Positions 1 through 64,000 of a stretch of DNA of 64,000 bases are shown here, piece after piece (the stretch's first letter is position 1; each line of letters starts with the position of its first letter). Origin of the DNA: an uncultured Aquimarina sp. (GTDB lineage Bacteria; Bacteroidota; Bacteroidia; Flavobacteriales; Flavobacteriaceae); assembly GCF_947492965.1 (NCBI RefSeq), contig NZ_CANLOZ010000003.1, positions 372,001 through 436,000 on the forward strand. Direction: 5' to 3'. The translations under genes were made by a program, and so were the position numbers. The notes under the pieces are model-generated. The model saw nothing but the letters and a program-made list of their open reading frames with translations. It did no database searches and had not been told where the DNA came from.

Positions 1-311
1 ACATTAATATTGTTTTCGTAGTATAACAGAGGTTTTTCAACACTTTCTCCCACTGCTTTTGATGCCGCAAAATGGATAACTCCTTCAATATCATGATGAC
101 GTTTAAAAAAGTCTTGGACTTTTTCTTTTTCTCTTAGATCAAAGTTTTCAAAAATTGGTTGTTTTCCAGTAATTGCTTCAATACCTTTTAAAACATCTGG
201 AGAAGAATTAGAACAGTTGTCTATAATAACAACTTCATACCCTTCATTTTGTAGTTCTACCGCCGTATGCGATCCGATAAACCCTAATCCACCGGTTACT
301 AATATTTTCAT
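1..311 (-). CDS. galE: UDP-glucose 4-epimerase, N-terminal part (cut by window edge)
   Basis: The gene is partial. It starts at the ATG complementary to 309-311 and runs off the left edge after about 103 codons; it is not in the ORF track. The translation begins MKILVTGGLGFIGSHTAVEL, the Rossmann GxxGxxG signature of extended short-chain dehydrogenases, and continues with IDNCSNSS and VIHFAASKAVGESV, which are typical of GalE. The known reaction interconverts UDP-galactose and UDP-glucose, the last step of the Leloir pathway. It is the last visible gene of the minus-strand locus containing an alpha-galactosidase, so a role in assimilating released galactose is a reasonable inference. The C-terminal substrate domain is not visible. 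Confidence 0.9.
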   Translation of the reverse strand, partial: MKILVTGGLGFIGSHTAVELQNEGYEVVIIDNCSNSSPDVLKGIEAITGKQPIFENFDLREKEKVQDFFKRHHDIEGVIHFAASKAVGESVEKPLLYYENNIN

Positions 312-407
312 TTTTTTGTTTTCAAGAGTTTTTATTAGAACGAGTTGTAAAGTTAATACAATACACTTTATAACCGAAAGCAGATGACAAATAAGTTTAT
401 GTAATGG

Positions 408-2054
408 TTAGAATATTAAATAAGTACTCAATACGAGTAGTGTAATAAGTCCTCCAATAGCAAAAGCATATTTCCAGGGTGTGGTATCAATAACTTCTGT
501 AGTTATAGGTGTATAGATATCTTTTTTAGGTTTCCATATTCCTACAATTAGCATGATAGCAACATTAATGACAAACAAAATACCCATAACATGCAAGAAG
601 TGTGGATAGGCTTCAGCTTTTATAATAGCTAATTGATCAGGATCTGTAATACCATTGGTAGTAGCTTCTAATAACGCTTTATTTGTGAAATGAGGTCCCA
701 AAATAAGTAAGCTTATTAAATACATTAGTACACCACCGATTAACACTATTTTAGCACCAATTGCAGGCACTTTTTTCGTCAAAATTCCAATGATAACCAC
801 AGCCAGAATAGGTACGCTTAAGCTTCCTAATGCTTGTTGGATATAAGAAAACAGACCTGCTGGAGCGTTGGCGATAAAAGGAGCAATCGTCATAGAAATC
901 ATGGCTACAATAAAGCCAAATAATTTACCCGCTTTTACCGTTTGGAGTTCGCTTGCATTTCTATTAAAAAATTTCTTATATAAGTCAAATCCAAAAAGTG
1001 TAGCACTACTATTTAATAGACTATTAAAAGAACTCAATACAGCTCCAAATAATACTGCTGCAAAAAAACCAAGTAATGCAGGTGGAAGTACTTTACGAAC
1101 TAGTTCTGGATATGCTCGATCCGCAGAACTAAGTTCTCCATTAAATACATTCCATGCAATAATTCCAGGGAGTACAACGATTACAGGTATTAGAAATTTT
1201 ACAAATGCTGCGAGCATCATGCCTTTTTGCCCTTCTTTTAAACTTTTGGCACCAAAAACACGTTGCAGTATGGATTGATTCGTGCCCCAATAATACATCT
1301 GAGCAATCATCATTCCTGTAAATATAGTTCCTACGGGAATAGAGGAAGTAACACCTCCAGTAACGTTAAATTTATCCTGATTTTCGGTCCACAAGGTATT
1401 CATACCGTCCATCATGCTACCATCTCCAATCAGCTTTAAACCAAAATAAGGGATGAGTAGCCCTCCGATTAATAATCCAATTGCATTTATAAGATCTGAT
1501 ACTGCAACAGCTTTTAAACCTCCAAAAATGGCATAGATAATCCCTATCAAGCCTATACTCCAAACACAAAGCCAGATTGATGCAGATTGAGACCAACCTA
1601 ATAAAGATGGTAAGTCAAACATGGTACTAAAGGCTAATGATCCTGAGTAAAGGATGGTAGGTAATAATACAATACTAAAAGCGATTAGAAATAAAACGGA
1701 TAATATTGCTTTAGTATTTTCATCGAAACGTTTTTCTATAAATTCTGGAATTGTAGTGATACCACCTTTCATGTATTTTGGTAGTAACCATATAGCGGTA
1801 AGCACCATAGCAATAGCAGCCAGTGTTTCCCATGCCATAACAAGAATACCTTCAGAAAAAGCTTGTCCGTTTAATCCGACGATTTGTTCCGCAGATAAAT
1901 TTGTAAGTAATAAAGAACCTGCAATCGTAATTGCACCAAGGCTTCTTCCTCCAAGATAATATCCATCAGCAGATTTTTCATCTGTACTTCTTGTTTTCCA
2001 CCAGGCATATACTGCTACTAATAATGTAAATCCAATAAATGAAAGTATTCCCAT
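408..2054 (-). CDS. Sodium:solute symporter (SSS/SGLT family)
   Basis: A 548-residue, very hydrophobic protein with about 14 predicted membrane helices and no signal peptide, the usual size for the solute:sodium symporter family. Near the N terminus, DGYYLGGRSLGAITIAGSLLLTN is the family hallmark (YxxGGRSL), and ITTIPEFIEKRF follows. It should take up a small organic solute across the inner membrane with sodium. It lies 52 bp downstream of the glycerol kinase/dehydrogenase fusion gene and upstream of galE, so sugar or glycoside uptake for this locus is likely. Whether it carries galactose, glycerol or an intact galactosyl-glycerol cannot be read from the sequence. Confidence 0.9.
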   Translation of the reverse strand: MGILSFIGFTLLVAVYAWWKTRSTDEKSADGYYLGGRSLGAITIAGSLLLTNLSAEQIVGLNGQAFSEGILVMAWETLAAIAMVLTAIWLLPKYMKGGITTIPEFIEKRFDENTKAILSVLFLIAFSIVLLPTILYSGSLAFSTMFDLPSLLGWSQSASIWLCVWSIGLIGIIYAIFGGLKAVAVSDLINAIGLLIGGLLIPYFGLKLIGDGSMMDGMNTLWTENQDKFNVTGGVTSSIPVGTIFTGMMIAQMYYWGTNQSILQRVFGAKSLKEGQKGMMLAAFVKFLIPVIVVLPGIIAWNVFNGELSSADRAYPELVRKVLPPALLGFFAAVLFGAVLSSFNSLLNSSATLFGFDLYKKFFNRNASELQTVKAGKLFGFIVAMISMTIAPFIANAPAGLFSYIQQALGSLSVPILAVVIIGILTKKVPAIGAKIVLIGGVLMYLISLLILGPHFTNKALLEATTNGITDPDQLAIIKAEAYPHFLHVMGILFVINVAIMLIVGIWKPKKDIYTPITTEVIDTTPWKYAFAIGGLITLLVLSTYLIF

Positions 2055-2106
2055 ATGTTTTGTTTTTAAAAGAGTTTAGAAAGCCAAGTGAGCTCTTTAT
2101 TTACAT

Positions 2107-5100
2107 TTATACAATTTCATATTCGTAATAGGTAGATGCATCTAATAATAAGAGATCTAAATATTGATTTTCTCGTTCCAGACGTTCTTCGTCCCAACCA
2201 AGATATTTTACTAGATCTTCTTGTACTACAGATCTGTATTGATGTACACTGCCAATATCAAAATATAATCTTCCTGTTCTACGAACAAAAAAGTCGGCCA
2301 AGCCATTTACCATTTCATGATGTACTCCATACCAGACTTCTGATCGTATTAATTTTTCTTCAATTGCATCGTTCAAGAAATAAGAGATCTTATCTATGAT
2401 AATAGTTGCTTGTTTTCCATAAGTAGTAGCTAAATACCAGCCATAATACACATCATTCAGGCCTTTATCTTTTAACTGTTGATTAATTTCTTCTAGATAT
2501 TGGTTAACTTCAGCAGTGTCCTCCAACGGGTCACTTGTTAGTTGAATATTCTGGGTGTAGGATTTAGAAAATTGCTCTCTTCTTTTACTACTCATAGTTT
2601 TTAGCACTGCATCAATGACCCGTTGCGCCATTTTACGATATCCTGTAAGTTTTCCACCTGCAATAGAGATTAACCCTGTTTTAGAAATAAAAATTTCATC
2701 CTTTCGGGATAGTTCTGAAGGATCTTTTCCATCCTCGTGAATTAAAGGTCTTAGTCCAGCCCAATTAGATTCAATATCCTCTATGGTTAGATGTAGCGTT
2801 GAGAACATATTGTTTACGGCATCTAGTAGATACTGAGCGTCTTCTTTTGTAGCTACAACACGATTTAAATTAGCACTATAATTAGTATCTGTGGTACCTA
2901 CATAGGTAGCTCTACCACGTGGAATTGCAAAAATCATTCTTCCATCAGGTACATCAAAATAGATTGATTGTGTAAGTGGGAACTTCTCTCGGGAAAAAAC
3001 TATATGCACTCCTTTGGTAAGATGTAGATGTTTATTATTCATGGAATCATCTTTTTCTCTTAACAGGTCAACCCAAGGTCCAGCGGCAGAGACGTAGTTT
3101 CTGGATTTTATCGTAAAACTTTTTCCGGAATTATGATCTAAGCATTGCAGACTTTTAATTTTGCCTTCGTCATTATAGTTAAAGGTTGTCATTTCACAAT
3201 AATTGATGATATTCGCACCATAGGATGCTGCCTTTTTTAGAAGTTCAATAGTTAGTCTAGCATCATCGGTTCTGTATTCTGCATAATACCCGCCTCCAGT
3301 AAGTCCATTTTTATTCAGTAAAGGTTCTTTGGCTATTGTTTCTTCTATACTCAACATCTTTCGTTTATCATCTCCTTCTACATTGGCTAAAAAATCATAG
3401 ACTTTTAGTCCAATAGCAGTCATCATTTTACCGTAAGTTCCACCTTCTATTAGGGGAAGTAACATTTTTTCAGGAACAACCAGATGCGGCGCCAATTTAT
3501 GAACGGTAGCTCGTTCGCTTCCTGATTCTTTTACTAAAGCTATTTCCATTTGCTTTAGGTATCGTAACCCCCCATGAATGAGTTTAGTAGACTTGTTGCT
3601 GGTTCCCGAAGCAAAATCATTTTTCTCTACCAAACATACTTTTAGACCTCTGGAGGAAGCATCTAATGCTATTCCTGCTCCAGTAACTCCACCACCAATA
3701 ATAATTAAATCATATTTTGTAGTTTGAGCTTGTAATAATTGTCTGTTTCTGTCCAGAATTGAAAAACGTATGGCTCCTTGTTCTTTAGCGGCAACCATTT
3801 TGGCATTCGCAGATTTCGTGCGCTCCACAGCATCTTTCCAACCAGTATACTTCCGATTTCTTTCATGTTCAGAAATCTGGGGTTTGAACGTAGTATCTAC
3901 AATTCTAATTTTTGATATATCTTTTTTTGTCCAAACCCCAGCTTTTATTCCTGCCAGGAATGCCGCGCCGAGTGCAGTTACTTCTAACATTGCCGGACGA
4001 TCCACATCTACATTAAGAATATCCGACTGAAATTGCATTAAATAATTATTGGCAGACGCACCTCCGTCTACCTTAAGTTCTCTCATTAATTTGCCACTAT
4101 CTTCTACCATAGCATCCAATACATCGCGAGTTTGGTATGCTAAGGCTTCTACAGTAGCTTTTATGATTTCGTTTTTACCAGAATCTAATGTGAGACCATA
4201 AATTGCTCCTTTGGCATTCATATCCCAATGAGGCGCTCCTAAACCGGCAAATGCAGGTACTACATACAGATCCTTCGCTGTTGGAGTAGATTTGCAAATC
4301 TCTTCTGTTTCTGATGCTTTTTCTATTACTTGTAATTTATCTCGTAACCATTGTACAGAAGCTCCTCCTACAAATACACTTCCTTCTAAAGCATATTTTA
4401 TATTATCTCCAGGAAGACTGCAACATAAGGTAGTAAGTAAACCATTTTTGGATTGATAAGGTTTTTTCCCGGTATTTAGTAGTAAAAAACAACCGGTTCC
4501 ATAGGTGTTTTTGGCGATACCAGATTTGTAACCTCCCTGCCCAAAAAGAGAAGCCTGCTGATCACCTGCCACTCCATATATTGGAATTTCTTTTCCTTGA
4601 TAATTGATACTGCCAAAATCTGACGAGGAATGTAATACCTCTGGAAGCATCGAATTTGGAATATTTAGTTCAGAGAGCATTTTTGAATCCCATTCTAAGT
4701 TCAAAATATTGTATAGCATCGTTCTAGATGCATTAGAATGATCCGTAACATGTCTTTTACCATTGGTAAATTTCCAAATAAGCCAGGTGTCAATAGTTCC
4801 GAATAATAAATCTCCTTTTGACGCTTTTTTCCTAGCACCTTCTACATGGTCTAATATCCATTTTAATTTTGTGCCTGAGAAATAGGAGTCAATTACTAAC
4901 CCCGTGTTTTTGGAAACATATTCTTCTAAACCTTTTTCTTTTAAGTTTTTACAGATATTAGAAGTTCTTTTGTCTAACCATACAATAGCTTTATGGATAG
5001 GCTCACCAGTATTTTTATCCCATACTACTGTGGTTTCTCTTTGATTTGTGATACCAATTCCCGCAATTTGATCTACCGGTATTTTAGATTCAGATAATAC

Positions 5101-5286
5101 TTCTTCGAATACTTCTTTTTGATGCCTAAAAATTTCTTGTGGATCATGCTCTACCCATCCTGATTGTGGATAATATTGAGTTAGTTCTTTCTGAGAGATG
5201 CCACAAATAGTACCTTTTGTGTCAAAAATAATTGCTCGTGTGCTAGTGGTTCCTTGGTCAAAGGCTATGATATATTTCTTATCCAT
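2107..5286 (-). CDS. Glycerol kinase / glycerol-3-phosphate dehydrogenase fusion (GlpK-GlpD)
   Basis: One uninterrupted ORF of 1059 residues covers two whole enzymes. Residues 1 to about 496 are a full-length FGGY glycerol kinase, starting KKYIIAFDQGTTSTRAIIFD. From about residue 510 onward it is a full-length FAD-dependent glycerol-3-phosphate dehydrogenase with KYDLIIIGGGVTGAGIALDA, STKLIHGGLRYL and PDFxVRRTGRL-like elements (ADFFVRRTGRLYFDI). Together they convert glycerol to glycerol-3-phosphate and then dihydroxyacetone phosphate, passing electrons to the quinone pool. The seam is at M497, within AKMVAAKEQG. No stop or frameshift is present, so translation would give a bifunctional protein, although internal initiation at M497 cannot be excluded. 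No glpF-like channel is nearby. The fusion is unusual, since these are normally separate genes. Confidence 0.92.
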   Translation of the reverse strand: MDKKYIIAFDQGTTSTRAIIFDTKGTICGISQKELTQYYPQSGWVEHDPQEIFRHQKEVFEEVLSESKIPVDQIAGIGITNQRETTVVWDKNTGEPIHKAIVWLDKRTSNICKNLKEKGLEEYVSKNTGLVIDSYFSGTKLKWILDHVEGARKKASKGDLLFGTIDTWLIWKFTNGKRHVTDHSNASRTMLYNILNLEWDSKMLSELNIPNSMLPEVLHSSSDFGSINYQGKEIPIYGVAGDQQASLFGQGGYKSGIAKNTYGTGCFLLLNTGKKPYQSKNGLLTTLCCSLPGDNIKYALEGSVFVGGASVQWLRDKLQVIEKASETEEICKSTPTAKDLYVVPAFAGLGAPHWDMNAKGAIYGLTLDSGKNEIIKATVEALAYQTRDVLDAMVEDSGKLMRELKVDGGASANNYLMQFQSDILNVDVDRPAMLEVTALGAAFLAGIKAGVWTKKDISKIRIVDTTFKPQISEHERNRKYTGWKDAVERTKSANAKMVAAKEQGAIRFSILDRNRQLLQAQTTKYDLIIIGGGVTGAGIALDASSRGLKVCLVEKNDFASGTSNKSTKLIHGGLRYLKQMEIALVKESGSERATVHKLAPHLVVPEKMLLPLIEGGTYGKMMTAIGLKVYDFLANVEGDDKRKMLSIEETIAKEPLLNKNGLTGGGYYAEYRTDDARLTIELLKKAASYGANIINYCEMTTFNYNDEGKIKSLQCLDHNSGKSFTIKSRNYVSAAGPWVDLLREKDDSMNNKHLHLTKGVHIVFSREKFPLTQSIYFDVPDGRMIFAIPRGRATYVGTTDTNYSANLNRVVATKEDAQYLLDAVNNMFSTLHLTIEDIESNWAGLRPLIHEDGKDPSELSRKDEIFISKTGLISIAGGKLTGYRKMAQRVIDAVLKTMSSKRREQFSKSYTQNIQLTSDPLEDTAEVNQYLEEINQQLKDKGLNDVYYGWYLATTYGKQATIIIDKISYFLNDAIEEKLIRSEVWYGVHHEMVNGLADFFVRRTGRLYFDIGSVHQYRSVVQEDLVKYLGWDEERLERENQYLDLLLLDASTYYEYEIV

Positions 5287-5327
5287 TAGGCAATAGTTAG
5301 CTTTATTTATATCTGTTTTGTTTTAGT

Positions 5328-5344
5328 TGATTATTAGATAATCA
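5328..5344. promoter_or_regulatory. Perfect 7-bp inverted repeat upstream of the GlpK-GlpD gene
   Basis: TGATTAT-tag-ATAATCA is a perfect 17-bp dyad lying 42 bp before the glpK-glpD start codon. The 230-bp gap in front of this gene is the longest inside the locus downstream of susC, which leaves room for a separate promoter. The dyad could be an operator for the locus regulator or for a glycerol-responsive factor. AT-rich dyads of this size also arise by chance. Confidence 0.35.
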
Positions 5345-5516
5345 TCTTAAAAACTGATAATTTTACAGAAGATGAATCGGTTGATTATAAATATCTGAAT
5401 TATTATATCAATTGAAAAGAGAATCATCAATTAAAAAAAATGTAATCGTTTGTATTATGTTTTATACATCATTTTTTCTCTTTTGTTCGTTTTTGGAGAG
5501 CTAATTCCTTATGGTT

Positions 5517-7277
5517 CTAGACTTTTTCTAATCTGATTAATCCGCAAACTGGAACTTTTATCTGTATGACTCCGATTAATATCATTAATGTACTTTCGCT
5601 AATTTTTTTACCGGTACAATCATAAATGATGCAATTATAAGCACCATAATTTTGTTCGCTACTTAAGACTATTTTAGTTTCGAACTGGCCATTAATAATA
5701 TCTACTTTATTGGTGTTTTCTAAAAAATCAATAGTATAATTGTCAAATACTCCAATAATGGTATGTGTTTCAGAAGCTGATTTTAGTATTGGATAATTAG
5801 CCAAAGGTCTTTGAGGAGTAAATCTGCCATCTAAGAAAATCTCCTTATGATTTTTCCAGTAGTGTGTATAAAAGTGTATCATGGAAAGTTCTTCAGGGGA
5901 CGCATCTTTAAGTAAAATAGATAGTTGCGGAACTCCAAATAAGGTGTTTACTAATTGTAACGCCTTTATCTCCAAAGGTTCTTCCTTATGATAAGTAAAC
6001 ATATCACTATGTACCGCAGTATCTCCACATAACATTTTGATATCTGTAATCCGTACTCTATTCATAACAGAGTCTCCTGGACAATCGAAAGCTCTAAACA
6101 TGTTTCCATATTTACGCATTGCGGGGCCAGTATATTTCTGTCGAAATTCGATGACAACTTCCGGATTTATAGCATGAAGAGAACTAATAATATCGGTCAT
6201 AAGTCGATCTACAGCAAGATTTACAGATGAATAATCACGTCCATCTTCTTTAGTGAGTTTTGTACTCGGATACACCTTGAATTCATCTATAAAATCTAGT
6301 TTGAAACCATCAATTTTCCAAGCTACTAAAGCATTTACATATAAGCTAATGAGGTATGCTCTTACTTCTGGATATCTGGGATCAAAAACAGGAGCCCAAC
6401 GATGTTCTTCGGTTAAAAACTTACCTCTAAATTTTTGATAAGCCTTTGATTTTTTACCACAAAATGGAACAGAGTACCATAATGCGAGTTTTATACCAGT
6501 TTTGTGAATGTCTTGTATGAACTTTTCCATTTCAGGAATTCGTTCTGGAAGCCAATCACCCGTATAGTCATACCCTCGATTTTCATCTTTTGTTTGCCAT
6601 CCATCATCTAAGATTATCAATTCATATCCTAATGTACTTGCTATTTTACATTCCTCGATAAGATCTATAGTGTCTAATTTTTGATGATATTGATACCAGG
6701 TGGAATAGACAGGAACTTTAGCTAATTCTGGAACATTTGCTGGGATGAGATTTTGAAAACCTTCCCACCATTTTCCTACACTTTTTAGAGATGCTGAAAA
6801 ATGTTGCTGACTTTGATCAATTCTTAGCTGTGCATTATAATCGGTAATTTTATGATGCCTCTCTGTAAAGAATGAGATATGACAATACATGCAATTATCC
6901 TCTTCTCGATATAAAGCATTTAATTTTTTAGTATTTATGGCATCCGAGCATGCAAAAGTCATAACATTGCTATCATCATGCCCAAATAGTGAAATAACTG
7001 GCGAGTCTACGGAAATTCTCGATTCCATATGTTCTAATTCCCAGTCGTCCATAATTCTTTTGGCAAAATCAGTAGTAGGTTTCCATACTCCTTTTACATT
7101 TACTGCAGGAATTTTCCATCTAAGTATTACTTCTTGAGGTTGAAATTCGGATGTTGAAGAAAAATTAATATTGTAAATGGTAACGTTATTTTGTTCTTCA
7201 AGTAAATGAATACTGACCTTAAAATCCTTAGATTTTTGTTGTATTTCTATAGTATGAGTAGTAATTACTTCTTTCAT
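5517..7277 (-). CDS. Cytoplasmic GH36-type alpha-galactosidase
   Basis: A 586-residue protein with an N-terminal beta-rich region (about 1-185) and a catalytic TIM barrel. Family signatures are IILDDGWQ (residues 221-228), FKLDFIDEF with D328 as the expected nucleophile, and FDCPGDSVMNRVRITD, where D412 is the likely acid/base. GH36 enzymes remove non-reducing alpha-galactosyl residues from galactosides. No signal peptide or lipobox is present, so hydrolysis should occur in the cytoplasm after import of the intact glycoside. It sits 35 bp downstream of the FG-GAP lipoprotein gene and upstream of the glycerol kinase/dehydrogenase fusion. A neighbouring family such as GH27 or a different alpha-glycoside specificity is possible but less likely. 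Confidence 0.85.
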   Translation of the reverse strand: MKEVITTHTIEIQQKSKDFKVSIHLLEEQNNVTIYNINFSSTSEFQPQEVILRWKIPAVNVKGVWKPTTDFAKRIMDDWELEHMESRISVDSPVISLFGHDDSNVMTFACSDAINTKKLNALYREEDNCMYCHISFFTERHHKITDYNAQLRIDQSQQHFSASLKSVGKWWEGFQNLIPANVPELAKVPVYSTWYQYHQKLDTIDLIEECKIASTLGYELIILDDGWQTKDENRGYDYTGDWLPERIPEMEKFIQDIHKTGIKLALWYSVPFCGKKSKAYQKFRGKFLTEEHRWAPVFDPRYPEVRAYLISLYVNALVAWKIDGFKLDFIDEFKVYPSTKLTKEDGRDYSSVNLAVDRLMTDIISSLHAINPEVVIEFRQKYTGPAMRKYGNMFRAFDCPGDSVMNRVRITDIKMLCGDTAVHSDMFTYHKEEPLEIKALQLVNTLFGVPQLSILLKDASPEELSMIHFYTHYWKNHKEIFLDGRFTPQRPLANYPILKSASETHTIIGVFDNYTIDFLENTNKVDIINGQFETKIVLSSEQNYGAYNCIIYDCTGKKISESTLMILIGVIQIKVPVCGLIRLEKV

Positions 7278-7312
7278 GTTTCCTCTATTCGTTGATATCC
7301 AAGTGTGGTTGT

Positions 7313-10300
7313 TTAATTGCCAGAGAGTTCATCTTTTGATTGTTTATTGTTTAAGCGGTGTACTACGACGCTATCATTGTTCTGGGTAGCTATAATTAGT
7401 TTCTCCTCATTTTTATTTTGTACAGAAATAATATGATTAGACTGCTTGGCCACCACAAATCCACTTTCAGTATTATGTATAGGAACGAATCCGTTGTTTG
7501 TGCCTTTTAGGTATATGCCGATGATAGCGTCGTGTCTTCCGTAATTAGCCTCTGCCGAGTAGTTGTTTCCCACAATGAGAACATCTTTGTAGCCATCTTT
7601 ATCAAAATCATCTACCAGAAAATCGTTTATAGGAGATTGCTGGCAAACATTTGGTAAGTAAGAAATTCTAAAAGTATTATTCCCTATGTTTTCTGCATAA
7701 ATAGATTGAAATATGTTGGCACGGAACGTTTCTTCTTCTAGGTTTTCTATGCTTAATAATTCTTGGAAGCTTGTTTTTGCAAAATCATGATAAGTAGGAT
7801 ATTTCTTTTTCAGGCTAACAATCTGTTTCATAATGTCATCTCTGGTATGAACAGGTTTAAGAGAAATCCCTTCAGTAGTTTCAAAGTATTGGGCTAAGAG
7901 AGGGTCAATGCTTCCATTCTGATCAAAATCTTTTTTGTAGACATACAATGGTCGATCAAAAGTAGGTTGTATGAAGCCATTCATCCCTTGATTTCCAGCA
8001 AGTATGTCCAGATCACCGTCGTTATCAAAATCTTCTAGAGCAATAGCATTCCACCATCCTGATAACTCTATAACTTCTCCATCCTTGTTTTCCCATTGTA
8101 CAGGGATTTCTTCTACTTTCTCGTCTTGGATATGATACATCATAATTGGCATCCATTGTCCCACTACAATTAATTCCTTGTTTTTATTATTGTTTATATC
8201 TGCCCATATCGCATCAGTAACAATTCCAGTATTTGAAAATGTACTGTGGCTTTTTGTTAAAGTACCATTCTTGTTTGTTACTAAAAAACTAGGGGTAGAT
8301 AGCGGGTATTTTCCTGGTTGCACGCCTCCACCAATAAAAATATGTTGTAATCCATTTGTCACATTATTAGAGGCAATGCAGCTAGTGTTGGTTTGTATTT
8401 CTGAAAGCACGTTATATTGTTTTTCTGAAAATGAACCACTTCCATTATTTAGGTATATTCGATCCTTAAGGAGTTTTGTGCTATTTCCAGCATCACTACC
8501 TCCACTACCTATATATAAATCATTATCTCCATCTTGATCTATATCTATAAATATCGAGGCTGTATCTTCATAATCCGTTTCAAATTGTTGAATAGGTTGG
8601 TATATTCCATTTTGATTTTCCTTAAAGAGAACACCTGGTTTTCCTTTGCTTCCACCAATAAAAATCTCATCACCTTTTTGAGTATCTATATTTGCTGAGC
8701 TTAAACAAGGACCGAATGAATTAAATTGATGACTTAGTAATGATTGCTGTAGATAATCATTTAAGTAGTTTTCTTCATGTAAATAAGGGAAGATATTAAA
8801 ATCCTTTTCGAAGCTTAAAAATTCTTCTTTAATAGGTTGCTTATATGAGCTTTTTTTATAGTCGATAGATAGGGTTTGATTAGTGCCTGTATCTTTGATC
8901 GTTTGTGAACTTTGATCTGGCCAAATTACCTGTATCGAATCTATTTTTTCTGAAGAAATCCCAAAATGAAGAATGGGTTCTACAGAAGATAAATATCCTT
9001 TAACTACCGATTGATACTGTGTCTGTTCCTGTCCTTTTTCCCATAATATAATTTTGGATCCAATGCCATGCTTGTTTTTAGAACTTCCTTTAAGTTGTAT
9101 TCTAAGGAACTTTTTATTCTTTTCTGAAGCGTGGTTTTCTAGTATAGATGCGGGACTATTAATATTGTTAACGATTAAATCCAAGTCTCCATCTAGATCT
9201 AAATCAGCATAAGCAGAACCATTAGAATAGGTTTTTATACTTTTTGTCCATTGTGAAGATACATCTGTAAATTTTGTACTCCCATTATTTTGATAAAATA
9301 CGTTCGAAAGGTGAATCCCAGGTAATTGATCTACTAGAGTTTTAAATTTTTCCTTGCGTGCGTTTGGTGTCCCAAAAATATTATTGTTTTCAGAGTAGTT
9401 GATAAAGTCTAAATCCGTGATATCTTTTACATAACCGTTAGTGATGTAGATATCTTTATCTCCATCATTATTATAATCTGCTATTAGAGGAGCCCAGCTC
9501 CAATCGGTACTTGCTATTCCAGAGGCAAAACCAATTTCGGAGGTTGGTAATATTTTATTCGAAACGGTTCCATTGTGAAGTTGTAGTGTGTTATGGACGT
9601 ATTGAGGTGTATATCCATTCCTTTGAGAAAGGAGGTATTTATCATAATTGTTAGCTGCCAACATTTTTTTCTGCCTTTCGTAATCATTCGGAAGCATGTC
9701 TAATACCAATATATCGGGTAAAGCGTCATTATTAATATCTCCTACATCTACTCCCATGGCATTATATGTTTGCTTAGATAGTACTTGTTGGTTTATTTCA
9801 TGAAATCCGAGGTGTATTCCTTGCTCATTAACACCTTTATTTAAGTAGAGTAGATCATTAGTTATAAAATCATTACTCACATATATGTCTGGCCAATGAT
9901 CATTGTTAAAATCATTGATAGCCACACCAAGACCGAATCCTTTATGAGTAATTCCTAGGCTGTCAGAGATATTGTGAAAATAGATTTGATTGGTATTTGG
10001 ATCTGTTGTGTTCTCTAGAAGATAATCAGACAAATGATCGGGTAGATATTTTTTGGGTATAGGTGTGTTTCTATCTCTTTTCGTATTACCATTATGTACT
10101 ATGTAAGCATCTAAATCTCCATCGTGATCATAATCAAAGAAAATAGTTTGTTGGCTATAGTTTCCATCATCTAGGCCAAAAATTTTAGCTTGTTCTTCAA
10201 AACTAGGAATGCCTTTTTGATTTATGCCTTTGTTAATGTAAAGAAGGTTGTTACAATTATTGTTACAATCCGAGCCTCCTACGTTCAAATAAATATCATC

Positions 10301-10672
10301 CCACCCATCAGCATTGATATCTACAATACTAACACCAGTTATCCAAGAAGAGGTAGAAAAATTAGATACTTCTGAAATATCTTGGAATTTCATATTTCCA
10401 AGATTAAGATAAATTTTACTAGACACTTGATTTCCTGTAAAAATGATATCAGGTAATCCATCATTATTAAAGTCTCCAATACCTACACCACCACCATTAT
10501 AGCAATACTGAAAATCTATGGCGTTAATCTTATCATCTTCGGTGATTGTATTTTGAAACTGGATGCTTGTTTTTGATGCATGTAGTTGCGTAAATAAATA
10601 ATCCTGATTGGTTTTATTTTTACAACTAAAAAACAAAACAATAATGCAGATATGTATGAGGATGTTTTTCAA
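7313..10672 (-). CDS. FG-GAP/VCBS repeat lipoprotein with ASPIC/UnbV domain
   Basis: A 1119-residue lipoprotein with the lipobox FFSC at Cys17. Many FG-GAP/VCBS beta-propeller repeats bear calcium-loop motifs such as DFNNDGLPDI, DINADGWDDIY, DYNNDGDKDIY and DFDNDGDLDIL. A central ASPIC/UnbV segment (about 540-610, YLSSVEPILHFGISSEKIDSIQVIWPDQ) resembles that of human CRTAC1. The protein should be surface- or periplasm-anchored and bind calcium. Proteins of this architecture are common beside SusC/SusD pairs in Bacteroidota, where they probably help bind glycans, but no catalytic function is established. A strong hairpin separates it from susD, so it may be expressed at a lower level than susCD. 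Confidence 0.85.
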   Translation of the reverse strand: MKNILIHICIIVLFFSCKNKTNQDYLFTQLHASKTSIQFQNTITEDDKINAIDFQYCYNGGGVGIGDFNNDGLPDIIFTGNQVSSKIYLNLGNMKFQDISEVSNFSTSSWITGVSIVDINADGWDDIYLNVGGSDCNNNCNNLLYINKGINQKGIPSFEEQAKIFGLDDGNYSQQTIFFDYDHDGDLDAYIVHNGNTKRDRNTPIPKKYLPDHLSDYLLENTTDPNTNQIYFHNISDSLGITHKGFGLGVAINDFNNDHWPDIYVSNDFITNDLLYLNKGVNEQGIHLGFHEINQQVLSKQTYNAMGVDVGDINNDALPDILVLDMLPNDYERQKKMLAANNYDKYLLSQRNGYTPQYVHNTLQLHNGTVSNKILPTSEIGFASGIASTDWSWAPLIADYNNDGDKDIYITNGYVKDITDLDFINYSENNNIFGTPNARKEKFKTLVDQLPGIHLSNVFYQNNGSTKFTDVSSQWTKSIKTYSNGSAYADLDLDGDLDLIVNNINSPASILENHASEKNKKFLRIQLKGSSKNKHGIGSKIILWEKGQEQTQYQSVVKGYLSSVEPILHFGISSEKIDSIQVIWPDQSSQTIKDTGTNQTLSIDYKKSSYKQPIKEEFLSFEKDFNIFPYLHEENYLNDYLQQSLLSHQFNSFGPCLSSANIDTQKGDEIFIGGSKGKPGVLFKENQNGIYQPIQQFETDYEDTASIFIDIDQDGDNDLYIGSGGSDAGNSTKLLKDRIYLNNGSGSFSEKQYNVLSEIQTNTSCIASNNVTNGLQHIFIGGGVQPGKYPLSTPSFLVTNKNGTLTKSHSTFSNTGIVTDAIWADINNNKNKELIVVGQWMPIMMYHIQDEKVEEIPVQWENKDGEVIELSGWWNAIALEDFDNDGDLDILAGNQGMNGFIQPTFDRPLYVYKKDFDQNGSIDPLLAQYFETTEGISLKPVHTRDDIMKQIVSLKKKYPTYHDFAKTSFQELLSIENLEEETFRANIFQSIYAENIGNNTFRISYLPNVCQQSPINDFLVDDFDKDGYKDVLIVGNNYSAEANYGRHDAIIGIYLKGTNNGFVPIHNTESGFVVAKQSNHIISVQNKNEEKLIIATQNNDSVVVHRLNNKQSKDELSGN

Positions 10673-10694
10673 GGAATGTTTCTGAATTTTTAAA

Positions 10695-10729
10695 AACCAA
10701 GCAAACTTGTGGTAAAGGTTTGCTTGGTT
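10695..10729 (-). terminator. Hairpin between susD and the FG-GAP lipoprotein gene
   Basis: A perfect 12-bp stem (aaccaagcaaac / gtttgcttggtt) with an 11-nt loop is followed, on the minus strand, by TTTTTAAAAATTC. It looks like a rho-independent terminator placed inside the operon just after susD. Partial read-through would give high susCD and lower downstream expression, a common arrangement in polysaccharide utilisation loci. Confidence 0.7.
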
Positions 10730-10778
10730 AACTAAAACAATTAAATATTACAATCAAACTGTGGTTTACGTATTACGT

Positions 10779-12368
10779 TTAGTATCCATCGTTTTGGTTC
10801 AAATTAGGATTAGCTTGTATTTCGGATAGTGGGATCCATAAAAGCTCATCCTGTCCTGTTGTAAATACGGCAGCAGGTCCAGCTAATGATTTTGGATGAC
10901 GTCCTCCGGCAACTGTAGAACCTGGTCCTAAAATATCATCAGCCAATTCCCAACGGACTAAATCAAAAAATCGATGTCCTTCTCCAGTTAATTCCATGAT
11001 ACGTTCATCAATAATGGCTTGTTCTACTTCTTCTTTAGTTAGGGTATTAGGTAATAAAGAGATTTGTGCACGTTCTCTAACTTGATTAATAAAGGGAATA
11101 GCATCTGGTGTAGCCCCATTTTCATTTAGCGCTTCAGCGAGCATTAATAGCACATCGGCATAGCGTATAATTCTCCAATTGGTCCCCAAAGTATGTCCAA
11201 AGCCAGGAATTTCTGCACTAGACAAGCCTTCATCTAAACCTGCATATTTTCTGGAGAATAATGCAGGAACTCCTAGATTTTGTGCTACTTCTATACTTGG
11301 AGCAAAGTCCTCTGTAAAAGGGGCTCCACCATATCCAGTGGCTCCGGGATAGTCAAAGGCAATTGTTCTATTTCGTCTTATCACATCTCCATTGTCTTCG
11401 AAAACTTGAAGTATATGTGGATTGATTACATGTCCCTGATCCAAACTTACGTGTGGAGGAGAATAGTCAATATGCCAGTTAGACTGAGATCCAGTAAGTG
11501 GCGCGTCTGCTCCCCATACAAAATTGTCTTGCGCCACATACTGAAGCTCATATACTGATTCTGAATTGTTTTCTAACGTTGGGTTTGATGAAAAGTTATC
11601 CCCATAATTATCAGATGGAAGTAGAGAGTATCCTAAAGTGGTTACTTCTGTGAAATCTGCAATAGCATTTGTCCAATTTTCTAAATATAAATAGGTTTTA
11701 CCACGCAAAGCCAGTGCTGATCCTCTAGTAGGTCGTCCTATGTCGTTTTCTCCCCAGGACTGAGGTAGTCTATTAATAGCTTCGGTCAGGTCTGCAATGA
11801 TTGCATCATTGAACATAGCAGGTGTAGCATTCGATGGGAAGAATTCTTCTGGATTTTGAGGATCTGGTGTTTTCATAACCAGTGGTGCGGTTCCAAATAG
11901 GTTTAGTAAATACCAATTACAAAATGCTCTTTGAAAATGTGCTTGTCCTAATATTTCATTTTGTACATCACCCGACAACACGTTATTACTGGCATCTTCT
12001 TCAATAATTTTATTCGCTCTTGCAATAGATTGATATAACTGTGGATATAAATCCACTGCCCATCTCGAGATACCCGGTTGTCCTTCTAAAGTAGACATAG
12101 TGGTATTTTGTTGAAACGGAATAACATTATAAGCATCTGATCTAAGCATAGCACCTGTATGAATTACACGGCCCCAGAATAAAACTGCAGTAATAGGGTG
12201 GTACATTCCGTTAACAGCTAACCTAAAATCATTTTCCGTTTGGAAAAACTCTGGTTCTGCTACGTTATTTGGATTCGAAATATTAAGATCTTCTTCATCA
12301 CAACTATAATAGAATGCGACAAAAAGTAACAACATTATAAGAGGTAGTATTTTTTTAATCGTTTTCAT
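10779..12368 (-). CDS. SusD/RagB family glycan-binding outer-membrane lipoprotein
   Basis: A 529-residue lipoprotein with signal sequence and lipobox ending YYSC (Cys23). It has the SusD layout: helical TPR-like units (EIIEEDASNNVLSGDVQNEILGQAHFQRAFCNWYLLNLFG) and the C-terminal family signature RYADVLLMLAEALNE...FINQVRERA...IIDERIMELTGEGHRFFDLVRW. SusD proteins cap the SusC barrel on the cell surface and capture oligosaccharides or glycosides. The gene starts 18 bp after the susC stop codon, so the two are certainly co-transcribed. The bound ligand cannot be deduced from the sequence. Confidence 0.95.
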   Translation of the reverse strand: MKTIKKILPLIMLLLFVAFYYSCDEEDLNISNPNNVAEPEFFQTENDFRLAVNGMYHPITAVLFWGRVIHTGAMLRSDAYNVIPFQQNTTMSTLEGQPGISRWAVDLYPQLYQSIARANKIIEEDASNNVLSGDVQNEILGQAHFQRAFCNWYLLNLFGTAPLVMKTPDPQNPEEFFPSNATPAMFNDAIIADLTEAINRLPQSWGENDIGRPTRGSALALRGKTYLYLENWTNAIADFTEVTTLGYSLLPSDNYGDNFSSNPTLENNSESVYELQYVAQDNFVWGADAPLTGSQSNWHIDYSPPHVSLDQGHVINPHILQVFEDNGDVIRRNRTIAFDYPGATGYGGAPFTEDFAPSIEVAQNLGVPALFSRKYAGLDEGLSSAEIPGFGHTLGTNWRIIRYADVLLMLAEALNENGATPDAIPFINQVRERAQISLLPNTLTKEEVEQAIIDERIMELTGEGHRFFDLVRWELADDILGPGSTVAGGRHPKSLAGPAAVFTTGQDELLWIPLSEIQANPNLNQNDGY

Positions 12369-12386
12369 TAGTATATTTTTTATTTT

Positions 12387-15300
12387 TTAAAAAGACATTT
12401 GTAAACCAAAAGTAAAAGTACGTGGTCTAGGCTGTGCTCTTACGTCTAATCCTCTGTCAAAAACAGAGTCAGCACTGGTTAAAGGTGTAAAACCAAAGAA
12501 TCCTCTATTGGTTCCTAATCCGCTATTATTGGATCCAATTTCGGGGTCATAACCTGAGTAATCGGTAATAGTAAATAAGTTTTGAACATTTACGAATGCT
12601 CTGGCATTAGAAACCCATTTCTTTCCAACAAGATCGGTTAAGTTATACCCTATTTCTAAGGTTTTAAGACGGAAAAAAGAACCGTCCTCAACAAAGAAAT
12701 CTGAAGGAAGCTGATTCCCTGCAGTATCCTGGGTGGTTACTCTAGGGAGATTGGTATTAGGATTTTCTGGAGTATAAGCATCCCTTACAATTCCTAGTTT
12801 ATTGTCATCTAGGAAGAAGTATCCAAAGAATTTGGTAACATTATAAATTTCATTTCCCTGAACACCATTAAAGAAAGCGCCAAGATCCCAATTTTTATAA
12901 TTTACAGAAAGATTAATACCATATGCAAAGTCTGGAGTTGGATCTCCTAAATATGTTTGATCTTCATCGTTTATAATTCCATCGTTGTTAATATCAACTC
13001 TTCTAAAATCTCCAGGTTGTAATAAAGCTCTACGATCTGGATCGTTTGCTAAAAAAGGATCATTGTCGATTTCTGCTTGGTTATTATAGATTCCATCTGT
13101 TCTGAACCCAAAGAAAAACCCAAGTGGTTGTCCAACTTCAAAACGGTTTGCTCTTAATCCTTCTTCATTATAGGATGGTCCAACAATAGGATTTGGAGAA
13201 TCAGTTAGTTCATTGTCAATAGCAGAAATATTAAAGCCTACATTAAAAGTTAAATCACCACCAGTATCGTAATTATACGCAGCTTCAAATTCGAAACCTT
13301 TATTATTAATAGAAGATGCGTTCTGGAATACAGGATTCACGGATCCGTTGGAATCGGGAATAGCAACTGCTTGTATAACATCTTCATTATCTCTATTAAA
13401 GTAATCTAAACTTAATTTTAAAGCATTGTTTAATAATGAGGTATCAATACCGAAATTAATGGTTGTTGAAGTTTCAAAACTTAGTGTAGGATCTACCAAG
13501 CTAGTAATAGCAAATCCAGGAATTTGTCCTGCTGCACCACCAACAGTAATCGGAGAGTTGGGTTCTACTACTGATTGATTAGAAAAAGGATCAACATTTT
13601 GAGACCCTAATTCTCCATATCCAGCTCTTACTTTTAAATAATTAAAAAGTCCTTCTTGGTTAAAGAAATTTTCATCACTTACGACCCATCCTGCAGAGAA
13701 GGAAGGGAATGTTCCTGTATTAAAACCATCCGCAAATAAAGAAGTTTCATCACGTCTTACGATAGCCGTAAGTAAATACTTTTGTTTGTAATTGTAGTTA
13801 ACACGTCCAAAAACGGAGAATAATTTATTATCAAAACGCCCACCACCTGAATTTATAATATTATCCGTAAACTGTGCGATATTGGTTATATTGTTACTTG
13901 GTAGTCCTTCCGCATAAATAGCTAGTGTGTTTGTTGTAATATCCTGACGGGCACCTCCAGCAAGAAGATCAAAGTTATGATCACCAATGCTCTTTTTATA
14001 ATTAAGTGTTGGTTCTACGTTGGTAGCATATCGTTCTCCCCGTACTTCGGTAAGGTCATTTAGTGGATTGGCATTTACTTCACTATCTATATTACTCTGA
14101 AAAAAAGTAGGTTGGAATGTGTTTCTATAAAAACTTGTATACTCAGTACCGAAATTAAGTTTAGCGGTAAGTCCTTCTATTATTTCATAGGAAATATTTA
14201 TGTTGCCTAAGAAATTGCGTTCGATATTTTGATCGTCAACTAATTGTGCATTAGCAAATTTATTAGTTCCTCCAATTCCAAATACGGGATCACTAATCGC
14301 TTCAAAACCTCCATCATTTTCTGGGGCAAAAGGACGAATTATAGGAACTGTTCCTCCTTGATTTCCGAAGGCATTATTTCGCGTAAATCGGTTTTCAGAA
14401 AAACCAAATGATTCTTGGATTTTTAGTTGACCCAATTTGAATTCACTATTTAAGCGAGCGTTCTTTCGATTAAACTCCTCACTTATAAGAAGTCCTTCTT
14501 CATCATAATAATTGGCACTAAAAAAGTATTTAGAATTCTCACCACCTCCAGAGATATTGAAACCAAAATCTTGAATGGTTCCCATATTGATGGTTAGATC
14601 TTGAAAATCTGTATTGATACCTGGATCCGCGATGTCACCTGGTTGGCCATCATTAATTCTTCGTTGATTTAGAAAAGCAATATATTCTGGGCCATTTAGT
14701 AGATCCAATTTTTTGGATTGCGTATTAACACCACTTCTTACATCTATGTTTACTGTTGGACTGGCATTTTTTTTCCCTCTATTGGTAGTTACGATAATAA
14801 CTCCATTAGCAGCTCTGGATCCATAGATTGCTGCAGAAGTTGCGTCTTTTAATACTTGAAGATTGACAATATCTTTAGAATTTAGATAGTTGATATTGTC
14901 TGTAATAGTACCATCAACAACATAGAGCGGAAAAGAATTGGTTAAAGAGCTTACACCTCTAACAAATACATTGGCTGGACTACCAGGAGCACCACCGGCA
15001 GTTTCAACCTGCACTCCCGCAAGTTTTCCCTGCAAAGCTGCAGTTGGGTTGGCAGTTACTACTTGGTTGATGTCTTCGGATTTAATCTGAGATATTGCTC
15101 CCGTAACATCTCTTTTGGATTGTGATCCGTATCCAACAATAACTACCTCATCCAATGCTGCAGCATCTTCTTGTAATAGAGCATCTATTGTGGTTTGACC
15201 ATTTACAGGAATTTCCTGAGCGATAAAACCAACATAGCTGAAGATAAGTATAGCATCAGGAGCTACATTGTCTAAAGTGTATTTTCCGTCAAAATCTGAA

Positions 15301-15458
15301 GTTGTTCCATTGGTGGTTCCTTTTACCAAGATATTTGCTCCCGGCAAAGGACCGTTAGGTTCTGTTACTGTTCCAGAAACAGTTTGTTGCGCATATATTA
15401 AGGTAGTACTTAATCCAAGCAGCAACATCATTATACGATTACATATTTTTTGCCTCAT
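12387..15458 (-). CDS. SusC/RagA family TonB-dependent outer-membrane transporter
   Basis: I take the start at the ATG complementary to 15456-15458, 14 codons inside the ORF-track start. From there MRQKICNRIMMLLLGLSTTLIYAQ forms a normal signal peptide, giving about 1023 residues. A carboxypeptidase-like regulatory domain follows (VSGTVTEPNGPLPGANILVKGT...DGKYTL), then the TonB-box region EVVIVGYGSQSKRDVTGAI, the plug domain and a long beta-barrel ending in FTFGLQMSF with a terminal Phe. It imports the ligand captured by the partner SusD across the outer membrane, powered by TonB. A Bacteroidota-type promoter lies about 90 bp upstream. Confidence 0.95.
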   Translation of the reverse strand: MRQKICNRIMMLLLGLSTTLIYAQQTVSGTVTEPNGPLPGANILVKGTTNGTTSDFDGKYTLDNVAPDAILIFSYVGFIAQEIPVNGQTTIDALLQEDAAALDEVVIVGYGSQSKRDVTGAISQIKSEDINQVVTANPTAALQGKLAGVQVETAGGAPGSPANVFVRGVSSLTNSFPLYVVDGTITDNINYLNSKDIVNLQVLKDATSAAIYGSRAANGVIIVTTNRGKKNASPTVNIDVRSGVNTQSKKLDLLNGPEYIAFLNQRRINDGQPGDIADPGINTDFQDLTINMGTIQDFGFNISGGGENSKYFFSANYYDEEGLLISEEFNRKNARLNSEFKLGQLKIQESFGFSENRFTRNNAFGNQGGTVPIIRPFAPENDGGFEAISDPVFGIGGTNKFANAQLVDDQNIERNFLGNINISYEIIEGLTAKLNFGTEYTSFYRNTFQPTFFQSNIDSEVNANPLNDLTEVRGERYATNVEPTLNYKKSIGDHNFDLLAGGARQDITTNTLAIYAEGLPSNNITNIAQFTDNIINSGGGRFDNKLFSVFGRVNYNYKQKYLLTAIVRRDETSLFADGFNTGTFPSFSAGWVVSDENFFNQEGLFNYLKVRAGYGELGSQNVDPFSNQSVVEPNSPITVGGAAGQIPGFAITSLVDPTLSFETSTTINFGIDTSLLNNALKLSLDYFNRDNEDVIQAVAIPDSNGSVNPVFQNASSINNKGFEFEAAYNYDTGGDLTFNVGFNISAIDNELTDSPNPIVGPSYNEEGLRANRFEVGQPLGFFFGFRTDGIYNNQAEIDNDPFLANDPDRRALLQPGDFRRVDINNDGIINDEDQTYLGDPTPDFAYGINLSVNYKNWDLGAFFNGVQGNEIYNVTKFFGYFFLDDNKLGIVRDAYTPENPNTNLPRVTTQDTAGNQLPSDFFVEDGSFFRLKTLEIGYNLTDLVGKKWVSNARAFVNVQNLFTITDYSGYDPEIGSNNSGLGTNRGFFGFTPLTSADSVFDRGLDVRAQPRPRTFTFGLQMSF

Positions 15459-15547
15459 ATGATTTGTGTGTTTGTTAATGATTTTCTGTCTTTTCGACAA
15501 AATTTGAGTAAAGAATAAATTATGCTATGATACTCTATGCTACTATA

Positions 15548-15577
15548 CAAAAGTAGAATATTTATTTTTATATCAAA
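15548..15577 (-). promoter_or_regulatory. Bacteroidota-type promoter of the susCD operon
   Basis: On the minus strand TTTG (15574-15577) is followed after 18 nt by TACTTTTG (15548-15555). This matches the known Bacteroidota consensus TTTG / TAnnTTTG for the housekeeping sigma factor. Transcription would begin near 15541, leaving a leader of about 80 nt before the susC ATG. Confidence 0.6.
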
Positions 15578-15745
15578 ATTTTATTGCATTATATTTTGAA
15601 TTATTCGTAATTAAACGTGTAAAAAATTAGATATATGAAATAGTTTCAGTTGATGTTTAATAAGACATGCTAAATTTAAAAGAGAGGTGTATTCCCTTTG
15701 TAGTATAGTTCGAAAAGGAAGGTAAAACCAAAATAGATTATGGAT

Positions 15746-16762
15746 CTATAAAGAGTTTCTTTGTCTTAAATAGGTAGGTGTAATTTCTTTGATAGGATTG
15801 CCTTCTTTTACAAAATGAGCAGCTTTTTTTGCCATTAGCGTAAAATCGGTGGAGATCGTAGTGATACCTCCAAAGGCAATTTCTTTCACAATATTATCAT
15901 CATGAGCCAGAATACCAATATCTGCTCCAATTCGATACTCCATTTTTCGAGCATCTTTTAAAACCTTCCAGAGTTGAGTATCACTGATAGAAAAGTAGGC
16001 AGTACTTTTCTTAAGTGTATTCGGTTCATAACTATCTAATACAATTCCATTGATTTGATAATTATCAACATATCTATTAAAAGCTGCTAAAATCTCTGGA
16101 GGGAAGTCAGAATTTTTTTTGAAGAATAACACAAATCTGTCATACTTTTTTATCTGTGGAGTAAGTTCTTCTAATTTTTGATAGGTAATATCTTCAAATT
16201 CCTGTGAAACATAAGAATAATCTTTAGGCATTTTTAGGTAACGATCCACAATTAATAATCGATCTGATGGAATCTGCTTTAGCATGGCAGGAACTTCTTC
16301 TTCTTGTATCGGGGCGATTACATACATTCCGTATTTACGAGATATATTGTCTAAGATTGTTTTAAATAAACTAAGATTATTATGATGAAAGAAGACATCA
16401 ATATGGTATTTTTTACCAAGTTCTTTTCTAAAGGTATTGTAAAAATCTTCTTGAAAACTATGAAATGCAAATAAAATCAATGCTACTTTTAAGGTAACAT
16501 TCGTTTCTTCACTAATAATATAATAACCTTTTAGATTTTTGGATTCTACAAGCCCTCTTTCCTTTAGCTCAGTATATGCTTTTACAAAAGTTTTTCGTGC
16601 ATATCCGACTTCTGCAACCATTTCATTAATAGAAGGAAGTTTATCTCCTACTTTCAATACCCCAGCATCAATTGCATCTATAATACCGTTCACAATTTGC
16701 TCGTGTTTTGATAAGCTATTGATATCTTGTAGATCGTATATTTTTTGAAGTAATGGAGACAT
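15746..16762 (-). CDS. GntR-family transcriptional regulator with LacI-like sensor domain
   Basis: A 338-residue protein. Residues about 15-85 form a GntR winged helix-turn-helix (HEQIVNGIIDAIDAGVLKVGDKLPSINEMVAEVGYARKTFVKAYTELKERGLVESKNLKGYYI). From about residue 95 it has a periplasmic-binding-protein/LacI-type effector domain (VALILFAFHSFQEDFYNTFRKELG...IGILAHDDNIVKEIAFGGITTIS). This domain pair is common in Bacteroidota sugar loci such as those for fucose or arabinose. It lies directly upstream of susC in the same orientation and is the obvious candidate to control the locus in response to a sugar or its breakdown product. Confidence 0.88.
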   Translation of the reverse strand: MSPLLQKIYDLQDINSLSKHEQIVNGIIDAIDAGVLKVGDKLPSINEMVAEVGYARKTFVKAYTELKERGLVESKNLKGYYIISEETNVTLKVALILFAFHSFQEDFYNTFRKELGKKYHIDVFFHHNNLSLFKTILDNISRKYGMYVIAPIQEEEVPAMLKQIPSDRLLIVDRYLKMPKDYSYVSQEFEDITYQKLEELTPQIKKYDRFVLFFKKNSDFPPEILAAFNRYVDNYQINGIVLDSYEPNTLKKSTAYFSISDTQLWKVLKDARKMEYRIGADIGILAHDDNIVKEIAFGGITTISTDFTLMAKKAAHFVKEGNPIKEITPTYLRQRNSL

Positions 16763-16928
16763 AATTATAGTAAGCTTCTGATACGTATAAAATTAAACTT
16801 AATTCATAGATTCCAAAAATTTTACTTGTTGGATTAGTTTTTGTTATAGGTATCTAAGCTTCATTACTTCTCACTTACAAGAAGAATTGATTATTGAAGT
16901 TTATGTATCTAGAAAGTAAAAACTACTA

Positions 16929-17384
16929 TTATAAAATTTTAGCAACCTCTTGATTTACAAACTCAAGAAATCTTTCGTCTTTTTCTGTAAACGGATCTGG
17001 AGTTTCCGAATCGATATCTATTTGACCAATATTTTCACCATCCTTAAACAAGGGAATTACGATTTCGGATTTTACTGTAAAGCTACATGCAATATAATTA
17101 TCTTGAGCTTGAACATCGGGAACAACAAAATTCTCATTCGATACTGCTACTTGTCCACAGATTCCTTTTCCAAAAGGTATTATTTCATGATCTGTTGGCT
17201 CACCAACATAGGTACGAAGCTTTAATTCCTCCTTATCACCATTTCTAAAATAGAAACCAACCCAATCATAATAATCAATATGATCATTCAGTAATTTACA
17301 TACTTCATGAAGGCGATCGGTTACATTTTTTTCTGGATTATCAAGTATATTAACAACTTCTGGCTTTAATTTTTCAAATGGCAT
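16929..17384 (-). CDS. GAF-domain protein, probable free methionine-(R)-sulfoxide reductase
   Basis: A 151-residue single-domain protein spanning one GAF fold (DYYDWVGFYFRNGDKEELKLRTYVGEPTDHEIIPFGKGICGQVAVSNENFVVPDVQAQDNYIACSFTVKSEIVIPL). GKGICG and YIACS...SEIVIPL match the cysteine positions of the fRMsr family (E. coli MsrC/YebR), which reduces free methionine-R-sulfoxide with thioredoxin. The third Cys of the E. coli enzyme is not evident, so a sensory GAF protein remains possible. It is transcribed away from the copper operon and separated from the sugar locus by 166 bp in which I see no feature. Confidence 0.75.
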   Translation of the reverse strand: MPFEKLKPEVVNILDNPEKNVTDRLHEVCKLLNDHIDYYDWVGFYFRNGDKEELKLRTYVGEPTDHEIIPFGKGICGQVAVSNENFVVPDVQAQDNYIACSFTVKSEIVIPLFKDGENIGQIDIDSETPDPFTEKDERFLEFVNQEVAKIL

Positions 17385-17524
17385 TCCTTACAATTTTTCC
17401 GGCTAAAATATCTAAAATATTTAAGATTGACAGATTTTTAGAATGGTATTGTTTTGTTAAAAGTTTCTAAGGGAAATGTAAAAAAACAGCAATTCTTTAA
17501 ATATTATGTATTTTTGTTTTATCA

Positions 17525-17941
17525 ATGAAACATATTTTTCAGAAAATATCATCTCTTTTATTAGCATCTTTAGTGCTTATTTCTACGTTTTCTTTTACTG
17601 TAGAGAAACACTATTGCGGTCGTTTCTTAGTGGATGTAGCAGTGTATTCAAAAGCCAAAGATTGTGGTATGGATATGATGGACCATGACGATTCATCAGA
17701 TGACCATGTGAAAAAAAAATCCTGTTGTAAAGACGAAATAGTAGTTTTAGAAGGTCAGGATGAACTCAAAGTATCATTTGATCAATTAGAGTTTTCTGAT
17801 CAATTATTTATAACTTCTTTCTTTTATTCTTTTGCAGATCTTTTCCTTTTGCAAAAGGAAAAAGCATTTATTCCAAAAGAGTATTCTCCTCCCGAAAGGT
17901 ATAAGGACATACAAATCTTATTCGAGACTTTTTTAATTTGA
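17525..17941 (+). CDS. HYC_CC_PP family secreted protein
   Basis: A 138-residue protein with an N-terminal signal (QKISSLLLASLVLISTFSFTV). It carries the three spaced motifs for which this Bacteroidota family is named: KHYCG (about residue 28), KKSCCKD (about residue 65) and YSPPERY near the C terminus. A Met/Asp/His-rich stretch (GMDMMDHDDSSDDH) precedes the CC pair. The biochemical function is unknown. The Cys, His and Met residues and its position at the head of a Cu/Ag efflux operon suggest periplasmic metal binding, which is inference. A -7-like TATTTTTG (17509-17516) ends only 8 nt before the ATG, so the leader would be very short; no clear -33 box accompanies it. Confidence 0.75.
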   Translation: MKHIFQKISSLLLASLVLISTFSFTVEKHYCGRFLVDVAVYSKAKDCGMDMMDHDDSSDDHVKKKSCCKDEIVVLEGQDELKVSFDQLEFSDQLFITSFFYSFADLFLLQKEKAFIPKEYSPPERYKDIQILFETFLI

Positions 17942-18048
17942 TTTAGACTATTGTTGTTTGTTGGACAAAACTAGGTTTTGTTTGATACGAATCTTTGGTT
18001 GTTTTATAGCAAGCAAATAAAACTGATAATAGACTAAATTATATATGT

Positions 18049-21000
18049 ATGCTTAACAAATGCATTAAGTTTTTTATAGAAAATAAATTTATAGCGTTAC
18101 TACTCCTGTTTATTTTTGTAGGCTTTGGGTTGGTATATTCTCCTTTTTCTTCGGATTTAGGCGTTTTACCAAGCGATCCCATTTCGGTAGACGCAATTCC
18201 CGATATAGGGGAGAATCAACAAATCGTTTTTACCGAATGGAAAGGAAGATCCCCACAGGATATGGAGGATCAAATAACATACCCTTTAACGAGTGCTTTA
18301 TTAGGAGTTCCTGGTGTTAAAACCATTCGTAGCTCTTCTATGTTTGGAGTGTCTTATGTATATATCATTTTTGAAGAGGATGTAGAGTTTTATTGGAGTC
18401 GTAGTCGCATTTTGGAAAAATTAAACTCTCTACCTAATGGCTTATTACCTTTTGGAGTTCAACCTTCTTTAGGTCCTGATGCTACAGGTTTAGGGCAGAT
18501 ATTTTGGTATACGTTAGAAGGAAGAGATCCGGATGGTAACGTAACAGGTGGTTGGGATCTGCAGGAATTAAGAAGTATTCAGGACTATTATGTTAAATAT
18601 GCTTTATCCTCGTCTTCTGGCGTTGCAGAAGTAGCTTCTATAGGTGGATATGTGCAAGAATACCAAATTGATGTAAATCCTGAATTGCTAAAACAATATT
18701 CCATAGAATTACAAGAGGTTGTGAACGCGGTTAAAGAAAGCAATCGTGATATAGGAGCACAAACTTTGGAAATTAATCAAGCAGAATATTTTGTCCGAGG
18801 CTTAGGATATATTAAGTCAATAAATGATTTAGAGAATGCGGTAGTGCGTTCTAAAGATTATGTGTCTATCCGTATAAAAGACATTGCAAAGATTTCACTT
18901 GGACCAGCTTCAAGACGCGGTATCTTAGATAAGGAAGGAGCAGAGGTTGTTGGAGGTGTAGTAGTAGCAAGATATGGTGCTAATCCAATGGAAGTAATAA
19001 GTAATGTAAAGAACAAAATACAAGAACTAAGTTCTGGATTACCGTCAAAAACACTAAAAGATGGAAGAACCTCTCAGGTAACCATTGTGCCTTTTTATGA
19101 TAGATCTGAATTGATAAAAGAGACGTTATGGACATTAAAAGATGCTTTAACGCTGGAGGTGCTAATTACCATACTCGTAGTGTTAATGATGCTACTGAAC
19201 TTACGTGCCTCTATCTTGATTTCGACCTTATTACCTGTGGCAGTTTTAATGGTTTTTATCATGATGAAAATTTGTAAGGTAGATGCTAATATTGTAGCCC
19301 TATCAGGTATAGCAATTGCTATTGGTACTATGGTTGACGTTGGAGTCATACTTTCAGAAAATATTATTAGACATATTAAGGGGAATAAGGGCGAATTACC
19401 TGTGAATACAGTTGTTTATAATGCCACTACAGAGGTGTCAAGCGCAATTTTAACCGCTGTATTAACAACGATTATAAGCTTTGTGCCTGTTTTTATGTTG
19501 ATAGGGGCCGAAGGAAAACTTTTTAGACCATTGGCTTTCACCAAAACCATGGCGCTAATTGCTTCGATTGTAATTGCATTGTTCTTAATACCTCCTTTTG
19601 CAGCGTTTTTGTTTAAAAAACGTTCCATAACAAAAGGAATAAATTATCTAATTCAATTTGTTCTTATTATACTAGGTTTAATAAGTGTTTTTAATAATTT
19701 GTATTTGGGTATAGTACTTATTGTCTTTGGCCTTGTTCAAATACTTTACACTACAGATAAGATTTCTAAAAAAACAACAAATAACATCTATATCATTGTT
19801 TCTGGGATAACGGTTGCTTTTCTGTTAGCTATACATTGGAGACCTCTTGGAATTGATAAAAGTGTTTTTTGGAATTTGATTTTTGTTGTGCTCCTATGTG
19901 CAGGTCTACTAGGAAGTTTCTTTCTGTTTCAGAAGTATTATGTTCGTATTTTGAACTGGGCACTTCGTAATAAGTTATTATTTATGTCGCTGCCGATAAC
20001 GATTGTAATTTGTGGGGTTATTATTTTTCAATCTTTAGGTAAAGAGTTCATGCCTTCGCTTAATGAAGGAACGTTTCTATTAATGCCTACTTCATTGCCG
20101 CATGCTGGAGCCGATGAAAATAAAAGAGTGCTGCAACAACTTGATATGGCAGTAGCAAATATTCCAGAGATAGCAACAGTAGTTGGTAAGGCAGGAAGAG
20201 TAAACTCTGCGCTTGATCCAGCTCCCTTATCGATGTATGAGAATGTTATCATCTATAAACCTGAGTTTGCTACAAATGCAGAAGGAAAACCACAAAGGTT
20301 TAAAATAAATAATGATGGACTTTTCGAATTAAAAAATGGAAGTTTTGTTGCTAGTCCTAATGCAACAAAAGAACAACTAATTCCAGATAAGAATGGAGCA
20401 TTTTATAGAAATTGGAGAGCCCATATAAAATCCCCCGATGATATTTGGGAAGAGATCACCAAAGTAACCAAATTGCCAGGAGTTACTTCTGCTCCAAAAT
20501 TACAACCTATAGAAACCAGGTTAGTGATGCTTCAAACAGGAATGCGATCACCGATGGGAATAAAAATACAAGGGCAAGATCAAAAATTAATAGAGAGTTT
20601 TGGATTGCAATTAGAAACTGTTTTAAAAGAGGTTAAGGGAATTAAAACGGAGACAGTTTTTGCTGATAGAGTAGTTGGTAAACCTTATCTTTTAATAGAG
20701 CTCGATAGAAATCGTATAGCAAAGTATGGAATATCTGTAGAAAAGGTTCAAAAAGAGCTGGAAGTTGCTTTAGGAGGTAAAAAAATATCGCAGACAGTAG
20801 AAGGGAGAGAACGATATGATATTAGAGTTAGATATCCCAGAGAACTGCGCACAACTCCAGAGGATATAAAGAATATATATATCCCTATTCAGCAAGGCAC
20901 TTCAGTTCCCTTAAGCGAACTAGTGACAATTAGATACGAAAAAGGCCCTGAGGCTATCAAAAGTGAAGATACTTTTTTAGTCAGTTATGTGTTGTTTGAT

Positions 21001-21744
21001 AAAGCAGATGAGTATGCAGAAGTAGATCTCATACAAAATGCAAAAAAAGTGTTGCAAGAGAAGATAAATAGTGGTGAATTAATAAAACCAAAAGGAATCA
21101 ATTATAAGTTTACTGGAACTTATGAAAATCAACTACGTTCGGAAAAATCACTTTCCATTATTGTTCCTTTAACCTTACTTAGTATTTTCTTGATCTTGTA
21201 TTTTCAGTTTAGGTCTATAACAATTTCTCTGATGGTGTTTATGGGGGTTATCGTATCTTTTGCAGGAGGTTTTTTAATGATTTGGGTATATGGTCAAGGT
21301 TGGTTTTTGGATATTGATATATTTGGTGATAATCTAAGATCTTTGTTTCAAATACAGAAGATAAACCTAAGTGTAGCTGTATGGGTTGGTTTTATTGCAT
21401 TGTTTGGAATTGCTACCGATGACGGAGTTATTATGGCAACATATCTAACACAGACTTTTAAGAAAAATCACCCTGTAACTATCAAAGCAATTCATGAGTC
21501 TGTAATACAGGCTGGTGAAAAACGAATACGACCTTGTTTAATGACTACAGCAACTACCATTTTGGCGTTGCTTCCAATACTAACATCAACAGGAAGAGGA
21601 AGTGATATTATGATACCAATGGCGATTCCAAGTTTTGGTGGAATGTTTATCGCTTTGATTACTTTATTTGTAGTGCCAATCTTATTTAGTTGGCAACAAG
21701 AATTTGTATTAAAAAAAGAAAATAGAATTGAAAAAGACGCATAA
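18049..21744 (+). CDS. cusA: Heavy-metal efflux RND permease, CusA type
   Basis: A 1231-residue inner-membrane RND pump of the heavy-metal (HME) branch. It starts with a hydrophobic helix and the SVDAIPDIGENQQIVFTEWKGRSPQDMEDQITYPLTSALLGVPGVKTIRS signature shared by CusA and CzcA. The fourth-helix region LSGIAIAIGTMVDVGVILSEN resembles the CusA form (GAMVD) more than the CzcA form, so Cu(I)/Ag(I) is the expected substrate. It is longer than E. coli CusA (1047), partly because of inserted hydrophobic segments after about residue 525 and a loop around 745-785. It should work with the TolC protein and CusB encoded downstream. Confidence 0.9.
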   Translation: MLNKCIKFFIENKFIALLLLFIFVGFGLVYSPFSSDLGVLPSDPISVDAIPDIGENQQIVFTEWKGRSPQDMEDQITYPLTSALLGVPGVKTIRSSSMFGVSYVYIIFEEDVEFYWSRSRILEKLNSLPNGLLPFGVQPSLGPDATGLGQIFWYTLEGRDPDGNVTGGWDLQELRSIQDYYVKYALSSSSGVAEVASIGGYVQEYQIDVNPELLKQYSIELQEVVNAVKESNRDIGAQTLEINQAEYFVRGLGYIKSINDLENAVVRSKDYVSIRIKDIAKISLGPASRRGILDKEGAEVVGGVVVARYGANPMEVISNVKNKIQELSSGLPSKTLKDGRTSQVTIVPFYDRSELIKETLWTLKDALTLEVLITILVVLMMLLNLRASILISTLLPVAVLMVFIMMKICKVDANIVALSGIAIAIGTMVDVGVILSENIIRHIKGNKGELPVNTVVYNATTEVSSAILTAVLTTIISFVPVFMLIGAEGKLFRPLAFTKTMALIASIVIALFLIPPFAAFLFKKRSITKGINYLIQFVLIILGLISVFNNLYLGIVLIVFGLVQILYTTDKISKKTTNNIYIIVSGITVAFLLAIHWRPLGIDKSVFWNLIFVVLLCAGLLGSFFLFQKYYVRILNWALRNKLLFMSLPITIVICGVIIFQSLGKEFMPSLNEGTFLLMPTSLPHAGADENKRVLQQLDMAVANIPEIATVVGKAGRVNSALDPAPLSMYENVIIYKPEFATNAEGKPQRFKINNDGLFELKNGSFVASPNATKEQLIPDKNGAFYRNWRAHIKSPDDIWEEITKVTKLPGVTSAPKLQPIETRLVMLQTGMRSPMGIKIQGQDQKLIESFGLQLETVLKEVKGIKTETVFADRVVGKPYLLIELDRNRIAKYGISVEKVQKELEVALGGKKISQTVEGRERYDIRVRYPRELRTTPEDIKNIYIPIQQGTSVPLSELVTIRYEKGPEAIKSEDTFLVSYVLFDKADEYAEVDLIQNAKKVLQEKINSGELIKPKGINYKFTGTYENQLRSEKSLSIIVPLTLLSIFLILYFQFRSITISLMVFMGVIVSFAGGFLMIWVYGQGWFLDIDIFGDNLRSLFQIQKINLSVAVWVGFIALFGIATDDGVIMATYLTQTFKKNHPVTIKAIHESVIQAGEKRIRPCLMTTATTILALLPILTSTGRGSDIMIPMAIPSFGGMFIALITLFVVPILFSWQQEFVLKKENRIEKDA

Positions 21745-21754
21745 AAAGAATAAA

Positions 21755-23020
21755 ATGAATTTAAGAAAGATAACTTTTTTTCAAAATATGATTCCTTGGA
21801 TAACTCTCAAAACACTTATAAGTTGTGGTTTGTTGTTTTTATTCTTTCAAGAGGTAAAATCGCAAACGCTACAGGATTATATAAAAGAAGCAAAAGAAAA
21901 TAATCCCGAGTTAAAAGCCTTTCGGAATGCCTTAAAAGTTAGTGAAGAAAGAGTCAATGAGGTAGGAGGACTACCAAATACAACTATCGGAACAGGGTAT
22001 TTTGTGAGTGAACCAGAAACTAGAACAGGTGCACAAAAAGCAAAGTTTAGTGCACAACAGCGTATACCTTGGTTTGGTACTATAAAAGCCAGAAAGGAAA
22101 CAGCATCTTTAGAAAGTGAGGTTTCTAAGAATAAACTAGAAATTGCAATTAGAAAAATTACCTTACAAGTAGAGCAAGCTTATTACAATTTATATGAGCT
22201 AAAAGCAAGACAAAATGTATTGACTAAACAAGAAGAATTGTTAGACACCTATATAGAGATTGCGCTTAAGGAAGTTGAAAACAATAGAGCTTCAACCGTA
22301 GATGTATTAAAACTAAATATTGCGAAAAATAATCTTCAAAACGAAAAGGAAATTTTAAAGGGTGAAATTCTTACTTCGGAAACTGTTATGAATCAACTTT
22401 TGCATAGAGATGGTTTTGATCCATTAATTGTCCCGGATAATCTTTTTATTCCGGATGAGGAACCAACTATGATGTTAGATGATATTACGTTTCACCCAGA
22501 ATTAATGACCTACGATTTTTTGAATGATTTGTTAGATAAAAAAGAAGATGTGAATACTAAAGAAGCCTTGCCATCAATTGGAGTAGGTTTGGATTATGTC
22601 ATAGTTGAAGAACGACCGAATATTGATTTTTCGGATAATGGGAAAGATATAGTAATGCCTTCTTTATCACTCTCTATACCTATTTTTTCCAAAAAACATT
22701 CTTCTAGATCTAAACAATACGAACTTCAAAAAGAAGAGGTGTATCAAAAAAGAGAAGCTTCGCAAAATAGTTTAGAAAATATGATGGAAAAAGCAATAAA
22801 TAATAGAATTACAGCTCGAATTAATTATGATACTCAGCAAAAAAATATCGAACAAGCAAAACAAGCCGAGCAAATTATTGTATCAGGTTATGAAACTACC
22901 CAGTTAGATTTTGAAGAAATACTGGATGTACAGCAAATGCTATTGAATTTCGAAAATGAGAAAGTGAAAGCAATAGCTCAATATTTTAAACAAACAGCAA
23001 TTTTAAATTACTTAAGATAA
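21755..23020 (+). CDS. TolC-family outer-membrane efflux channel (CusC role)
   Basis: The ORF track begins at a TTG (21728) that overlaps cusA. I prefer the ATG at 21755, 10 nt after the cusA stop, giving MNLRKITFFQNMIPW and a signal ending in EVKSQ, about 421 residues. Two copies of the outer-membrane-efflux repeat are present, with long helices (IRKITLQVEQAYYNLYELKARQNVLTKQEELLDTYIEIALKEVENNRASTVDVL). It forms the outer-membrane exit duct for the CusA/CusB pump. Confidence 0.88.
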   Translation: MNLRKITFFQNMIPWITLKTLISCGLLFLFFQEVKSQTLQDYIKEAKENNPELKAFRNALKVSEERVNEVGGLPNTTIGTGYFVSEPETRTGAQKAKFSAQQRIPWFGTIKARKETASLESEVSKNKLEIAIRKITLQVEQAYYNLYELKARQNVLTKQEELLDTYIEIALKEVENNRASTVDVLKLNIAKNNLQNEKEILKGEILTSETVMNQLLHRDGFDPLIVPDNLFIPDEEPTMMLDDITFHPELMTYDFLNDLLDKKEDVNTKEALPSIGVGLDYVIVEERPNIDFSDNGKDIVMPSLSLSIPIFSKKHSSRSKQYELQKEEVYQKREASQNSLENMMEKAINNRITARINYDTQQKNIEQAKQAEQIIVSGYETTQLDFEEILDVQQMLLNFENEKVKAIAQYFKQTAILNYLR

Positions 23021-23047
23021 AACAAACCCATAATAAAAAATATCATC

Positions 23048-23620
23048 ATGAATAGAATAATGTATAAAGTATTAGCACTCGTAATAATAGGTCTTATGAT
23101 GTCCTGTGCAAAAGATAAAAAGGAACCAACAAAAAATATAGAAGATACTCCTGTAACGGAAGAAGGAAGTGTAAAAGAGGATAAAGATCTGGATCTGACA
23201 TCCTCAAAAAGCGAAGTGGTTTTTGGTGATGAAAAAATTACCAAATTATATAATCAATATCTTTTAGTAAAAAAACAATTAGTGAACTCAAAATCAAAAT
23301 TAGTACAAAAAGAAGCTAAGAAATTAGGGGAGTTGATAGATGATTCGGATGAAAATAAACAATTAAAGGCAACTGCAAAGCTTATTTCTCTCACGAAAGA
23401 GATTAAAAAGCAGAGAGATTTTTTTGTTACGCTAACAGAAGAAACTGAAAAAATAATAGGTGGAGCGACCATAACCTCTGGAAAAGTGTATAAGCAGTTT
23501 TGCCCGATGGCTTTCGGAGGAAATGGAGGATATTGGTTGTCTAATTCTGATGAAGTTCGTAATCCTTATTACGGGAATGAGATGCTTATTTGTGGTAAAG
23601 TAGATACAACCATACAGTAA
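23048..23620 (+). CDS. DUF3347 lipoprotein of the copper operon
   Basis: A 190-residue lipoprotein with the lipobox MMSC at Cys20 and an acidic linker, then a helical domain (about 65-140). It ends in KQFCPMAFGGNGGYWLSNSDEVRNPYYGNEMLICG, the DUF3347 signature. The same C-terminal signature occurs at the end of the CusB protein in this operon. The conserved CPM, Met and Cys residues suggest copper binding in the periplasm, but no activity has been established. It may deliver copper to, or shield it from, the efflux complex. Confidence 0.8.
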   Translation: MNRIMYKVLALVIIGLMMSCAKDKKEPTKNIEDTPVTEEGSVKEDKDLDLTSSKSEVVFGDEKITKLYNQYLLVKKQLVNSKSKLVQKEAKKLGELIDDSDENKQLKATAKLISLTKEIKKQRDFFVTLTEETEKIIGGATITSGKVYKQFCPMAFGGNGGYWLSNSDEVRNPYYGNEMLICGKVDTTIQ

Positions 23621-23687
23621 AAACTATACAATGCTTTTTTGCGGAGTTAGGAGGATAGATTTTTAACGATTACCAAAATTTAAAAGT

Positions 23688-24407
23688 GTGAAAGTAAAGT
23701 ATCACATAGAAGGGATGACCTGTAATGGATGTCGAACTCAAGTAGAACAAATACTGAATTCGTTAGCTGAGGTAAAAGAAGCCCACGTAGATCTTGAAAC
23801 AAAAGAAGCATCTTTAGTTTTGCATAAGCCTTTGGATATTGATAAGGTATTAAAAGAGATGCCTAAAAAGTACACCATAACTGAAAAGAAAGAAGATAAG
23901 TCAAATGCTAATCATATTGTTGCAACGGAAAAGACAAAAACTAGACAGTTATTTCCTCTTTTTTTAATTCTGGTGTATATAACAATGGCATCAATATTAT
24001 TGAATTATAAACAATGGGATGCTGATAATTTTATGATGGATTTCATGGGATTGTTCTATATTGTATTTAGCTTTTTTAAGCTATTGGATTTGTCAGGGTT
24101 TGCCAAATCTTTTGCGATGTATGATCCGCTCGCAAATAAGCTTTCCTCTTATGCTTGGGTATATCCCTTTATCGAAATTGGTTTAGGGTTGATGTTCCTG
24201 ATGCGATTTAATATTCAGATAGCTTTATTAGTTACGATAGTAGTTTTAGGTATTACCACATTTGGAGTAACAAAAGTTTTATTGGATAAAAAGAGCATTC
24301 AATGTGCGTGTTTGGGAACGGCGCTAAAGTTACCCATGACGAAAGCTACTTTTATAGAAAATGCTATCATGCTTGTTATGGCATTTTTAATGCTTTATAA
24401 TAGGTAA
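23688..24407 (+). CDS. HMA metal-binding domain fused to a MauE/DoxX-like membrane domain
   Basis: A 239-residue protein that starts at GTG (23688); the next ATG falls inside the metal motif, so GTG is required. Residues 1-65 are a heavy-metal-associated domain with EGMTCNGCRTQVEQIL (C12, C15). From about residue 85 to the end it has four hydrophobic helices of MauE/DoxX type, including a CAC pair (IQCACLG). MauE proteins act in disulfide or redox chemistry of periplasmic proteins. The cytoplasmic HMA part would bind Cu(I). It may pass copper or reducing equivalents to the efflux system, which is an inference from domain content. Confidence 0.82.
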   Translation: MKVKYHIEGMTCNGCRTQVEQILNSLAEVKEAHVDLETKEASLVLHKPLDIDKVLKEMPKKYTITEKKEDKSNANHIVATEKTKTRQLFPLFLILVYITMASILLNYKQWDADNFMMDFMGLFYIVFSFFKLLDLSGFAKSFAMYDPLANKLSSYAWVYPFIEIGLGLMFLMRFNIQIALLVTIVVLGITTFGVTKVLLDKKSIQCACLGTALKLPMTKATFIENAIMLVMAFLMLYNR

Positions 24408-24410
24408 TGT

Positions 24411-25109
24411 ATGGTTAAAAGAAAAACAGCAATATGGATTAGAAAAGCACATCGCTACTTAGGATTGTTTCTTGGAATCCAGTTTTTGATGTGGACAATA
24501 AGTGGATTGTATTTCAGTTGGACGGATATTGATGAAATACATGGAGATCATTTTAAAAAAGAGCAGAAAAAGATAGTTCATAGCAATTTAAAAGGATTGG
24601 ATATTATCACTTCTAGAATGGAAGTTTCTGCATTAGAATTGAGAACGATTGCTAATAAACCATATTATTGGATTAATGATAGCATTCTGGTAGATGCATT
24701 ATCTGGATCTATAAAGCCAGAAATTTCTAAGGAAGAAGCCTTAAAAATTGCAGAAATGCAAATGCGTGACGATTTACAAGTAATCTCGGTTGATTATATA
24801 ACTGAAGTCGATAAGCATCATGAATATAGAGGAAGGTCTTTACCAGCTTATGTGATTAATTATGATCATCCCGAAAATGTAAAAGCGTATGTAGCAGCTT
24901 TAGACGGATCATTTCAGCGAGTACGACATCAATCTTGGAGATGGTTTGATTTTTTATGGATGACCCATACCATGGATTACGAAGGGAGAGATGATTTTAA
25001 TACATCAGTATTACGAATCTTTTCTCTATTAGGACTTATCACAGTAATAAGTGGCTTTGTATTGTGGTATGTCTCATCTAGTACGATTAGAAGAATGATA
25101 AAAAAGTAA
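24411..25109 (+). CDS. PepSY-domain membrane protein
   Basis: A 232-residue protein with an N-terminal helix (RKAHRYLGLFLGIQFLMWTISGLYFSW), a periplasmic PepSY region (ISKEEALKIAEMQMRD...) and a C-terminal helix (LGLITVISGFVLWYVSSS). This is the architecture of PepSY-TM proteins often found beside metal and siderophore genes. The histidines in helix 1 and in WMTHTMDYEGRDDFN suggest a heme- or metal-linked redox function, possibly reduction, but this is unproven. It sits 3 nt after the HMA-MauE gene and 2 nt before cusB, so it is firmly part of the operon. Confidence 0.82.
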   Translation: MVKRKTAIWIRKAHRYLGLFLGIQFLMWTISGLYFSWTDIDEIHGDHFKKEQKKIVHSNLKGLDIITSRMEVSALELRTIANKPYYWINDSILVDALSGSIKPEISKEEALKIAEMQMRDDLQVISVDYITEVDKHHEYRGRSLPAYVINYDHPENVKAYVAALDGSFQRVRHQSWRWFDFLWMTHTMDYEGRDDFNTSVLRIFSLLGLITVISGFVLWYVSSSTIRRMIKK

Positions 25110-25111
25110 TT

Positions 25112-26839
25112 ATGGAGAAGAAAAGTGCCATTTATTTGATAGTAGTATTATTTGTTGGAGTTGGAATAGGGTATCTACTTTTTGGAAGCTCCTCCCACTC
25201 GAACTCGGATCATGCTCATGATGAAAATACTGAAGTGGCTGATCAAATTTGGACGTGTTCCATGCACCCTCAGATTAAGCAATCAGAATCTGGTGATTGT
25301 CCAATATGTGGAATGGATTTAATTCCTACTACAAATATGACAGCTGATTTAGATATAAATCAATTCAGAATGACAGAAAATGCTATGGCATTAGCTAATA
25401 TTCAAACATCTATTGTAGGAGATGGAAGTGAGAACTCCCAAGAGATAAGACTATCTGGTAAGATTGAAGAAAATGAAGAAGAGACAACAGTGCAGGTTAC
25501 TCATTTTACAGGTAGGATTGAAAAACTTTTGGTAAATGCAATCGGAGAAAAAATAGCTAAAGGACAAAGAATTGCTCTAATTTATTCTCCAGAACTAGTG
25601 GCTGCACAACAAGAATTATTAACTGCTGCAAAGCTTAAAGAACAGCAACCTGAATTGTATAAAGCAGTAAGAAATAAATTAAAACTTAGAAAGCTATCGG
25701 AGAACCAAATTAATCAAATAGAATCTTCGGGTAATATTATGGAAATGTTCCCCTTGCATGCGCAAGTTTCTGGAATAGTTTCTGAAAAAATGGTCGAGGA
25801 AGGTAATCATATAGAAAGAGGACAAGTATTGTATAAGCTTTCAAATTTGAATACGGTATGGGCGAATTTTGATATGTACGAAAATCAGATTTCTTTAATA
25901 AAAAATGGACAAGATGTCAATGTGATTACCAATGCATATCCAGATACTAAGATAAAAGCAAAAATTTCCTTTATAGATCCAATTCTTAATAAAGTTTCCA
26001 GAACGGTTAGTGCTAGAGCTGTATTAACTAATAAAGATGCTATGTTTAAGCCAGGAATGTTTATTGAGGGAGTTATTGCTGTCTCTAATAACAATGATGA
26101 AAAGGATAACATAATAGTCCCTAAAAGTGCGGTGCTTTGGACTGGGAAACGCTCATTAGTATATGTGAAAAAGGAGGCTATAACTCCAGTTTTTGAAATG
26201 AGAGAAGTAGTATTAGGGAACTCGAATAGTGATTCCTACCAGATCTTGTCTGGATTACAGAAAGGAGAGGAAATAGTTACTAATGGAACCTTTACTGTAG
26301 ATGCTGCGGCACAATTACAAGGAAAAAAATCAATGATGAAATTAGGAATCAATCAAAGTGATTCTACAAAAGATATAGATTTTGAAAAAGTCTCAATATC
26401 CGTTGATTTTAGAAAATTGTTCAATCAAGCATTGTTGTCTTATTTTAGTCTCAAAGATGCGCTGGTGGCTAGTGATGCAAATCTTTCTGCCACTTTTTCG
26501 GAGAAAATGTTATCCCAATTAAAGAATCTAAATATTTCAGAATTGCCAGATGATGAGTTAGAGTATCTACAAAACCTTAAAAAGCATTTACAAGGTATTT
26601 CTGATAAAGAAGATCTAATACATCAAAGAGCTCATTTTAAAGATCTGAATGAAAATTTAAATCGTCTAATCCATAAAATCGGGAATACTACTCAAACAAT
26701 CTACATACAAAAATGCCCTATGGCTAATGATAATAAAGGAGCCATTTGGTTAAGTAAAGAAAAAGAAGTTAGAAACCCTTATTTTGGTGATGCAATGCTT
26801 GCTTGCGGCAGTGTAATCAACACTTTAGAGCACTTGTAG
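25112..26839 (+). CDS. cusB: CusB-type periplasmic adaptor with metal-binding and DUF3347 domains
   Basis: A 575-residue membrane-fusion protein. The N-terminal helix is followed by a His/Asp stretch and a heavy-metal-binding domain, WTCSMHPQIKQ...CPICGMDLIP (about residues 47-72). The adaptor body follows (lipoyl-like HFTGRIEKLLVNAIGEKIAKGQRI, hairpin and beta-barrel ANFDMYENQI). The C-terminal extension of about 150 residues is DUF3347, ending KCPMANDNKGAIWLSKEKEVRNPYFGDAMLACG. It links CusA to TolC and probably hands over Cu(I)/Ag(I). It is the last gene of the operon; no clear terminator follows. Confidence 0.9.
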   Translation: MEKKSAIYLIVVLFVGVGIGYLLFGSSSHSNSDHAHDENTEVADQIWTCSMHPQIKQSESGDCPICGMDLIPTTNMTADLDINQFRMTENAMALANIQTSIVGDGSENSQEIRLSGKIEENEEETTVQVTHFTGRIEKLLVNAIGEKIAKGQRIALIYSPELVAAQQELLTAAKLKEQQPELYKAVRNKLKLRKLSENQINQIESSGNIMEMFPLHAQVSGIVSEKMVEEGNHIERGQVLYKLSNLNTVWANFDMYENQISLIKNGQDVNVITNAYPDTKIKAKISFIDPILNKVSRTVSARAVLTNKDAMFKPGMFIEGVIAVSNNNDEKDNIIVPKSAVLWTGKRSLVYVKKEAITPVFEMREVVLGNSNSDSYQILSGLQKGEEIVTNGTFTVDAAAQLQGKKSMMKLGINQSDSTKDIDFEKVSISVDFRKLFNQALLSYFSLKDALVASDANLSATFSEKMLSQLKNLNISELPDDELEYLQNLKKHLQGISDKEDLIHQRAHFKDLNENLNRLIHKIGNTTQTIYIQKCPMANDNKGAIWLSKEKEVRNPYFGDAMLACGSVINTLEHL

Positions 26840-27071
26840 CTTACTTAGAATTATTATGTTTAAAGCTTTGATTTGTAAAATAATACAATTTTATTTTAAT
26901 GGTTAAGCAAAACGACGTATCTTTAATTTAGGGAAATATTGGATTACGTTTTTTAAGAGATTACAGTTATTACTAATTGTGCATTATGTTTTTACAGAAA
27001 AGGCATTAAATGCGCAACGATTTTTTATGTGATACTCAAGCAAATAAATGTGATCAGAAAAGATTGGGAAT

Positions 27072-27830
27072 ATGATTAAAAAACTACTTTTTATTACATT
27101 TTTATCCTTACTATTTTCATGTAAGGAAACACCTGTACAGACAGTGACTAGTGCGAGTACACTAGCCTTGTTAGAAAAATCTAAAGCTATTCAGTTACGA
27201 GCAGAGAGAGTCGAACAGCATATGAAAGTTTGGCAAGATTCTTTGGATCGATTCGGAAGTTCAGAGAAGTCTAAAGTACAGTTTAAAGACGATGAATTTG
27301 TAAATATAGAAGAGCTTTCTAACTTTTTTGTATTGGATATGAAATATGCTACAGAGGATAACTTTCTTAAAAAGGCGGTGTATTCTTGTGCTAAATGTTT
27401 TGTAAGAGGAGTTGTAGCAAAAGCATTGATTAATGCCAATAAGGATTTTATGGAAAAAGGATATAGAATCAAGCTTTTTGATTGCTATCGCCCTCATAGT
27501 GTACAAAAGAAAATGTGGGAAATATTTCCTAATCCAGGTTATGTGGCAGACCCCAAAGGAGGATCAATTCATAATAAAGGAGCTGCGGTAGATATTACGT
27601 TAACAGATTTACAAGGAAATCAATTAGATATGGGTACTGATTTTGATCATTTTGGGAAAGAAGCACATCATTCTTATAGAGCGTTGTCAGATGAAATCCT
27701 TGCTAATCGTAAGTTGCTAAAAGAAACTATGGAAAAGCATGGTTTTTCTACCATACGTACCGAATGGTGGCACTATAATTTTAAAAACAAAAAGTTTAAG
27801 ATTGCTGATTTTAAATGGAAGTGTGGTTAG
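27072..27830 (+). CDS. VanX/DdpX-like D-Ala-D-Ala dipeptidase lipoprotein
   Basis: A 252-residue M15D-family peptidase with the lipobox LFSC (Cys17). The zinc and catalytic motifs are all present: DCYRPHSVQ (transition-state Arg), SIHNKGAAVDITL (His and Asp ligands) and TEWWHYNF (catalytic Glu and third ligand His). The family cleaves D-alanyl-D-alanine and related dipeptides. As a lipoprotein it would act in the periplasm on peptidoglycan-derived dipeptides, which points to cell-wall recycling and not to vancomycin resistance; no vanH/vanA neighbours exist. The preceding 232-bp gap shows nothing recognisable. Confidence 0.88.
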   Translation: MIKKLLFITFLSLLFSCKETPVQTVTSASTLALLEKSKAIQLRAERVEQHMKVWQDSLDRFGSSEKSKVQFKDDEFVNIEELSNFFVLDMKYATEDNFLKKAVYSCAKCFVRGVVAKALINANKDFMEKGYRIKLFDCYRPHSVQKKMWEIFPNPGYVADPKGGSIHNKGAAVDITLTDLQGNQLDMGTDFDHFGKEAHHSYRALSDEILANRKLLKETMEKHGFSTIRTEWWHYNFKNKKFKIADFKWKCG

Positions 27831-27839
27831 GACATAACT

Positions 27840-27932
27840 GCTAACAACAACATCCGCATAAAGCGGATGTCGTACGAGCACAATTATAAAATCGGAAAAA
27901 ATTAGAATTGTTCAGTTTCTGTGTTTGTTAGC
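27840..27932. repeat. Nested inverted-repeat element between the VanX-like gene and aceB
   Basis: The outer arms GCTAACAAC (from 27840) and TTTGTTAGC (to 27932) are inverted copies sharing 8 bp (GCTAACAA / TTGTTAGC). Inside lies a perfect 8-bp hairpin, acatccgc-ataaa-gcggatgt (27850-27870), on the left side only. The element lies between convergent genes. It lacks a T-tract typical of terminators, and it resembles folded intergenic elements such as integron attC sites or MITE remnants, without matching the attC core strictly. Confidence 0.4.
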
Positions 27933-27987
27933 CAACTCTTTCAAATAATAGTTGAAATTAGTTTACGGTCAGAAACATATCATCTAT

Positions 27988-29586
27988 CTATAAGTATTTA
28001 TAGGCTTGTGTGGTCAAGAATTCTTCAAATCTCTCATCAGTTACTAGTTTATAGAAAATCTGAACTGCATTTTGATAATTTTTACCATTAAAAAGATCCG
28101 TTCCAGCTTGTTTCTCCACAGTTTTTAGCTCATCTTCAAAAAGCATATGGAACATGTTGGAGTTCAATCGTAAACCATTGTCTAGTTTCACCTCATTTTT
28201 AAGCCATTGCCAAATCTGCGTTCTACTGATTTCTGCTGTTGCAGCATCTTCCATTAAGTCGTACAATGCCACAGCACCATTTCCTCCTAACCAGGTAGCG
28301 ATATAATGAATACCAACATTGATATTTTCTCGAATTCCTCTCTCGGTGATCGTTCCCTGTGGGATTTCTAAAAGATCCTCTTCGGTAACAACTACATCAT
28401 TTCTTTTTACATCTAACTGATTAGCTTCTGGCATATGCATATCAAAAACTTGCATAGCTAAAGGAACTAGTCCAGGATGTGCTACCCAAGTTCCGTCATG
28501 CCCATTCTTTACTTCACGTTCTTTATCTGCTTTCACTTTTGCAAAAGCCTGATTGTTTCGCTCTTCGTCATTTTTGATCGGAATTTGAGCCGCCATACCG
28601 CCAATGGCTAGTATATTTCTTTTGTGACACCTTTGGATCACTCTTTTGCTATATGCATCCATGAATGGACTGGTCATCGTAACCTGAGCTCTATCTGGAA
28701 CTACAAAATCTTTATGATTTCTCAGTTTTTTGATATAACTGAATATATAATCCCATCTACCACAGTTAAGTCCTACGATATGCTCTTTTAAAGCATAAAT
28801 AATTTCATCTAATTGAAAACTTGCTGTAATCGTTTCTACTAATACAGTTACTTTAATCGTAGCATGCTCTAATCCTAAGTATTCTTCTGTGAAATCAATT
28901 ACATCATTCCACCAAATTGCTTCTGTAAAATGCTCCAATTTTGGAATGTAATAGTAAGGCGCAGTACCATTTTCTTTTAATCGCTCATTATTATGAAATA
29001 CATAAAGAGCAAAGTCGAATATAGAAGCACTAATTTCTTTACCTTCAATTAATAAGTGTTTTTCATTAAGGTGTAAACCTCGTGGACGTACAATTAAGGT
29101 AGCAACTTCTTCATTAAGTTGATAGGTTTTGTCTTTTTTTGGATTGTAAAACGAAATAGTTTTGTTGACGGCGTCCTTCAGGTTTTTTTGACCTTGTAAG
29201 CAGTTTTCCCATAATGGCGCATTACTGTCTTCAAAATCTGCCATAAATGTTTTGGCACCTGAGTTTAAAGCGTTGATGACCATTTTTCTGTCCACCGGAC
29301 CGGTAATTTCTACCCTACGATCCTGAAGATCGGCTGGAATAGGAGCGGCGCACCACTCGCTATTACGGATCTCTTTCGTGTTTTCCGGAAAAGCTGGATA
29401 AGTTTCTAAATCAAACAACTGCTGTTGCTGTTCTCTGTTTCTTAAAAGTTCTAATCGTCTTTCGTCAAAACGATTATGCAAAGCCTCTAAAAAAGTTAAA
29501 GCACCATCCGTTAGAATTTCTGGATGATAATTTTTCACCTCTTTCGTAAAGCTAATTTTCTGACTTAGGTTTGTTTGAGTTTCCAT
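27988..29586 (-). CDS. aceB: Malate synthase A
   Basis: I take the start at the ATG complementary to 29584-29586 (METQTNLSQKISFT); the ORF-track start 33 codons earlier reads into the divergent regulatory region. The product is about 532 residues, the usual length for malate synthase A. Family motifs include TFMADFEDSNAPLWENCLQGQ, IYxxxx-type catalytic barrel sequence, CGRWDYIFSYIKK, MTSPFMDAYSKRVIQRCHKRN and HDGTWVAHPGLV. It condenses glyoxylate with acetyl-CoA to malate, the second glyoxylate-shunt step. It is divergent from a RamB/ScfR-like regulator. Isocitrate lyase, often adjacent, is not in this window. Confidence 0.95.
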   Translation of the reverse strand: METQTNLSQKISFTKEVKNYHPEILTDGALTFLEALHNRFDERRLELLRNREQQQQLFDLETYPAFPENTKEIRNSEWCAAPIPADLQDRRVEITGPVDRKMVINALNSGAKTFMADFEDSNAPLWENCLQGQKNLKDAVNKTISFYNPKKDKTYQLNEEVATLIVRPRGLHLNEKHLLIEGKEISASIFDFALYVFHNNERLKENGTAPYYYIPKLEHFTEAIWWNDVIDFTEEYLGLEHATIKVTVLVETITASFQLDEIIYALKEHIVGLNCGRWDYIFSYIKKLRNHKDFVVPDRAQVTMTSPFMDAYSKRVIQRCHKRNILAIGGMAAQIPIKNDEERNNQAFAKVKADKEREVKNGHDGTWVAHPGLVPLAMQVFDMHMPEANQLDVKRNDVVVTEEDLLEIPQGTITERGIRENINVGIHYIATWLGGNGAVALYDLMEDAATAEISRTQIWQWLKNEVKLDNGLRLNSNMFHMLFEDELKTVEKQAGTDLFNGKNYQNAVQIFYKLVTDERFEEFLTTQAYKYL

Positions 29587-29636
29587 AACTATATCGTTTG
29601 AGTGAACAATATTAAAAAAAAGTTTTTGATAAAACA

Positions 29637-29650
29637 AGCGAACGTTCGCT
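29637..29650. promoter_or_regulatory. Perfect 14-bp palindrome between aceB and its divergent regulator
   Basis: AGCGAACGTTCGCT is a fully symmetric 14-bp dyad in the 119-bp divergent intergenic region. A further TTCGC half-site occurs in TTTTCGCAAAA (about 29677-29687). It is well placed to be the operator of the XRE/RamB-like regulator, controlling aceB and itself. Confidence 0.6.
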
Positions 29651-29668
29651 AAATGTGAATTTTTTGTT

Positions 29669-29700
29669 TTTGAAAATTTTCGCAAAAATCCCTACTTTTG
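29669..29700 (+). promoter_or_regulatory. Promoter of the RamB/ScfR-like regulator, apparently leaderless
   Basis: TTTG (29669-29672), a 20-nt spacer and TACTTTTG (29693-29700) match the Bacteroidota promoter consensus. The ATG starts only 5 nt after the -7 element, so the predicted transcript would begin at or next to the start codon. Confidence 0.55.
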
Positions 29701-29705
29701 GTTTT

Positions 29706-31187
29706 ATGGCAATAGCAGAAGAATATATCAGACTTATTTTTGGTCTGAAAATCAAGCAGATACGAACAGATAAGGATTTATCACTTTTTGGTTTATCTAA
29801 ATTAAGTGGATTGTCTAAATCGTATTTAAATGAAATAGAAAAAGGAAAAAAATATCCGAAAACGGATAAAATTATAAAACTAGCTGAAACTTTAGAGGTG
29901 CCTTATGATAGTTTGGTTTCTCTAAAGTTGGATAAAAATCTTGCGCCGATTGGAGAGATTTTGCAATCCGGAATTTTGGATGAAATACCACTTGAATTAT
30001 TTGGCATTCAGCAAAGTGATCTTATTGATATCATTGCAAATGCACCTTCTAAAGTAAATGCTTTTATCAGTACTATTATAGAAATAGCGCAGCATTATAA
30101 TATGAGTAGAGAGGGGTTTTATCTAGCTTCTTTACGATCTTATCAAGAAGCGCATAATAACTTTTTCAAGGATCTAGAAGATACAGCAGTGCGTTTTGCA
30201 AATTCATATCAGTTGGATTTATCTGGTAACATTGGTGCTGCAGAATTGGAAGAAATCCTGATAGAAGAATATGGATATACCATAAATACAAAAGGAATAC
30301 CGAAACAGGAAGAACTGGATAATTTGAGATCAGTGTTTGTTCCTACAACAAAAACATTGTTATTATCAGATAGAGTGGATGAGCCTCAAAAAACGTTTAT
30401 CTATGCAAAAGAATTGGGGTATCAGTATATGAATATTACCGAAAGGCCTTACACTTTCTCATGGATTCGTTATGATAATTTCGAAGAGGTGTTACATAAT
30501 TTCTATGCGTCCTATTTTGCTGGAGCACTTATTATTCCGAGAAACCACCTCAAAGATCATCTCAAGGAATTGTTTAGCGGAAAGAAATTTTCTGAAGATG
30601 CATTTCATAAGATAATGAAGTTGTATAATGCTTCACCAGAATCGTTTTATCAGCGTTTAACCAATGTCTTGCCAAAGGATTTTGGAATGCAAAATGTGTT
30701 CTTTTTAAGATTTACACATAAGAAAGGAATTGAACGATTTAATTTGGTAAAAGAATTGCATATTACCCATCAACAACAGCCACATGCTAATGAGATCAAT
30801 GAGCATTATTGTAGAAGGTGGATGGCAATTAAAACTTTGCAGAGGACTGCTAATAATGATCTGCCATATTCATTTGATATACAGATATCAGATTATGCAG
30901 ATACGGATCAGCAATATTTAGTGTTTACTTCGGCAACCAAAGATCCATTTAGAAAAGACTACTACCGTAGTATAGGAATAGGTTTTCTAATCTCTAATGC
31001 CTTAGAAAAGAAGATCAGCTTTGTAAACGATTCTAAAATACCAAAAGTAAAGGTAGGTGTTACCTGCGAATCGTGTTCTATTGCAGATTGCGAAGTAAGA
31101 AAAGCACCTCCAAAACGTTTGTTGTCGAAAGAAAGGTTTAGAAGAACTTCTCAGTTAGTAGCGGATATAGTTAAAGAGTATTCTTAA
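29706..31187 (+). CDS. XRE-family regulator, RamB/ScfR (short-chain fatty acyl) type
   Basis: I start at the ATG at 29706 (MAIAEEYIRLIFGLKIKQIR), 17 codons after the ORF-track start, because the promoter overlaps the earlier codons. Residues 1-65 are an XRE helix-turn-helix (LSLFGLSKLSGLSKSYLNEIEKGKKYPKTDKIIKLAETL). The centre (about 185-280) resembles the IrrE/ImmA fold, but the HExxH is replaced (AKELGYQYM), so it is probably non-proteolytic. The C terminus is DUF2083-like with GVTCESCSIADCEVRKAPP. RamB of Corynebacterium, with this architecture, controls glyoxylate-shunt genes. Being divergent from aceB, it very likely regulates acetate or fatty-acid metabolism. Confidence 0.85.
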   Translation: MAIAEEYIRLIFGLKIKQIRTDKDLSLFGLSKLSGLSKSYLNEIEKGKKYPKTDKIIKLAETLEVPYDSLVSLKLDKNLAPIGEILQSGILDEIPLELFGIQQSDLIDIIANAPSKVNAFISTIIEIAQHYNMSREGFYLASLRSYQEAHNNFFKDLEDTAVRFANSYQLDLSGNIGAAELEEILIEEYGYTINTKGIPKQEELDNLRSVFVPTTKTLLLSDRVDEPQKTFIYAKELGYQYMNITERPYTFSWIRYDNFEEVLHNFYASYFAGALIIPRNHLKDHLKELFSGKKFSEDAFHKIMKLYNASPESFYQRLTNVLPKDFGMQNVFFLRFTHKKGIERFNLVKELHITHQQQPHANEINEHYCRRWMAIKTLQRTANNDLPYSFDIQISDYADTDQQYLVFTSATKDPFRKDYYRSIGIGFLISNALEKKISFVNDSKIPKVKVGVTCESCSIADCEVRKAPPKRLLSKERFRRTSQLVADIVKEYS

Positions 31188-31205
31188 TCTTATCAACTAC
31201 AAAAC

Positions 31206-32072
31206 ATGAATAATACCTTTTTTGTAGAACACGAAAAACAAGGTAAATACATACAACTATCCAATACGAATGCTTTTGTTTTTGATAAAGGAGAAGGAGT
31301 TCCTATTGTTTTCTTTCATGGTGTTCCTGCATCATCATTTTTGTATAGAAAAATTATCGATACGATTGCTAATCATGGAGTGAGAGGTGTTTCTTTTGAC
31401 TTGTTAGGAATGGGATTGTCTGATAGACCATTGGATTATGATTATAGTTGGACAGGTCTTGGGAATTGGTCGGTAGAGGTTATAGAAAAATTAAAATTAA
31501 AGAAATTTCATGTAGTACTTCATGATATTGGTGGTCCTGTGGGGAGTGAAGTGATTTCTAAAATGCAAGATCGAATTTTATCAGTAACCATTTTAAATAC
31601 ACTTTTGGTAAACTTACCTCAATTTAGGAAACCTTTCCCGATGGGATTTTTTCCGATACCAGGAGTTGGGGAGTTATTTATTGCAACTACAACACCCTTT
31701 TTATTACAAAAGCTAATGCATCTTAGAGGAATTTATAGAAAAGAAGCTTTTGGGATTGAAGTGGCTAAAGCATACCTTCAGTTTTTAAAAGGGAAAGATA
31801 AAGCCAGGTCTTTTTTAAAAATAATGAGAAGTTTTGAGCCTACAGCTGCCAAAGAAAATCTTTATATCTCATCCTTAAAAAATCTGAACGTTCCTAAACA
31901 ATTAATTTGGGGTATGAATGATAAAGGACTTACCTATGAAAAGTATGGTGTTCCGATTAAAAAAGCTTTAGAAATTGAAAAAATAACAAAAACAGAGGGA
32001 TCTCATTTTTTACAAGAAGACTTTTCAGAAATAATAGCAGCTAAACTGTTAGAGTTGGTACAGCAAGCATAG
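31206..32072 (+). CDS. Alpha/beta-fold hydrolase (haloalkane dehalogenase/epoxide hydrolase-like)
   Basis: A 288-residue soluble alpha/beta hydrolase. It shows an oxyanion-hole HGVPASSFLYRKI and the nucleophile elbow VVLHDIGGPVGSEV, with Asp in place of the Ser of esterases; that is the haloalkane dehalogenase/epoxide hydrolase/fluoroacetate dehalogenase subgroup. LIWGMNDKGL supplies the strand-7 acid region and the catalytic His is in EGSHFLQED. The substrate is unknown. It follows the aceB regulator by 18 bp in the same direction and may be co-transcribed with it, which could place it in lipid or fatty-acid metabolism. Confidence 0.82.
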   Translation: MNNTFFVEHEKQGKYIQLSNTNAFVFDKGEGVPIVFFHGVPASSFLYRKIIDTIANHGVRGVSFDLLGMGLSDRPLDYDYSWTGLGNWSVEVIEKLKLKKFHVVLHDIGGPVGSEVISKMQDRILSVTILNTLLVNLPQFRKPFPMGFFPIPGVGELFIATTTPFLLQKLMHLRGIYRKEAFGIEVAKAYLQFLKGKDKARSFLKIMRSFEPTAAKENLYISSLKNLNVPKQLIWGMNDKGLTYEKYGVPIKKALEIEKITKTEGSHFLQEDFSEIIAAKLLELVQQA

Positions 32073-32082
32073 TTATACATAC

Positions 32083-32856
32083 TTATTTTATAAAAGTAGT
32101 ACTTAATTTATCCAAATATTGAGTTGTAGTTTCTTTAAGGTAGATACCCATGGCAATAGCAGCTTTGTCTAATAAATTTATTTTAAAGAATGTATAATCA
32201 AAATGATGGGATGTTCCACTCGTTAAATCCTGACGTTTTTGCGATAATATTTCGCATTCAGACCTTGAAATATTATTAACTCCTCCTACATCGATATAAT
32301 TTCGTAGTCTTTTTTCTGTAGTGATTAAAGCATCTTCTAGAATTGACAAGCTCGTAGCGGCATCAGCAAGGATCTTTCGCTGGATGTTTATCTGATCGAT
32401 AGCAATCTCTTTATCAGATTGTATTTGTTTGTCAGTTTTTTCTACCGAATAATAATCTTTATCGATATCTCTGTTAAACTGTTTAATGGTTTCTAAGTGA
32501 ATCATTGCTAGTACTCGCATCTCAACGATTACTGCTTCAAATTTTGATTGAAGCATACTGTAGTATTTACGTTCCCTAGCAAGGCTTCCTTGGTCATGCG
32601 GATCTTTGGCAACTAAGAAAAAATCCAATACTCCTTTCTCAACTTCATGGTCAATAGCTCTGGTTTTGGTAAGCAATTGTGAAAAAGGTTCTGCTTTTAA
32701 ATTGAATCTTTTGGTTAATGCCAAAATTTCATCCAGAGATTCTGTGGTGGATGCCTGAAACCTGTCATCGTCTATAGGAGAAGGTTGAGGTTTTGTGGGT
32801 TTAGGTTTGTTGTCCTTTCCGTCTTCTTCAAACAAATCATCATATAAGCTCGACAT
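32083..32856 (-). CDS. Uncharacterised acidic, mostly helical protein
   Basis: A 257-residue protein that I do not recognise. The first 40 residues are low-complexity and charged (DDLFEEDGKDNKPKPTKPQPSPIDDD); the rest is rich in predicted helix and coiled coil (SVEKTDKQIQSDKEIAIDQINIQRKILADAATSLSILEDALITTEKRLRNYI). There is no signal peptide or membrane helix, so it should be cytoplasmic. It lies upstream of nothing on its strand and is convergent with the hydrolase gene, 10 bp apart. The groEL terminator is at its 5' side. A structural or scaffold role is possible, but no function can be assigned. Confidence 0.6.
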   Translation of the reverse strand: MSSLYDDLFEEDGKDNKPKPTKPQPSPIDDDRFQASTTESLDEILALTKRFNLKAEPFSQLLTKTRAIDHEVEKGVLDFFLVAKDPHDQGSLARERKYYSMLQSKFEAVIVEMRVLAMIHLETIKQFNRDIDKDYYSVEKTDKQIQSDKEIAIDQINIQRKILADAATSLSILEDALITTEKRLRNYIDVGGVNNISRSECEILSQKRQDLTSGTSHHFDYTFFKINLLDKAAIAMGIYLKETTTQYLDKLSTTFIK

Positions 32857-32920
32857 AGAATATTGAAAGTTACTATTGGTTAATTTCTGTTCTAATATTC
32901 AAAGATACTGTTTTATAAAA

Positions 32921-32958
32921 ACAATCCCTGTTTCAAAAACTTTTGAAACAGGGATTGT
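32921..32958 (-). terminator. Strong terminator of the groES-groEL operon
   Basis: A perfect 18-bp stem (acaatccctgtttcaaaa / ttttgaaacagggattgt) with a minimal loop is followed by TTTTTATAAAA on the minus strand. It sits about 65 bp after the groEL stop codon. Confidence 0.85.
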
Positions 32959-33023
32959 ATATTTTTTAGTGAATGGTAGATGCTACCAAAATCACTAAAT
33001 TATTTTTGATTTCGTCTTGCGAT

Positions 33024-34667
<1,644 letters not shown>

Positions 34668-34744
34668 TTAATTTTTAAACTTCATCCTATCACTATTTTT
34701 AGATAGGAAATATTGAAATTTTGAGTTGTGTTTTGATTGAATTA

Positions 34745-35020
34745 TTAAACGATTGCTAGGATATCATCCTCACGCATAATTAAATAGTCTTTACCATCTA
34801 ATTTTAATTCAGTGCCAGAATACTTTCCGTAAAGTACAGTATCACCAACTTTTACAGTCATTTCGTGATCTTTTTTACCGCTACCTACAGCAGCTACTTT
34901 ACCTTTTTGTTGTTTTTCTTGTGCTGAATCAGGGATGTATAATCCTGATGCCGTTTGCGTTTCCGCTGGAAGTGGCTCAATTACCACACGATCTGAAAGA
35001 GGTTTAATATTTACTCCCAT
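34745..35020 (-). CDS. groS: Co-chaperonin GroES (10 kDa)
   Basis: A 91-residue protein with the cpn10 signature [42 protein letters not shown] and the mobile loop that docks on GroEL. It caps the GroEL ring. It is the first gene of the operon, just downstream of the secG terminator. I could not find a CIRCE heat-shock dyad in the upstream 150 bp; Bacteroidota generally rely on other heat-shock control. Confidence 0.98.
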
Positions 35021-35114
35021 TATGATTAGTTTTGTATTTTAAAATTTAAACGAATTATTCGATGCTGTGTAATTCAGAAATTATGCCAGCTACTTGATAC
35101 TGACAAATTGAAAT

Positions 35115-35150
35115 AAAAAATGCCGACTGTATGACAAGTCGGCATTTTTT
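35115..35150 (-). terminator. Terminator after secG
   Basis: AAAAAATGCCGACT and its complement AGTCGGCATTTTTT form a 14-bp stem with an 8-nt loop. It could work on either strand. It lies just after the secG stop codon and ends the miaB-to-secG operon before groES. Confidence 0.85.
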
Positions 35151-35168
35151 ATAGTTGGATTAACCTTA

Positions 35169-35501
35169 TTATTCTTCAGGTGTGTCATCTATAACAGGTG
35201 TGTCAGGTGTATCCTGAATTACCTCTACATCGTTAGTATCAACAGTTGGATCCTGACCAGCATCACCACCCATTAAGTCTACGTTAGATAAAAGAATAAG
35301 TGCTAACAATAAAGTAGCTAAAGCCCATGTACTTTTGTCTAAGAAATCTGTGGTTTTCTTTACTCCACCTAACTGCTGAGTTCCACCTCCACCAAAAGAA
35401 GAAGAAAGACCTCCTCCTTTAGGATTTTGTACCATAATTACTACCACCAATAAAAAAGAAACGATGATGATAAGTATTAAAAATATTGAAAACGTTGTCA
35501 T
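35169..35501 (-). CDS. secG: Preprotein translocase subunit SecG
   Basis: A 110-residue protein with two membrane helices (FSIFLILIIIVSFLLVVVIMVQ and STWALATLLLALILLSNV). Between them is the SecG hallmark NPKGGGLSSSFGGGGTQQLGGVKKTTDFLDKSTW. The C-terminal tail is acidic and Thr/Pro-rich, typical of Bacteroidota. SecG assists SecYE/SecA in export. It starts 9 bp after the TPR protein stop, so it belongs to the same transcript. Confidence 0.95.
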   Translation of the reverse strand: MTTFSIFLILIIIVSFLLVVVIMVQNPKGGGLSSSFGGGGTQQLGGVKKTTDFLDKSTWALATLLLALILLSNVDLMGGDAGQDPTVDTNDVEVIQDTPDTPVIDDTPEE

Positions 35502-35510
35502 TATATATTG

Positions 35511-36458
35511 TTATTTATTTTCTTGTAATTTTTTGATTGCTCGAATTTGGTCTGCAAAGAAACCACTTTTTTCGGGATTTTTCAAAATTAATATTTTGTA
35601 GGCCTGAATTGCCTTTTTGTACTTTTTCTGAGCTAAATAAACACGTGCCAAAGTTTCTGTCATTAACTCGTCTGGAGCAACCATATGTTCATTTGCTAAA
35701 TTGCGTGATGGGGCATTCTTTTCTGCTGGTTTTATTTTAGGATTGTTAGCTATAAATTCATCGATCAAATGGAATTTATGGTCCTGTTTATTTGGCTTTT
35801 CATTTTCAGTTTGCTGATCCTGATCCTTGGGGTTTATAGTCGAATCAGTTTCTCGATCTATAGGTAGTGCCGATGTTAGTTTCAACCATTCCGCAAACGA
35901 ATGAGATTCTTTTTTGTTGAAATCGAGAGGTTTGTGGATTTCTAATGCCGTTTCAGCAGCACTTTTTTCTTCTTCAGACACTTCATCAATTTCATTTTTT
36001 TCTGATTGCTCTATGATCGTTTCAATAATGGTAATATTGTTGTCAATCGTCGTGTCTTTTGATGAAAACAAGGAAGGGTCTAAAACTTCTTCTGCTTCTT
36101 CAATATTCATATCAACAGCGTCATCCATAGACATTCTTGAAAGTGCCTTGATTTCCTGAGGATCTACTACATCTATTTCGTTTTTACTTTTCTTTTCTAC
36201 CGTTTTTTGGATGTTAGTGTCAAAAAGCTCAGAAGTAATGAAATCAAATAATACCGCTCTGTCAGTGGTGTAAGCTGCAGTGGTCTTTAATTCCTGATTA
36301 TATCTAAAATCTTCGTTTTCTTTTAATCCTTTAAGTAACAAGGCTCTTACAGGTTGAAAATATGGAAACTGCTGAATAATTTTTTCCAGATTCTCTGTGT
36401 GTTCTTTAGTGATTAAAGAAGGGTTTTGAAACAAGTATGTAAGCTCTTTAGTGTTCAA
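35511..36458 (-). CDS. Tetratricopeptide-like protein between lptE and secG
   Basis: A 315-residue soluble protein. The N terminus (about 1-90) is helical (LTYLFQNPSLITKEHTENLEKIIQQFPYFQPVRALLLKGLKE). The middle is a long acidic low-complexity linker, and the C terminus holds a TPR pair (MTETLARVYLAQKKYKKAIQAYKILILKNPEKSGFFADQIRAIKKL). The function is unknown. Its fixed position between lptE and secG suggests involvement in envelope biogenesis, but there is no signal peptide, so it would act on the cytoplasmic side. Confidence 0.75.
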   Translation of the reverse strand: MNTKELTYLFQNPSLITKEHTENLEKIIQQFPYFQPVRALLLKGLKENEDFRYNQELKTTAAYTTDRAVLFDFITSELFDTNIQKTVEKKSKNEIDVVDPQEIKALSRMSMDDAVDMNIEEAEEVLDPSLFSSKDTTIDNNITIIETIIEQSEKNEIDEVSEEEKSAAETALEIHKPLDFNKKESHSFAEWLKLTSALPIDRETDSTINPKDQDQQTENEKPNKQDHKFHLIDEFIANNPKIKPAEKNAPSRNLANEHMVAPDELMTETLARVYLAQKKYKKAIQAYKILILKNPEKSGFFADQIRAIKKLQENK

Positions 36459-36476
36459 AAATGAGGATTTACAAAG

Positions 36477-36980
36477 TTACCATTTGGCTAAAGTAGCATT
36501 AAGAATATCTTGAGTAATTCGTTCATAAATTACCTGAATAGCCTCCTCTCTAACCGCTGTCTCTGCTTGAGTCGCAGGATAGTCAAAAAAGAAAGAAAAA
36601 CGTTGCTCCAAATCTTCTTTGGGATTTTTGGTATCATAGAAACGAACATTCACTGCAATTGTTAGTCTGTTCTGCGCTGCAGTATTGGCAGAAGTAGCAT
36701 TGGTAGGTGCTACATAATACTGCACAATTTCTCCTTCGTAAGCAATATCTCCATTGGATGTTACTAGATCTAAATTGGTTTGGTTAAGAATTAGATCTTG
36801 TAATTGATTCGTAAAAGTTTGATCAATACCTGGAATAATAATGGAAGCTTGATTTTGAAAAAAATCTACTTGGAAAGAAGTTGCGGTAGTATTGATTCCA
36901 CTAAAAGAGTAAGCTCCACATCCTTGAATAATAAAGATTCCAACGAGTGTTATGATTGTGTATTTGATTTTTTGTATCAC
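36477..36980 (-). CDS. lptE: LptE-like LPS-assembly lipoprotein
   Basis: A 167-residue lipoprotein (lipobox IQGC, Cys21) with GCGAYSFSGINTTATSFQVDFFQNQASIIIPGIDQTFTNQLQDLILNQTNLDLV, the Bacteroidota form of LptE. LptE plugs the LptD barrel and guides lipopolysaccharide to the cell surface. It lies 44 bp after the sigma-54 regulator and 18 bp before the TPR gene in a compact operon. Assignment rests on family pattern and synteny, because LptE sequences diverge strongly. Confidence 0.85.
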   Translation of the reverse strand: MIQKIKYTIITLVGIFIIQGCGAYSFSGINTTATSFQVDFFQNQASIIIPGIDQTFTNQLQDLILNQTNLDLVTSNGDIAYEGEIVQYYVAPTNATSANTAAQNRLTIAVNVRFYDTKNPKEDLEQRFSFFFDYPATQAETAVREEAIQVIYERITQDILNATLAKW

Positions 36981-37024
36981 AAGGTATGTTGTTTTAATAA
37001 TTTACGAATTCCAAATATTTTAAT

Positions 37025-38293
37025 TTAGAGGTCATATTGTTTGATCTTTCTATATAATGTTCTTTCGCTAATTCCTAGTTCTTCGGCAGCCGCTTTTCGT
37101 TTTCCACGATGGCGTTCTAGCGATTTTTTAATGAGTTCTAGCTCTTTATCATGTAACGAAAGGGTTTCTTCTTCTTCAATTTCTTCAGCAAAATGATATT
37201 TGTCTTCTTCCTTTATAGATGATGTTTCAGCAGGTGTTATTTGTAACACTTCTGTAGTATGTTCTGTTATTGGTTCTTCAAAAGGTATTTCGGTTTCTGC
37301 TTTGTCATCTCTATAGATTTTTCTAATAAGTCCTTCATGCTCCTTTTGTACTTGTTGTGAATTCCCGCTTTGCATTAATTCCATAGTCAACTTTTTGAGA
37401 TCATTAAGATCATTTTTCATATCAAAAAGCACTTTGTACAAAATTTCTCTTTCATTGCTAAAATCACTTTCTTTCTTGCTGGAAGAAACAATAGCTGGCA
37501 AATTACTTCCGATGTCAGGCAAATATCCTCGTAATGTATTGGCAGATATCGTTCTGTTTTGTTCAAGGACTGATATTTGCTCCGCAATGTTGCGTAATTG
37601 CCTAATATTACCACTCCAATGATACTTTTCTAGAAGCTGTACAGCAGCTTCTTCTAATCGTATGGTTGGCATTTTATATTTAGTGGCAAAATCAGAAGCA
37701 AATTTTCTAAATAGTAAATGAATGTCGTTTTCACGATCTCGCAAAGGGGGAAGTAGAATTTCAACAGTACTTAAACGATAGTATAAATCTTCACGAAATT
37801 TTTCCTTCTTGATCGCTTCGAACATGTTTACATTGGTGGCTGCAACGATACGAACATCCGTTTTTTGTACTTTAGAAGAACCTACTTTGATAAACTCTCC
37901 ATTTTCTAAAACTCTAAGTAATCTAACCTGAGTAGTTAGTGGTAATTCTCCAACTTCATCCAAAAAAATAGTTCCTCCATCAGCAACTTCAAAATAACCA
38001 CTTCTAGTAGAGGTTGCTCCTGTGAAAGCTCCTTTTTCATGACCAAACAATTCACTGTCGATAGTTCCTTCTGGAATAGCTCCACAGTTTACGGCTATAT
38101 ATTTACCGTGTTTTCTATGAGATAAGGAATGTATAATTTTAGGAATACTTTCTTTTCCAACACCACTTTCTCCGGTAACTAAAACCGAAATATCCGTAGG
38201 AGCTACCTGAATAGCTTTTTCTATAGATCGATTTAGTTTAGGATCATTTCCTATGATTCCGAATCGTTGTTTTGTGGCTTGAACTGATTCCAT
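37025..38293 (-). CDS. Sigma-54-dependent activator without receiver domain
   Basis: A 422-residue protein. The AAA+ domain fills residues about 15-240: Walker A GESGVGKES, the sigma-54 contact loop GAFTGA, Walker B GGTIFLDEVGELP and the arginine-finger region FREDLYYRLSTVEILLPPLRDR. A variable, acidic linker of about 130 residues follows, and then a Fis-type helix-turn-helix ends the protein (LIKKSLERHRGKRKAAAEELGISERTLYRKIKQYDL). It lacks any N-terminal sensory domain, so it is probably controlled by protein partners or by abundance. It opens sigma-54 promoters; its targets are unknown, though position suggests envelope functions. Confidence 0.92.
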   Translation of the reverse strand: MESVQATKQRFGIIGNDPKLNRSIEKAIQVAPTDISVLVTGESGVGKESIPKIIHSLSHRKHGKYIAVNCGAIPEGTIDSELFGHEKGAFTGATSTRSGYFEVADGGTIFLDEVGELPLTTQVRLLRVLENGEFIKVGSSKVQKTDVRIVAATNVNMFEAIKKEKFREDLYYRLSTVEILLPPLRDRENDIHLLFRKFASDFATKYKMPTIRLEEAAVQLLEKYHWSGNIRQLRNIAEQISVLEQNRTISANTLRGYLPDIGSNLPAIVSSSKKESDFSNEREILYKVLFDMKNDLNDLKKLTMELMQSGNSQQVQKEHEGLIRKIYRDDKAETEIPFEEPITEHTTEVLQITPAETSSIKEEDKYHFAEEIEEEETLSLHDKELELIKKSLERHRGKRKAAAEELGISERTLYRKIKQYDL

Positions 38294-38325
38294 TAATACA
38301 ATTATATTAGTTGGTTGTTGTTTAT

Positions 38326-39771
38326 TTAATTATTGTCAGAATATCCTACAGCTTCTCCAATCAGAGTTGCACTCGTGCATTCATCTACTCTTACCATTAC
38401 AAAATCACCAACTTTATAGTCTCCTTTTGGAAAAACAGCAACAGTGTTTTGTGTAGTTCTTCCGCTCCAATGTGCATCAGATTTTTTAGATGCTTTTTCG
38501 ATAAGAATTTCTACAGTTTTTCCAATAAATGCTTGGTGGCGATACTCACTATGAGCTCTTTGTAATTCGATAATTTCGGCTAATCGTCTTTTCTTAACTT
38601 CTTCTGGAATATCGTCTTCGAGTTTTCTGGCGGCTAGTGTTCCAGGACGTTCAGAATAAGCAAACATAAATCCATATTCATATTTTACATATTCCATTAA
38701 GGATAAGGTGTCTTTATGATCTTCTTCTGTTTCTGTAGGGAAACCTGTGATAATGTCCTGAGAAATAGCACAGTCAGGAATCAGACGTTTAATATTATCG
38801 ATTAGATCAAAATATTCCTGACGTGTGTGTAAACGATTCATTTCTTTCAGAATACGATCGCTTCCACTTTGTATAGGTAAATGAATGTATTTACAAATAT
38901 TCTTATGTTTTGCCATTACTTCGATAACATCCATCGTCATGTCTTGTGGATTCGAAGTAGTGAAACGAAGTCTTATCTTAGGATGCTTTTCGGCCACCAT
39001 ATCCAGCAATTTAGCAAAATTCACTGCTGTTGCTTTTTGAAAATCACTAGCTTTTTCAAAGTCTTTTTTCAGACCTCCACCATACCATAAGTAACTATCT
39101 ACATTTTGACCCAATAAGGTAATTTCTTTGAAGTTTTTAGCAACAAGATCATCTATTTCTTCTATAATGCTCTGCGGATCACGGCTGCGTTCTCTTCCTC
39201 TAGTAAAAGGAACTACGCAAAAAGTACACATATTATCACATCCTCTGGTTATGGATACAAAAGCGGATACTCCATTGCTTTGTAAGCGAACAGGAGAGAT
39301 ATCGCCATAAGTTTCTTCTTTGGATAAAATAACATTCACAGCATTGCGTCCAGCATCAACTTCTTCAATAAGATTCGGAAGGTCTTTGTAAGCATCTGGT
39401 CCTACAACAAGATCTACAATTTTCTCTTCTTCCAAAAACTTACTCTTAAGTCGCTCCGCCATACAACCCAGAACGCCTACTTTCATTCCAGGATTGATTC
39501 TTTTAACAGCATTGTACTTTTCTAAACGTTTTCTAACGGTCAGTTCTGCTTTTTCTCGGATCGAACAGGTGTTTACCAATACTAAATCTGCATCTTCTAG
39601 ATTTTGTGTGGTATTAAACCCTTCTTTAGCTAGGATGGAGGCTACAATTTCACTATCACTAAAATTCATCTGACATCCATAACTTTCTATAAAAAGCTTT
39701 CTGGTGTTTCCTTCTTTTTTATCAAGTGACAATGCCTGCCCTTGTATGTTTTCATCAATAATCTTCTCCAT
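38326..39771 (-). CDS. miaB: tRNA-2-methylthio-N6-isopentenyladenosine synthase
   Basis: A 481-residue radical-SAM methylthiotransferase. It has the N-terminal UPF0004 domain (KLFIESYGCQMNFSDSEIVASIL), the radical-SAM cluster motif CDNMCTFCVVPFTRG, and a C-terminal TRAM domain (IGKTVEILIEKASKKSDAHWSGRTTQN...). It adds a methylthio group to isopentenyl-A37 of tRNAs that read UNN codons. Three further Cys of the second iron-sulfur cluster are present (YGCQMN, NTCSIREKA, GVLGCMAERLK). It appears to be the first gene of the operon ending at secG. Confidence 0.97.
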   Translation of the reverse strand: MEKIIDENIQGQALSLDKKEGNTRKLFIESYGCQMNFSDSEIVASILAKEGFNTTQNLEDADLVLVNTCSIREKAELTVRKRLEKYNAVKRINPGMKVGVLGCMAERLKSKFLEEEKIVDLVVGPDAYKDLPNLIEEVDAGRNAVNVILSKEETYGDISPVRLQSNGVSAFVSITRGCDNMCTFCVVPFTRGRERSRDPQSIIEEIDDLVAKNFKEITLLGQNVDSYLWYGGGLKKDFEKASDFQKATAVNFAKLLDMVAEKHPKIRLRFTTSNPQDMTMDVIEVMAKHKNICKYIHLPIQSGSDRILKEMNRLHTRQEYFDLIDNIKRLIPDCAISQDIITGFPTETEEDHKDTLSLMEYVKYEYGFMFAYSERPGTLAARKLEDDIPEEVKKRRLAEIIELQRAHSEYRHQAFIGKTVEILIEKASKKSDAHWSGRTTQNTVAVFPKGDYKVGDFVMVRVDECTSATLIGEAVGYSDNN

Positions 39772-39910
39772 GCGTTATAATATCCTTGCTAATTCAATTC
39801 AAATAGTGTGCAAAGATACTTTTTAAAACAATATATGACAAAGTGGCAGGGTAATATTTGTTTAAATATTTATATTTGAGAGAACTAATAAACTAAATCC
39901 ATCATTATAT

Positions 39911-40693
39911 ATGAATTCCAATCAACTCTTCGAAAGAATAGAAAACTCCAAAAAACCAGAATTTGGTGATATTTTATCTAAAAGTTTTGAATTATATAAG
40001 AAAGTGTTTTCTAAAGGCATCATACATGCATTGATAATGTTTGCGTTAGCAATTCCTTTTATACTTGCTGTTTATATTCCTCTTTTACCTTTCTATATAG
40101 ATATGCTTCAAAATGCAGGTGATCCATACTACCAACCAACATTTTTAGAAGGTTTCTCTGTTGTTATGATTATTGTTTGGGTGATAGTGATATTTGCATT
40201 GTCATTTGTTATGCAAGTTTTAAATATATCTATATATGGTCATTTTCTTAAGGTTGTTAAGAATGAAGATCTCGGTTTGACGGAAGAAACAGGAGGTTAT
40301 TTTACGATTGCAAAGAAATATTTTGGTAAAATCATTTTAATTTCCCTTGCTAATATGGGAATATCAATAGTAGCTATGTTAGCTTGTTACTTCCCTCTTT
40401 TCTACGTCATGGTACCCTTACAGTTAGTAATTCTGATATTTATTTTTAATCCTGAAATGAGTGTGGAAAATATTATAAAAGCAGCCTTTAAATTAGGAAA
40501 TAAATATTGGTTTACTTTTTTTGGATTAATCTTTATCTCTGGATTACTTTCTGCACTTGGAATCATATTGTGTTATATAGGTGTCATAGCAACATTGTTT
40601 TTTTCCTATGTAGTGATGTATTATATGTATAAAGATACTATAGGTTTTGAAGAGGAAAATAAATCCGAAAGCTGGAATGTAATCGTTGAATAA
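39911..40693 (+). CDS. Uncharacterised multi-helix membrane protein
   Basis: A 260-residue protein with a soluble N terminus (FERIENSKKPEFGDILSKSFELYKKVFSKG) and about six membrane helices. The FGDILSKSFELYKKVF start and overall layout resemble the YciC/DUF4013-like membrane families. Flavobacterial homologues are sometimes labelled beta-carotene monooxygenase; I see no support for that activity. A strong terminator follows it, so it is a single-gene unit upstream of topA. Confidence 0.7.
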   Translation: MNSNQLFERIENSKKPEFGDILSKSFELYKKVFSKGIIHALIMFALAIPFILAVYIPLLPFYIDMLQNAGDPYYQPTFLEGFSVVMIIVWVIVIFALSFVMQVLNISIYGHFLKVVKNEDLGLTEETGGYFTIAKKYFGKIILISLANMGISIVAMLACYFPLFYVMVPLQLVILIFIFNPEMSVENIIKAAFKLGNKYWFTFFGLIFISGLLSALGIILCYIGVIATLFFSYVVMYYMYKDTIGFEEENKSESWNVIVE

Positions 40694-40702
40694 TAGAAAA
40701 TA

Positions 40703-40728
40703 AAACCTGCAGTTCTGCAGGTTTTTTT
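40703..40728 (+). terminator. Rho-independent terminator after the membrane protein gene
   Basis: AAACCTGCAG-tt-CTGCAGGTTT is a 10-bp perfect stem running straight into a T-tract (GTTTTTTT), starting 10 bp after the stop codon. Confidence 0.9.
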
Positions 40729-40751
40729 AATATAATTTTTTGTGAAAAAAT

Positions 40752-40780
40752 TTTGATCTCAAAAAATTCATATACTTTTG
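40752..40780 (+). promoter_or_regulatory. Promoter of topA
   Basis: TTTG (40752-40755), a 17-nt spacer and TACTTTTG (40773-40780) match the Bacteroidota promoter consensus. Transcription would start near 40786, about 100 nt before the topA ATG. Confidence 0.55.
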
Positions 40781-40889
40781 TTCTCAGAAAATCCCTTATT
40801 ATAAGGTAACCACCAACTAAAAATGTTTATTAGAAGTTCCATCTGTCAACTAATAAATGTCAATTATCAACAGATGAAAAAAGAGGATT

Positions 40890-43388
40890 ATGGCTAAGAA
40901 TTTAGTGATTGTAGAGTCACCAGCTAAGGCAAAGACAATAGAGAAATTTCTTGGAAAAGATTATACCGTAGCTTCGAGCTTTGGGCATATTGCGGACTTG
41001 CCAGCAAAAGAACTAGGAGTAGATGTAGAGGAAGGTTTTAAGCCGAAATATATCGTTTCTAAGGATAAGAAAGATGTAGTGAAAAAATTAAAGGATCTTT
41101 CTAAAAAAGCAGAAATGGTTTGGCTGGCTAGTGATGAGGATCGAGAAGGAGAGGCAATCGCTTGGCATTTGGCAGAGGAATTAAAATTAGATAAAAAGAG
41201 GACCCGTAGAATTGTTTTTCATGAGATCACCAAAAAGGCGATTCTAAAAGCAATAGAAAATCCTAGGACTATTGATTATAATCTAGTAAACGCGCAACAA
41301 GCTCGAAGAGTGTTAGATAGGTTGGTGGGTTACGAGTTATCTCCAGTTTTATGGAGAAAAGTAAAAGGAGGGTTGTCTGCTGGTAGAGTTCAGTCCGTTT
41401 CAGTGCGGTTAATTGTAGAAAGAGAACGTGAGATATTAGATTTTAAACCTACTCCTTCTTATCGCATTGATGCAGAATTTTCTAATGAGAAAGGGAAATC
41501 TTTTAAAGCAAAGCTTCCTAAGAATTTCGCAACAAAAGCTGAAGCTGAGGCTTTCTTACAGAAAAATTTAGGTGCTGGATTTAAGGTGGCGGATTTAACT
41601 ACAAAACCAGCTAAAAAATCTCCTGCACCACCATTCACCACTTCTACATTACAACAAGAGGCTTCCAGGAAATTGTATTTTTCTGTAAGCAAGACCATGA
41701 CCATGGCACAGCGATTATACGAAGCTGGACTTATTACTTATATGAGAACAGATAGTGTAAACTTGTCGACTGAAGCTCAGAATAGTGCTAAAGCAGAAAT
41801 AGTTTCGGCTTATGGAGATGAATATAGTAATCCAAAACAATATAAAGGAAAGTCTAAAGGTGCTCAGGAAGCTCACGAAGCGATAAGACCTACGGACTTT
41901 TCTAGACATACTGTTCCTGTTGATTCTGATCAACAACGATTATATGAGCTTATTTGGAAAAGAGCAATAGCTTCGCAAATGAGTGATGCGAAACTAGAGC
42001 GAACAAATGTGAAAATTGGGACGAACTCTCATTCAGAACAATTTACTGCTAATGGAGAAGTAATAAAATTTGAAGGCTTTCTAAAAGTGTATTTGGAAGG
42101 TAATGATGATGAGGATGAAGAGCAAAGCGGAATTCTTCCTGCAATGAAAGTAGGAGAGAGTCTTTTTAATAATTACATCACAGCTACTGAAAGATTTACA
42201 AGACCACCAAGTAGATATTCTGAAGCTGCTTTAGTTAAAAAACTAGAGGAGTTAGGGATTGGTCGTCCATCTACATATGCGCCTACAATTTCTACAATAC
42301 AGAATAGGAAGTATATAGAAAAAGGTTCTAAGGATGGAGAAGAGAGAGGGTATATACAGATTACGCTTTCTGGTGATTCTATAAAAGAAAAAAATCTTAA
42401 GGAAAAAGTAGGAAGTGATAAAGGAAAATTAATTCCTACCGATGTTGGGATGGTAGTGAATGACTTTTTGGTAAATCATTTCTCTTCTATCTTAGATTAT
42501 AATTTTACAGCAAAAGTAGAACAAGACTTCGATGAAATTGCCGAAGGTCAGGAAGATTGGACTCAAGTAATGAAAGAGTTTTATGAAGAGTTTCATCCTA
42601 GAGTAGAAGATGTTGCACAAAATGCAGAGCGTGAAGTAGGAGAAAGAATTCTTGGAGAGGACCCTGAATCTGGAAAACCGGTAAGTGTTCGCCTTGGAAA
42701 ATTTGGGCCTATGGTTCAGATTGGTACTGCTGAAGATGAAGAAAAACCAAGGTTTGCAAGTTTAGCACCTGGACAAACATTAAGTAATATAACTTTTGAA
42801 GAGGCAATGGATTTATTTCAGTTGCCAAAAGAATTAGGTAATTATAAAGGAGAAGCAGTAAGTGTGAATAATGGACGTTTTGGACCGTATGTAAAATTTG
42901 GAGCCAAATTCGTTTCTTTGGATAAAGGAGAAGATCCATTAAGTACATCTTTAGAAAGAGCAATCGAATTGATAGATGCTAAAGAAAAAGCAGATGCTCC
43001 AATATATACATATGAAAATTTACCTGTGCAAAAAGGAACAGGTAGATTCGGACCATTCATAAAATGGAATGGGATGTTTATCAATGTAAATAAAAAGTAC
43101 GATTTCGATAATCTTTCTGATCAAGATATCATTCAGCTTATAGAAGAGAAAAAGCAGAAAGAGATTGATAAGGTAATCCATAATTGGGAAGAAGAAGGTA
43201 TTCGAGTTGAAAAAGCAAGATGGGGTCGAAGTAATATTATAAAGGGTAAGACTAAGATTGAATTACCTAAAACGGTAGATGCTACCAAGCTTACTTTAGA
43301 AAAGGTGAAAGATCTTATCGAGAAAAATGCGCCCAAGAAAAAGACTGCTAAAAAGAAAACAACAAAGAAGACTGCTAAAAAGAAATAA
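40890..43388 (+). CDS. topA: DNA topoisomerase I
   Basis: An 832-residue type IA topoisomerase. It has an N-terminal Toprim domain (NLVIVESPAKAKTIEKFLG...WLASDEDREGEAIAWHLAEEL), the catalytic Tyr in GLITYMRTDS near residue 290, and C-terminal Topo-C repeats (SVRLGKFGPMVQIG, SVNNGRFGPYVKFG, GTGRFGPFIKW). The end is a lysine-rich tail (APKKKTAKKKTTKKTAKKK) that likely contacts DNA. It relaxes negative supercoils. The arginase-fold gene starts only 8 bp after it, so the two are co-transcribed. Confidence 0.98.
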   Translation: MAKNLVIVESPAKAKTIEKFLGKDYTVASSFGHIADLPAKELGVDVEEGFKPKYIVSKDKKDVVKKLKDLSKKAEMVWLASDEDREGEAIAWHLAEELKLDKKRTRRIVFHEITKKAILKAIENPRTIDYNLVNAQQARRVLDRLVGYELSPVLWRKVKGGLSAGRVQSVSVRLIVEREREILDFKPTPSYRIDAEFSNEKGKSFKAKLPKNFATKAEAEAFLQKNLGAGFKVADLTTKPAKKSPAPPFTTSTLQQEASRKLYFSVSKTMTMAQRLYEAGLITYMRTDSVNLSTEAQNSAKAEIVSAYGDEYSNPKQYKGKSKGAQEAHEAIRPTDFSRHTVPVDSDQQRLYELIWKRAIASQMSDAKLERTNVKIGTNSHSEQFTANGEVIKFEGFLKVYLEGNDDEDEEQSGILPAMKVGESLFNNYITATERFTRPPSRYSEAALVKKLEELGIGRPSTYAPTISTIQNRKYIEKGSKDGEERGYIQITLSGDSIKEKNLKEKVGSDKGKLIPTDVGMVVNDFLVNHFSSILDYNFTAKVEQDFDEIAEGQEDWTQVMKEFYEEFHPRVEDVAQNAEREVGERILGEDPESGKPVSVRLGKFGPMVQIGTAEDEEKPRFASLAPGQTLSNITFEEAMDLFQLPKELGNYKGEAVSVNNGRFGPYVKFGAKFVSLDKGEDPLSTSLERAIELIDAKEKADAPIYTYENLPVQKGTGRFGPFIKWNGMFINVNKKYDFDNLSDQDIIQLIEEKKQKEIDKVIHNWEEEGIRVEKARWGRSNIIKGKTKIELPKTVDATKLTLEKVKDLIEKNAPKKKTAKKKTTKKTAKKK

Positions 43389-43396
43389 TAAATTTT

Positions 43397-44560
43397 ATGT
43401 CCTTAGAATTTCTTTCGCCAGTTAGTGAAATAGTGGCAGCACATGTTGCATTGCTTCCAGATCAATCTTTAGGTAAGCAAATTAATATTCATACGATAGC
43501 AGATGGTGTTCCTGATCTAGATAAAGTTGATATTGCAATAATAGGTGTCAGAGAAAATAGAAATGACATTAATTATCTAGGAGAAGGATTGCATTTTGAT
43601 ACCATTAGAACTTCTTTGTATGAGCTTTTTCCTGGTAATTGGGATACATCTATTGTTGATCTTGGGGATATTCAGCCAGGAGAGGAGGTAAGTGACACGT
43701 ATTTTTTAATGAAGGATATTCTTGGAATGCTTCTTCAGAAAAATGTAATCCCCTTAATTATTGGTGGAAGTCAAGATCTTGTTTATGGTCAATATAGATC
43801 TTTTGATATCCTGGAGAGAATGGTGAACCTTGTGAATGTCGATAGTAGATTTGATTTAGGAAATACTTCGCAACCCATAAAAAACAATTCTTTTGTTGGA
43901 AAAATCATAGTAGAACAACCTTATAATCTTTTTAATTACAGTAATATAGGATATCAGACATATTTTAATTCGCAAGAAGAGATTGATCTGATAGAAAAAC
44001 TATATTTTGATGCATATCGATTAGGAGAGGTGATATCTGATGTTACGATTGTGGAACCAATCATGAGAGACGCGGATATTGTTGCTGTGGATCTTGGGGC
44101 AATGAGTTCTACATGTTTGGATTATAAATACGCTTCTCCAAATGGTTTTAATGGAAGAGAAATATGTGCAATCGCAAGATATGCTGGTATCAGTGATAAG
44201 GTGAAAAGTTTTGGAGTGTATGAATTTAAAAATTTTAAGCATGAAGAGACTGCAGCTTTACTAATTGCTCAAATACTTTGGTATTTTATAGAAGGGGTGA
44301 ATTATAGGTCCAATGAATTGAATATTAAGAATAAAACAAGTACGTTACATTATAATGTTCCTGTCGAGGATGAAGTTTTGTCGTTTTATAAAAGCCCAAA
44401 AACAGAAAGATGGTGGATAGAAATACCATTTATTTCATCTGGGAATAATAAATTAAAAAGACATACGTTATTACCTTGCACATACAACGATTATGAGCGT
44501 GCTTGTAATCAAGAAATACCTGAAAGATGGTATAAGGCAAAACGAAAAAACGAAGTTTAA
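43397..44560 (+). CDS. Arginase/formimidoylglutamase-fold protein with degraded metal sites
   Basis: A 387-residue ureohydrolase-fold protein. The family strands are recognisable (VDIAIIGVRENRNDI, VIPLIIGGSQDL, LVNVDSRFD, IVAVDLGAMSSTC). The manganese ligands are not kept: GGxH is GGSQD (Q126), DxHxD is DSRFD (R151 for His), and SxDxD is VDLGA (G234 for Asp). Three of six ligands are therefore lost, and classical arginase or formimidoylglutamase activity is unlikely. It lies between topA and gldK, a placement I recall from other flavobacteria, which suggests a non-enzymatic role perhaps tied to the gliding/T9SS genes. Confidence 0.8.
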   Translation: MSLEFLSPVSEIVAAHVALLPDQSLGKQINIHTIADGVPDLDKVDIAIIGVRENRNDINYLGEGLHFDTIRTSLYELFPGNWDTSIVDLGDIQPGEEVSDTYFLMKDILGMLLQKNVIPLIIGGSQDLVYGQYRSFDILERMVNLVNVDSRFDLGNTSQPIKNNSFVGKIIVEQPYNLFNYSNIGYQTYFNSQEEIDLIEKLYFDAYRLGEVISDVTIVEPIMRDADIVAVDLGAMSSTCLDYKYASPNGFNGREICAIARYAGISDKVKSFGVYEFKNFKHEETAALLIAQILWYFIEGVNYRSNELNIKNKTSTLHYNVPVEDEVLSFYKSPKTERWWIEIPFISSGNNKLKRHTLLPCTYNDYERACNQEIPERWYKAKRKNEV

Positions 44561-44670
44561 CATTTTTATTAGGGAGAATTAAGGTTTTTTTTAGAAAAAA
44601 ATTGTTTTTCTGAAAATAAATAAATAGGTTTACCACCTTAAATCTCGAAGATCTTAACCTAAAACACGTT

Positions 44671-46038
44671 ATGAAGAAATTTGTATCACTCTTTGCTATT
44701 GTAGCAATGCTATATAGTTGTGGTGGCGGAAACCGCGGAGAACTAGTTGGAGTAAAGGGTAAAAAATGGCATCCAGAGAAACCTTATGGAATGGCCCTCA
44801 TCCCCGGAGGATCGTTTATTATGGGTAAATCAGACGATGATAAGGCAGCACTTGCTAATGCGCCTACAAAAACAGTTACCGTTCGATCTTTCTACATGGA
44901 CGAGACTGAAGTTACCAATAGTGAGTATAGACAATTCGTTCGATGGGTTCGTGATTCTACCGTAAGAATGAAATTAGCTATCATGGCAGATGAAATGGGT
45001 AAAACTCCAGGAGACGATGGTATTGGAGAATACGCGTTTTTAGATGCAAATACCGAAGACATGTCTGTGTATGAAAAGTATGTTTATGATAACTATAGTG
45101 GAACTGGAGAAACAGGATACGAAGGTCGTAAGCTTAATAAAGATATAGATATTGAATGGGATACAGAAGATTATCCAGATGAGTTCTATACTGAGGTTAT
45201 GGATTCATTATATATACCATTAGAGGAATCTTACAATGGTAGACGTACTTTCGATGTTCAAAACTTCAAATTCAGGTTTACTTGGATGGATATCCAAGCT
45301 GCAGCACGCGCTAAAAAAGGTAGAAGAAAAGATTTCGTAAAAGAAACTGTTATAGAAGTATATCCTGATACTACAGTTTGGATAAAAGATTTTAACTATT
45401 CTTATAATGAACCAATGCACAATGATTATTTCTGGCATAGCTCTTATGATGATTATCCGGTAGTAGGAGTTTCTTGGGAGCAAGCAAAAGCTTTTTGTAC
45501 TTGGAGAACTATAGAAAAGAATTCATATCAGAAAAAACGTAATAAGGAGTTTGTAAACTATTTTAGATTACCTACGGAGGCTGAATGGGAATATGCGGCT
45601 AGAGGTGGTCTGGAGTCAGGTACATATCCTTGGGGTGGTCCTTATGCCCTAAATGATAGAGGATGTTTCTTAGCGAACTTTAAACCTCTTAGAGGTAATT
45701 ACGCTGCAGATAATTTCCTTTATACAGTAGAAGCAAAAACATTTGAGCCAAATGATTACAACTTATATAATATGGCAGGAAATGTTTCTGAGTGGGTGCA
45801 GTCATCTTATGATCCTGCAGCCTACGAATATGTATCATCAATGAACCCAAATGTTAATGATGATCAGAACAAACGAAAAGTTGTACGCGGTGGATCTTGG
45901 AAAGATGTTGCTTATTTCCTACAGGTAAGTACTCGAGATTACGAATACGCGGATTCAGCTAGAAGTTATATCGGTTTCAGAACGGTACAGGATTATATGG
46001 GTACTGACGTTACTGGAGAAGATAATACCCGAAATTAG
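44671..46038 (+). CDS. gldK: Gliding-motility/T9SS lipoprotein GldK
   Basis: A 455-residue lipoprotein (lipobox LYSC, Cys17) with a formylglycine-generating-enzyme-like (SUMF1) fold. It has MALIPGGSFIMGKSDDD, RLPTEAEWEYAARGG, YNMAGNVSEWVQSS and VVRGGSWKD. GldK forms, with GldN, the periplasmic ring under the outer membrane of the type IX secretion system; it is not an active sulfatase modifier. The order gldK-gldL-gldM-gldN is complete here. The 110-bp gap after the arginase-fold gene contains a weak promoter-like TAGGTTTA. Confidence 0.96.
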   Translation: MKKFVSLFAIVAMLYSCGGGNRGELVGVKGKKWHPEKPYGMALIPGGSFIMGKSDDDKAALANAPTKTVTVRSFYMDETEVTNSEYRQFVRWVRDSTVRMKLAIMADEMGKTPGDDGIGEYAFLDANTEDMSVYEKYVYDNYSGTGETGYEGRKLNKDIDIEWDTEDYPDEFYTEVMDSLYIPLEESYNGRRTFDVQNFKFRFTWMDIQAAARAKKGRRKDFVKETVIEVYPDTTVWIKDFNYSYNEPMHNDYFWHSSYDDYPVVGVSWEQAKAFCTWRTIEKNSYQKKRNKEFVNYFRLPTEAEWEYAARGGLESGTYPWGGPYALNDRGCFLANFKPLRGNYAADNFLYTVEAKTFEPNDYNLYNMAGNVSEWVQSSYDPAAYEYVSSMNPNVNDDQNKRKVVRGGSWKDVAYFLQVSTRDYEYADSARSYIGFRTVQDYMGTDVTGEDNTRN

Positions 46039-46131
46039 AATAAGTCCCAAAATTTATCTATCAACCCTAATTACTAACCCTTTTTTTTAATTTAATATTT
46101 AAAAAATTTAAAAAAACTAAACACATTTATT

Positions 46132-46758
46132 ATGGCAAATTCAAAATCAAGCAAGAAGTTAATGAACATGGTATACGGTCTCGGAGCGGCTGTAGTAATC
46201 CTTGGAGCTTTATTTAAAATTATGCACTGGCCTTTTGGTAACGAGATGTTAATCATCGGTCTTATTACAGAAGCATTAGTATTTACAGTTTCTGCATTTG
46301 AACCTGTAGATGACGAGCTAGATTGGTCTTTGGTTTATCCAGAATTAGCTGGTGGATCTAAAAGAGACAAGAAAGAAAAAGAAACTCCAGAAGGATTATT
46401 ATCTAAGAAATTAGATGAAATGTTGAAAGAAGCTAGATTAGATACTAGTTTAATGACTAGTCTTGGTGAAAGTATTCGTAATTTCGAAGGTGCTGCAAAA
46501 GGAATTGCTCCTAGCGTAGATGCTATCCAAGGAACTAAAAAATATAGCGAAGAAATGGCTGCTGCTGCTACTCACTTAGAGTCTTTAAATAGCTTATATA
46601 AAGTGCAGTTAGAATCTTCTGCTAAACAAGCTGAAGCAAATCAGGCTATCGCGGATAATGCAAAAGCTTTAGAAGAGCAAATGAAGAGCTTGTCAAGTAA
46701 CCTGTCTTCTCTTAACGGAGTATATGGTGGTATGTTAAGTGCTATGAACAGAAGCTAG
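46132..46758 (+). CDS. gldL: T9SS/gliding motor protein GldL
   Basis: A 208-residue inner-membrane protein with two N-terminal helices (MNMVYGLGAAVVILGALFKIMHWPFGNEMLIIGLITEALVFTVSAFEP) and a cytoplasmic coiled-coil tail. The Lys-Ile-Met-His-Trp-Pro-Phe-Gly stretch and the Glu in helix 2 (TEALVF) are hallmark residues of the proton-driven GldL motor. GldL pentamers surround a GldM dimer and convert proton flow into rotation that powers secretion and gliding. Confidence 0.96.
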   Translation: MANSKSSKKLMNMVYGLGAAVVILGALFKIMHWPFGNEMLIIGLITEALVFTVSAFEPVDDELDWSLVYPELAGGSKRDKKEKETPEGLLSKKLDEMLKEARLDTSLMTSLGESIRNFEGAAKGIAPSVDAIQGTKKYSEEMAAAATHLESLNSLYKVQLESSAKQAEANQAIADNAKALEEQMKSLSSNLSSLNGVYGGMLSAMNRS

Positions 46759-46801
46759 TATTTAACATTAATTAAAATTATAACTACCAAAATATAGAAA
46801 T

Positions 46802-48349
46802 ATGGCAGGAGGAAAATTATCACCAAGGCAGAAGATGATTAATCTTATGTACTTGGTATTTATTGCGATGATGGCATTGAATATGTCAAAAGAAGTATTA
46901 TCTGCATTCGGTTTAATGAATGAGAAATTGACTTCAGCGAATACTATTGCTACCGAGCGTAATTCAGCATTTATGACTGGTCTAGCCGAAAAAGTTTCGG
47001 AACAACCAGAGAAATACACTCCATTAAAAGAAAAAGCTGATCAAATTAGTAGCTTTTCTAATGAATTTAATACGTATGTAGAACAGTTAAAGTCTGAGTT
47101 ATTGGAGACAGCTGATGATCCAACAGATTATGAAACCATGGATAAGCCAGATGCATTAGATACTAAATTCTTTGAAGGAGGTAAAACTACTGCGGCTGCA
47201 ACAGAGTTCTTAGAAAAGATTAAAACTTATAGAGAAGGAGTTGTTACTGCTATCCGTTCTGTAAAGGAAGTTGATGGTCAGGTAGCTACAGATGTAGAGA
47301 CTACTTTTAATACTGAAAAAGTAAAAGATAGAGATGGAGTTTCTAAAGATTGGTTAAACTACAATTTTGAAGGATTTCCTTTAGTAGCTTCTATCACTAA
47401 GCTTACACAGATGCAAGCAGATGTTAAGACTACTGAGAGTAAAGTGCTTTCTGCTTTATTAGCAGGTCAGCAAGCTTCAGAACTTTCATTTAGTAACTAT
47501 GAGGCAATTGTTGTACCAGATAAGACTGCTTTTTTTAGTGGTGAGAAATTTAAAGGACGTATCGTTTTAGGGCGTTTTGATGCTACATTAAAGCCTACTA
47601 AAGTAATGGTTAACGGAAAAGAGCAGTCAGAAGTTCAAAATGGACAGATAATGCTTGATTTTCCAGCTGGAAACGTAGGAGAAAGAGAAGTAAAAGGTGA
47701 ATTACAATTTAAAGAAGGAGATTCAACAGTAACTATTCCTATAAAAAGTTCTTATGCTGTAATTCCTAAGCCAAATTCAGCTGTAATTTCTGCAGATAAA
47801 ATGAATGTGGTATATAGAGGAGTGCAAAACCCAATGACAATTTCTATCCCAGGAGTACCTTCAGTCAATGCTACTGCACCAGGACTTAAGAAAGTTGGTG
47901 GAGCTGGTAAGTATGTAATGAACGTTACAGCGATAAAAGCTAGAGAAGTGGCTATTAAAGTAAGCGGAAAATTACCAAATGGTAGTTCTGTAAGTGATAG
48001 CAAGAAATTTAGAATTAAAGATATTCCAAGACCTGTTGGAACTGTAAGAGGAGAAGACGGAAGTATCAAAATGTCTAAAAGTGGTTTAGATAAAGCATCT
48101 ATTGGTGCGATTCTTCCAGACTTTGATTTCGACATTAAGTTAGATGTTACAAGCTTTAAGTTTAAAGTAAGTGGACAACCAACGATTAATGTAAGAGGTC
48201 GTAGATTAGATTCTAGAGCAAAATCAGCATTGAAAAAGGCGAAAAGAGGATCTACAGTTCAGGTAATGGATATCAAAGCTCAGCTTAAAACGAATAAAGG
48301 ATATAAGTTAAAGAAAATATCTCCAGTGATCGTTGAGCTAACGAACTAA
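46802..48349 (+). CDS. gldM: T9SS/gliding motor shaft protein GldM
   Basis: A 515-residue protein beginning MAGGKLSPRQKMINLMYLVFIAMMALNMSKEVLSAFGLMNEKL, the conserved N-terminal helix that is held in the GldL ring. A long periplasmic part made of successive beta domains follows (IVVPDKTAFFSGEKFKGRIVLGRFD... onward). GldM transmits torque from the inner membrane to the GldK/GldN ring. It starts 43 bp after gldL. Confidence 0.97.
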   Translation: MAGGKLSPRQKMINLMYLVFIAMMALNMSKEVLSAFGLMNEKLTSANTIATERNSAFMTGLAEKVSEQPEKYTPLKEKADQISSFSNEFNTYVEQLKSELLETADDPTDYETMDKPDALDTKFFEGGKTTAAATEFLEKIKTYREGVVTAIRSVKEVDGQVATDVETTFNTEKVKDRDGVSKDWLNYNFEGFPLVASITKLTQMQADVKTTESKVLSALLAGQQASELSFSNYEAIVVPDKTAFFSGEKFKGRIVLGRFDATLKPTKVMVNGKEQSEVQNGQIMLDFPAGNVGEREVKGELQFKEGDSTVTIPIKSSYAVIPKPNSAVISADKMNVVYRGVQNPMTISIPGVPSVNATAPGLKKVGGAGKYVMNVTAIKAREVAIKVSGKLPNGSSVSDSKKFRIKDIPRPVGTVRGEDGSIKMSKSGLDKASIGAILPDFDFDIKLDVTSFKFKVSGQPTINVRGRRLDSRAKSALKKAKRGSTVQVMDIKAQLKTNKGYKLKKISPVIVELTN

Positions 48350-48365
48350 AAGTAAACTAATAATT

Positions 48366-49256
48366 ATGAATTTGAAAAATTTATTATTAACCGTTTTTAG
48401 CCTATTCGTGACAATGTTCTCGTTTGGTCAGGCTAACATTTTGAATGCTGGAAGCCCAGAAGATATTGGGAAGAAGACAATCGAACAAATTCAGTTAGAT
48501 AATGACCTTCCGTTAGAGTATGGTTATGTTGATGAGCGTGATGTATTGTGGGCAAAGACTACTTGGGAGACTATAGACTTAGACGAGCGTATTAATTTCC
48601 CTTTGTATTACCCAATTGATACCGTTAACATTGGTTCTGATAGAAGAGCATTATACGATATCTTATTAGCTAATGTTAAAAACGGGAAAATTAAAAAGAT
48701 TTACGCAGATTCATATTTTACAGAAACACGTACGCTAAGTGATTTAGATGGTACATTATCTAAAATAGATACGTTAGATTTAGGATATGAGCAGTATAAT
48801 GCAGGTGAGCCGGTAGATCCTCAGTATATTGAGACAACTACAATTGGTGCTGCGGATATATCAGAGTATAAAATTAGAGGATATTGGTATTTTGACAAGC
48901 GTCAAGGAGAATTAAGATATCGACTATTAGGTATCGCCCCAGTAGCTCCGGATGTTAACTTCCTTAATGATGATGAGCCAGATATGGTTCCATTATTTTG
49001 GGTGTGGTATCCTGATGTAAGAGAGATTTTACATAAAGCGAAAGCATTTAATAGGAAAAATACTTCTATGCCTTTTACTTATGATCATATTTTAAATGCA
49101 AGACGATTTAGTTCGGTCATATATAAAGAAGATAATATTCAGGGTGACCGAGAGGTGAATGAATATATTATAGACAATGCTTTAATGCAGTTGTTAGAAA
49201 GTGAACGAATTAAAGAAAGTATCAGAAATTTCGAAATGGATATGTGGAGTTATTAA
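48366..49256 (+). CDS. gldN: T9SS/gliding periplasmic protein GldN
   Basis: A 296-residue secreted protein with a signal peptide ending SFGQA. Conserved stretches are VLWAKTTWETIDLDERINFPLYYPID, IRGYWYFDKRQGELRYRLLGIAPVAPDV, and PLFWVWYPDVREILHKAKAFN. It joins GldK in the periplasmic ring of the type IX secretion system. It is 16 bp after gldM and is followed by a strong terminator, closing the gld operon. No gldO paralogue follows. Confidence 0.96.
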   Translation: MNLKNLLLTVFSLFVTMFSFGQANILNAGSPEDIGKKTIEQIQLDNDLPLEYGYVDERDVLWAKTTWETIDLDERINFPLYYPIDTVNIGSDRRALYDILLANVKNGKIKKIYADSYFTETRTLSDLDGTLSKIDTLDLGYEQYNAGEPVDPQYIETTTIGAADISEYKIRGYWYFDKRQGELRYRLLGIAPVAPDVNFLNDDEPDMVPLFWVWYPDVREILHKAKAFNRKNTSMPFTYDHILNARRFSSVIYKEDNIQGDREVNEYIIDNALMQLLESERIKESIRNFEMDMWSY

Positions 49257-49282
49257 ACTCTAATGTTTCTAATATAATATTG

Positions 49283-49309
49283 AAACGCCCAACTCTTGTT
49301 GGGCGTTTT
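49283..49309 (+). terminator. Terminator of the gldKLMN operon
   Basis: AAACGCCCAAC-tctt-GTTGGGCGTTT is an 11-bp perfect stem with a 4-nt loop followed by T-rich DNA (TTGTTATTTTT), 26 bp after the gldN stop codon. Confidence 0.92.
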
Positions 49310-49323
49310 GTTATTTTTAATAT

Positions 49324-50361
49324 ATGAAGGATTTTATAATCGTAGGTTTTGGATTAGCAGGATTGTCTTTTGCAGAAATACTGGATAGAAATCAAAAGTC
49401 TTATGTGGTTTTTGAGAATAATTCAGAGCTATCTTCAAGAGTAGCTGGAGGATTATATAATCCAGTAATTTTGAAGAGATTTACACCTGCTTGGATGGCT
49501 TCGGAGCAATTGGCTTTAGCATTATCAGTATATAAAAATGTAGAAAAACAACTTAATGAATCTTTTATCACAGAACTTCCAGTTTTGCGAAGATTTAATA
49601 CTGTAGAAGAGCAGAATTTATGGTTTACAGCTTGCGACAAGCCCATATTGAATGAATTTCTTTCTTCGGATTTAGTTAAAAATGAAAATGTAGCTTTAGA
49701 TATCCCATTCCAATTTGGTCAAGTAAAACATACAGGAAGAATTGAGGTAAAAAAAATGTTGTCTTCTTATCTAAGTTATATCGAGGCTAGACAACTATTG
49801 TTTAACGAATCTTTTGAGCACACTGCCTTAGATGTTCAAGAAGACTATGTTAGTTATAAAGGGATAAGAGCTAAGAATATCATTTTTTGTGAAGGTTATG
49901 GATTACGAAACAATCCATTTTTTAATTACTTGCCCCTGCAAGGAAATAAAGGAGAATATATTATTATTAAGTCCAAAGATTTGCAGTTACAGGAAGCAGT
50001 AAAGTCTTCTATATTTATTATTCCTTTGGGAGGTGATCTTTATAAGGTGGGAGCTACATATAATCGAGATGATAAAACCTCTGTTGTTACTGAGTTGGCT
50101 AAAGAAGAATTACGTATGAAATTAGATCGTTTTCTAAATGCGGATTACGAAATAGTTGATCAAGTAGCAGGGATTAGACCAACAACAAGAGATAGAAGAC
50201 CGTTTGTGGGAACTCATAGAGAACACCTAAACTTGCATATAATTAATGGATTAGGAAGTAGAGGTATATTAATTGGTCCGTATGCCGCAAAAGGGTTATA
50301 CGATTATATTACGAAGAGTATTCCATTGCATACTGAAATAGACATCAAAAGGTTTGATTAA
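49324..50361 (+). CDS. FAD-dependent oxidoreductase of the DAO family
   Basis: A 345-residue protein with an N-terminal dinucleotide-binding motif (DFIIVGFGLAGLSFAEIL) and DAO-family elements: SRVAGGLYNPVILKRFTPAW, KNIIFCEGYGLRNNPFFNYLPLQGNKGEYIII, and a C-terminal VAGIRPTTRDRRPFVGTHREHLNLHIINGLGSRG. The substrate, probably an amine or amino acid, is unknown. It begins 15 bp beyond the gldN terminator and overlaps the end of the convergent DUF983 gene by 4 bp. Confidence 0.85.
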   Translation: MKDFIIVGFGLAGLSFAEILDRNQKSYVVFENNSELSSRVAGGLYNPVILKRFTPAWMASEQLALALSVYKNVEKQLNESFITELPVLRRFNTVEEQNLWFTACDKPILNEFLSSDLVKNENVALDIPFQFGQVKHTGRIEVKKMLSSYLSYIEARQLLFNESFEHTALDVQEDYVSYKGIRAKNIIFCEGYGLRNNPFFNYLPLQGNKGEYIIIKSKDLQLQEAVKSSIFIIPLGGDLYKVGATYNRDDKTSVVTELAKEELRMKLDRFLNADYEIVDQVAGIRPTTRDRRPFVGTHREHLNLHIINGLGSRGILIGPYAAKGLYDYITKSIPLHTEIDIKRFD

Positions 50362-50744
50362 GATGCTGTTTTCTTTTTTCCGTAGTGCATAAATAGATTA
50401 ATCCAGATATTACGGGATAATCTAAGGATAACAGGAAAAAATACGATTAACGTACCGACGATGATAAAAAAGCTTTGTAGTAAATTAAATTTTAGAATAA
50501 GATTTCCTATGACAAAAGCGGCTACCGCAAATGCAATTCCTACTCCATAACTAACATACATGGCTCCATAAAAAAAAGAAGGTTCTATTTTATACTTTGT
50601 ATTACAGTGGCTACAACGTTCGTGCATCTGAAAAATCCTTCCTAACTTATAAGGATTTTGTTCTTTATACATACTTTCATTTTGGCAAACAGGACAAGTG
50701 CCAGTGAAGATGCTATATATTTTAGTTCCTTTTAAGAAGCTCAT
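50358..50744 (-). CDS. DUF983 family membrane protein
   Basis: A 128-residue protein with a zinc-ribbon-like N terminus (CPVCQNESMY...ERCSHCNTKY, two CxxC pairs) followed by FFYGAMYVSYGVGIAFAVAAFVIGNLIL and a second hydrophobic stretch (FFIIVGTLIVFFPVILRL). This is the DUF983 pattern. The function is unknown. It is convergent with the oxidoreductase and divergent from the ABC-F gene. Confidence 0.85.
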   Translation of the reverse strand: MSFLKGTKIYSIFTGTCPVCQNESMYKEQNPYKLGRIFQMHERCSHCNTKYKIEPSFFYGAMYVSYGVGIAFAVAAFVIGNLILKFNLLQSFFIIVGTLIVFFPVILRLSRNIWINLFMHYGKKKTAS

Positions 50745-50800
50745 AGTACTTTTATTCTATTACAAAATTAATCATCTTTGCACAAAATATTCTAAAGCTG

Positions 50801-52717
50801 ATGTTAAACATACACAACCTTTCTATTTCATTTGGAGGAGAATACCTTTTCGAAGAAATAGCATTTAGATTAAATGCAGGAGACCGAGTAGGACTTGTTG
50901 GAAAAAATGGCGCAGGAAAATCCACAATGCTTAAAATCTTATCCAAAGAGCAAGAGCCAGATTCAGGGCAAATTGCTATGGATAAAGACGTGAAAATAGG
51001 GTTTTTAAAACAAGATATAGATTTTGTTTTAGGTAGAACGGTGCTAGAAGAATCGTATGAGGCTTTTACAGAAATAAAGAAAATAGAAAGAGACATTGAT
51101 AAGATCAATGCTCAGCTGGCAGAACGTACAGATTATGAAAGTGAAAGTTATAACCAATTAATTACGGATCTTAGTGATTTTACACAGCAATATGAGATTT
51201 TAGGCGGTTATAACTATCAGGGAGAGACAGAACGAGTTTTACAAGGTTTAGGATTTCTTCGAGAAGATTTTGATAAGCTTACCGACACCTTTTCTGGAGG
51301 TTGGCGTATGCGAATAGAGTTAGCGAAATTACTATTGCAAAATAATGATATCCTGTTGCTCGATGAGCCTACTAACCATTTAGATATAGAATCAATTATT
51401 TGGTTAGAGAATTTTTTAAAAAATTATGCGGGAGTTGTGGTAATCGTTTCTCATGATAAAATGTTCCTTGATAATGTGACCAATAGAACTATTGAGATTT
51501 CTCTCGGACGAATTTATGATTATAATAAGCCTTACTCTAAATATTTAGTGTTAAGAAAAGAAATCAGGGAGCAACAACTTGCCGCACAAAAAAATCAATC
51601 TAAGCAGATCGAACAAACCGAAAAATTAATCGAAAAGTTTAGGGCAAAAGCTACCAAAGCTTCTATGGCGCAGTCTCTGATTAAAAAATTAGATAAAGTA
51701 GAGAGAATAGAGGTAGACGAAGATGATAATGCAGTTATGAACATTAGTTTTCCTGTAAGCGTGCAACCTGGTAAAGTGGTTATTGAAGCTGAAAGTGTAG
51801 GTAAAAACTATGGAGAGAAAGAAATTTTAAAAGATATAGATTTACTAGTAGAACGTGGTTCCAAAACGGCTTTTGTAGGTCAGAATGGTCAAGGAAAATC
51901 CACTTTAGCCAAAATTATTATTGATGAAATATCTCATACAGGTCATCTGAAGCTTGGGCATAATGTGCAAATTGGATATTTTGCCCAAAACCAATCAGAG
52001 TATTTGGATGGAGAGATAACCATTCACGATACGATGATCAATGCTGCCAATGAAAAAACTCGTAGTAAGGTACGAGATATGCTAGGGGCTTTTTTGTTCA
52101 GAGGTGATGACGTAGAAAAAAAAGTAAAAGTACTTTCTGGTGGAGAGCGAAATAGATTAGCCTTATGTAAAATGCTACTAGAACCTTTTAATGTGTTGGT
52201 AATGGATGAGCCGACAAATCATTTAGATATTAAATCTAAAAACATATTAAAAGAAGCATTAAAAAATTTCGAGGGAACTTTAATTCTGGTTTCTCACGAT
52301 AGAGATTTTTTACAAGGATTGACTAATACGGTATATGAGTTCAAAAACAAACAGATTAAGGAGTATTTGGGGGATATCGATTACTACTTAGAGCAAAGAA
52401 GAGTAGACGATCTCAGAGATATCGAAAAGAAGGATAAAGAATCTAAAACCGTTTCTGACACCAAAGAAAGTGCGAAACAATCTTATGAAAATCAGAAAAA
52501 ACTAAAATCACTCAATAATCGATTGAGTAATATTGAATCTAAGATCAATAAGATAGAAAAAGAAATCAAGGAAATAGATGTAAAATTAGCTATTAACTAT
52601 GATCAAACAATAGCAGAACCTGATTTTTTTGATAAATATCAAGCAAAAAAAGAAGAATTAGCTTCTTTAATGGATAGTTGGGAGTTAATACAAGAAGAAA
52701 TTGATGCTTTAGCATAG
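50801..52717 (+). CDS. ABC-F family ATPase (Uup/EttA-like)
   Basis: A 638-residue protein with two ABC ATPase domains and no membrane helices. The first has GKNGAGKSTMLKIL, FSGGWRMRIELAKLLL and LLLDEPTNHLDIESI; the second has GQNGQGKSTLAKI, LSGGERNRLALCKMLL and VMDEPTNHLDIKS. A charged linker joins them and a C-terminal coiled coil ends the protein (KKLKSLNNRLSNIESKINKIEKEIKEID). ABC-F proteins act on the ribosome or on DNA-linked processes; the C-terminal coil suggests the Uup type. There is no specific sign of antibiotic protection. Confidence 0.92.
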   Translation: MLNIHNLSISFGGEYLFEEIAFRLNAGDRVGLVGKNGAGKSTMLKILSKEQEPDSGQIAMDKDVKIGFLKQDIDFVLGRTVLEESYEAFTEIKKIERDIDKINAQLAERTDYESESYNQLITDLSDFTQQYEILGGYNYQGETERVLQGLGFLREDFDKLTDTFSGGWRMRIELAKLLLQNNDILLLDEPTNHLDIESIIWLENFLKNYAGVVVIVSHDKMFLDNVTNRTIEISLGRIYDYNKPYSKYLVLRKEIREQQLAAQKNQSKQIEQTEKLIEKFRAKATKASMAQSLIKKLDKVERIEVDEDDNAVMNISFPVSVQPGKVVIEAESVGKNYGEKEILKDIDLLVERGSKTAFVGQNGQGKSTLAKIIIDEISHTGHLKLGHNVQIGYFAQNQSEYLDGEITIHDTMINAANEKTRSKVRDMLGAFLFRGDDVEKKVKVLSGGERNRLALCKMLLEPFNVLVMDEPTNHLDIKSKNILKEALKNFEGTLILVSHDRDFLQGLTNTVYEFKNKQIKEYLGDIDYYLEQRRVDDLRDIEKKDKESKTVSDTKESAKQSYENQKKLKSLNNRLSNIESKINKIEKEIKEIDVKLAINYDQTIAEPDFFDKYQAKKEELASLMDSWELIQEEIDALA

Positions 52718-52827
52718 AATTAACTTTCTGTATAAATTTTAAAAAAAGTTAAAAAATAGAATCCTAATTTGTCATTCTTATATCGTAATTGGTGTTTTAT
52801 TAAACATCCTTGAATTTGAGTGTGTTA

Positions 52828-52841
52828 CCTTAATGTTAAGG
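52828..52841. promoter_or_regulatory. Dyad upstream of the marR-type gene
   Basis: CCTTAA-tg-TTAAGG is a perfect 6-bp inverted repeat about 100 bp before the MarR start codon, in a 224-bp gap without genes. A TATTTTTG (52909-52916) further down resembles a -7 element, but no TTTG stands at the right distance. The dyad may be an autoregulatory operator. Confidence 0.3.
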
Positions 52842-52941
52842 CTAAATAACCGATATACTGCGGTGTAATTTTTATCGTTAGTATCAGGCACAAATGAATA
52901 TTTATAGATATTTTTGTACCGTAAATTAAATTATACAGTGT

Positions 52942-53397
52942 ATGAATGATACCAAAGCAATTGATTTAAATGCGCACGCTTTGTCTTGGATTGGAAAGAT
53001 TCACTACGATTTTGGATTTTTAGTTCAAAAAGCGTTTGGTGAAAACGGATTGGATTTATCAAAAGAACAATGGAGTGTTTTGAAACGCCTCAATGTAAAC
53101 GATGGTCAATCACAAAATGATTTAGCTTTTATTACACATCGAGATAAAACATCCATGACCAGATTAGTAAATACGATGGAGAGTAAGGATCTTGTAGTAA
53201 GAAAAAGTGATGAAAACGATAGACGAGTTAATCGAATTTTCCTTACCGATTATGGTAAAGAAGTTATTGAAAAAGTGACGCCTATTATGTATGATCTTAT
53301 TCCTGCAGTACAAGAAAGCTTAACAGAAGAGGAGATTGAAAATCTAATCAACACTTTGAAAAAAGTGAAAGCCAAAATAGCAGAAATAGCGGATTAA
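52942..53397 (+). CDS. MarR-family transcriptional regulator
   Basis: A 151-residue winged-helix protein with the MarR core: LDLSKEQWSVLKRLNVNDGQSQNDLAFITHRDKTSMTRLVNTMESKDLVVRKSDENDRRVNRIFLTDYGKEVIEKV. The helix-turn-helix and the DENDRRxxxIxLT wing are clear. It stands immediately upstream of an RND efflux operon, the usual arrangement for a repressor of that pump. A terminator separates them, so the pump probably has its own promoter. Confidence 0.92.
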   Translation: MNDTKAIDLNAHALSWIGKIHYDFGFLVQKAFGENGLDLSKEQWSVLKRLNVNDGQSQNDLAFITHRDKTSMTRLVNTMESKDLVVRKSDENDRRVNRIFLTDYGKEVIEKVTPIMYDLIPAVQESLTEEEIENLINTLKKVKAKIAEIAD

Positions 53398-53423
53398 TAT
53401 ATAGTTAGTCCTAAAAATAAATT

Positions 53424-53456
53424 AAAAAAGACATCTGAGATATAGATGTCTTTTTT
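53424..53456 (+). terminator. Terminator after the marR-type gene
   Basis: AAAAAAGACATCT and AGATGTCTTTTTT form a 13-bp stem around a 7-nt loop, followed by TGTTTTT. It begins 26 bp after the MarR stop codon. Confidence 0.88.
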
Positions 53457-53564
53457 GTTTTTATGTAGGAAGTTTATTTTATGAGTTCTTTAACTGGAAC
53501 CCAAGTTAGTAGTTGATAGTTTTGTGCAGCTTATCATATTGTAAGTTTAAACAATTAAGTGTGT

Positions 53565-54731
53565 ATGAGAAATATAATACTTTCTATTCTTGGTATATTA
53601 TTGATAGTTGTTGCAGTATTTGCAGCAATGAAGATTGTCGATAGTAAGACCAAAATAAAACCAAAAGCTGCAAAAGTTATAAAAACAGTTTTTGTAGATA
53701 CTGTACAAAATGGAACTGTACCTATAAAGATATCTGCGAATGGCAATCTTACTGCAAAGAGAAGATTAGAGCTTTTTTCGGAAGTACAAGGTGTTTTTAG
53801 AGGAGGTGCTAAGCTTTTTAAAACCGGACAGCCTTATCAAAAAGGACAAAAGTTAATAAGAATTGATGCTTCAGAATATTACGCTTCAGTACAATCTGCC
53901 AAGAGTAATTTATACAACTTAATTACGTCAATAATGCCAGATTTGCGTTTGGACTACCCAGATATCTATGATAAGTGGCAAGCGTATTTAACAAATTTTG
54001 ATATTAATAAAGTAACTCCAGAGCTTCCGGAAACCACTTCCGAAAAGGAAAAATATTTTATCACAGGACGTAATATTTATAGTACTTATTACAATGTAAA
54101 AAATCTTGAGCAGCGGTTATCTAAATATACTATTTCTGCACCATTCTCTGGTATTTTAACAGAGGCATTGGTTACAGAAGGAACTTTAATCAGGCAAGGG
54201 CAGAAACTTGGAGAGTTTATAGATACAAGTGCTTATGAAATAGAAGTGGCTATAAGTAAAGAATATTCAGATTTATTAAAAATTGGAGAAACTGTTGAGC
54301 TTTCTAACTTAGATAAATCGAAGGAATATCAAGGTGTTGTAACCAGAATTAATGGAAGTGTAGATCAGGCCACTCAAACCATAACTACTTTTATAGAAGT
54401 AAAAGATCCTTCATTAAAAGAAGGAATGTATTTAGAAGCAAATTTGAATGCAAGAAAAGCTGAAAATGCAATAGAGATCGATAGGAATTTGTTACAACAA
54501 AATAATAAAGTCTTTGTGGTTAGGGATAGTATTTTAGATGTGATAAATGTGCAACCTGTATATTTTTCGGATAAGAAAGTCATTCTTACAGGAGTTCCCG
54601 ATGGTGATGTGATATTAAATAAACCTGTTCCAGGAGCTTACGCTGGGATGTTAGTTAAGATATATCAATCAAAAACAAATAAACAAGGGGCAAAAGGTAA
54701 TAATATCATTAGTACAAATTCAAAACAGTAA
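53565..54731 (+). CDS. RND efflux periplasmic adaptor (membrane-fusion protein)
   Basis: I use the ATG at 53565 (MRNIILSILGILLIVVAVFAAMKIV); the ORF track begins two codons earlier at GTG. The protein has about 388 residues. It has an N-terminal anchor helix and the adaptor fold: barrel-sandwich halves KISANGNLTAKRRLELFSEVQG and YTISAPFSGILTEALVTEGTLIRQGQKLGEFID, a helical hairpin and a beta-barrel. A -7-like TAGTTTTG (53517-53524) lies about 40 bp upstream. It couples the pump encoded 2 bp downstream to the TolC protein. Confidence 0.9.
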   Translation: MRNIILSILGILLIVVAVFAAMKIVDSKTKIKPKAAKVIKTVFVDTVQNGTVPIKISANGNLTAKRRLELFSEVQGVFRGGAKLFKTGQPYQKGQKLIRIDASEYYASVQSAKSNLYNLITSIMPDLRLDYPDIYDKWQAYLTNFDINKVTPELPETTSEKEKYFITGRNIYSTYYNVKNLEQRLSKYTISAPFSGILTEALVTEGTLIRQGQKLGEFIDTSAYEIEVAISKEYSDLLKIGETVELSNLDKSKEYQGVVTRINGSVDQATQTITTFIEVKDPSLKEGMYLEANLNARKAENAIEIDRNLLQQNNKVFVVRDSILDVINVQPVYFSDKKVILTGVPDGDVILNKPVPGAYAGMLVKIYQSKTNKQGAKGNNIISTNSKQ

Positions 54732-54733
54732 CT

Positions 54734-57700
54734 ATGCGTAAGATTATTTCTTATTTTATTAGATACCATGTTGCTGTAGATGTTATTGTAATTGCGTTTA
54801 TAGTATTTGGGATTTTTGGAGCGCTTTCTCTTAAGTCTTCTTTCTTTCCGCTAACAGATTCCAAGAATGTTAGTATTAGTGTGATATATCCAGGAGCTTC
54901 GCCATTAGAAGTTGAAGAAGGTATTATTCTTAAGATCGAAGATAATCTTAAAGGATTAGCAGGAGTGGAAAGAGTAACTTCTACATCCAGAGAAAATAGC
55001 GGTAGTATCAATGTAGAAATCGAGAAAGGAAAGGATATCGATTTTATGCTACTCGAAGTTAAAAATGCTGTAGATCGAGTACCTACATTTCCAACAGGAA
55101 TGGAGCCTATAGTGGTGTCGAAGCAAGAGGCCATTAGGCAAACCATTAATTTTGCGGTAAGTGGAGATGAAATACCTTTAAGTACACTAAAACAAATCGC
55201 CAGACAGATTGAAAATGATCTAAGAGGAATTGAAGGAATTTCTCAAATTGGTATTACAGGATATCCAGATGAAGAAATAGAGATAGCGGTAAATGAAACA
55301 AGTTTATTAGCGTATCAGTTGAGTTTTAATGAAGTGGCTCAAGCAGTAAGTCAAGCTAATATTTTGACTACTGGTGGTACCATTAAAACAAATGCAGAAG
55401 AATATTTGATCAGAGCGAATAACAGGTCTTATTATGCTAGTGAACTTTCAAATTTGGTAATTAGAGCAGAAGCATCGGGTAGAACTATTAGACTTAAAGA
55501 CGTTGCTGAGATAAGAGATCGTTTTTCCGAATCACCAAACGCATCGTACTTTAATGGAGATTTAGCGGTTAACATTGAAATAACAAGTACTAATACTGAG
55601 GATCTAATTTCTTCTGCCGAAAAAACAAAAGAATACATTACAGAATTTAATGAGAAGTATACCAATGTTCAGTTAAACGTAATTAGTGACCGTTCGATCA
55701 CCTTAGTGCAGAGAACCAAATTGCTTACCGAAAACGCCATTATCGGAATGATATTGGTATTAATATTTTTATCATTGTTCCTAAATACACGATTGGCATT
55801 TTGGGTAGCTTTTGGACTTCCGATAGCATTCTTAGGAATGTTTGTGTTTGCAGGTTATTTTGATGTAACCATTAATGTATTATCTCTTTTTGGGATGATT
55901 ATTGTAATTGGTATTTTGGTTGATGATGGTATCGTTATAGCAGAAAATATCTATCAACATTATGAAAAAGGGAAAAGTCCTATTCAGGCTGCGATAGATG
56001 GAACTATGGAAGTGATACCACCGATCGTTTCTGCCATTATTACTACAATATTAGCGTTTGGAATCTTTTTGTTTCTCGATGGTCGTATTGGAGATTTCTT
56101 TGGCGAAGTTTCCGTAATTGTAGTACTTACCCTTACCGTTTCTTTGGTAGAAGCACTGATAATTTTACCTGCGCATTTAGCGCATTCAAAAGCACTAAAA
56201 GCAGAAGATAATAAACCAAAGAAAGGGATCGCTAAACTCTTCTCTAAGCTAAGAGATATTAATAAGTTTGGAGATAGAATTATGAAATGGCTTAGAGATA
56301 ATATTTATAGCCCAATGCTCGGTTTTTCTTTAAAGAATAAGATTTTTACCTTTTCTATTTTTCTAGTGATTCTGATCCTTACAGGAGGAAGTATTGGAGG
56401 AGGAATTGTAAGAACAGCATTTTTTCCACGTATCGCTAGTGATGTAATCTCCGTGGACTTAGGAATGCCTAACGGAACCAATGAGAAAATTACAGATTCT
56501 ATCATTTCTATGATCGAAGAGAAAGCTTGGATCGTAAATAAAGAGCTTAGCGAAGAATATTTGGGAGGAGAAGATTATGAAGGGAAACAACTTTTCGAAA
56601 ATATTATTAGAAGTATTTCGTCGTCTTCAAATGCATCATTAAGAATTAACATGCTACCAGGAGAAGAGCGACCTAATGTGCTAAATTCTGGATTAGTAGC
56701 CAATCGTATTCGTGAAAAAGTAGGTCCGGTTTTTGGAACCGAACGATTAATTTTTGGATCGGGAGGAAATTTTGGAGGAAGTCCAGTTTCTGTTTCTCTT
56801 TTAGGAAGTAATATCAAAGAATTAAAAGCAGCAAAGCAAGAGTTTAAGACGATATTAGAAAATGATTCTCGATTAAAAGATGTAGCAGATAATGACCCAG
56901 CCGGTATTAAAGAAATAAAAATAGAACTTAAAGAGAATGCATATGCTTTAGGACTTAATCTTAGAGATGTGATGGCTCAGGTAAGAGGTGGTTTTTTTGG
57001 AATACAAGCACAACGATTCCAAAGAGGTCAGGACGAAATACGAGTTTGGGTGCGATATGATAGAGAAAATCGATCTTCTATTTTAGATCTGGATAATATG
57101 CGAATTTCGACACCAACTGGAGCAAGAATTCCGTTAAACGAAATTGTAAATTATTCTATAGAAAGAGGTGATGTTGCAGTCAATCATTTAGATGGGAGGA
57201 GAGAAGTACAAATTTCGGCAGATTTAAAAGATCCGGAAACAACAAGTTCTACGGATGTGTTAGAAGAAATTAGATCCGAAATCATGCCAGATATTATTGC
57301 AAAATACCCTACAGTTACTCCATCATATGAAGGACAAAATCGAGAGGCAGGTAAGTTTTTAGGATCTCTTGGTCCAGTTGGTTTAACAGCATTAGCCTTA
57401 ATCTATATCACCATTGCTTTTACTTTTAGAAGTTATAGTCAACCTTTATTATTACTTCTGTTGATTCCATTAAGCCTACCAGCTGTAGCCTTTGGACATT
57501 GGATACACGGATTTCCAATTAATATATTATCCTTATTAGGAATCATTGCTCTTATCGGTATTATGGTTAATGATGGTTTGGTACTGATAGGTAAGTTTAA
57601 TAGTAATTTAAGAGCAGGAATGACTTTCGATAATGCGATTTATGAAGCTGGTAAATCAAGATTTAGAGCAATTTTTCTAACATCCTTAACTACCATAGCA

Positions 57701-57958
57701 GGATTAGCACCATTAATTTTTGAAGAAAGTAGACAAGCTAAATTCTTGATACCAATGGCAATTTCAATAGCCTATGGGATTGGATTTGCCACCGTACTTA
57801 CCTTATTAGTTTTACCATTGTTTTTATCGTTTAGTAATACCATTAAAGTAGGAACTAAATGGTTAGCTACCGGTAATAAAATAACGAAAGAAGAAGTAGA
57901 AAGAGCTATCAAAGAACAAAAAGAGGAACAAGAAGAGCAATATGAATTACAACCATAA
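54734..57958 (+). CDS. RND efflux pump permease (AcrB/MdtB-like, HAE branch)
   Basis: A 1074-residue RND transporter. Typical features are the N-terminal FFPLTDSKNVSISVIYPGASPLEVEEGIILKIEDNL, helix 4 GIIVIGILVDDGIVIAENIY with the proton-relay Asp pair, and a second-half repeat (IALIGIMVNDGLVLIGKFN...AGKSRFRAIFLTSLTTIAGLAPLIFEES). It belongs to the hydrophobic-compound branch, unlike the metal-type CusA earlier in the window. Its 3' end overlaps the TolC gene by 17 nt, which suggests translational coupling. Confidence 0.93.
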   Translation: MRKIISYFIRYHVAVDVIVIAFIVFGIFGALSLKSSFFPLTDSKNVSISVIYPGASPLEVEEGIILKIEDNLKGLAGVERVTSTSRENSGSINVEIEKGKDIDFMLLEVKNAVDRVPTFPTGMEPIVVSKQEAIRQTINFAVSGDEIPLSTLKQIARQIENDLRGIEGISQIGITGYPDEEIEIAVNETSLLAYQLSFNEVAQAVSQANILTTGGTIKTNAEEYLIRANNRSYYASELSNLVIRAEASGRTIRLKDVAEIRDRFSESPNASYFNGDLAVNIEITSTNTEDLISSAEKTKEYITEFNEKYTNVQLNVISDRSITLVQRTKLLTENAIIGMILVLIFLSLFLNTRLAFWVAFGLPIAFLGMFVFAGYFDVTINVLSLFGMIIVIGILVDDGIVIAENIYQHYEKGKSPIQAAIDGTMEVIPPIVSAIITTILAFGIFLFLDGRIGDFFGEVSVIVVLTLTVSLVEALIILPAHLAHSKALKAEDNKPKKGIAKLFSKLRDINKFGDRIMKWLRDNIYSPMLGFSLKNKIFTFSIFLVILILTGGSIGGGIVRTAFFPRIASDVISVDLGMPNGTNEKITDSIISMIEEKAWIVNKELSEEYLGGEDYEGKQLFENIIRSISSSSNASLRINMLPGEERPNVLNSGLVANRIREKVGPVFGTERLIFGSGGNFGGSPVSVSLLGSNIKELKAAKQEFKTILENDSRLKDVADNDPAGIKEIKIELKENAYALGLNLRDVMAQVRGGFFGIQAQRFQRGQDEIRVWVRYDRENRSSILDLDNMRISTPTGARIPLNEIVNYSIERGDVAVNHLDGRREVQISADLKDPETTSSTDVLEEIRSEIMPDIIAKYPTVTPSYEGQNREAGKFLGSLGPVGLTALALIYITIAFTFRSYSQPLLLLLLIPLSLPAVAFGHWIHGFPINILSLLGIIALIGIMVNDGLVLIGKFNSNLRAGMTFDNAIYEAGKSRFRAIFLTSLTTIAGLAPLIFEESRQAKFLIPMAISIAYGIGFATVLTLLVLPLFLSFSNTIKVGTKWLATGNKITKEEVERAIKEQKEEQEEQYELQP

Positions 57959-59297
57959 ATCACTGATTACATTTATCTTGTTGGTGGTAGTTGCAGGTAG
58001 TGTTGCTGCCCAAAAACTAACGAAACAAGAAGCAATTCGGTTAACATTAGAAAACAATTATGGAATTCTAATAGCAACCAATACCATCGAAACTGCTAAA
58101 AACAATAAGGGAATTCTAAATTCGGGATACCTTCCAACATTAACAGGAAATGCTGGAGCTACTTATCAAGAAGCATCTTCCAATACGTCATTCCAAGGTG
58201 CCATCGATCAAAATACGGGTTTACCTAGACCAGATATCGAAATTGAGGGAGCGGAAACGCAGCGTTATAACGCATCTTTAAATCTTAACTATACATTGTT
58301 TGATGGATTAGGAAGATACTATAATTATAAAAGATTAAAAGAGCAATACAATCTTACAGAGCTACAAGCACGAGAAACTATAGAAAACACCTTGTTACAA
58401 TTATTTACGGTGTACTATGAAGTGGCTAGACTTACAGAGAATGAGCAGATTTTGGAAGAAACACTACGTATTTCAAAAGAGCGAGTAACCCGATCGAATT
58501 ATCAGTTCGAGTATGGACAAAACACAAAACTTAATGTATTAAATGCCGAAGTAGATGTCGCTAATGATAGTATCAATTTAATAAATACGAGACAACAGTT
58601 GACCAATACCAAAAGGGATTTAAACGTAATCGTAGATAATGAGTTAGAAAAACAATTCTCTGTAGATACGATAGTGAAGTTTATCTCTAGATTAGAAATG
58701 GATAGTTATATAGAAAAATCTATAGAAAACAACGTCACCTTATTACAGAATGAAAGTAATATTCGTATCAGTGATTACGATATTAAGGTAAGTAAATCTG
58801 GGTATTTACCAACAATTGGCTTGAATGGATCTTATGGCTGGAATGAAAATCGAAATCCACCATCTGCGTTTTTTCCAGGGAATGTTGCAGATACCTATAC
58901 CTTATCAGGAGGAGTAAGTTTAAGTTGGAATCTATTTGATGGAGGAGGAACGATTACAAGAGTAAAAAATGCTAAAATAGCTTTAGATAATCAGGAATTA
59001 GCCAAGTTACAAGTAGAACAGCAAGTTAAAAGGGATATTGCCAATGCTTTAGGGAACTACGAAAACCGGCTGAAAGTGTATGAAATACAACAGCAAAACG
59101 TAGTGACGAATCAGAATAATTTTGAGCGTTCGAAAGAACGTTTCAAGCTGGGACAGATTACTTCTATAGAGTTTCGACAAGCACAGATTAATCTCATAAA
59201 TGCAAAAACAAATAAAAACCTGGCTAAATATGATGCTAAGTTAGCAGAATTGCAATTATTGCAACTTACAGGTCAGTTGCTAAATATTGAATTTTAA
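57942..59297 (+). CDS. TolC-family outer-membrane efflux protein
   Basis: A 451-residue secreted protein with signal peptide ending SVAAQ. It has two outer-membrane-efflux repeats, with the signature segments LTLENNYGILIATNTIETAKNNKGILNSGYLPTL and LSKSGYLPTIGL-like repeats (KVSKSGYLPTIGLNGSYGWN, SLSWNLFDGGGTITRVKNAKIALDNQELAKLQVEQQV). It gives the RND pump its exit duct. The gene ends inside the track ORF of the next small protein, whose true start is probably further on. Confidence 0.93.
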   Translation: MNYNHKSLITFILLVVVAGSVAAQKLTKQEAIRLTLENNYGILIATNTIETAKNNKGILNSGYLPTLTGNAGATYQEASSNTSFQGAIDQNTGLPRPDIEIEGAETQRYNASLNLNYTLFDGLGRYYNYKRLKEQYNLTELQARETIENTLLQLFTVYYEVARLTENEQILEETLRISKERVTRSNYQFEYGQNTKLNVLNAEVDVANDSINLINTRQQLTNTKRDLNVIVDNELEKQFSVDTIVKFISRLEMDSYIEKSIENNVTLLQNESNIRISDYDIKVSKSGYLPTIGLNGSYGWNENRNPPSAFFPGNVADTYTLSGGVSLSWNLFDGGGTITRVKNAKIALDNQELAKLQVEQQVKRDIANALGNYENRLKVYEIQQQNVVTNQNNFERSKERFKLGQITSIEFRQAQINLINAKTNKNLAKYDAKLAELQLLQLTGQLLNIEF

Positions 59298-59352
59298 GCA
59301 ATTCGAAGTATTTTTGATAGTAAAAGATCAAAAAATAACAACATATAATAGT

Positions 59353-59535
59353 ATGTTCGAACATTTTTTTCAATGTCCCTACTGCTGGGAAGAAATATCA
59401 ATGTTATTAGATCCTTCTATTACATATCAGGTATATGTAGAAGATTGCGAAGTATGCTGTAATCCTATAGAGATACATCCGCGTTTCGAAGAACAGGTAT
59501 TAATAGCCTTCGAAGCGTTGAATATAGAACAATAA
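59353..59535 (+). CDS. CPXCG-motif cysteine-rich small protein
   Basis: I use the ATG at 59353 (MFEHFFQCPYCWEEI), giving 60 residues; the track ORF starts earlier and overlaps tolC. CPYC and CEVCC make a four-cysteine zinc-ribbon-like site, with the conserved LDPSITYQVYVEDCEVCCNPIEI core of the CPXCG family. The function is unknown. It directly follows the RND efflux operon. A decayed copy of its 3' half lies at about 60307-60408. Confidence 0.85.
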   Translation: MFEHFFQCPYCWEEISMLLDPSITYQVYVEDCEVCCNPIEIHPRFEEQVLIAFEALNIEQ

Positions 59536-59729
59536 ATACCTTTTGTTTACCAAACAGTACAAATTAGCTCTTGTTATTTCATTACACATTCCTTTAATTT
59601 ATGATATTAAAATCATAACAAAAGTTTATCTTTAAGAACTACGGTAATATCATTCTGAAGAGTAACATAAAAACAGTTTTTCAAATTTTTTATGTGTTCT
59701 TCTAAATCAAAAAAATAGTAAATAATAAA

Positions 59730-60236
59730 ATGAGAATTTTATACACATTAATCATAGTTTTTGCTTTTTTAAGTTGTGATGAGAATAAAGAAAATAGATC
59801 TTTAAATCCCGAAAACTGGGCTAAAAGAAAGGTAACATCACAATTAAGTGATTCTTTAAACTATGGAAAATCATATTTGTCAGTTTATTCTCAGATTTAC
59901 AGTATTAATGAACATAAGATCCATAATCTTACGTCAATGGTTAGTTTAAGAAATACCAGTGATTTGGATACAATTTATATTTTAAGAGCAGAATATTATG
60001 ATACAAATGGTAAATCCGTGAGGAAATATTTTGATCATTCAATTTATTTGGCTCCAATGGAAACAACAGAAATCGTAATCGATGAAATCGATATATCCGG
60101 AGGAACAGGCTCCAATTTTATTTTTGAATGGAAAACACCCAAAGACTGCCCAGAACCACTTTTTGAAGGGGTGATGACTTCTACATTAGGACAGCAAGGA
60201 TTGTCTTTTACCACGCAGGCTAAAAGAATAAAATAA
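59730..60236 (+). CDS. DUF3124 lipoprotein
   Basis: A 168-residue lipoprotein (lipobox FLSC, Cys16). The domain from about residue 45 onward matches DUF3124: KSYLSVYSQIYSINEHKIHNLTSMVSLRNTSDLDTIYILRAEYYDTNGK...YLAPMETTEIVIDEIDISGGTGSNFIFEW. The fold is likely beta-sandwich and the location is periplasmic. The function is unknown. It stands alone between the CPXCG gene and its decayed copy. Confidence 0.8.
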   Translation: MRILYTLIIVFAFLSCDENKENRSLNPENWAKRKVTSQLSDSLNYGKSYLSVYSQIYSINEHKIHNLTSMVSLRNTSDLDTIYILRAEYYDTNGKSVRKYFDHSIYLAPMETTEIVIDEIDISGGTGSNFIFEWKTPKDCPEPLFEGVMTSTLGQQGLSFTTQAKRIK

Positions 60237-60306
60237 CACGCACTTATCTAGAATATCTTTTTTTATAATAGCCTAAATATTTCTATTTATTGATCTTCAC
60301 TAAAAA

Positions 60307-60408
60307 TATGTAGAAGACTGCGAAGTATATTGCAACCACTTTGAGATGTATCCAGGTTTCGAAGAACAGGTATAAATTCCCTTCGAAACGTTGAAAATTG
60401 AGCAATAA
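60307..60408 (+). pseudogene. Decayed duplicate of the CPXCG gene 3' half
   Basis: Read in frame, this stretch gives YVEDCEVYCNHFEMYPGFEEQV-stop-IPFETLKIEQ-stop. It aligns without gaps over 34 codons to YVEDCEVCCNPIEIHPRFEEQVLIAFEALNIEQ-stop of the intact gene at 59353-59535. One internal stop (TTA to TAA) and the loss of one Cys show decay. Weaker resemblance continues about 30 bp upstream (TTATTGATC against TTATTAGATCC), but the CPYC part is not seen. It lies in the 317-bp stretch 60237-60553, which otherwise holds only the direct repeats noted next. Confidence 0.8.
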
Positions 60409-60420
60409 TCCATTGAATTT

Positions 60421-60460
60421 CCATTCGTCGACAGTAAATTACCATTCGTCTACAGTTAAA
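60421..60460 (+). promoter_or_regulatory. Direct repeats with 21-bp period upstream of the signalling operon
   Basis: CCATTCGTCGACAGTAAA (60421) and CCATTCGTCTACAGTTAAA (60442) are near-identical, 21 bp apart, which is two helical turns. A weaker third copy (ATTCTAACGACA) may follow at about 60464. Such spacing is known for LytTR-type response regulators and fits cooperative binding on one DNA face. They lie 94 bp before the response regulator start codon. Confidence 0.5.
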
Positions 60461-60553
60461 ATGATTCTAACGACATGTAAGGGATTACCTCGTTAAAATT
60501 ATTGAATTTTACTAAACAGGAGCGAATTCCCGTAAGTTTAAAATTAAAACCTG

Positions 60554-60964
60554 ATGAGAAATTTAAAAATTTTATTAATAGAAGACGACGAGATCGAAAG
60601 AATGAAATTTACAAGAGTGTTAAAAAAAAATAACTACGCTTGTAAATTGGAAGAAGCTACTAACGGTGAAGAAGCTGTAGAAATTTTAGAAGATGAAACC
60701 AAAACTCCAGACCTAATTTTATTAGATCTGAACATGCCAAAAATGAATGGCATCGAGTTCCTAAAAAGTCTAAAATCCAACAGTCAATTAAAATATGTTC
60801 CGGTTATCATTTTAAGTACATCAAATAATCATCAGGATCTTAAAAGGTGCTACGAGGAAGGGATTGCGGGATATTTAGTAAAACCATTAAAGTACGAAGA
60901 TTACGTAGAAAAGATAAAAGCTTTGATAGAATATTGGGGAAAAAATGAGTTAATTTCTGTTTAA
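60554..60964 (+). CDS. Single-domain (receiver-only) response regulator
   Basis: A 136-residue CheY-like protein. Acidic pocket residues are D11/D12 (LLIEDDEIE), the phospho-acceptor is D58 (LILLDLNMP), the switch Ser is in ILSTS and the conserved Lys is K110 (LVKPL). No output domain follows, so it acts through protein partners. It is of the Rcp1-like class often found with bacterial heme or light sensors and kinases. It stands 45 bp before the H-NOX gene and probably receives phosphate from the kinase encoded downstream. Confidence 0.93.
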   Translation: MRNLKILLIEDDEIERMKFTRVLKKNNYACKLEEATNGEEAVEILEDETKTPDLILLDLNMPKMNGIEFLKSLKSNSQLKYVPVIILSTSNNHQDLKRCYEEGIAGYLVKPLKYEDYVEKIKALIEYWGKNELISV

Positions 60965-61009
60965 AGTACCAGAAAACTCGTAAATTAACTAATCTCTAAA
61001 CAACATATT

Positions 61010-61555
61010 ATGAAAGGAATCGTATTTACAGAGTTTTTACAATTAGTCGAAGATAAATTTGGTCTGGAAATGGTAGACCAAATTATTGAGGAATCCAACT
61101 TACCATCTAATGGAGTGTATACTGCCATAGGAACTTATGAGTTTTCAGAAATGCTTAGTCTGATTACCAACCTTAGTAAGAACACAAACATAAAAACAGA
61201 TGATTTGCTACTTACCTATGCCGAACATTTTTTTGGAGTACTGGCTGGTGGCTATCCTCAACTTATAGAAAGATATACAGACCCTCTAGATTTATTAGAA
61301 TCCATTGAAAATCACATTCATGTAGAGGTAAGAAAAATATACCCTAGTGCAGAGCTCCCTACTTTTGAGGTGTTGGAAAGAACTCCAGACTCATTAGCGA
61401 TGATTTATAAATCTAGTAGAGCTATGTATAGTTTTGGACTAGGACTCATGCACAAAACATTTGAACATTTTAACAAAAAGGCTGTCATTACTTGCGATAA
61501 ATTAAAAGATGATGGAACAGAAGTTAAATTTATGATTCAAATGACTAATGGGTGA
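61010..61555 (+). CDS. H-NOX heme nitric-oxide/oxygen-binding sensor
   Basis: A 181-residue protein of standard H-NOX length starting MKGIVFTEFLQLVEDKFGLEMVDQIIE. The proximal heme ligand is H104 in NHIHVEVRKIYPSAELPTF, and the YxSxR heme-propionate motif is Y133-S135-R137 (MIYKSSRAMYSFGLG). The family binds NO (and in some members O2) and controls associated kinases or cyclases. The gene overlaps the downstream histidine kinase by 8 nt, the typical H-NOX/kinase pairing. The distal pocket could not be judged well enough to separate NO from O2 binding. Confidence 0.93.
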   Translation: MKGIVFTEFLQLVEDKFGLEMVDQIIEESNLPSNGVYTAIGTYEFSEMLSLITNLSKNTNIKTDDLLLTYAEHFFGVLAGGYPQLIERYTDPLDLLESIENHIHVEVRKIYPSAELPTFEVLERTPDSLAMIYKSSRAMYSFGLGLMHKTFEHFNKKAVITCDKLKDDGTEVKFMIQMTNG

Positions 61556-62771
61556 AATTAAACCAGACATATTGCAGCGAGCGCTACAAAGAGAAAAAGC
61601 AGCTCGGAAACAAGCAGAAGGAATTTTAGAGGATAAGTCCAGAGAGTTATACAATGTTGCTCAAGAATTAAAAACAGTTAATGAGCAATTAGAATCGGTC
61701 TTAGCAAAGAAAAGTTCAGAGCTTCAAGGAATGTTTCATAATCTTGTTGATGCCTATGTGCTCATGAAGGTAAATGGAGATATTTTGGAAATGAACGATG
61801 CAGCTAAAGAACTATTCGGATACGATCCTAAGAATGAAAAACTAAATGTGATTTCTCTGATTCATAAAGAGGATATTAATTATGCGATGAATTCTTTTCA
61901 GGAGCTTGTTACCGAAGGATTTTTTACAGATTATGTGGCTAGAGCAGTAACGAAAGACAATGGTGTGCGTATCGTGCATATTAATGGTAGTGTAATCAAA
62001 GATAAAAATAATGAAGTAATCGCGGCTCAAGGTATCGTAAGAGATATTACAAGCCAGATAGAAGCACAGCAACTAAAAGAAGAATTACTTAGGAATCTCG
62101 AACAAAGTAATAAAGAGCTAAATGATTTTGCACACGTGGTGTCACATGATTTAAAATCACCACTTCGTAGTATGAATGCTCTGATTACCTGGTTCAAAGA
62201 AGACTATGAAGATAAACTAGACGAAGGAGCTATGAAATCATTCGATTCATTACTCAATAAAATTGAAAAAATGGATCATATGATCGACGGGATTTTAAGC
62301 TATTCGAGTATTGATAAAAACGAGAAGGAGAAGCAGAAAGTCAATCTTAATAAAATTGTATCCGATATATTAGAAATGATTTTCATCCCAGAAACTTTTA
62401 GCGTAAATATCCATGATATGTTACCAGTTGTAATGGGAGATAAGTTTAGATTTCAACAATTGTTTCAGAATATTATTAGTAATGCAATAAAATATAATGA
62501 TAAAGAAAAAGGTGTTTTAGATATCAAATGTAGAGAGATTGGTGGTTTTTGGGAGTTTACGCTTGCAGATAATGGACCAGGAATTCCAAAGGCATACCAC
62601 CGCAAAATTTTTGAGATTTTTCAAACAGCACAGGATAAAACTAAGTCTACCGGTATTGGATTATCGATCGTAAAAAAGATCGTTAATATGTATGGCGGAG
62701 AAGTACAAGTTTCATCCGAAGAAAATAAAGGCACAACATTTTTATTCACTCTTAAAAAAACCTCTAAATGA
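61548..62771 (+). CDS. Soluble PAS sensor histidine kinase, H-NOX partner
   Basis: A 407-residue kinase without membrane helices. The N-terminal coiled coil (LQREKAARKQAEGILEDKSRELYNVAQELKTVNEQLE) is of the kind seen in H-NOX-associated kinases. A PAS domain follows (about 60-170), then HisKA with H200 in DFAHVVSHDLKSPLRS, and HATPase_c with QNIISNAIKYN, ADNGPGIP and TGIGLSIVKKIV. It should autophosphorylate under control of the H-NOX protein. The gene overlaps H-NOX by 8 nt and the FIST gene by 4 nt (ATGA). Confidence 0.93.
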   Translation: MGEIKPDILQRALQREKAARKQAEGILEDKSRELYNVAQELKTVNEQLESVLAKKSSELQGMFHNLVDAYVLMKVNGDILEMNDAAKELFGYDPKNEKLNVISLIHKEDINYAMNSFQELVTEGFFTDYVARAVTKDNGVRIVHINGSVIKDKNNEVIAAQGIVRDITSQIEAQQLKEELLRNLEQSNKELNDFAHVVSHDLKSPLRSMNALITWFKEDYEDKLDEGAMKSFDSLLNKIEKMDHMIDGILSYSSIDKNEKEKQKVNLNKIVSDILEMIFIPETFSVNIHDMLPVVMGDKFRFQQLFQNIISNAIKYNDKEKGVLDIKCREIGGFWEFTLADNGPGIPKAYHRKIFEIFQTAQDKTKSTGIGLSIVKKIVNMYGGEVQVSSEENKGTTFLFTLKKTSK

Positions 62772-63901
62772 AAATTCAACAATACGAAAGAAACGGACAA
62801 GGTGAATGGGTAGCTACCCAATCCTATACCGAAAAGTTACGGAACCCGTTGGTTTTAGTATTTGGAAATCGATTCATTTTAGAAAAAGAACCGATTTTAG
62901 AAGAGGTATCAGGACTTTTTGGAACCAGTGAAATAATTATTGGCTCTTCTGCTGGAGAAATTTTAGGAGGTAATGTTTCTGACAATACAGTTTCACTAAC
63001 AGCTATAGAATTCGAAAGAAGTACCATAAAACTAAGTCGTCAAAATATTCTGGATAATGATAAGAATACCTTTGAAACAGGAAAAAAATTAGCAGCTGGA
63101 TTACCCGCCGATAACCTGAAACATATTTTTATTGTTAGTGAAGGAAGTTTTGTAAATGGTTCTGCACTAATTGATGGTATCGAAGAAGTATATAAAGACA
63201 TTCCATGTACTGGAGGACTGTGTGGTGATGATGCAAGGTTCGAAAAAACACTAGTCGGATATAACGAAAAGCCCAAAGAAGGAGAAATTGTTGCAGTTGG
63301 ATTTTATGGAGATACCTTACAGATTACGAGTGCTCAATATGGAGGATGGAATCCATTTGGTCCAGAAAGAATTATTACAAAATCAGTAGATAATATTTTA
63401 TACGAGTTAGACAATCAACCAGCGCTGGATTTGTACAAAAAATACTTAGGAGATAAAGCATCAGAATTGCCACAGTCCGCTCTTTTATATCCACTAAGTG
63501 TGAAAACGGAAGGGCGTAAAGAAGCAATCGTAAGAACGATACTAAATATCGACGAAGAAAAAAATGCCATGATTTTAGCAGGTGATGTACCAGAAGGATC
63601 TGTGGTGCAGTTGATGATGGCTAATATCGATAAAATTGCGGAAGGAGCTTCGAAAGCAGCAGAAATTGCTATGGAGTCTCGTGATAAAGATCCACAATTA
63701 GCGCTATTGGTAAGTTGTATCGGAAGAAAATTGGTAATGGATCAACGAGTAGAAGAAGAGATAGAGGAAGTCATTGAAGAGGTAGGTAAAAATGCAGCGA
63801 TTACAGGTTTTTATTCTTATGGAGAGTTAGCACCTTTTAGTAATAGTACAAGATGCGAACTCCATAATCAAACCATGACCTTAACCTTATTGAGTGAATA
63901 A
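62768..63901 (+). CDS. FIST-domain protein (NosP-like)
   Basis: A 377-residue protein made of FIST_N (about 25-215: VLVFGNRFILEKEPILEEVSGLFGTSEIIIGSSAGEILGGNVSDNTVSLTAIEF) and FIST_C (about 220-370, ending SCIGRKLVMDQR...ITGFYSYGELAPFSNSTRCELHNQTMTLTLLSE). FIST proteins are sensory; the NosP branch in Pseudomonas and others binds heme and NO and inhibits a partner kinase. A His near the C terminus (CELHNQ) is present, but I cannot confirm the heme ligand. The gene sits between two kinase genes, 2 bp before the next. Confidence 0.88.
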   Translation: MKIQQYERNGQGEWVATQSYTEKLRNPLVLVFGNRFILEKEPILEEVSGLFGTSEIIIGSSAGEILGGNVSDNTVSLTAIEFERSTIKLSRQNILDNDKNTFETGKKLAAGLPADNLKHIFIVSEGSFVNGSALIDGIEEVYKDIPCTGGLCGDDARFEKTLVGYNEKPKEGEIVAVGFYGDTLQITSAQYGGWNPFGPERIITKSVDNILYELDNQPALDLYKKYLGDKASELPQSALLYPLSVKTEGRKEAIVRTILNIDEEKNAMILAGDVPEGSVVQLMMANIDKIAEGASKAAEIAMESRDKDPQLALLVSCIGRKLVMDQRVEEEIEEVIEEVGKNAAITGFYSYGELAPFSNSTRCELHNQTMTLTLLSE

Positions 63902-63903
63902 CA

Positions 63904-64000
63904 ATGAATTCATTATTGAAGCGACAGATAAGAAAACACTTATCTGAAGAATTAAAAAATAATCCTGAGATACAAAGCTTTTTAGCCGCAATCGAAGGTT
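63904..64000 (+). CDS. Start of a gene following the FIST gene, probably a histidine kinase (cut by window edge)
   Basis: The ATG is at 63904, 2 bp after the FIST stop codon. The 32 visible residues (MNSLLKRQIRKHLSEELKNNP...) are a basic, helical start followed by PEIQSFLAAIEG. This resembles the N terminus of the PAS/hybrid histidine kinases that commonly follow FIST genes. It is not in the ORF track because it is cut. No catalytic motif is visible, so the kinase assignment rests on pattern and context. Confidence 0.6.
   Translation, partial: MNSLLKRQIRKHLSEELKNNPEIQSFLAAIEG

Follow-up and report, generated by a model that had tools for sequence, protein, structure and literature searches.

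In arginases, the second His and last Asp among the metal ligands hold metal B. The arginase superfamily also includes members of a non-catalytic kind. The T. brucei arginase-like protein (TbARG; 4rhk, 4rhm) is described, where PMC6988801 cites Hai et al. (2015), as being without the metal cluster. MetCb, a metal-free pseudo-subunit of metformin hydrolase, pairs with the active MetCa and is kept as a binder (PMC11271267). By both family profile and structure, the best match to the protein described here is formimidoylglutamase, HutG (TIGR01227; B. subtilis structure 3m1r), with which it has the arginase fold in common.

We analyzed a window of 64,000 nucleotides of DNA from an uncultured Aquimarina sp. 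(contig NZ_CANLOZ010000003.1). The gene of interest, which we call the pseudo-arginase gene (PSA), had been placed by a first-pass annotation between topA and the gld motor genes, and the neighbors, the gld genes being named by TIGR profiles above cut-off, are indeed these:

40890..43388, + strand: topA, 8 bp upstream of PSA
43397..44560, + strand: PSA, 387 amino acids (open reading frame, Pfam, AlphaFold model, Foldseek)
44671..46038, + strand: gldK, type IX secretion system (T9SS) ring lipoprotein (TIGR03525, 604.5 bits, above cut-off)
46132..46758, + strand: gldL (TIGR03513, above cut-off)
46802..48349, + strand: gldM (TIGR03517, above cut-off)
48366..49256, + strand: gldN (TIGR03523, above cut-off)

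PSA lies 110 bp upstream of gldK and likely shares a transcript with topA. Its reading frame, taken from the window sequence, starts with ATG and has zero internal stops; this check and direct reading of the motifs ruled out an annotation or frame error. The closest named relatives are proteins of Aquimarina species, that of A. litoralis being 95% identical.

PSA is predicted to retain the arginase fold. Pfam assigns residues 67–296 to PF00491 (Arginase; E 1.1e-7) with 32 bits, which passes the curated cut-off of 22, and the NCBIfam hutG model TIGR01227 gives 46.9 bits, far under the formimidoylglutamase equivalog threshold of 229.15. The AlphaFold model has a pLDDT of 84 and a pTM of 0.87, from a shallow input alignment (42 sequences, most at least 60% identical) with which models varied between pLDDT 71 and 84. 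In Foldseek searches, the best match of the model was 3m1r (E 6e-14, TM 0.74 on the target), and the top 50 PDB matches were all ureohydrolases or arginase-like proteins; metformin hydrolase, agmatinase, and the T. brucei arginase-like structures are matched as well. The protein can be divided as follows:

43517..44296, + strand: arginase-fold domain, about residues 41–300 (Pfam/NCBIfam match 41–298, AlphaFold model, Foldseek)
43763..43777, + strand: GGSQD, residues 123–127, first ligand His replaced by Gln126 (sequence, homologue alignment)
43841..43855, + strand: DSRFD, residues 149–153, ligand His replaced by Arg151, D149 and D153 kept (sequence, homologue alignment)
44054..44068, + strand: EPIMR, residues 220–224, with E220 and R224 each in 240/241 members and absent from canonical relatives
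44087..44101, + strand: VDLGA, residues 231–235, Gly234 in place of the second Asp, D232 retained (sequence, homologue alignment)
44309..44557, + strand: C-terminal domain, about residues 305–387, four strands and two helices (separate model, family alignment)

In an alignment with intact paralogues, PSA reads Q-D-R-D-D-G at the ligand positions against the canonical HDHDDD, and exactly three of six ligands are replaced, including both His. The source genome encodes three further PF00491 proteins, and two of these paralogues (L001 and L002) have all six ligands intact in the alignment. The first-pass annotation had reported the three replacements, which direct reading of GGSQD, DSRFD, and VDLGA and the alignment confirm, and had made its interpretation depend on their conservation in relatives. 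They are conserved: when we looked for orthologues with intact motifs, none of 237 family members had five or six ligands, 188 keeping three, 26 keeping four, and 23 fewer. By comparison, the alignment also includes 23 canonical relatives, of which 20 read HDHDDD and the other three keep five, with Asn at one site. At position 126, 190 members have Q, 24 have H, and 12 have N. At position 151, 149 have K or R and only five have H, the rest showing N, S, C, Q, A, L, and other residues. At position 234, S, G, N, T, and K predominate, and D occurs in just seven. Since the ligands lost at positions 151 and 234 correspond to those that hold metal B in arginases, site B is gone throughout the family. 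D149, D153, and D232 are each retained in 215–225 members (>90%), so one metal, at site A, could still bind. The family member in L153–L157 (family f2), which is about 28% identical and near topA without gldKLMN, has lost ligand Asp residues too (QISNIIS, VNCDA).

PSA is not a quirk of one Aquimarina genome. Orthologues are found in 98 of 101 Flavobacteriaceae genomes, including 82 of the 82 near-complete ones, and a family profile detects PSA in 371 of 396 sampled Bacteroidia genomes (about 94%). A single-sequence search of the phylum gave matches in 123 of 297 genomes, the weak ones being canonical paralogues. In a maximum-likelihood tree of 88 rows, a quick run without bootstrap in which several of the long branches, from families f5 and f76, are uncertain, a 98% supported branch splits the PSA family from canonical proteins. 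L165, considered as a member, groups with the canonical proteins in this tree and was rejected. That the family is one clade apart from true ureohydrolases is well supported by these sequence comparisons.

The gene is also under constraint. Between Aquimarina species, its dN/dS is 0.04–0.05 at dS near 1, indicative of purifying selection; the ratio is higher than those of TopA and GldK and mostly lower than that of GldM. A decayed or recently dead gene, which the first-pass annotation had discounted on the strength of the full-length fold, is ruled out by the intact reading frames, the low dN/dS, and the family-wide conservation, the ligand losses being common to the orthologues.

A further difference from HutG is the extra C-terminal domain. 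A stretch of at least 50 amino acids (median 83) follows the arginase fold in 241/241 members, whereas canonical relatives end at the fold, except that L001, whose row is poorly aligned, shows a short stretch there. Modeled in isolation, the domain has four strands and two helices (pLDDT 79). It had no significant Foldseek match in the PDB (best E 0.49) and none in Pfam; weak resemblances, with E above 2, include the WGR domain of PARP2. Among the conserved residues, W295, W339, and G250 occur in 241/241 members and C361 in 240/241. Those that are invariant or nearly so in the family and not in canonical proteins are R208, E220, P221, R224, C257, and W295 in the fold and F330, W339, W340, C361, and Y366 in the tail. 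The combination of a dead catalytic site and new invariant residues argues for a new function over decay.

With its predicted fold kept, its binuclear center lost, and its gene conserved, PSA would belong with TbARG and MetCb among non-catalytic members of the superfamily; three remaining ligands and a HutG score below cut-off do not make a ureohydrolase or formimidoylglutamase by sequence. The T. brucei protein resembles PSA in that Arg stands in for a ligand His (R151H in the title of 4rhm) and differs in being eukaryotic, in being only 12% identical in the structural match, and in having lost Asp ligands as well (S149D, S153D, and S226D in the same title).

We think it probable that the PSA family consists of ancient, vertically inherited, non-hydrolytic arginase-fold proteins of Bacteroidia that serve as cytosolic scaffolds or ligand sensors. 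Early in the class, an arginase or HutG-type enzyme would have lost metal site B, with Lys, Arg, or some other residue in place of the ligand His and Ser, Gly, or Asn in place of the second DxD Asp, and in most lineages the His of site A would have been lost too. The ancestor would also have gained the small C-terminal domain and the new near-invariant residues. We infer a protein that lacks hydrolytic activity, is probably oligomeric, and, as no signal peptide is visible, is cytosolic. Its reshaped pocket and/or tryptophan-rich C-terminal domain would bind a partner, for which hydrolysis would not be needed.

If PSA is a binder, does it serve the T9SS motor encoded beside it? Such a protein could be a dedicated cytosolic factor of the T9SS/gliding motor, functioning in assembly, regulation, or energization of GldLM and hence lying beside porP-gldKLMN, a possibility that we regard as real but well short of likely. 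In 100 neighborhood loci, picked by family and not at random, the usual order across dozens of families is topA > PSA > porP > gldK > gldL > gldM > gldN; in Flavobacteriaceae there is no porP between PSA and gldK. The PSA proteins in this conserved order are roughly 30–45% identical to that of the window. GldK, GldL, GldM, GldN, and PorP are conserved neighbors, but no homology between them and PSA was found. Over 396 genomes, PSA and GldL are both present in 369, GldL only in 18, PSA only in two, and neither in seven, with five PSA-negative genomes inferred from absence among listed positives. This association has a Fisher p of 6e-8, not corrected for relatedness, and since family f11 alone accounts for five of the seven double absences, independent support for it is thin. 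All tested genomes among the 18 with GldL and without PSA have SprA; one genome, G440, has SprA and lacks GldL.

The PSA-only genomes, G568 (99% complete) and G438 (95%), encode full-length proteins with the usual family motifs and lack both GldL and SprA. PSA is therefore not confined to genomes with a T9SS, and support of its motor cannot be the only role. Also against a dedicated factor are the 18 genomes with GldL only, the many families in which PSA lies apart from gldKLMN (in many of them apart from topA too), and the apparent promoter of gldK described below. GldB (TIGR03514) was rejected as a gliding marker because it also matches the f11 genomes (G328, G336, G494, G671, and G683), which have GldB-type proteins though no GldL and no SprA; GldB homology is thus no marker of gliding or T9SS. 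In three loci of family f5 (L159, L161, and L162), a very divergent PSA faces gldK-like and Mur-ligase-like genes on the opposite strand, with porP in two, and GldL is weak in these genomes (E about 1e-15).

Of the role linked to gliding or T9SS that the first-pass annotation proposed, the conserved porP-gldKLMN neighborhood stands and an obligate tie does not. A functional link drawn from gene order is a good hypothesis, and a supporting role for the neighboring motor is possible. A more ambitious version, which we consider doubtful, is that PSA is an unrecognized class-wide cytosolic factor of the T9SS/gliding motor. Derived from a dead arginase to which a C-terminal domain was added, it would bind a ligand or a protein (for instance at GldL's cytosolic face) and couple motor assembly or activity to the state of the cell.

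Alternatively, PSA may work with topoisomerase I or have a general housekeeping function, its place beside the gld genes reflecting inherited gene order only; we view this too as possible without thinking it likely. In Flavobacteriaceae, 76 of 79 loci have a topA-PSA gap of −4 to 12 nt, while the gap between PSA and gldK is 105–187 nt and contains a promoter-like element:

44602..44633, + strand: TTG-N20-TAGGTTTAC, promoter-like element (intergenic alignment, 20 Flavobacteriaceae)

The tightest tie of PSA in this family is therefore to topA, and the gene is probably expressed as part of the topA unit. From the alignment, TTG-N20-TAGGTTTAC appears to be gldK's own conserved promoter. TAGGTTTAC is visible there as a variant of the TAnnTTTG consensus, which itself is not enriched between PSA and gldK (8 of 79 Flavobacteriaceae loci versus 8.7 shuffled). 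The spacer sequence (44602–44670) is conserved across Flavobacteriaceae and its length is unusually constant (about 110 bp in most loci); the element is followed by CCTTAAATC and TTTAACCTAA, and a possible inverted repeat of TAGGTT with AACCTA may be an operator or 5′ leader. A tie to topA or to housekeeping would also fit the topA-PSA pairs without gldKLMN in families f2 (L154 and L156) and f63 (L258 and L259) and the presence of PSA in the two genomes without GldL and SprA. However, many families have PSA at a distance from topA, in some cases alongside gldKLMN (L170) or porP-gldKLMN (L141, L216, and L232).

It is unlikely that PSA is still an active hydrolase or lyase that uses a mononuclear metal or other chemistry. 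The three conserved Asp ligands and the Q, N, or H found as residue 126 of 226/237 members would allow for such an enzyme, as would E276, which aligns with an invariant canonical Glu and is kept in 174/241 members. There is also an apparent parallel in T. cruzi formiminoglutamase. Its PDB entries 4mxr and 4myn have bound Mn2 in their titles, and a listed variant, N114H, suggests that Asn takes the place of its first ligand His. Two members of the arginase family encoded in the phylum outside Bacteroidia (L275 and L280), apparently like the T. cruzi enzyme, carry Asn for the first ligand His and retain the remaining five ligands. Invariance would be expected of a functioning active site, but positions 151 and 234, both metal B carriers in arginases, vary freely, E276 is Asn or Gly in 60 members, and the canonical Asp at position 273 is Gly in the PSA family (alignment of 241 members).

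Although metformin hydrolase chains have the same fold and are among the best structural matches, MetCb offers a precedent (PMC11271267), and the source genome has other PF00491 proteins, it is very improbable that PSA serves an active ureohydrolase as its non-catalytic partner subunit, since among 32 genomes searched with PF00491 it is the sole such protein found in G043 and G359, which rules out an obligate helper role like that of MetCb.

Our favored explanation thus remains a conserved non-hydrolytic scaffold or ligand sensor, linked to the T9SS as a neighborhood rather than obligately. By sequence, PSA is a conserved pseudoenzyme candidate, and the original pseudoenzyme call was right in a way that reaches far beyond one genome. 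In the open-licence literature, we found no paper describing the PSA family, or an arginase-like or formimidoylglutamase gene in connection with gliding or T9SS. A protein present in about 94% of sampled Bacteroidia genomes, under strong constraint and often beside the T9SS motor, is therefore one for which we found no described function and for which membership in an enzyme family points the wrong way. As such, PSA would clearly illustrate how an enzyme fold was put to another use early in a bacterial class.
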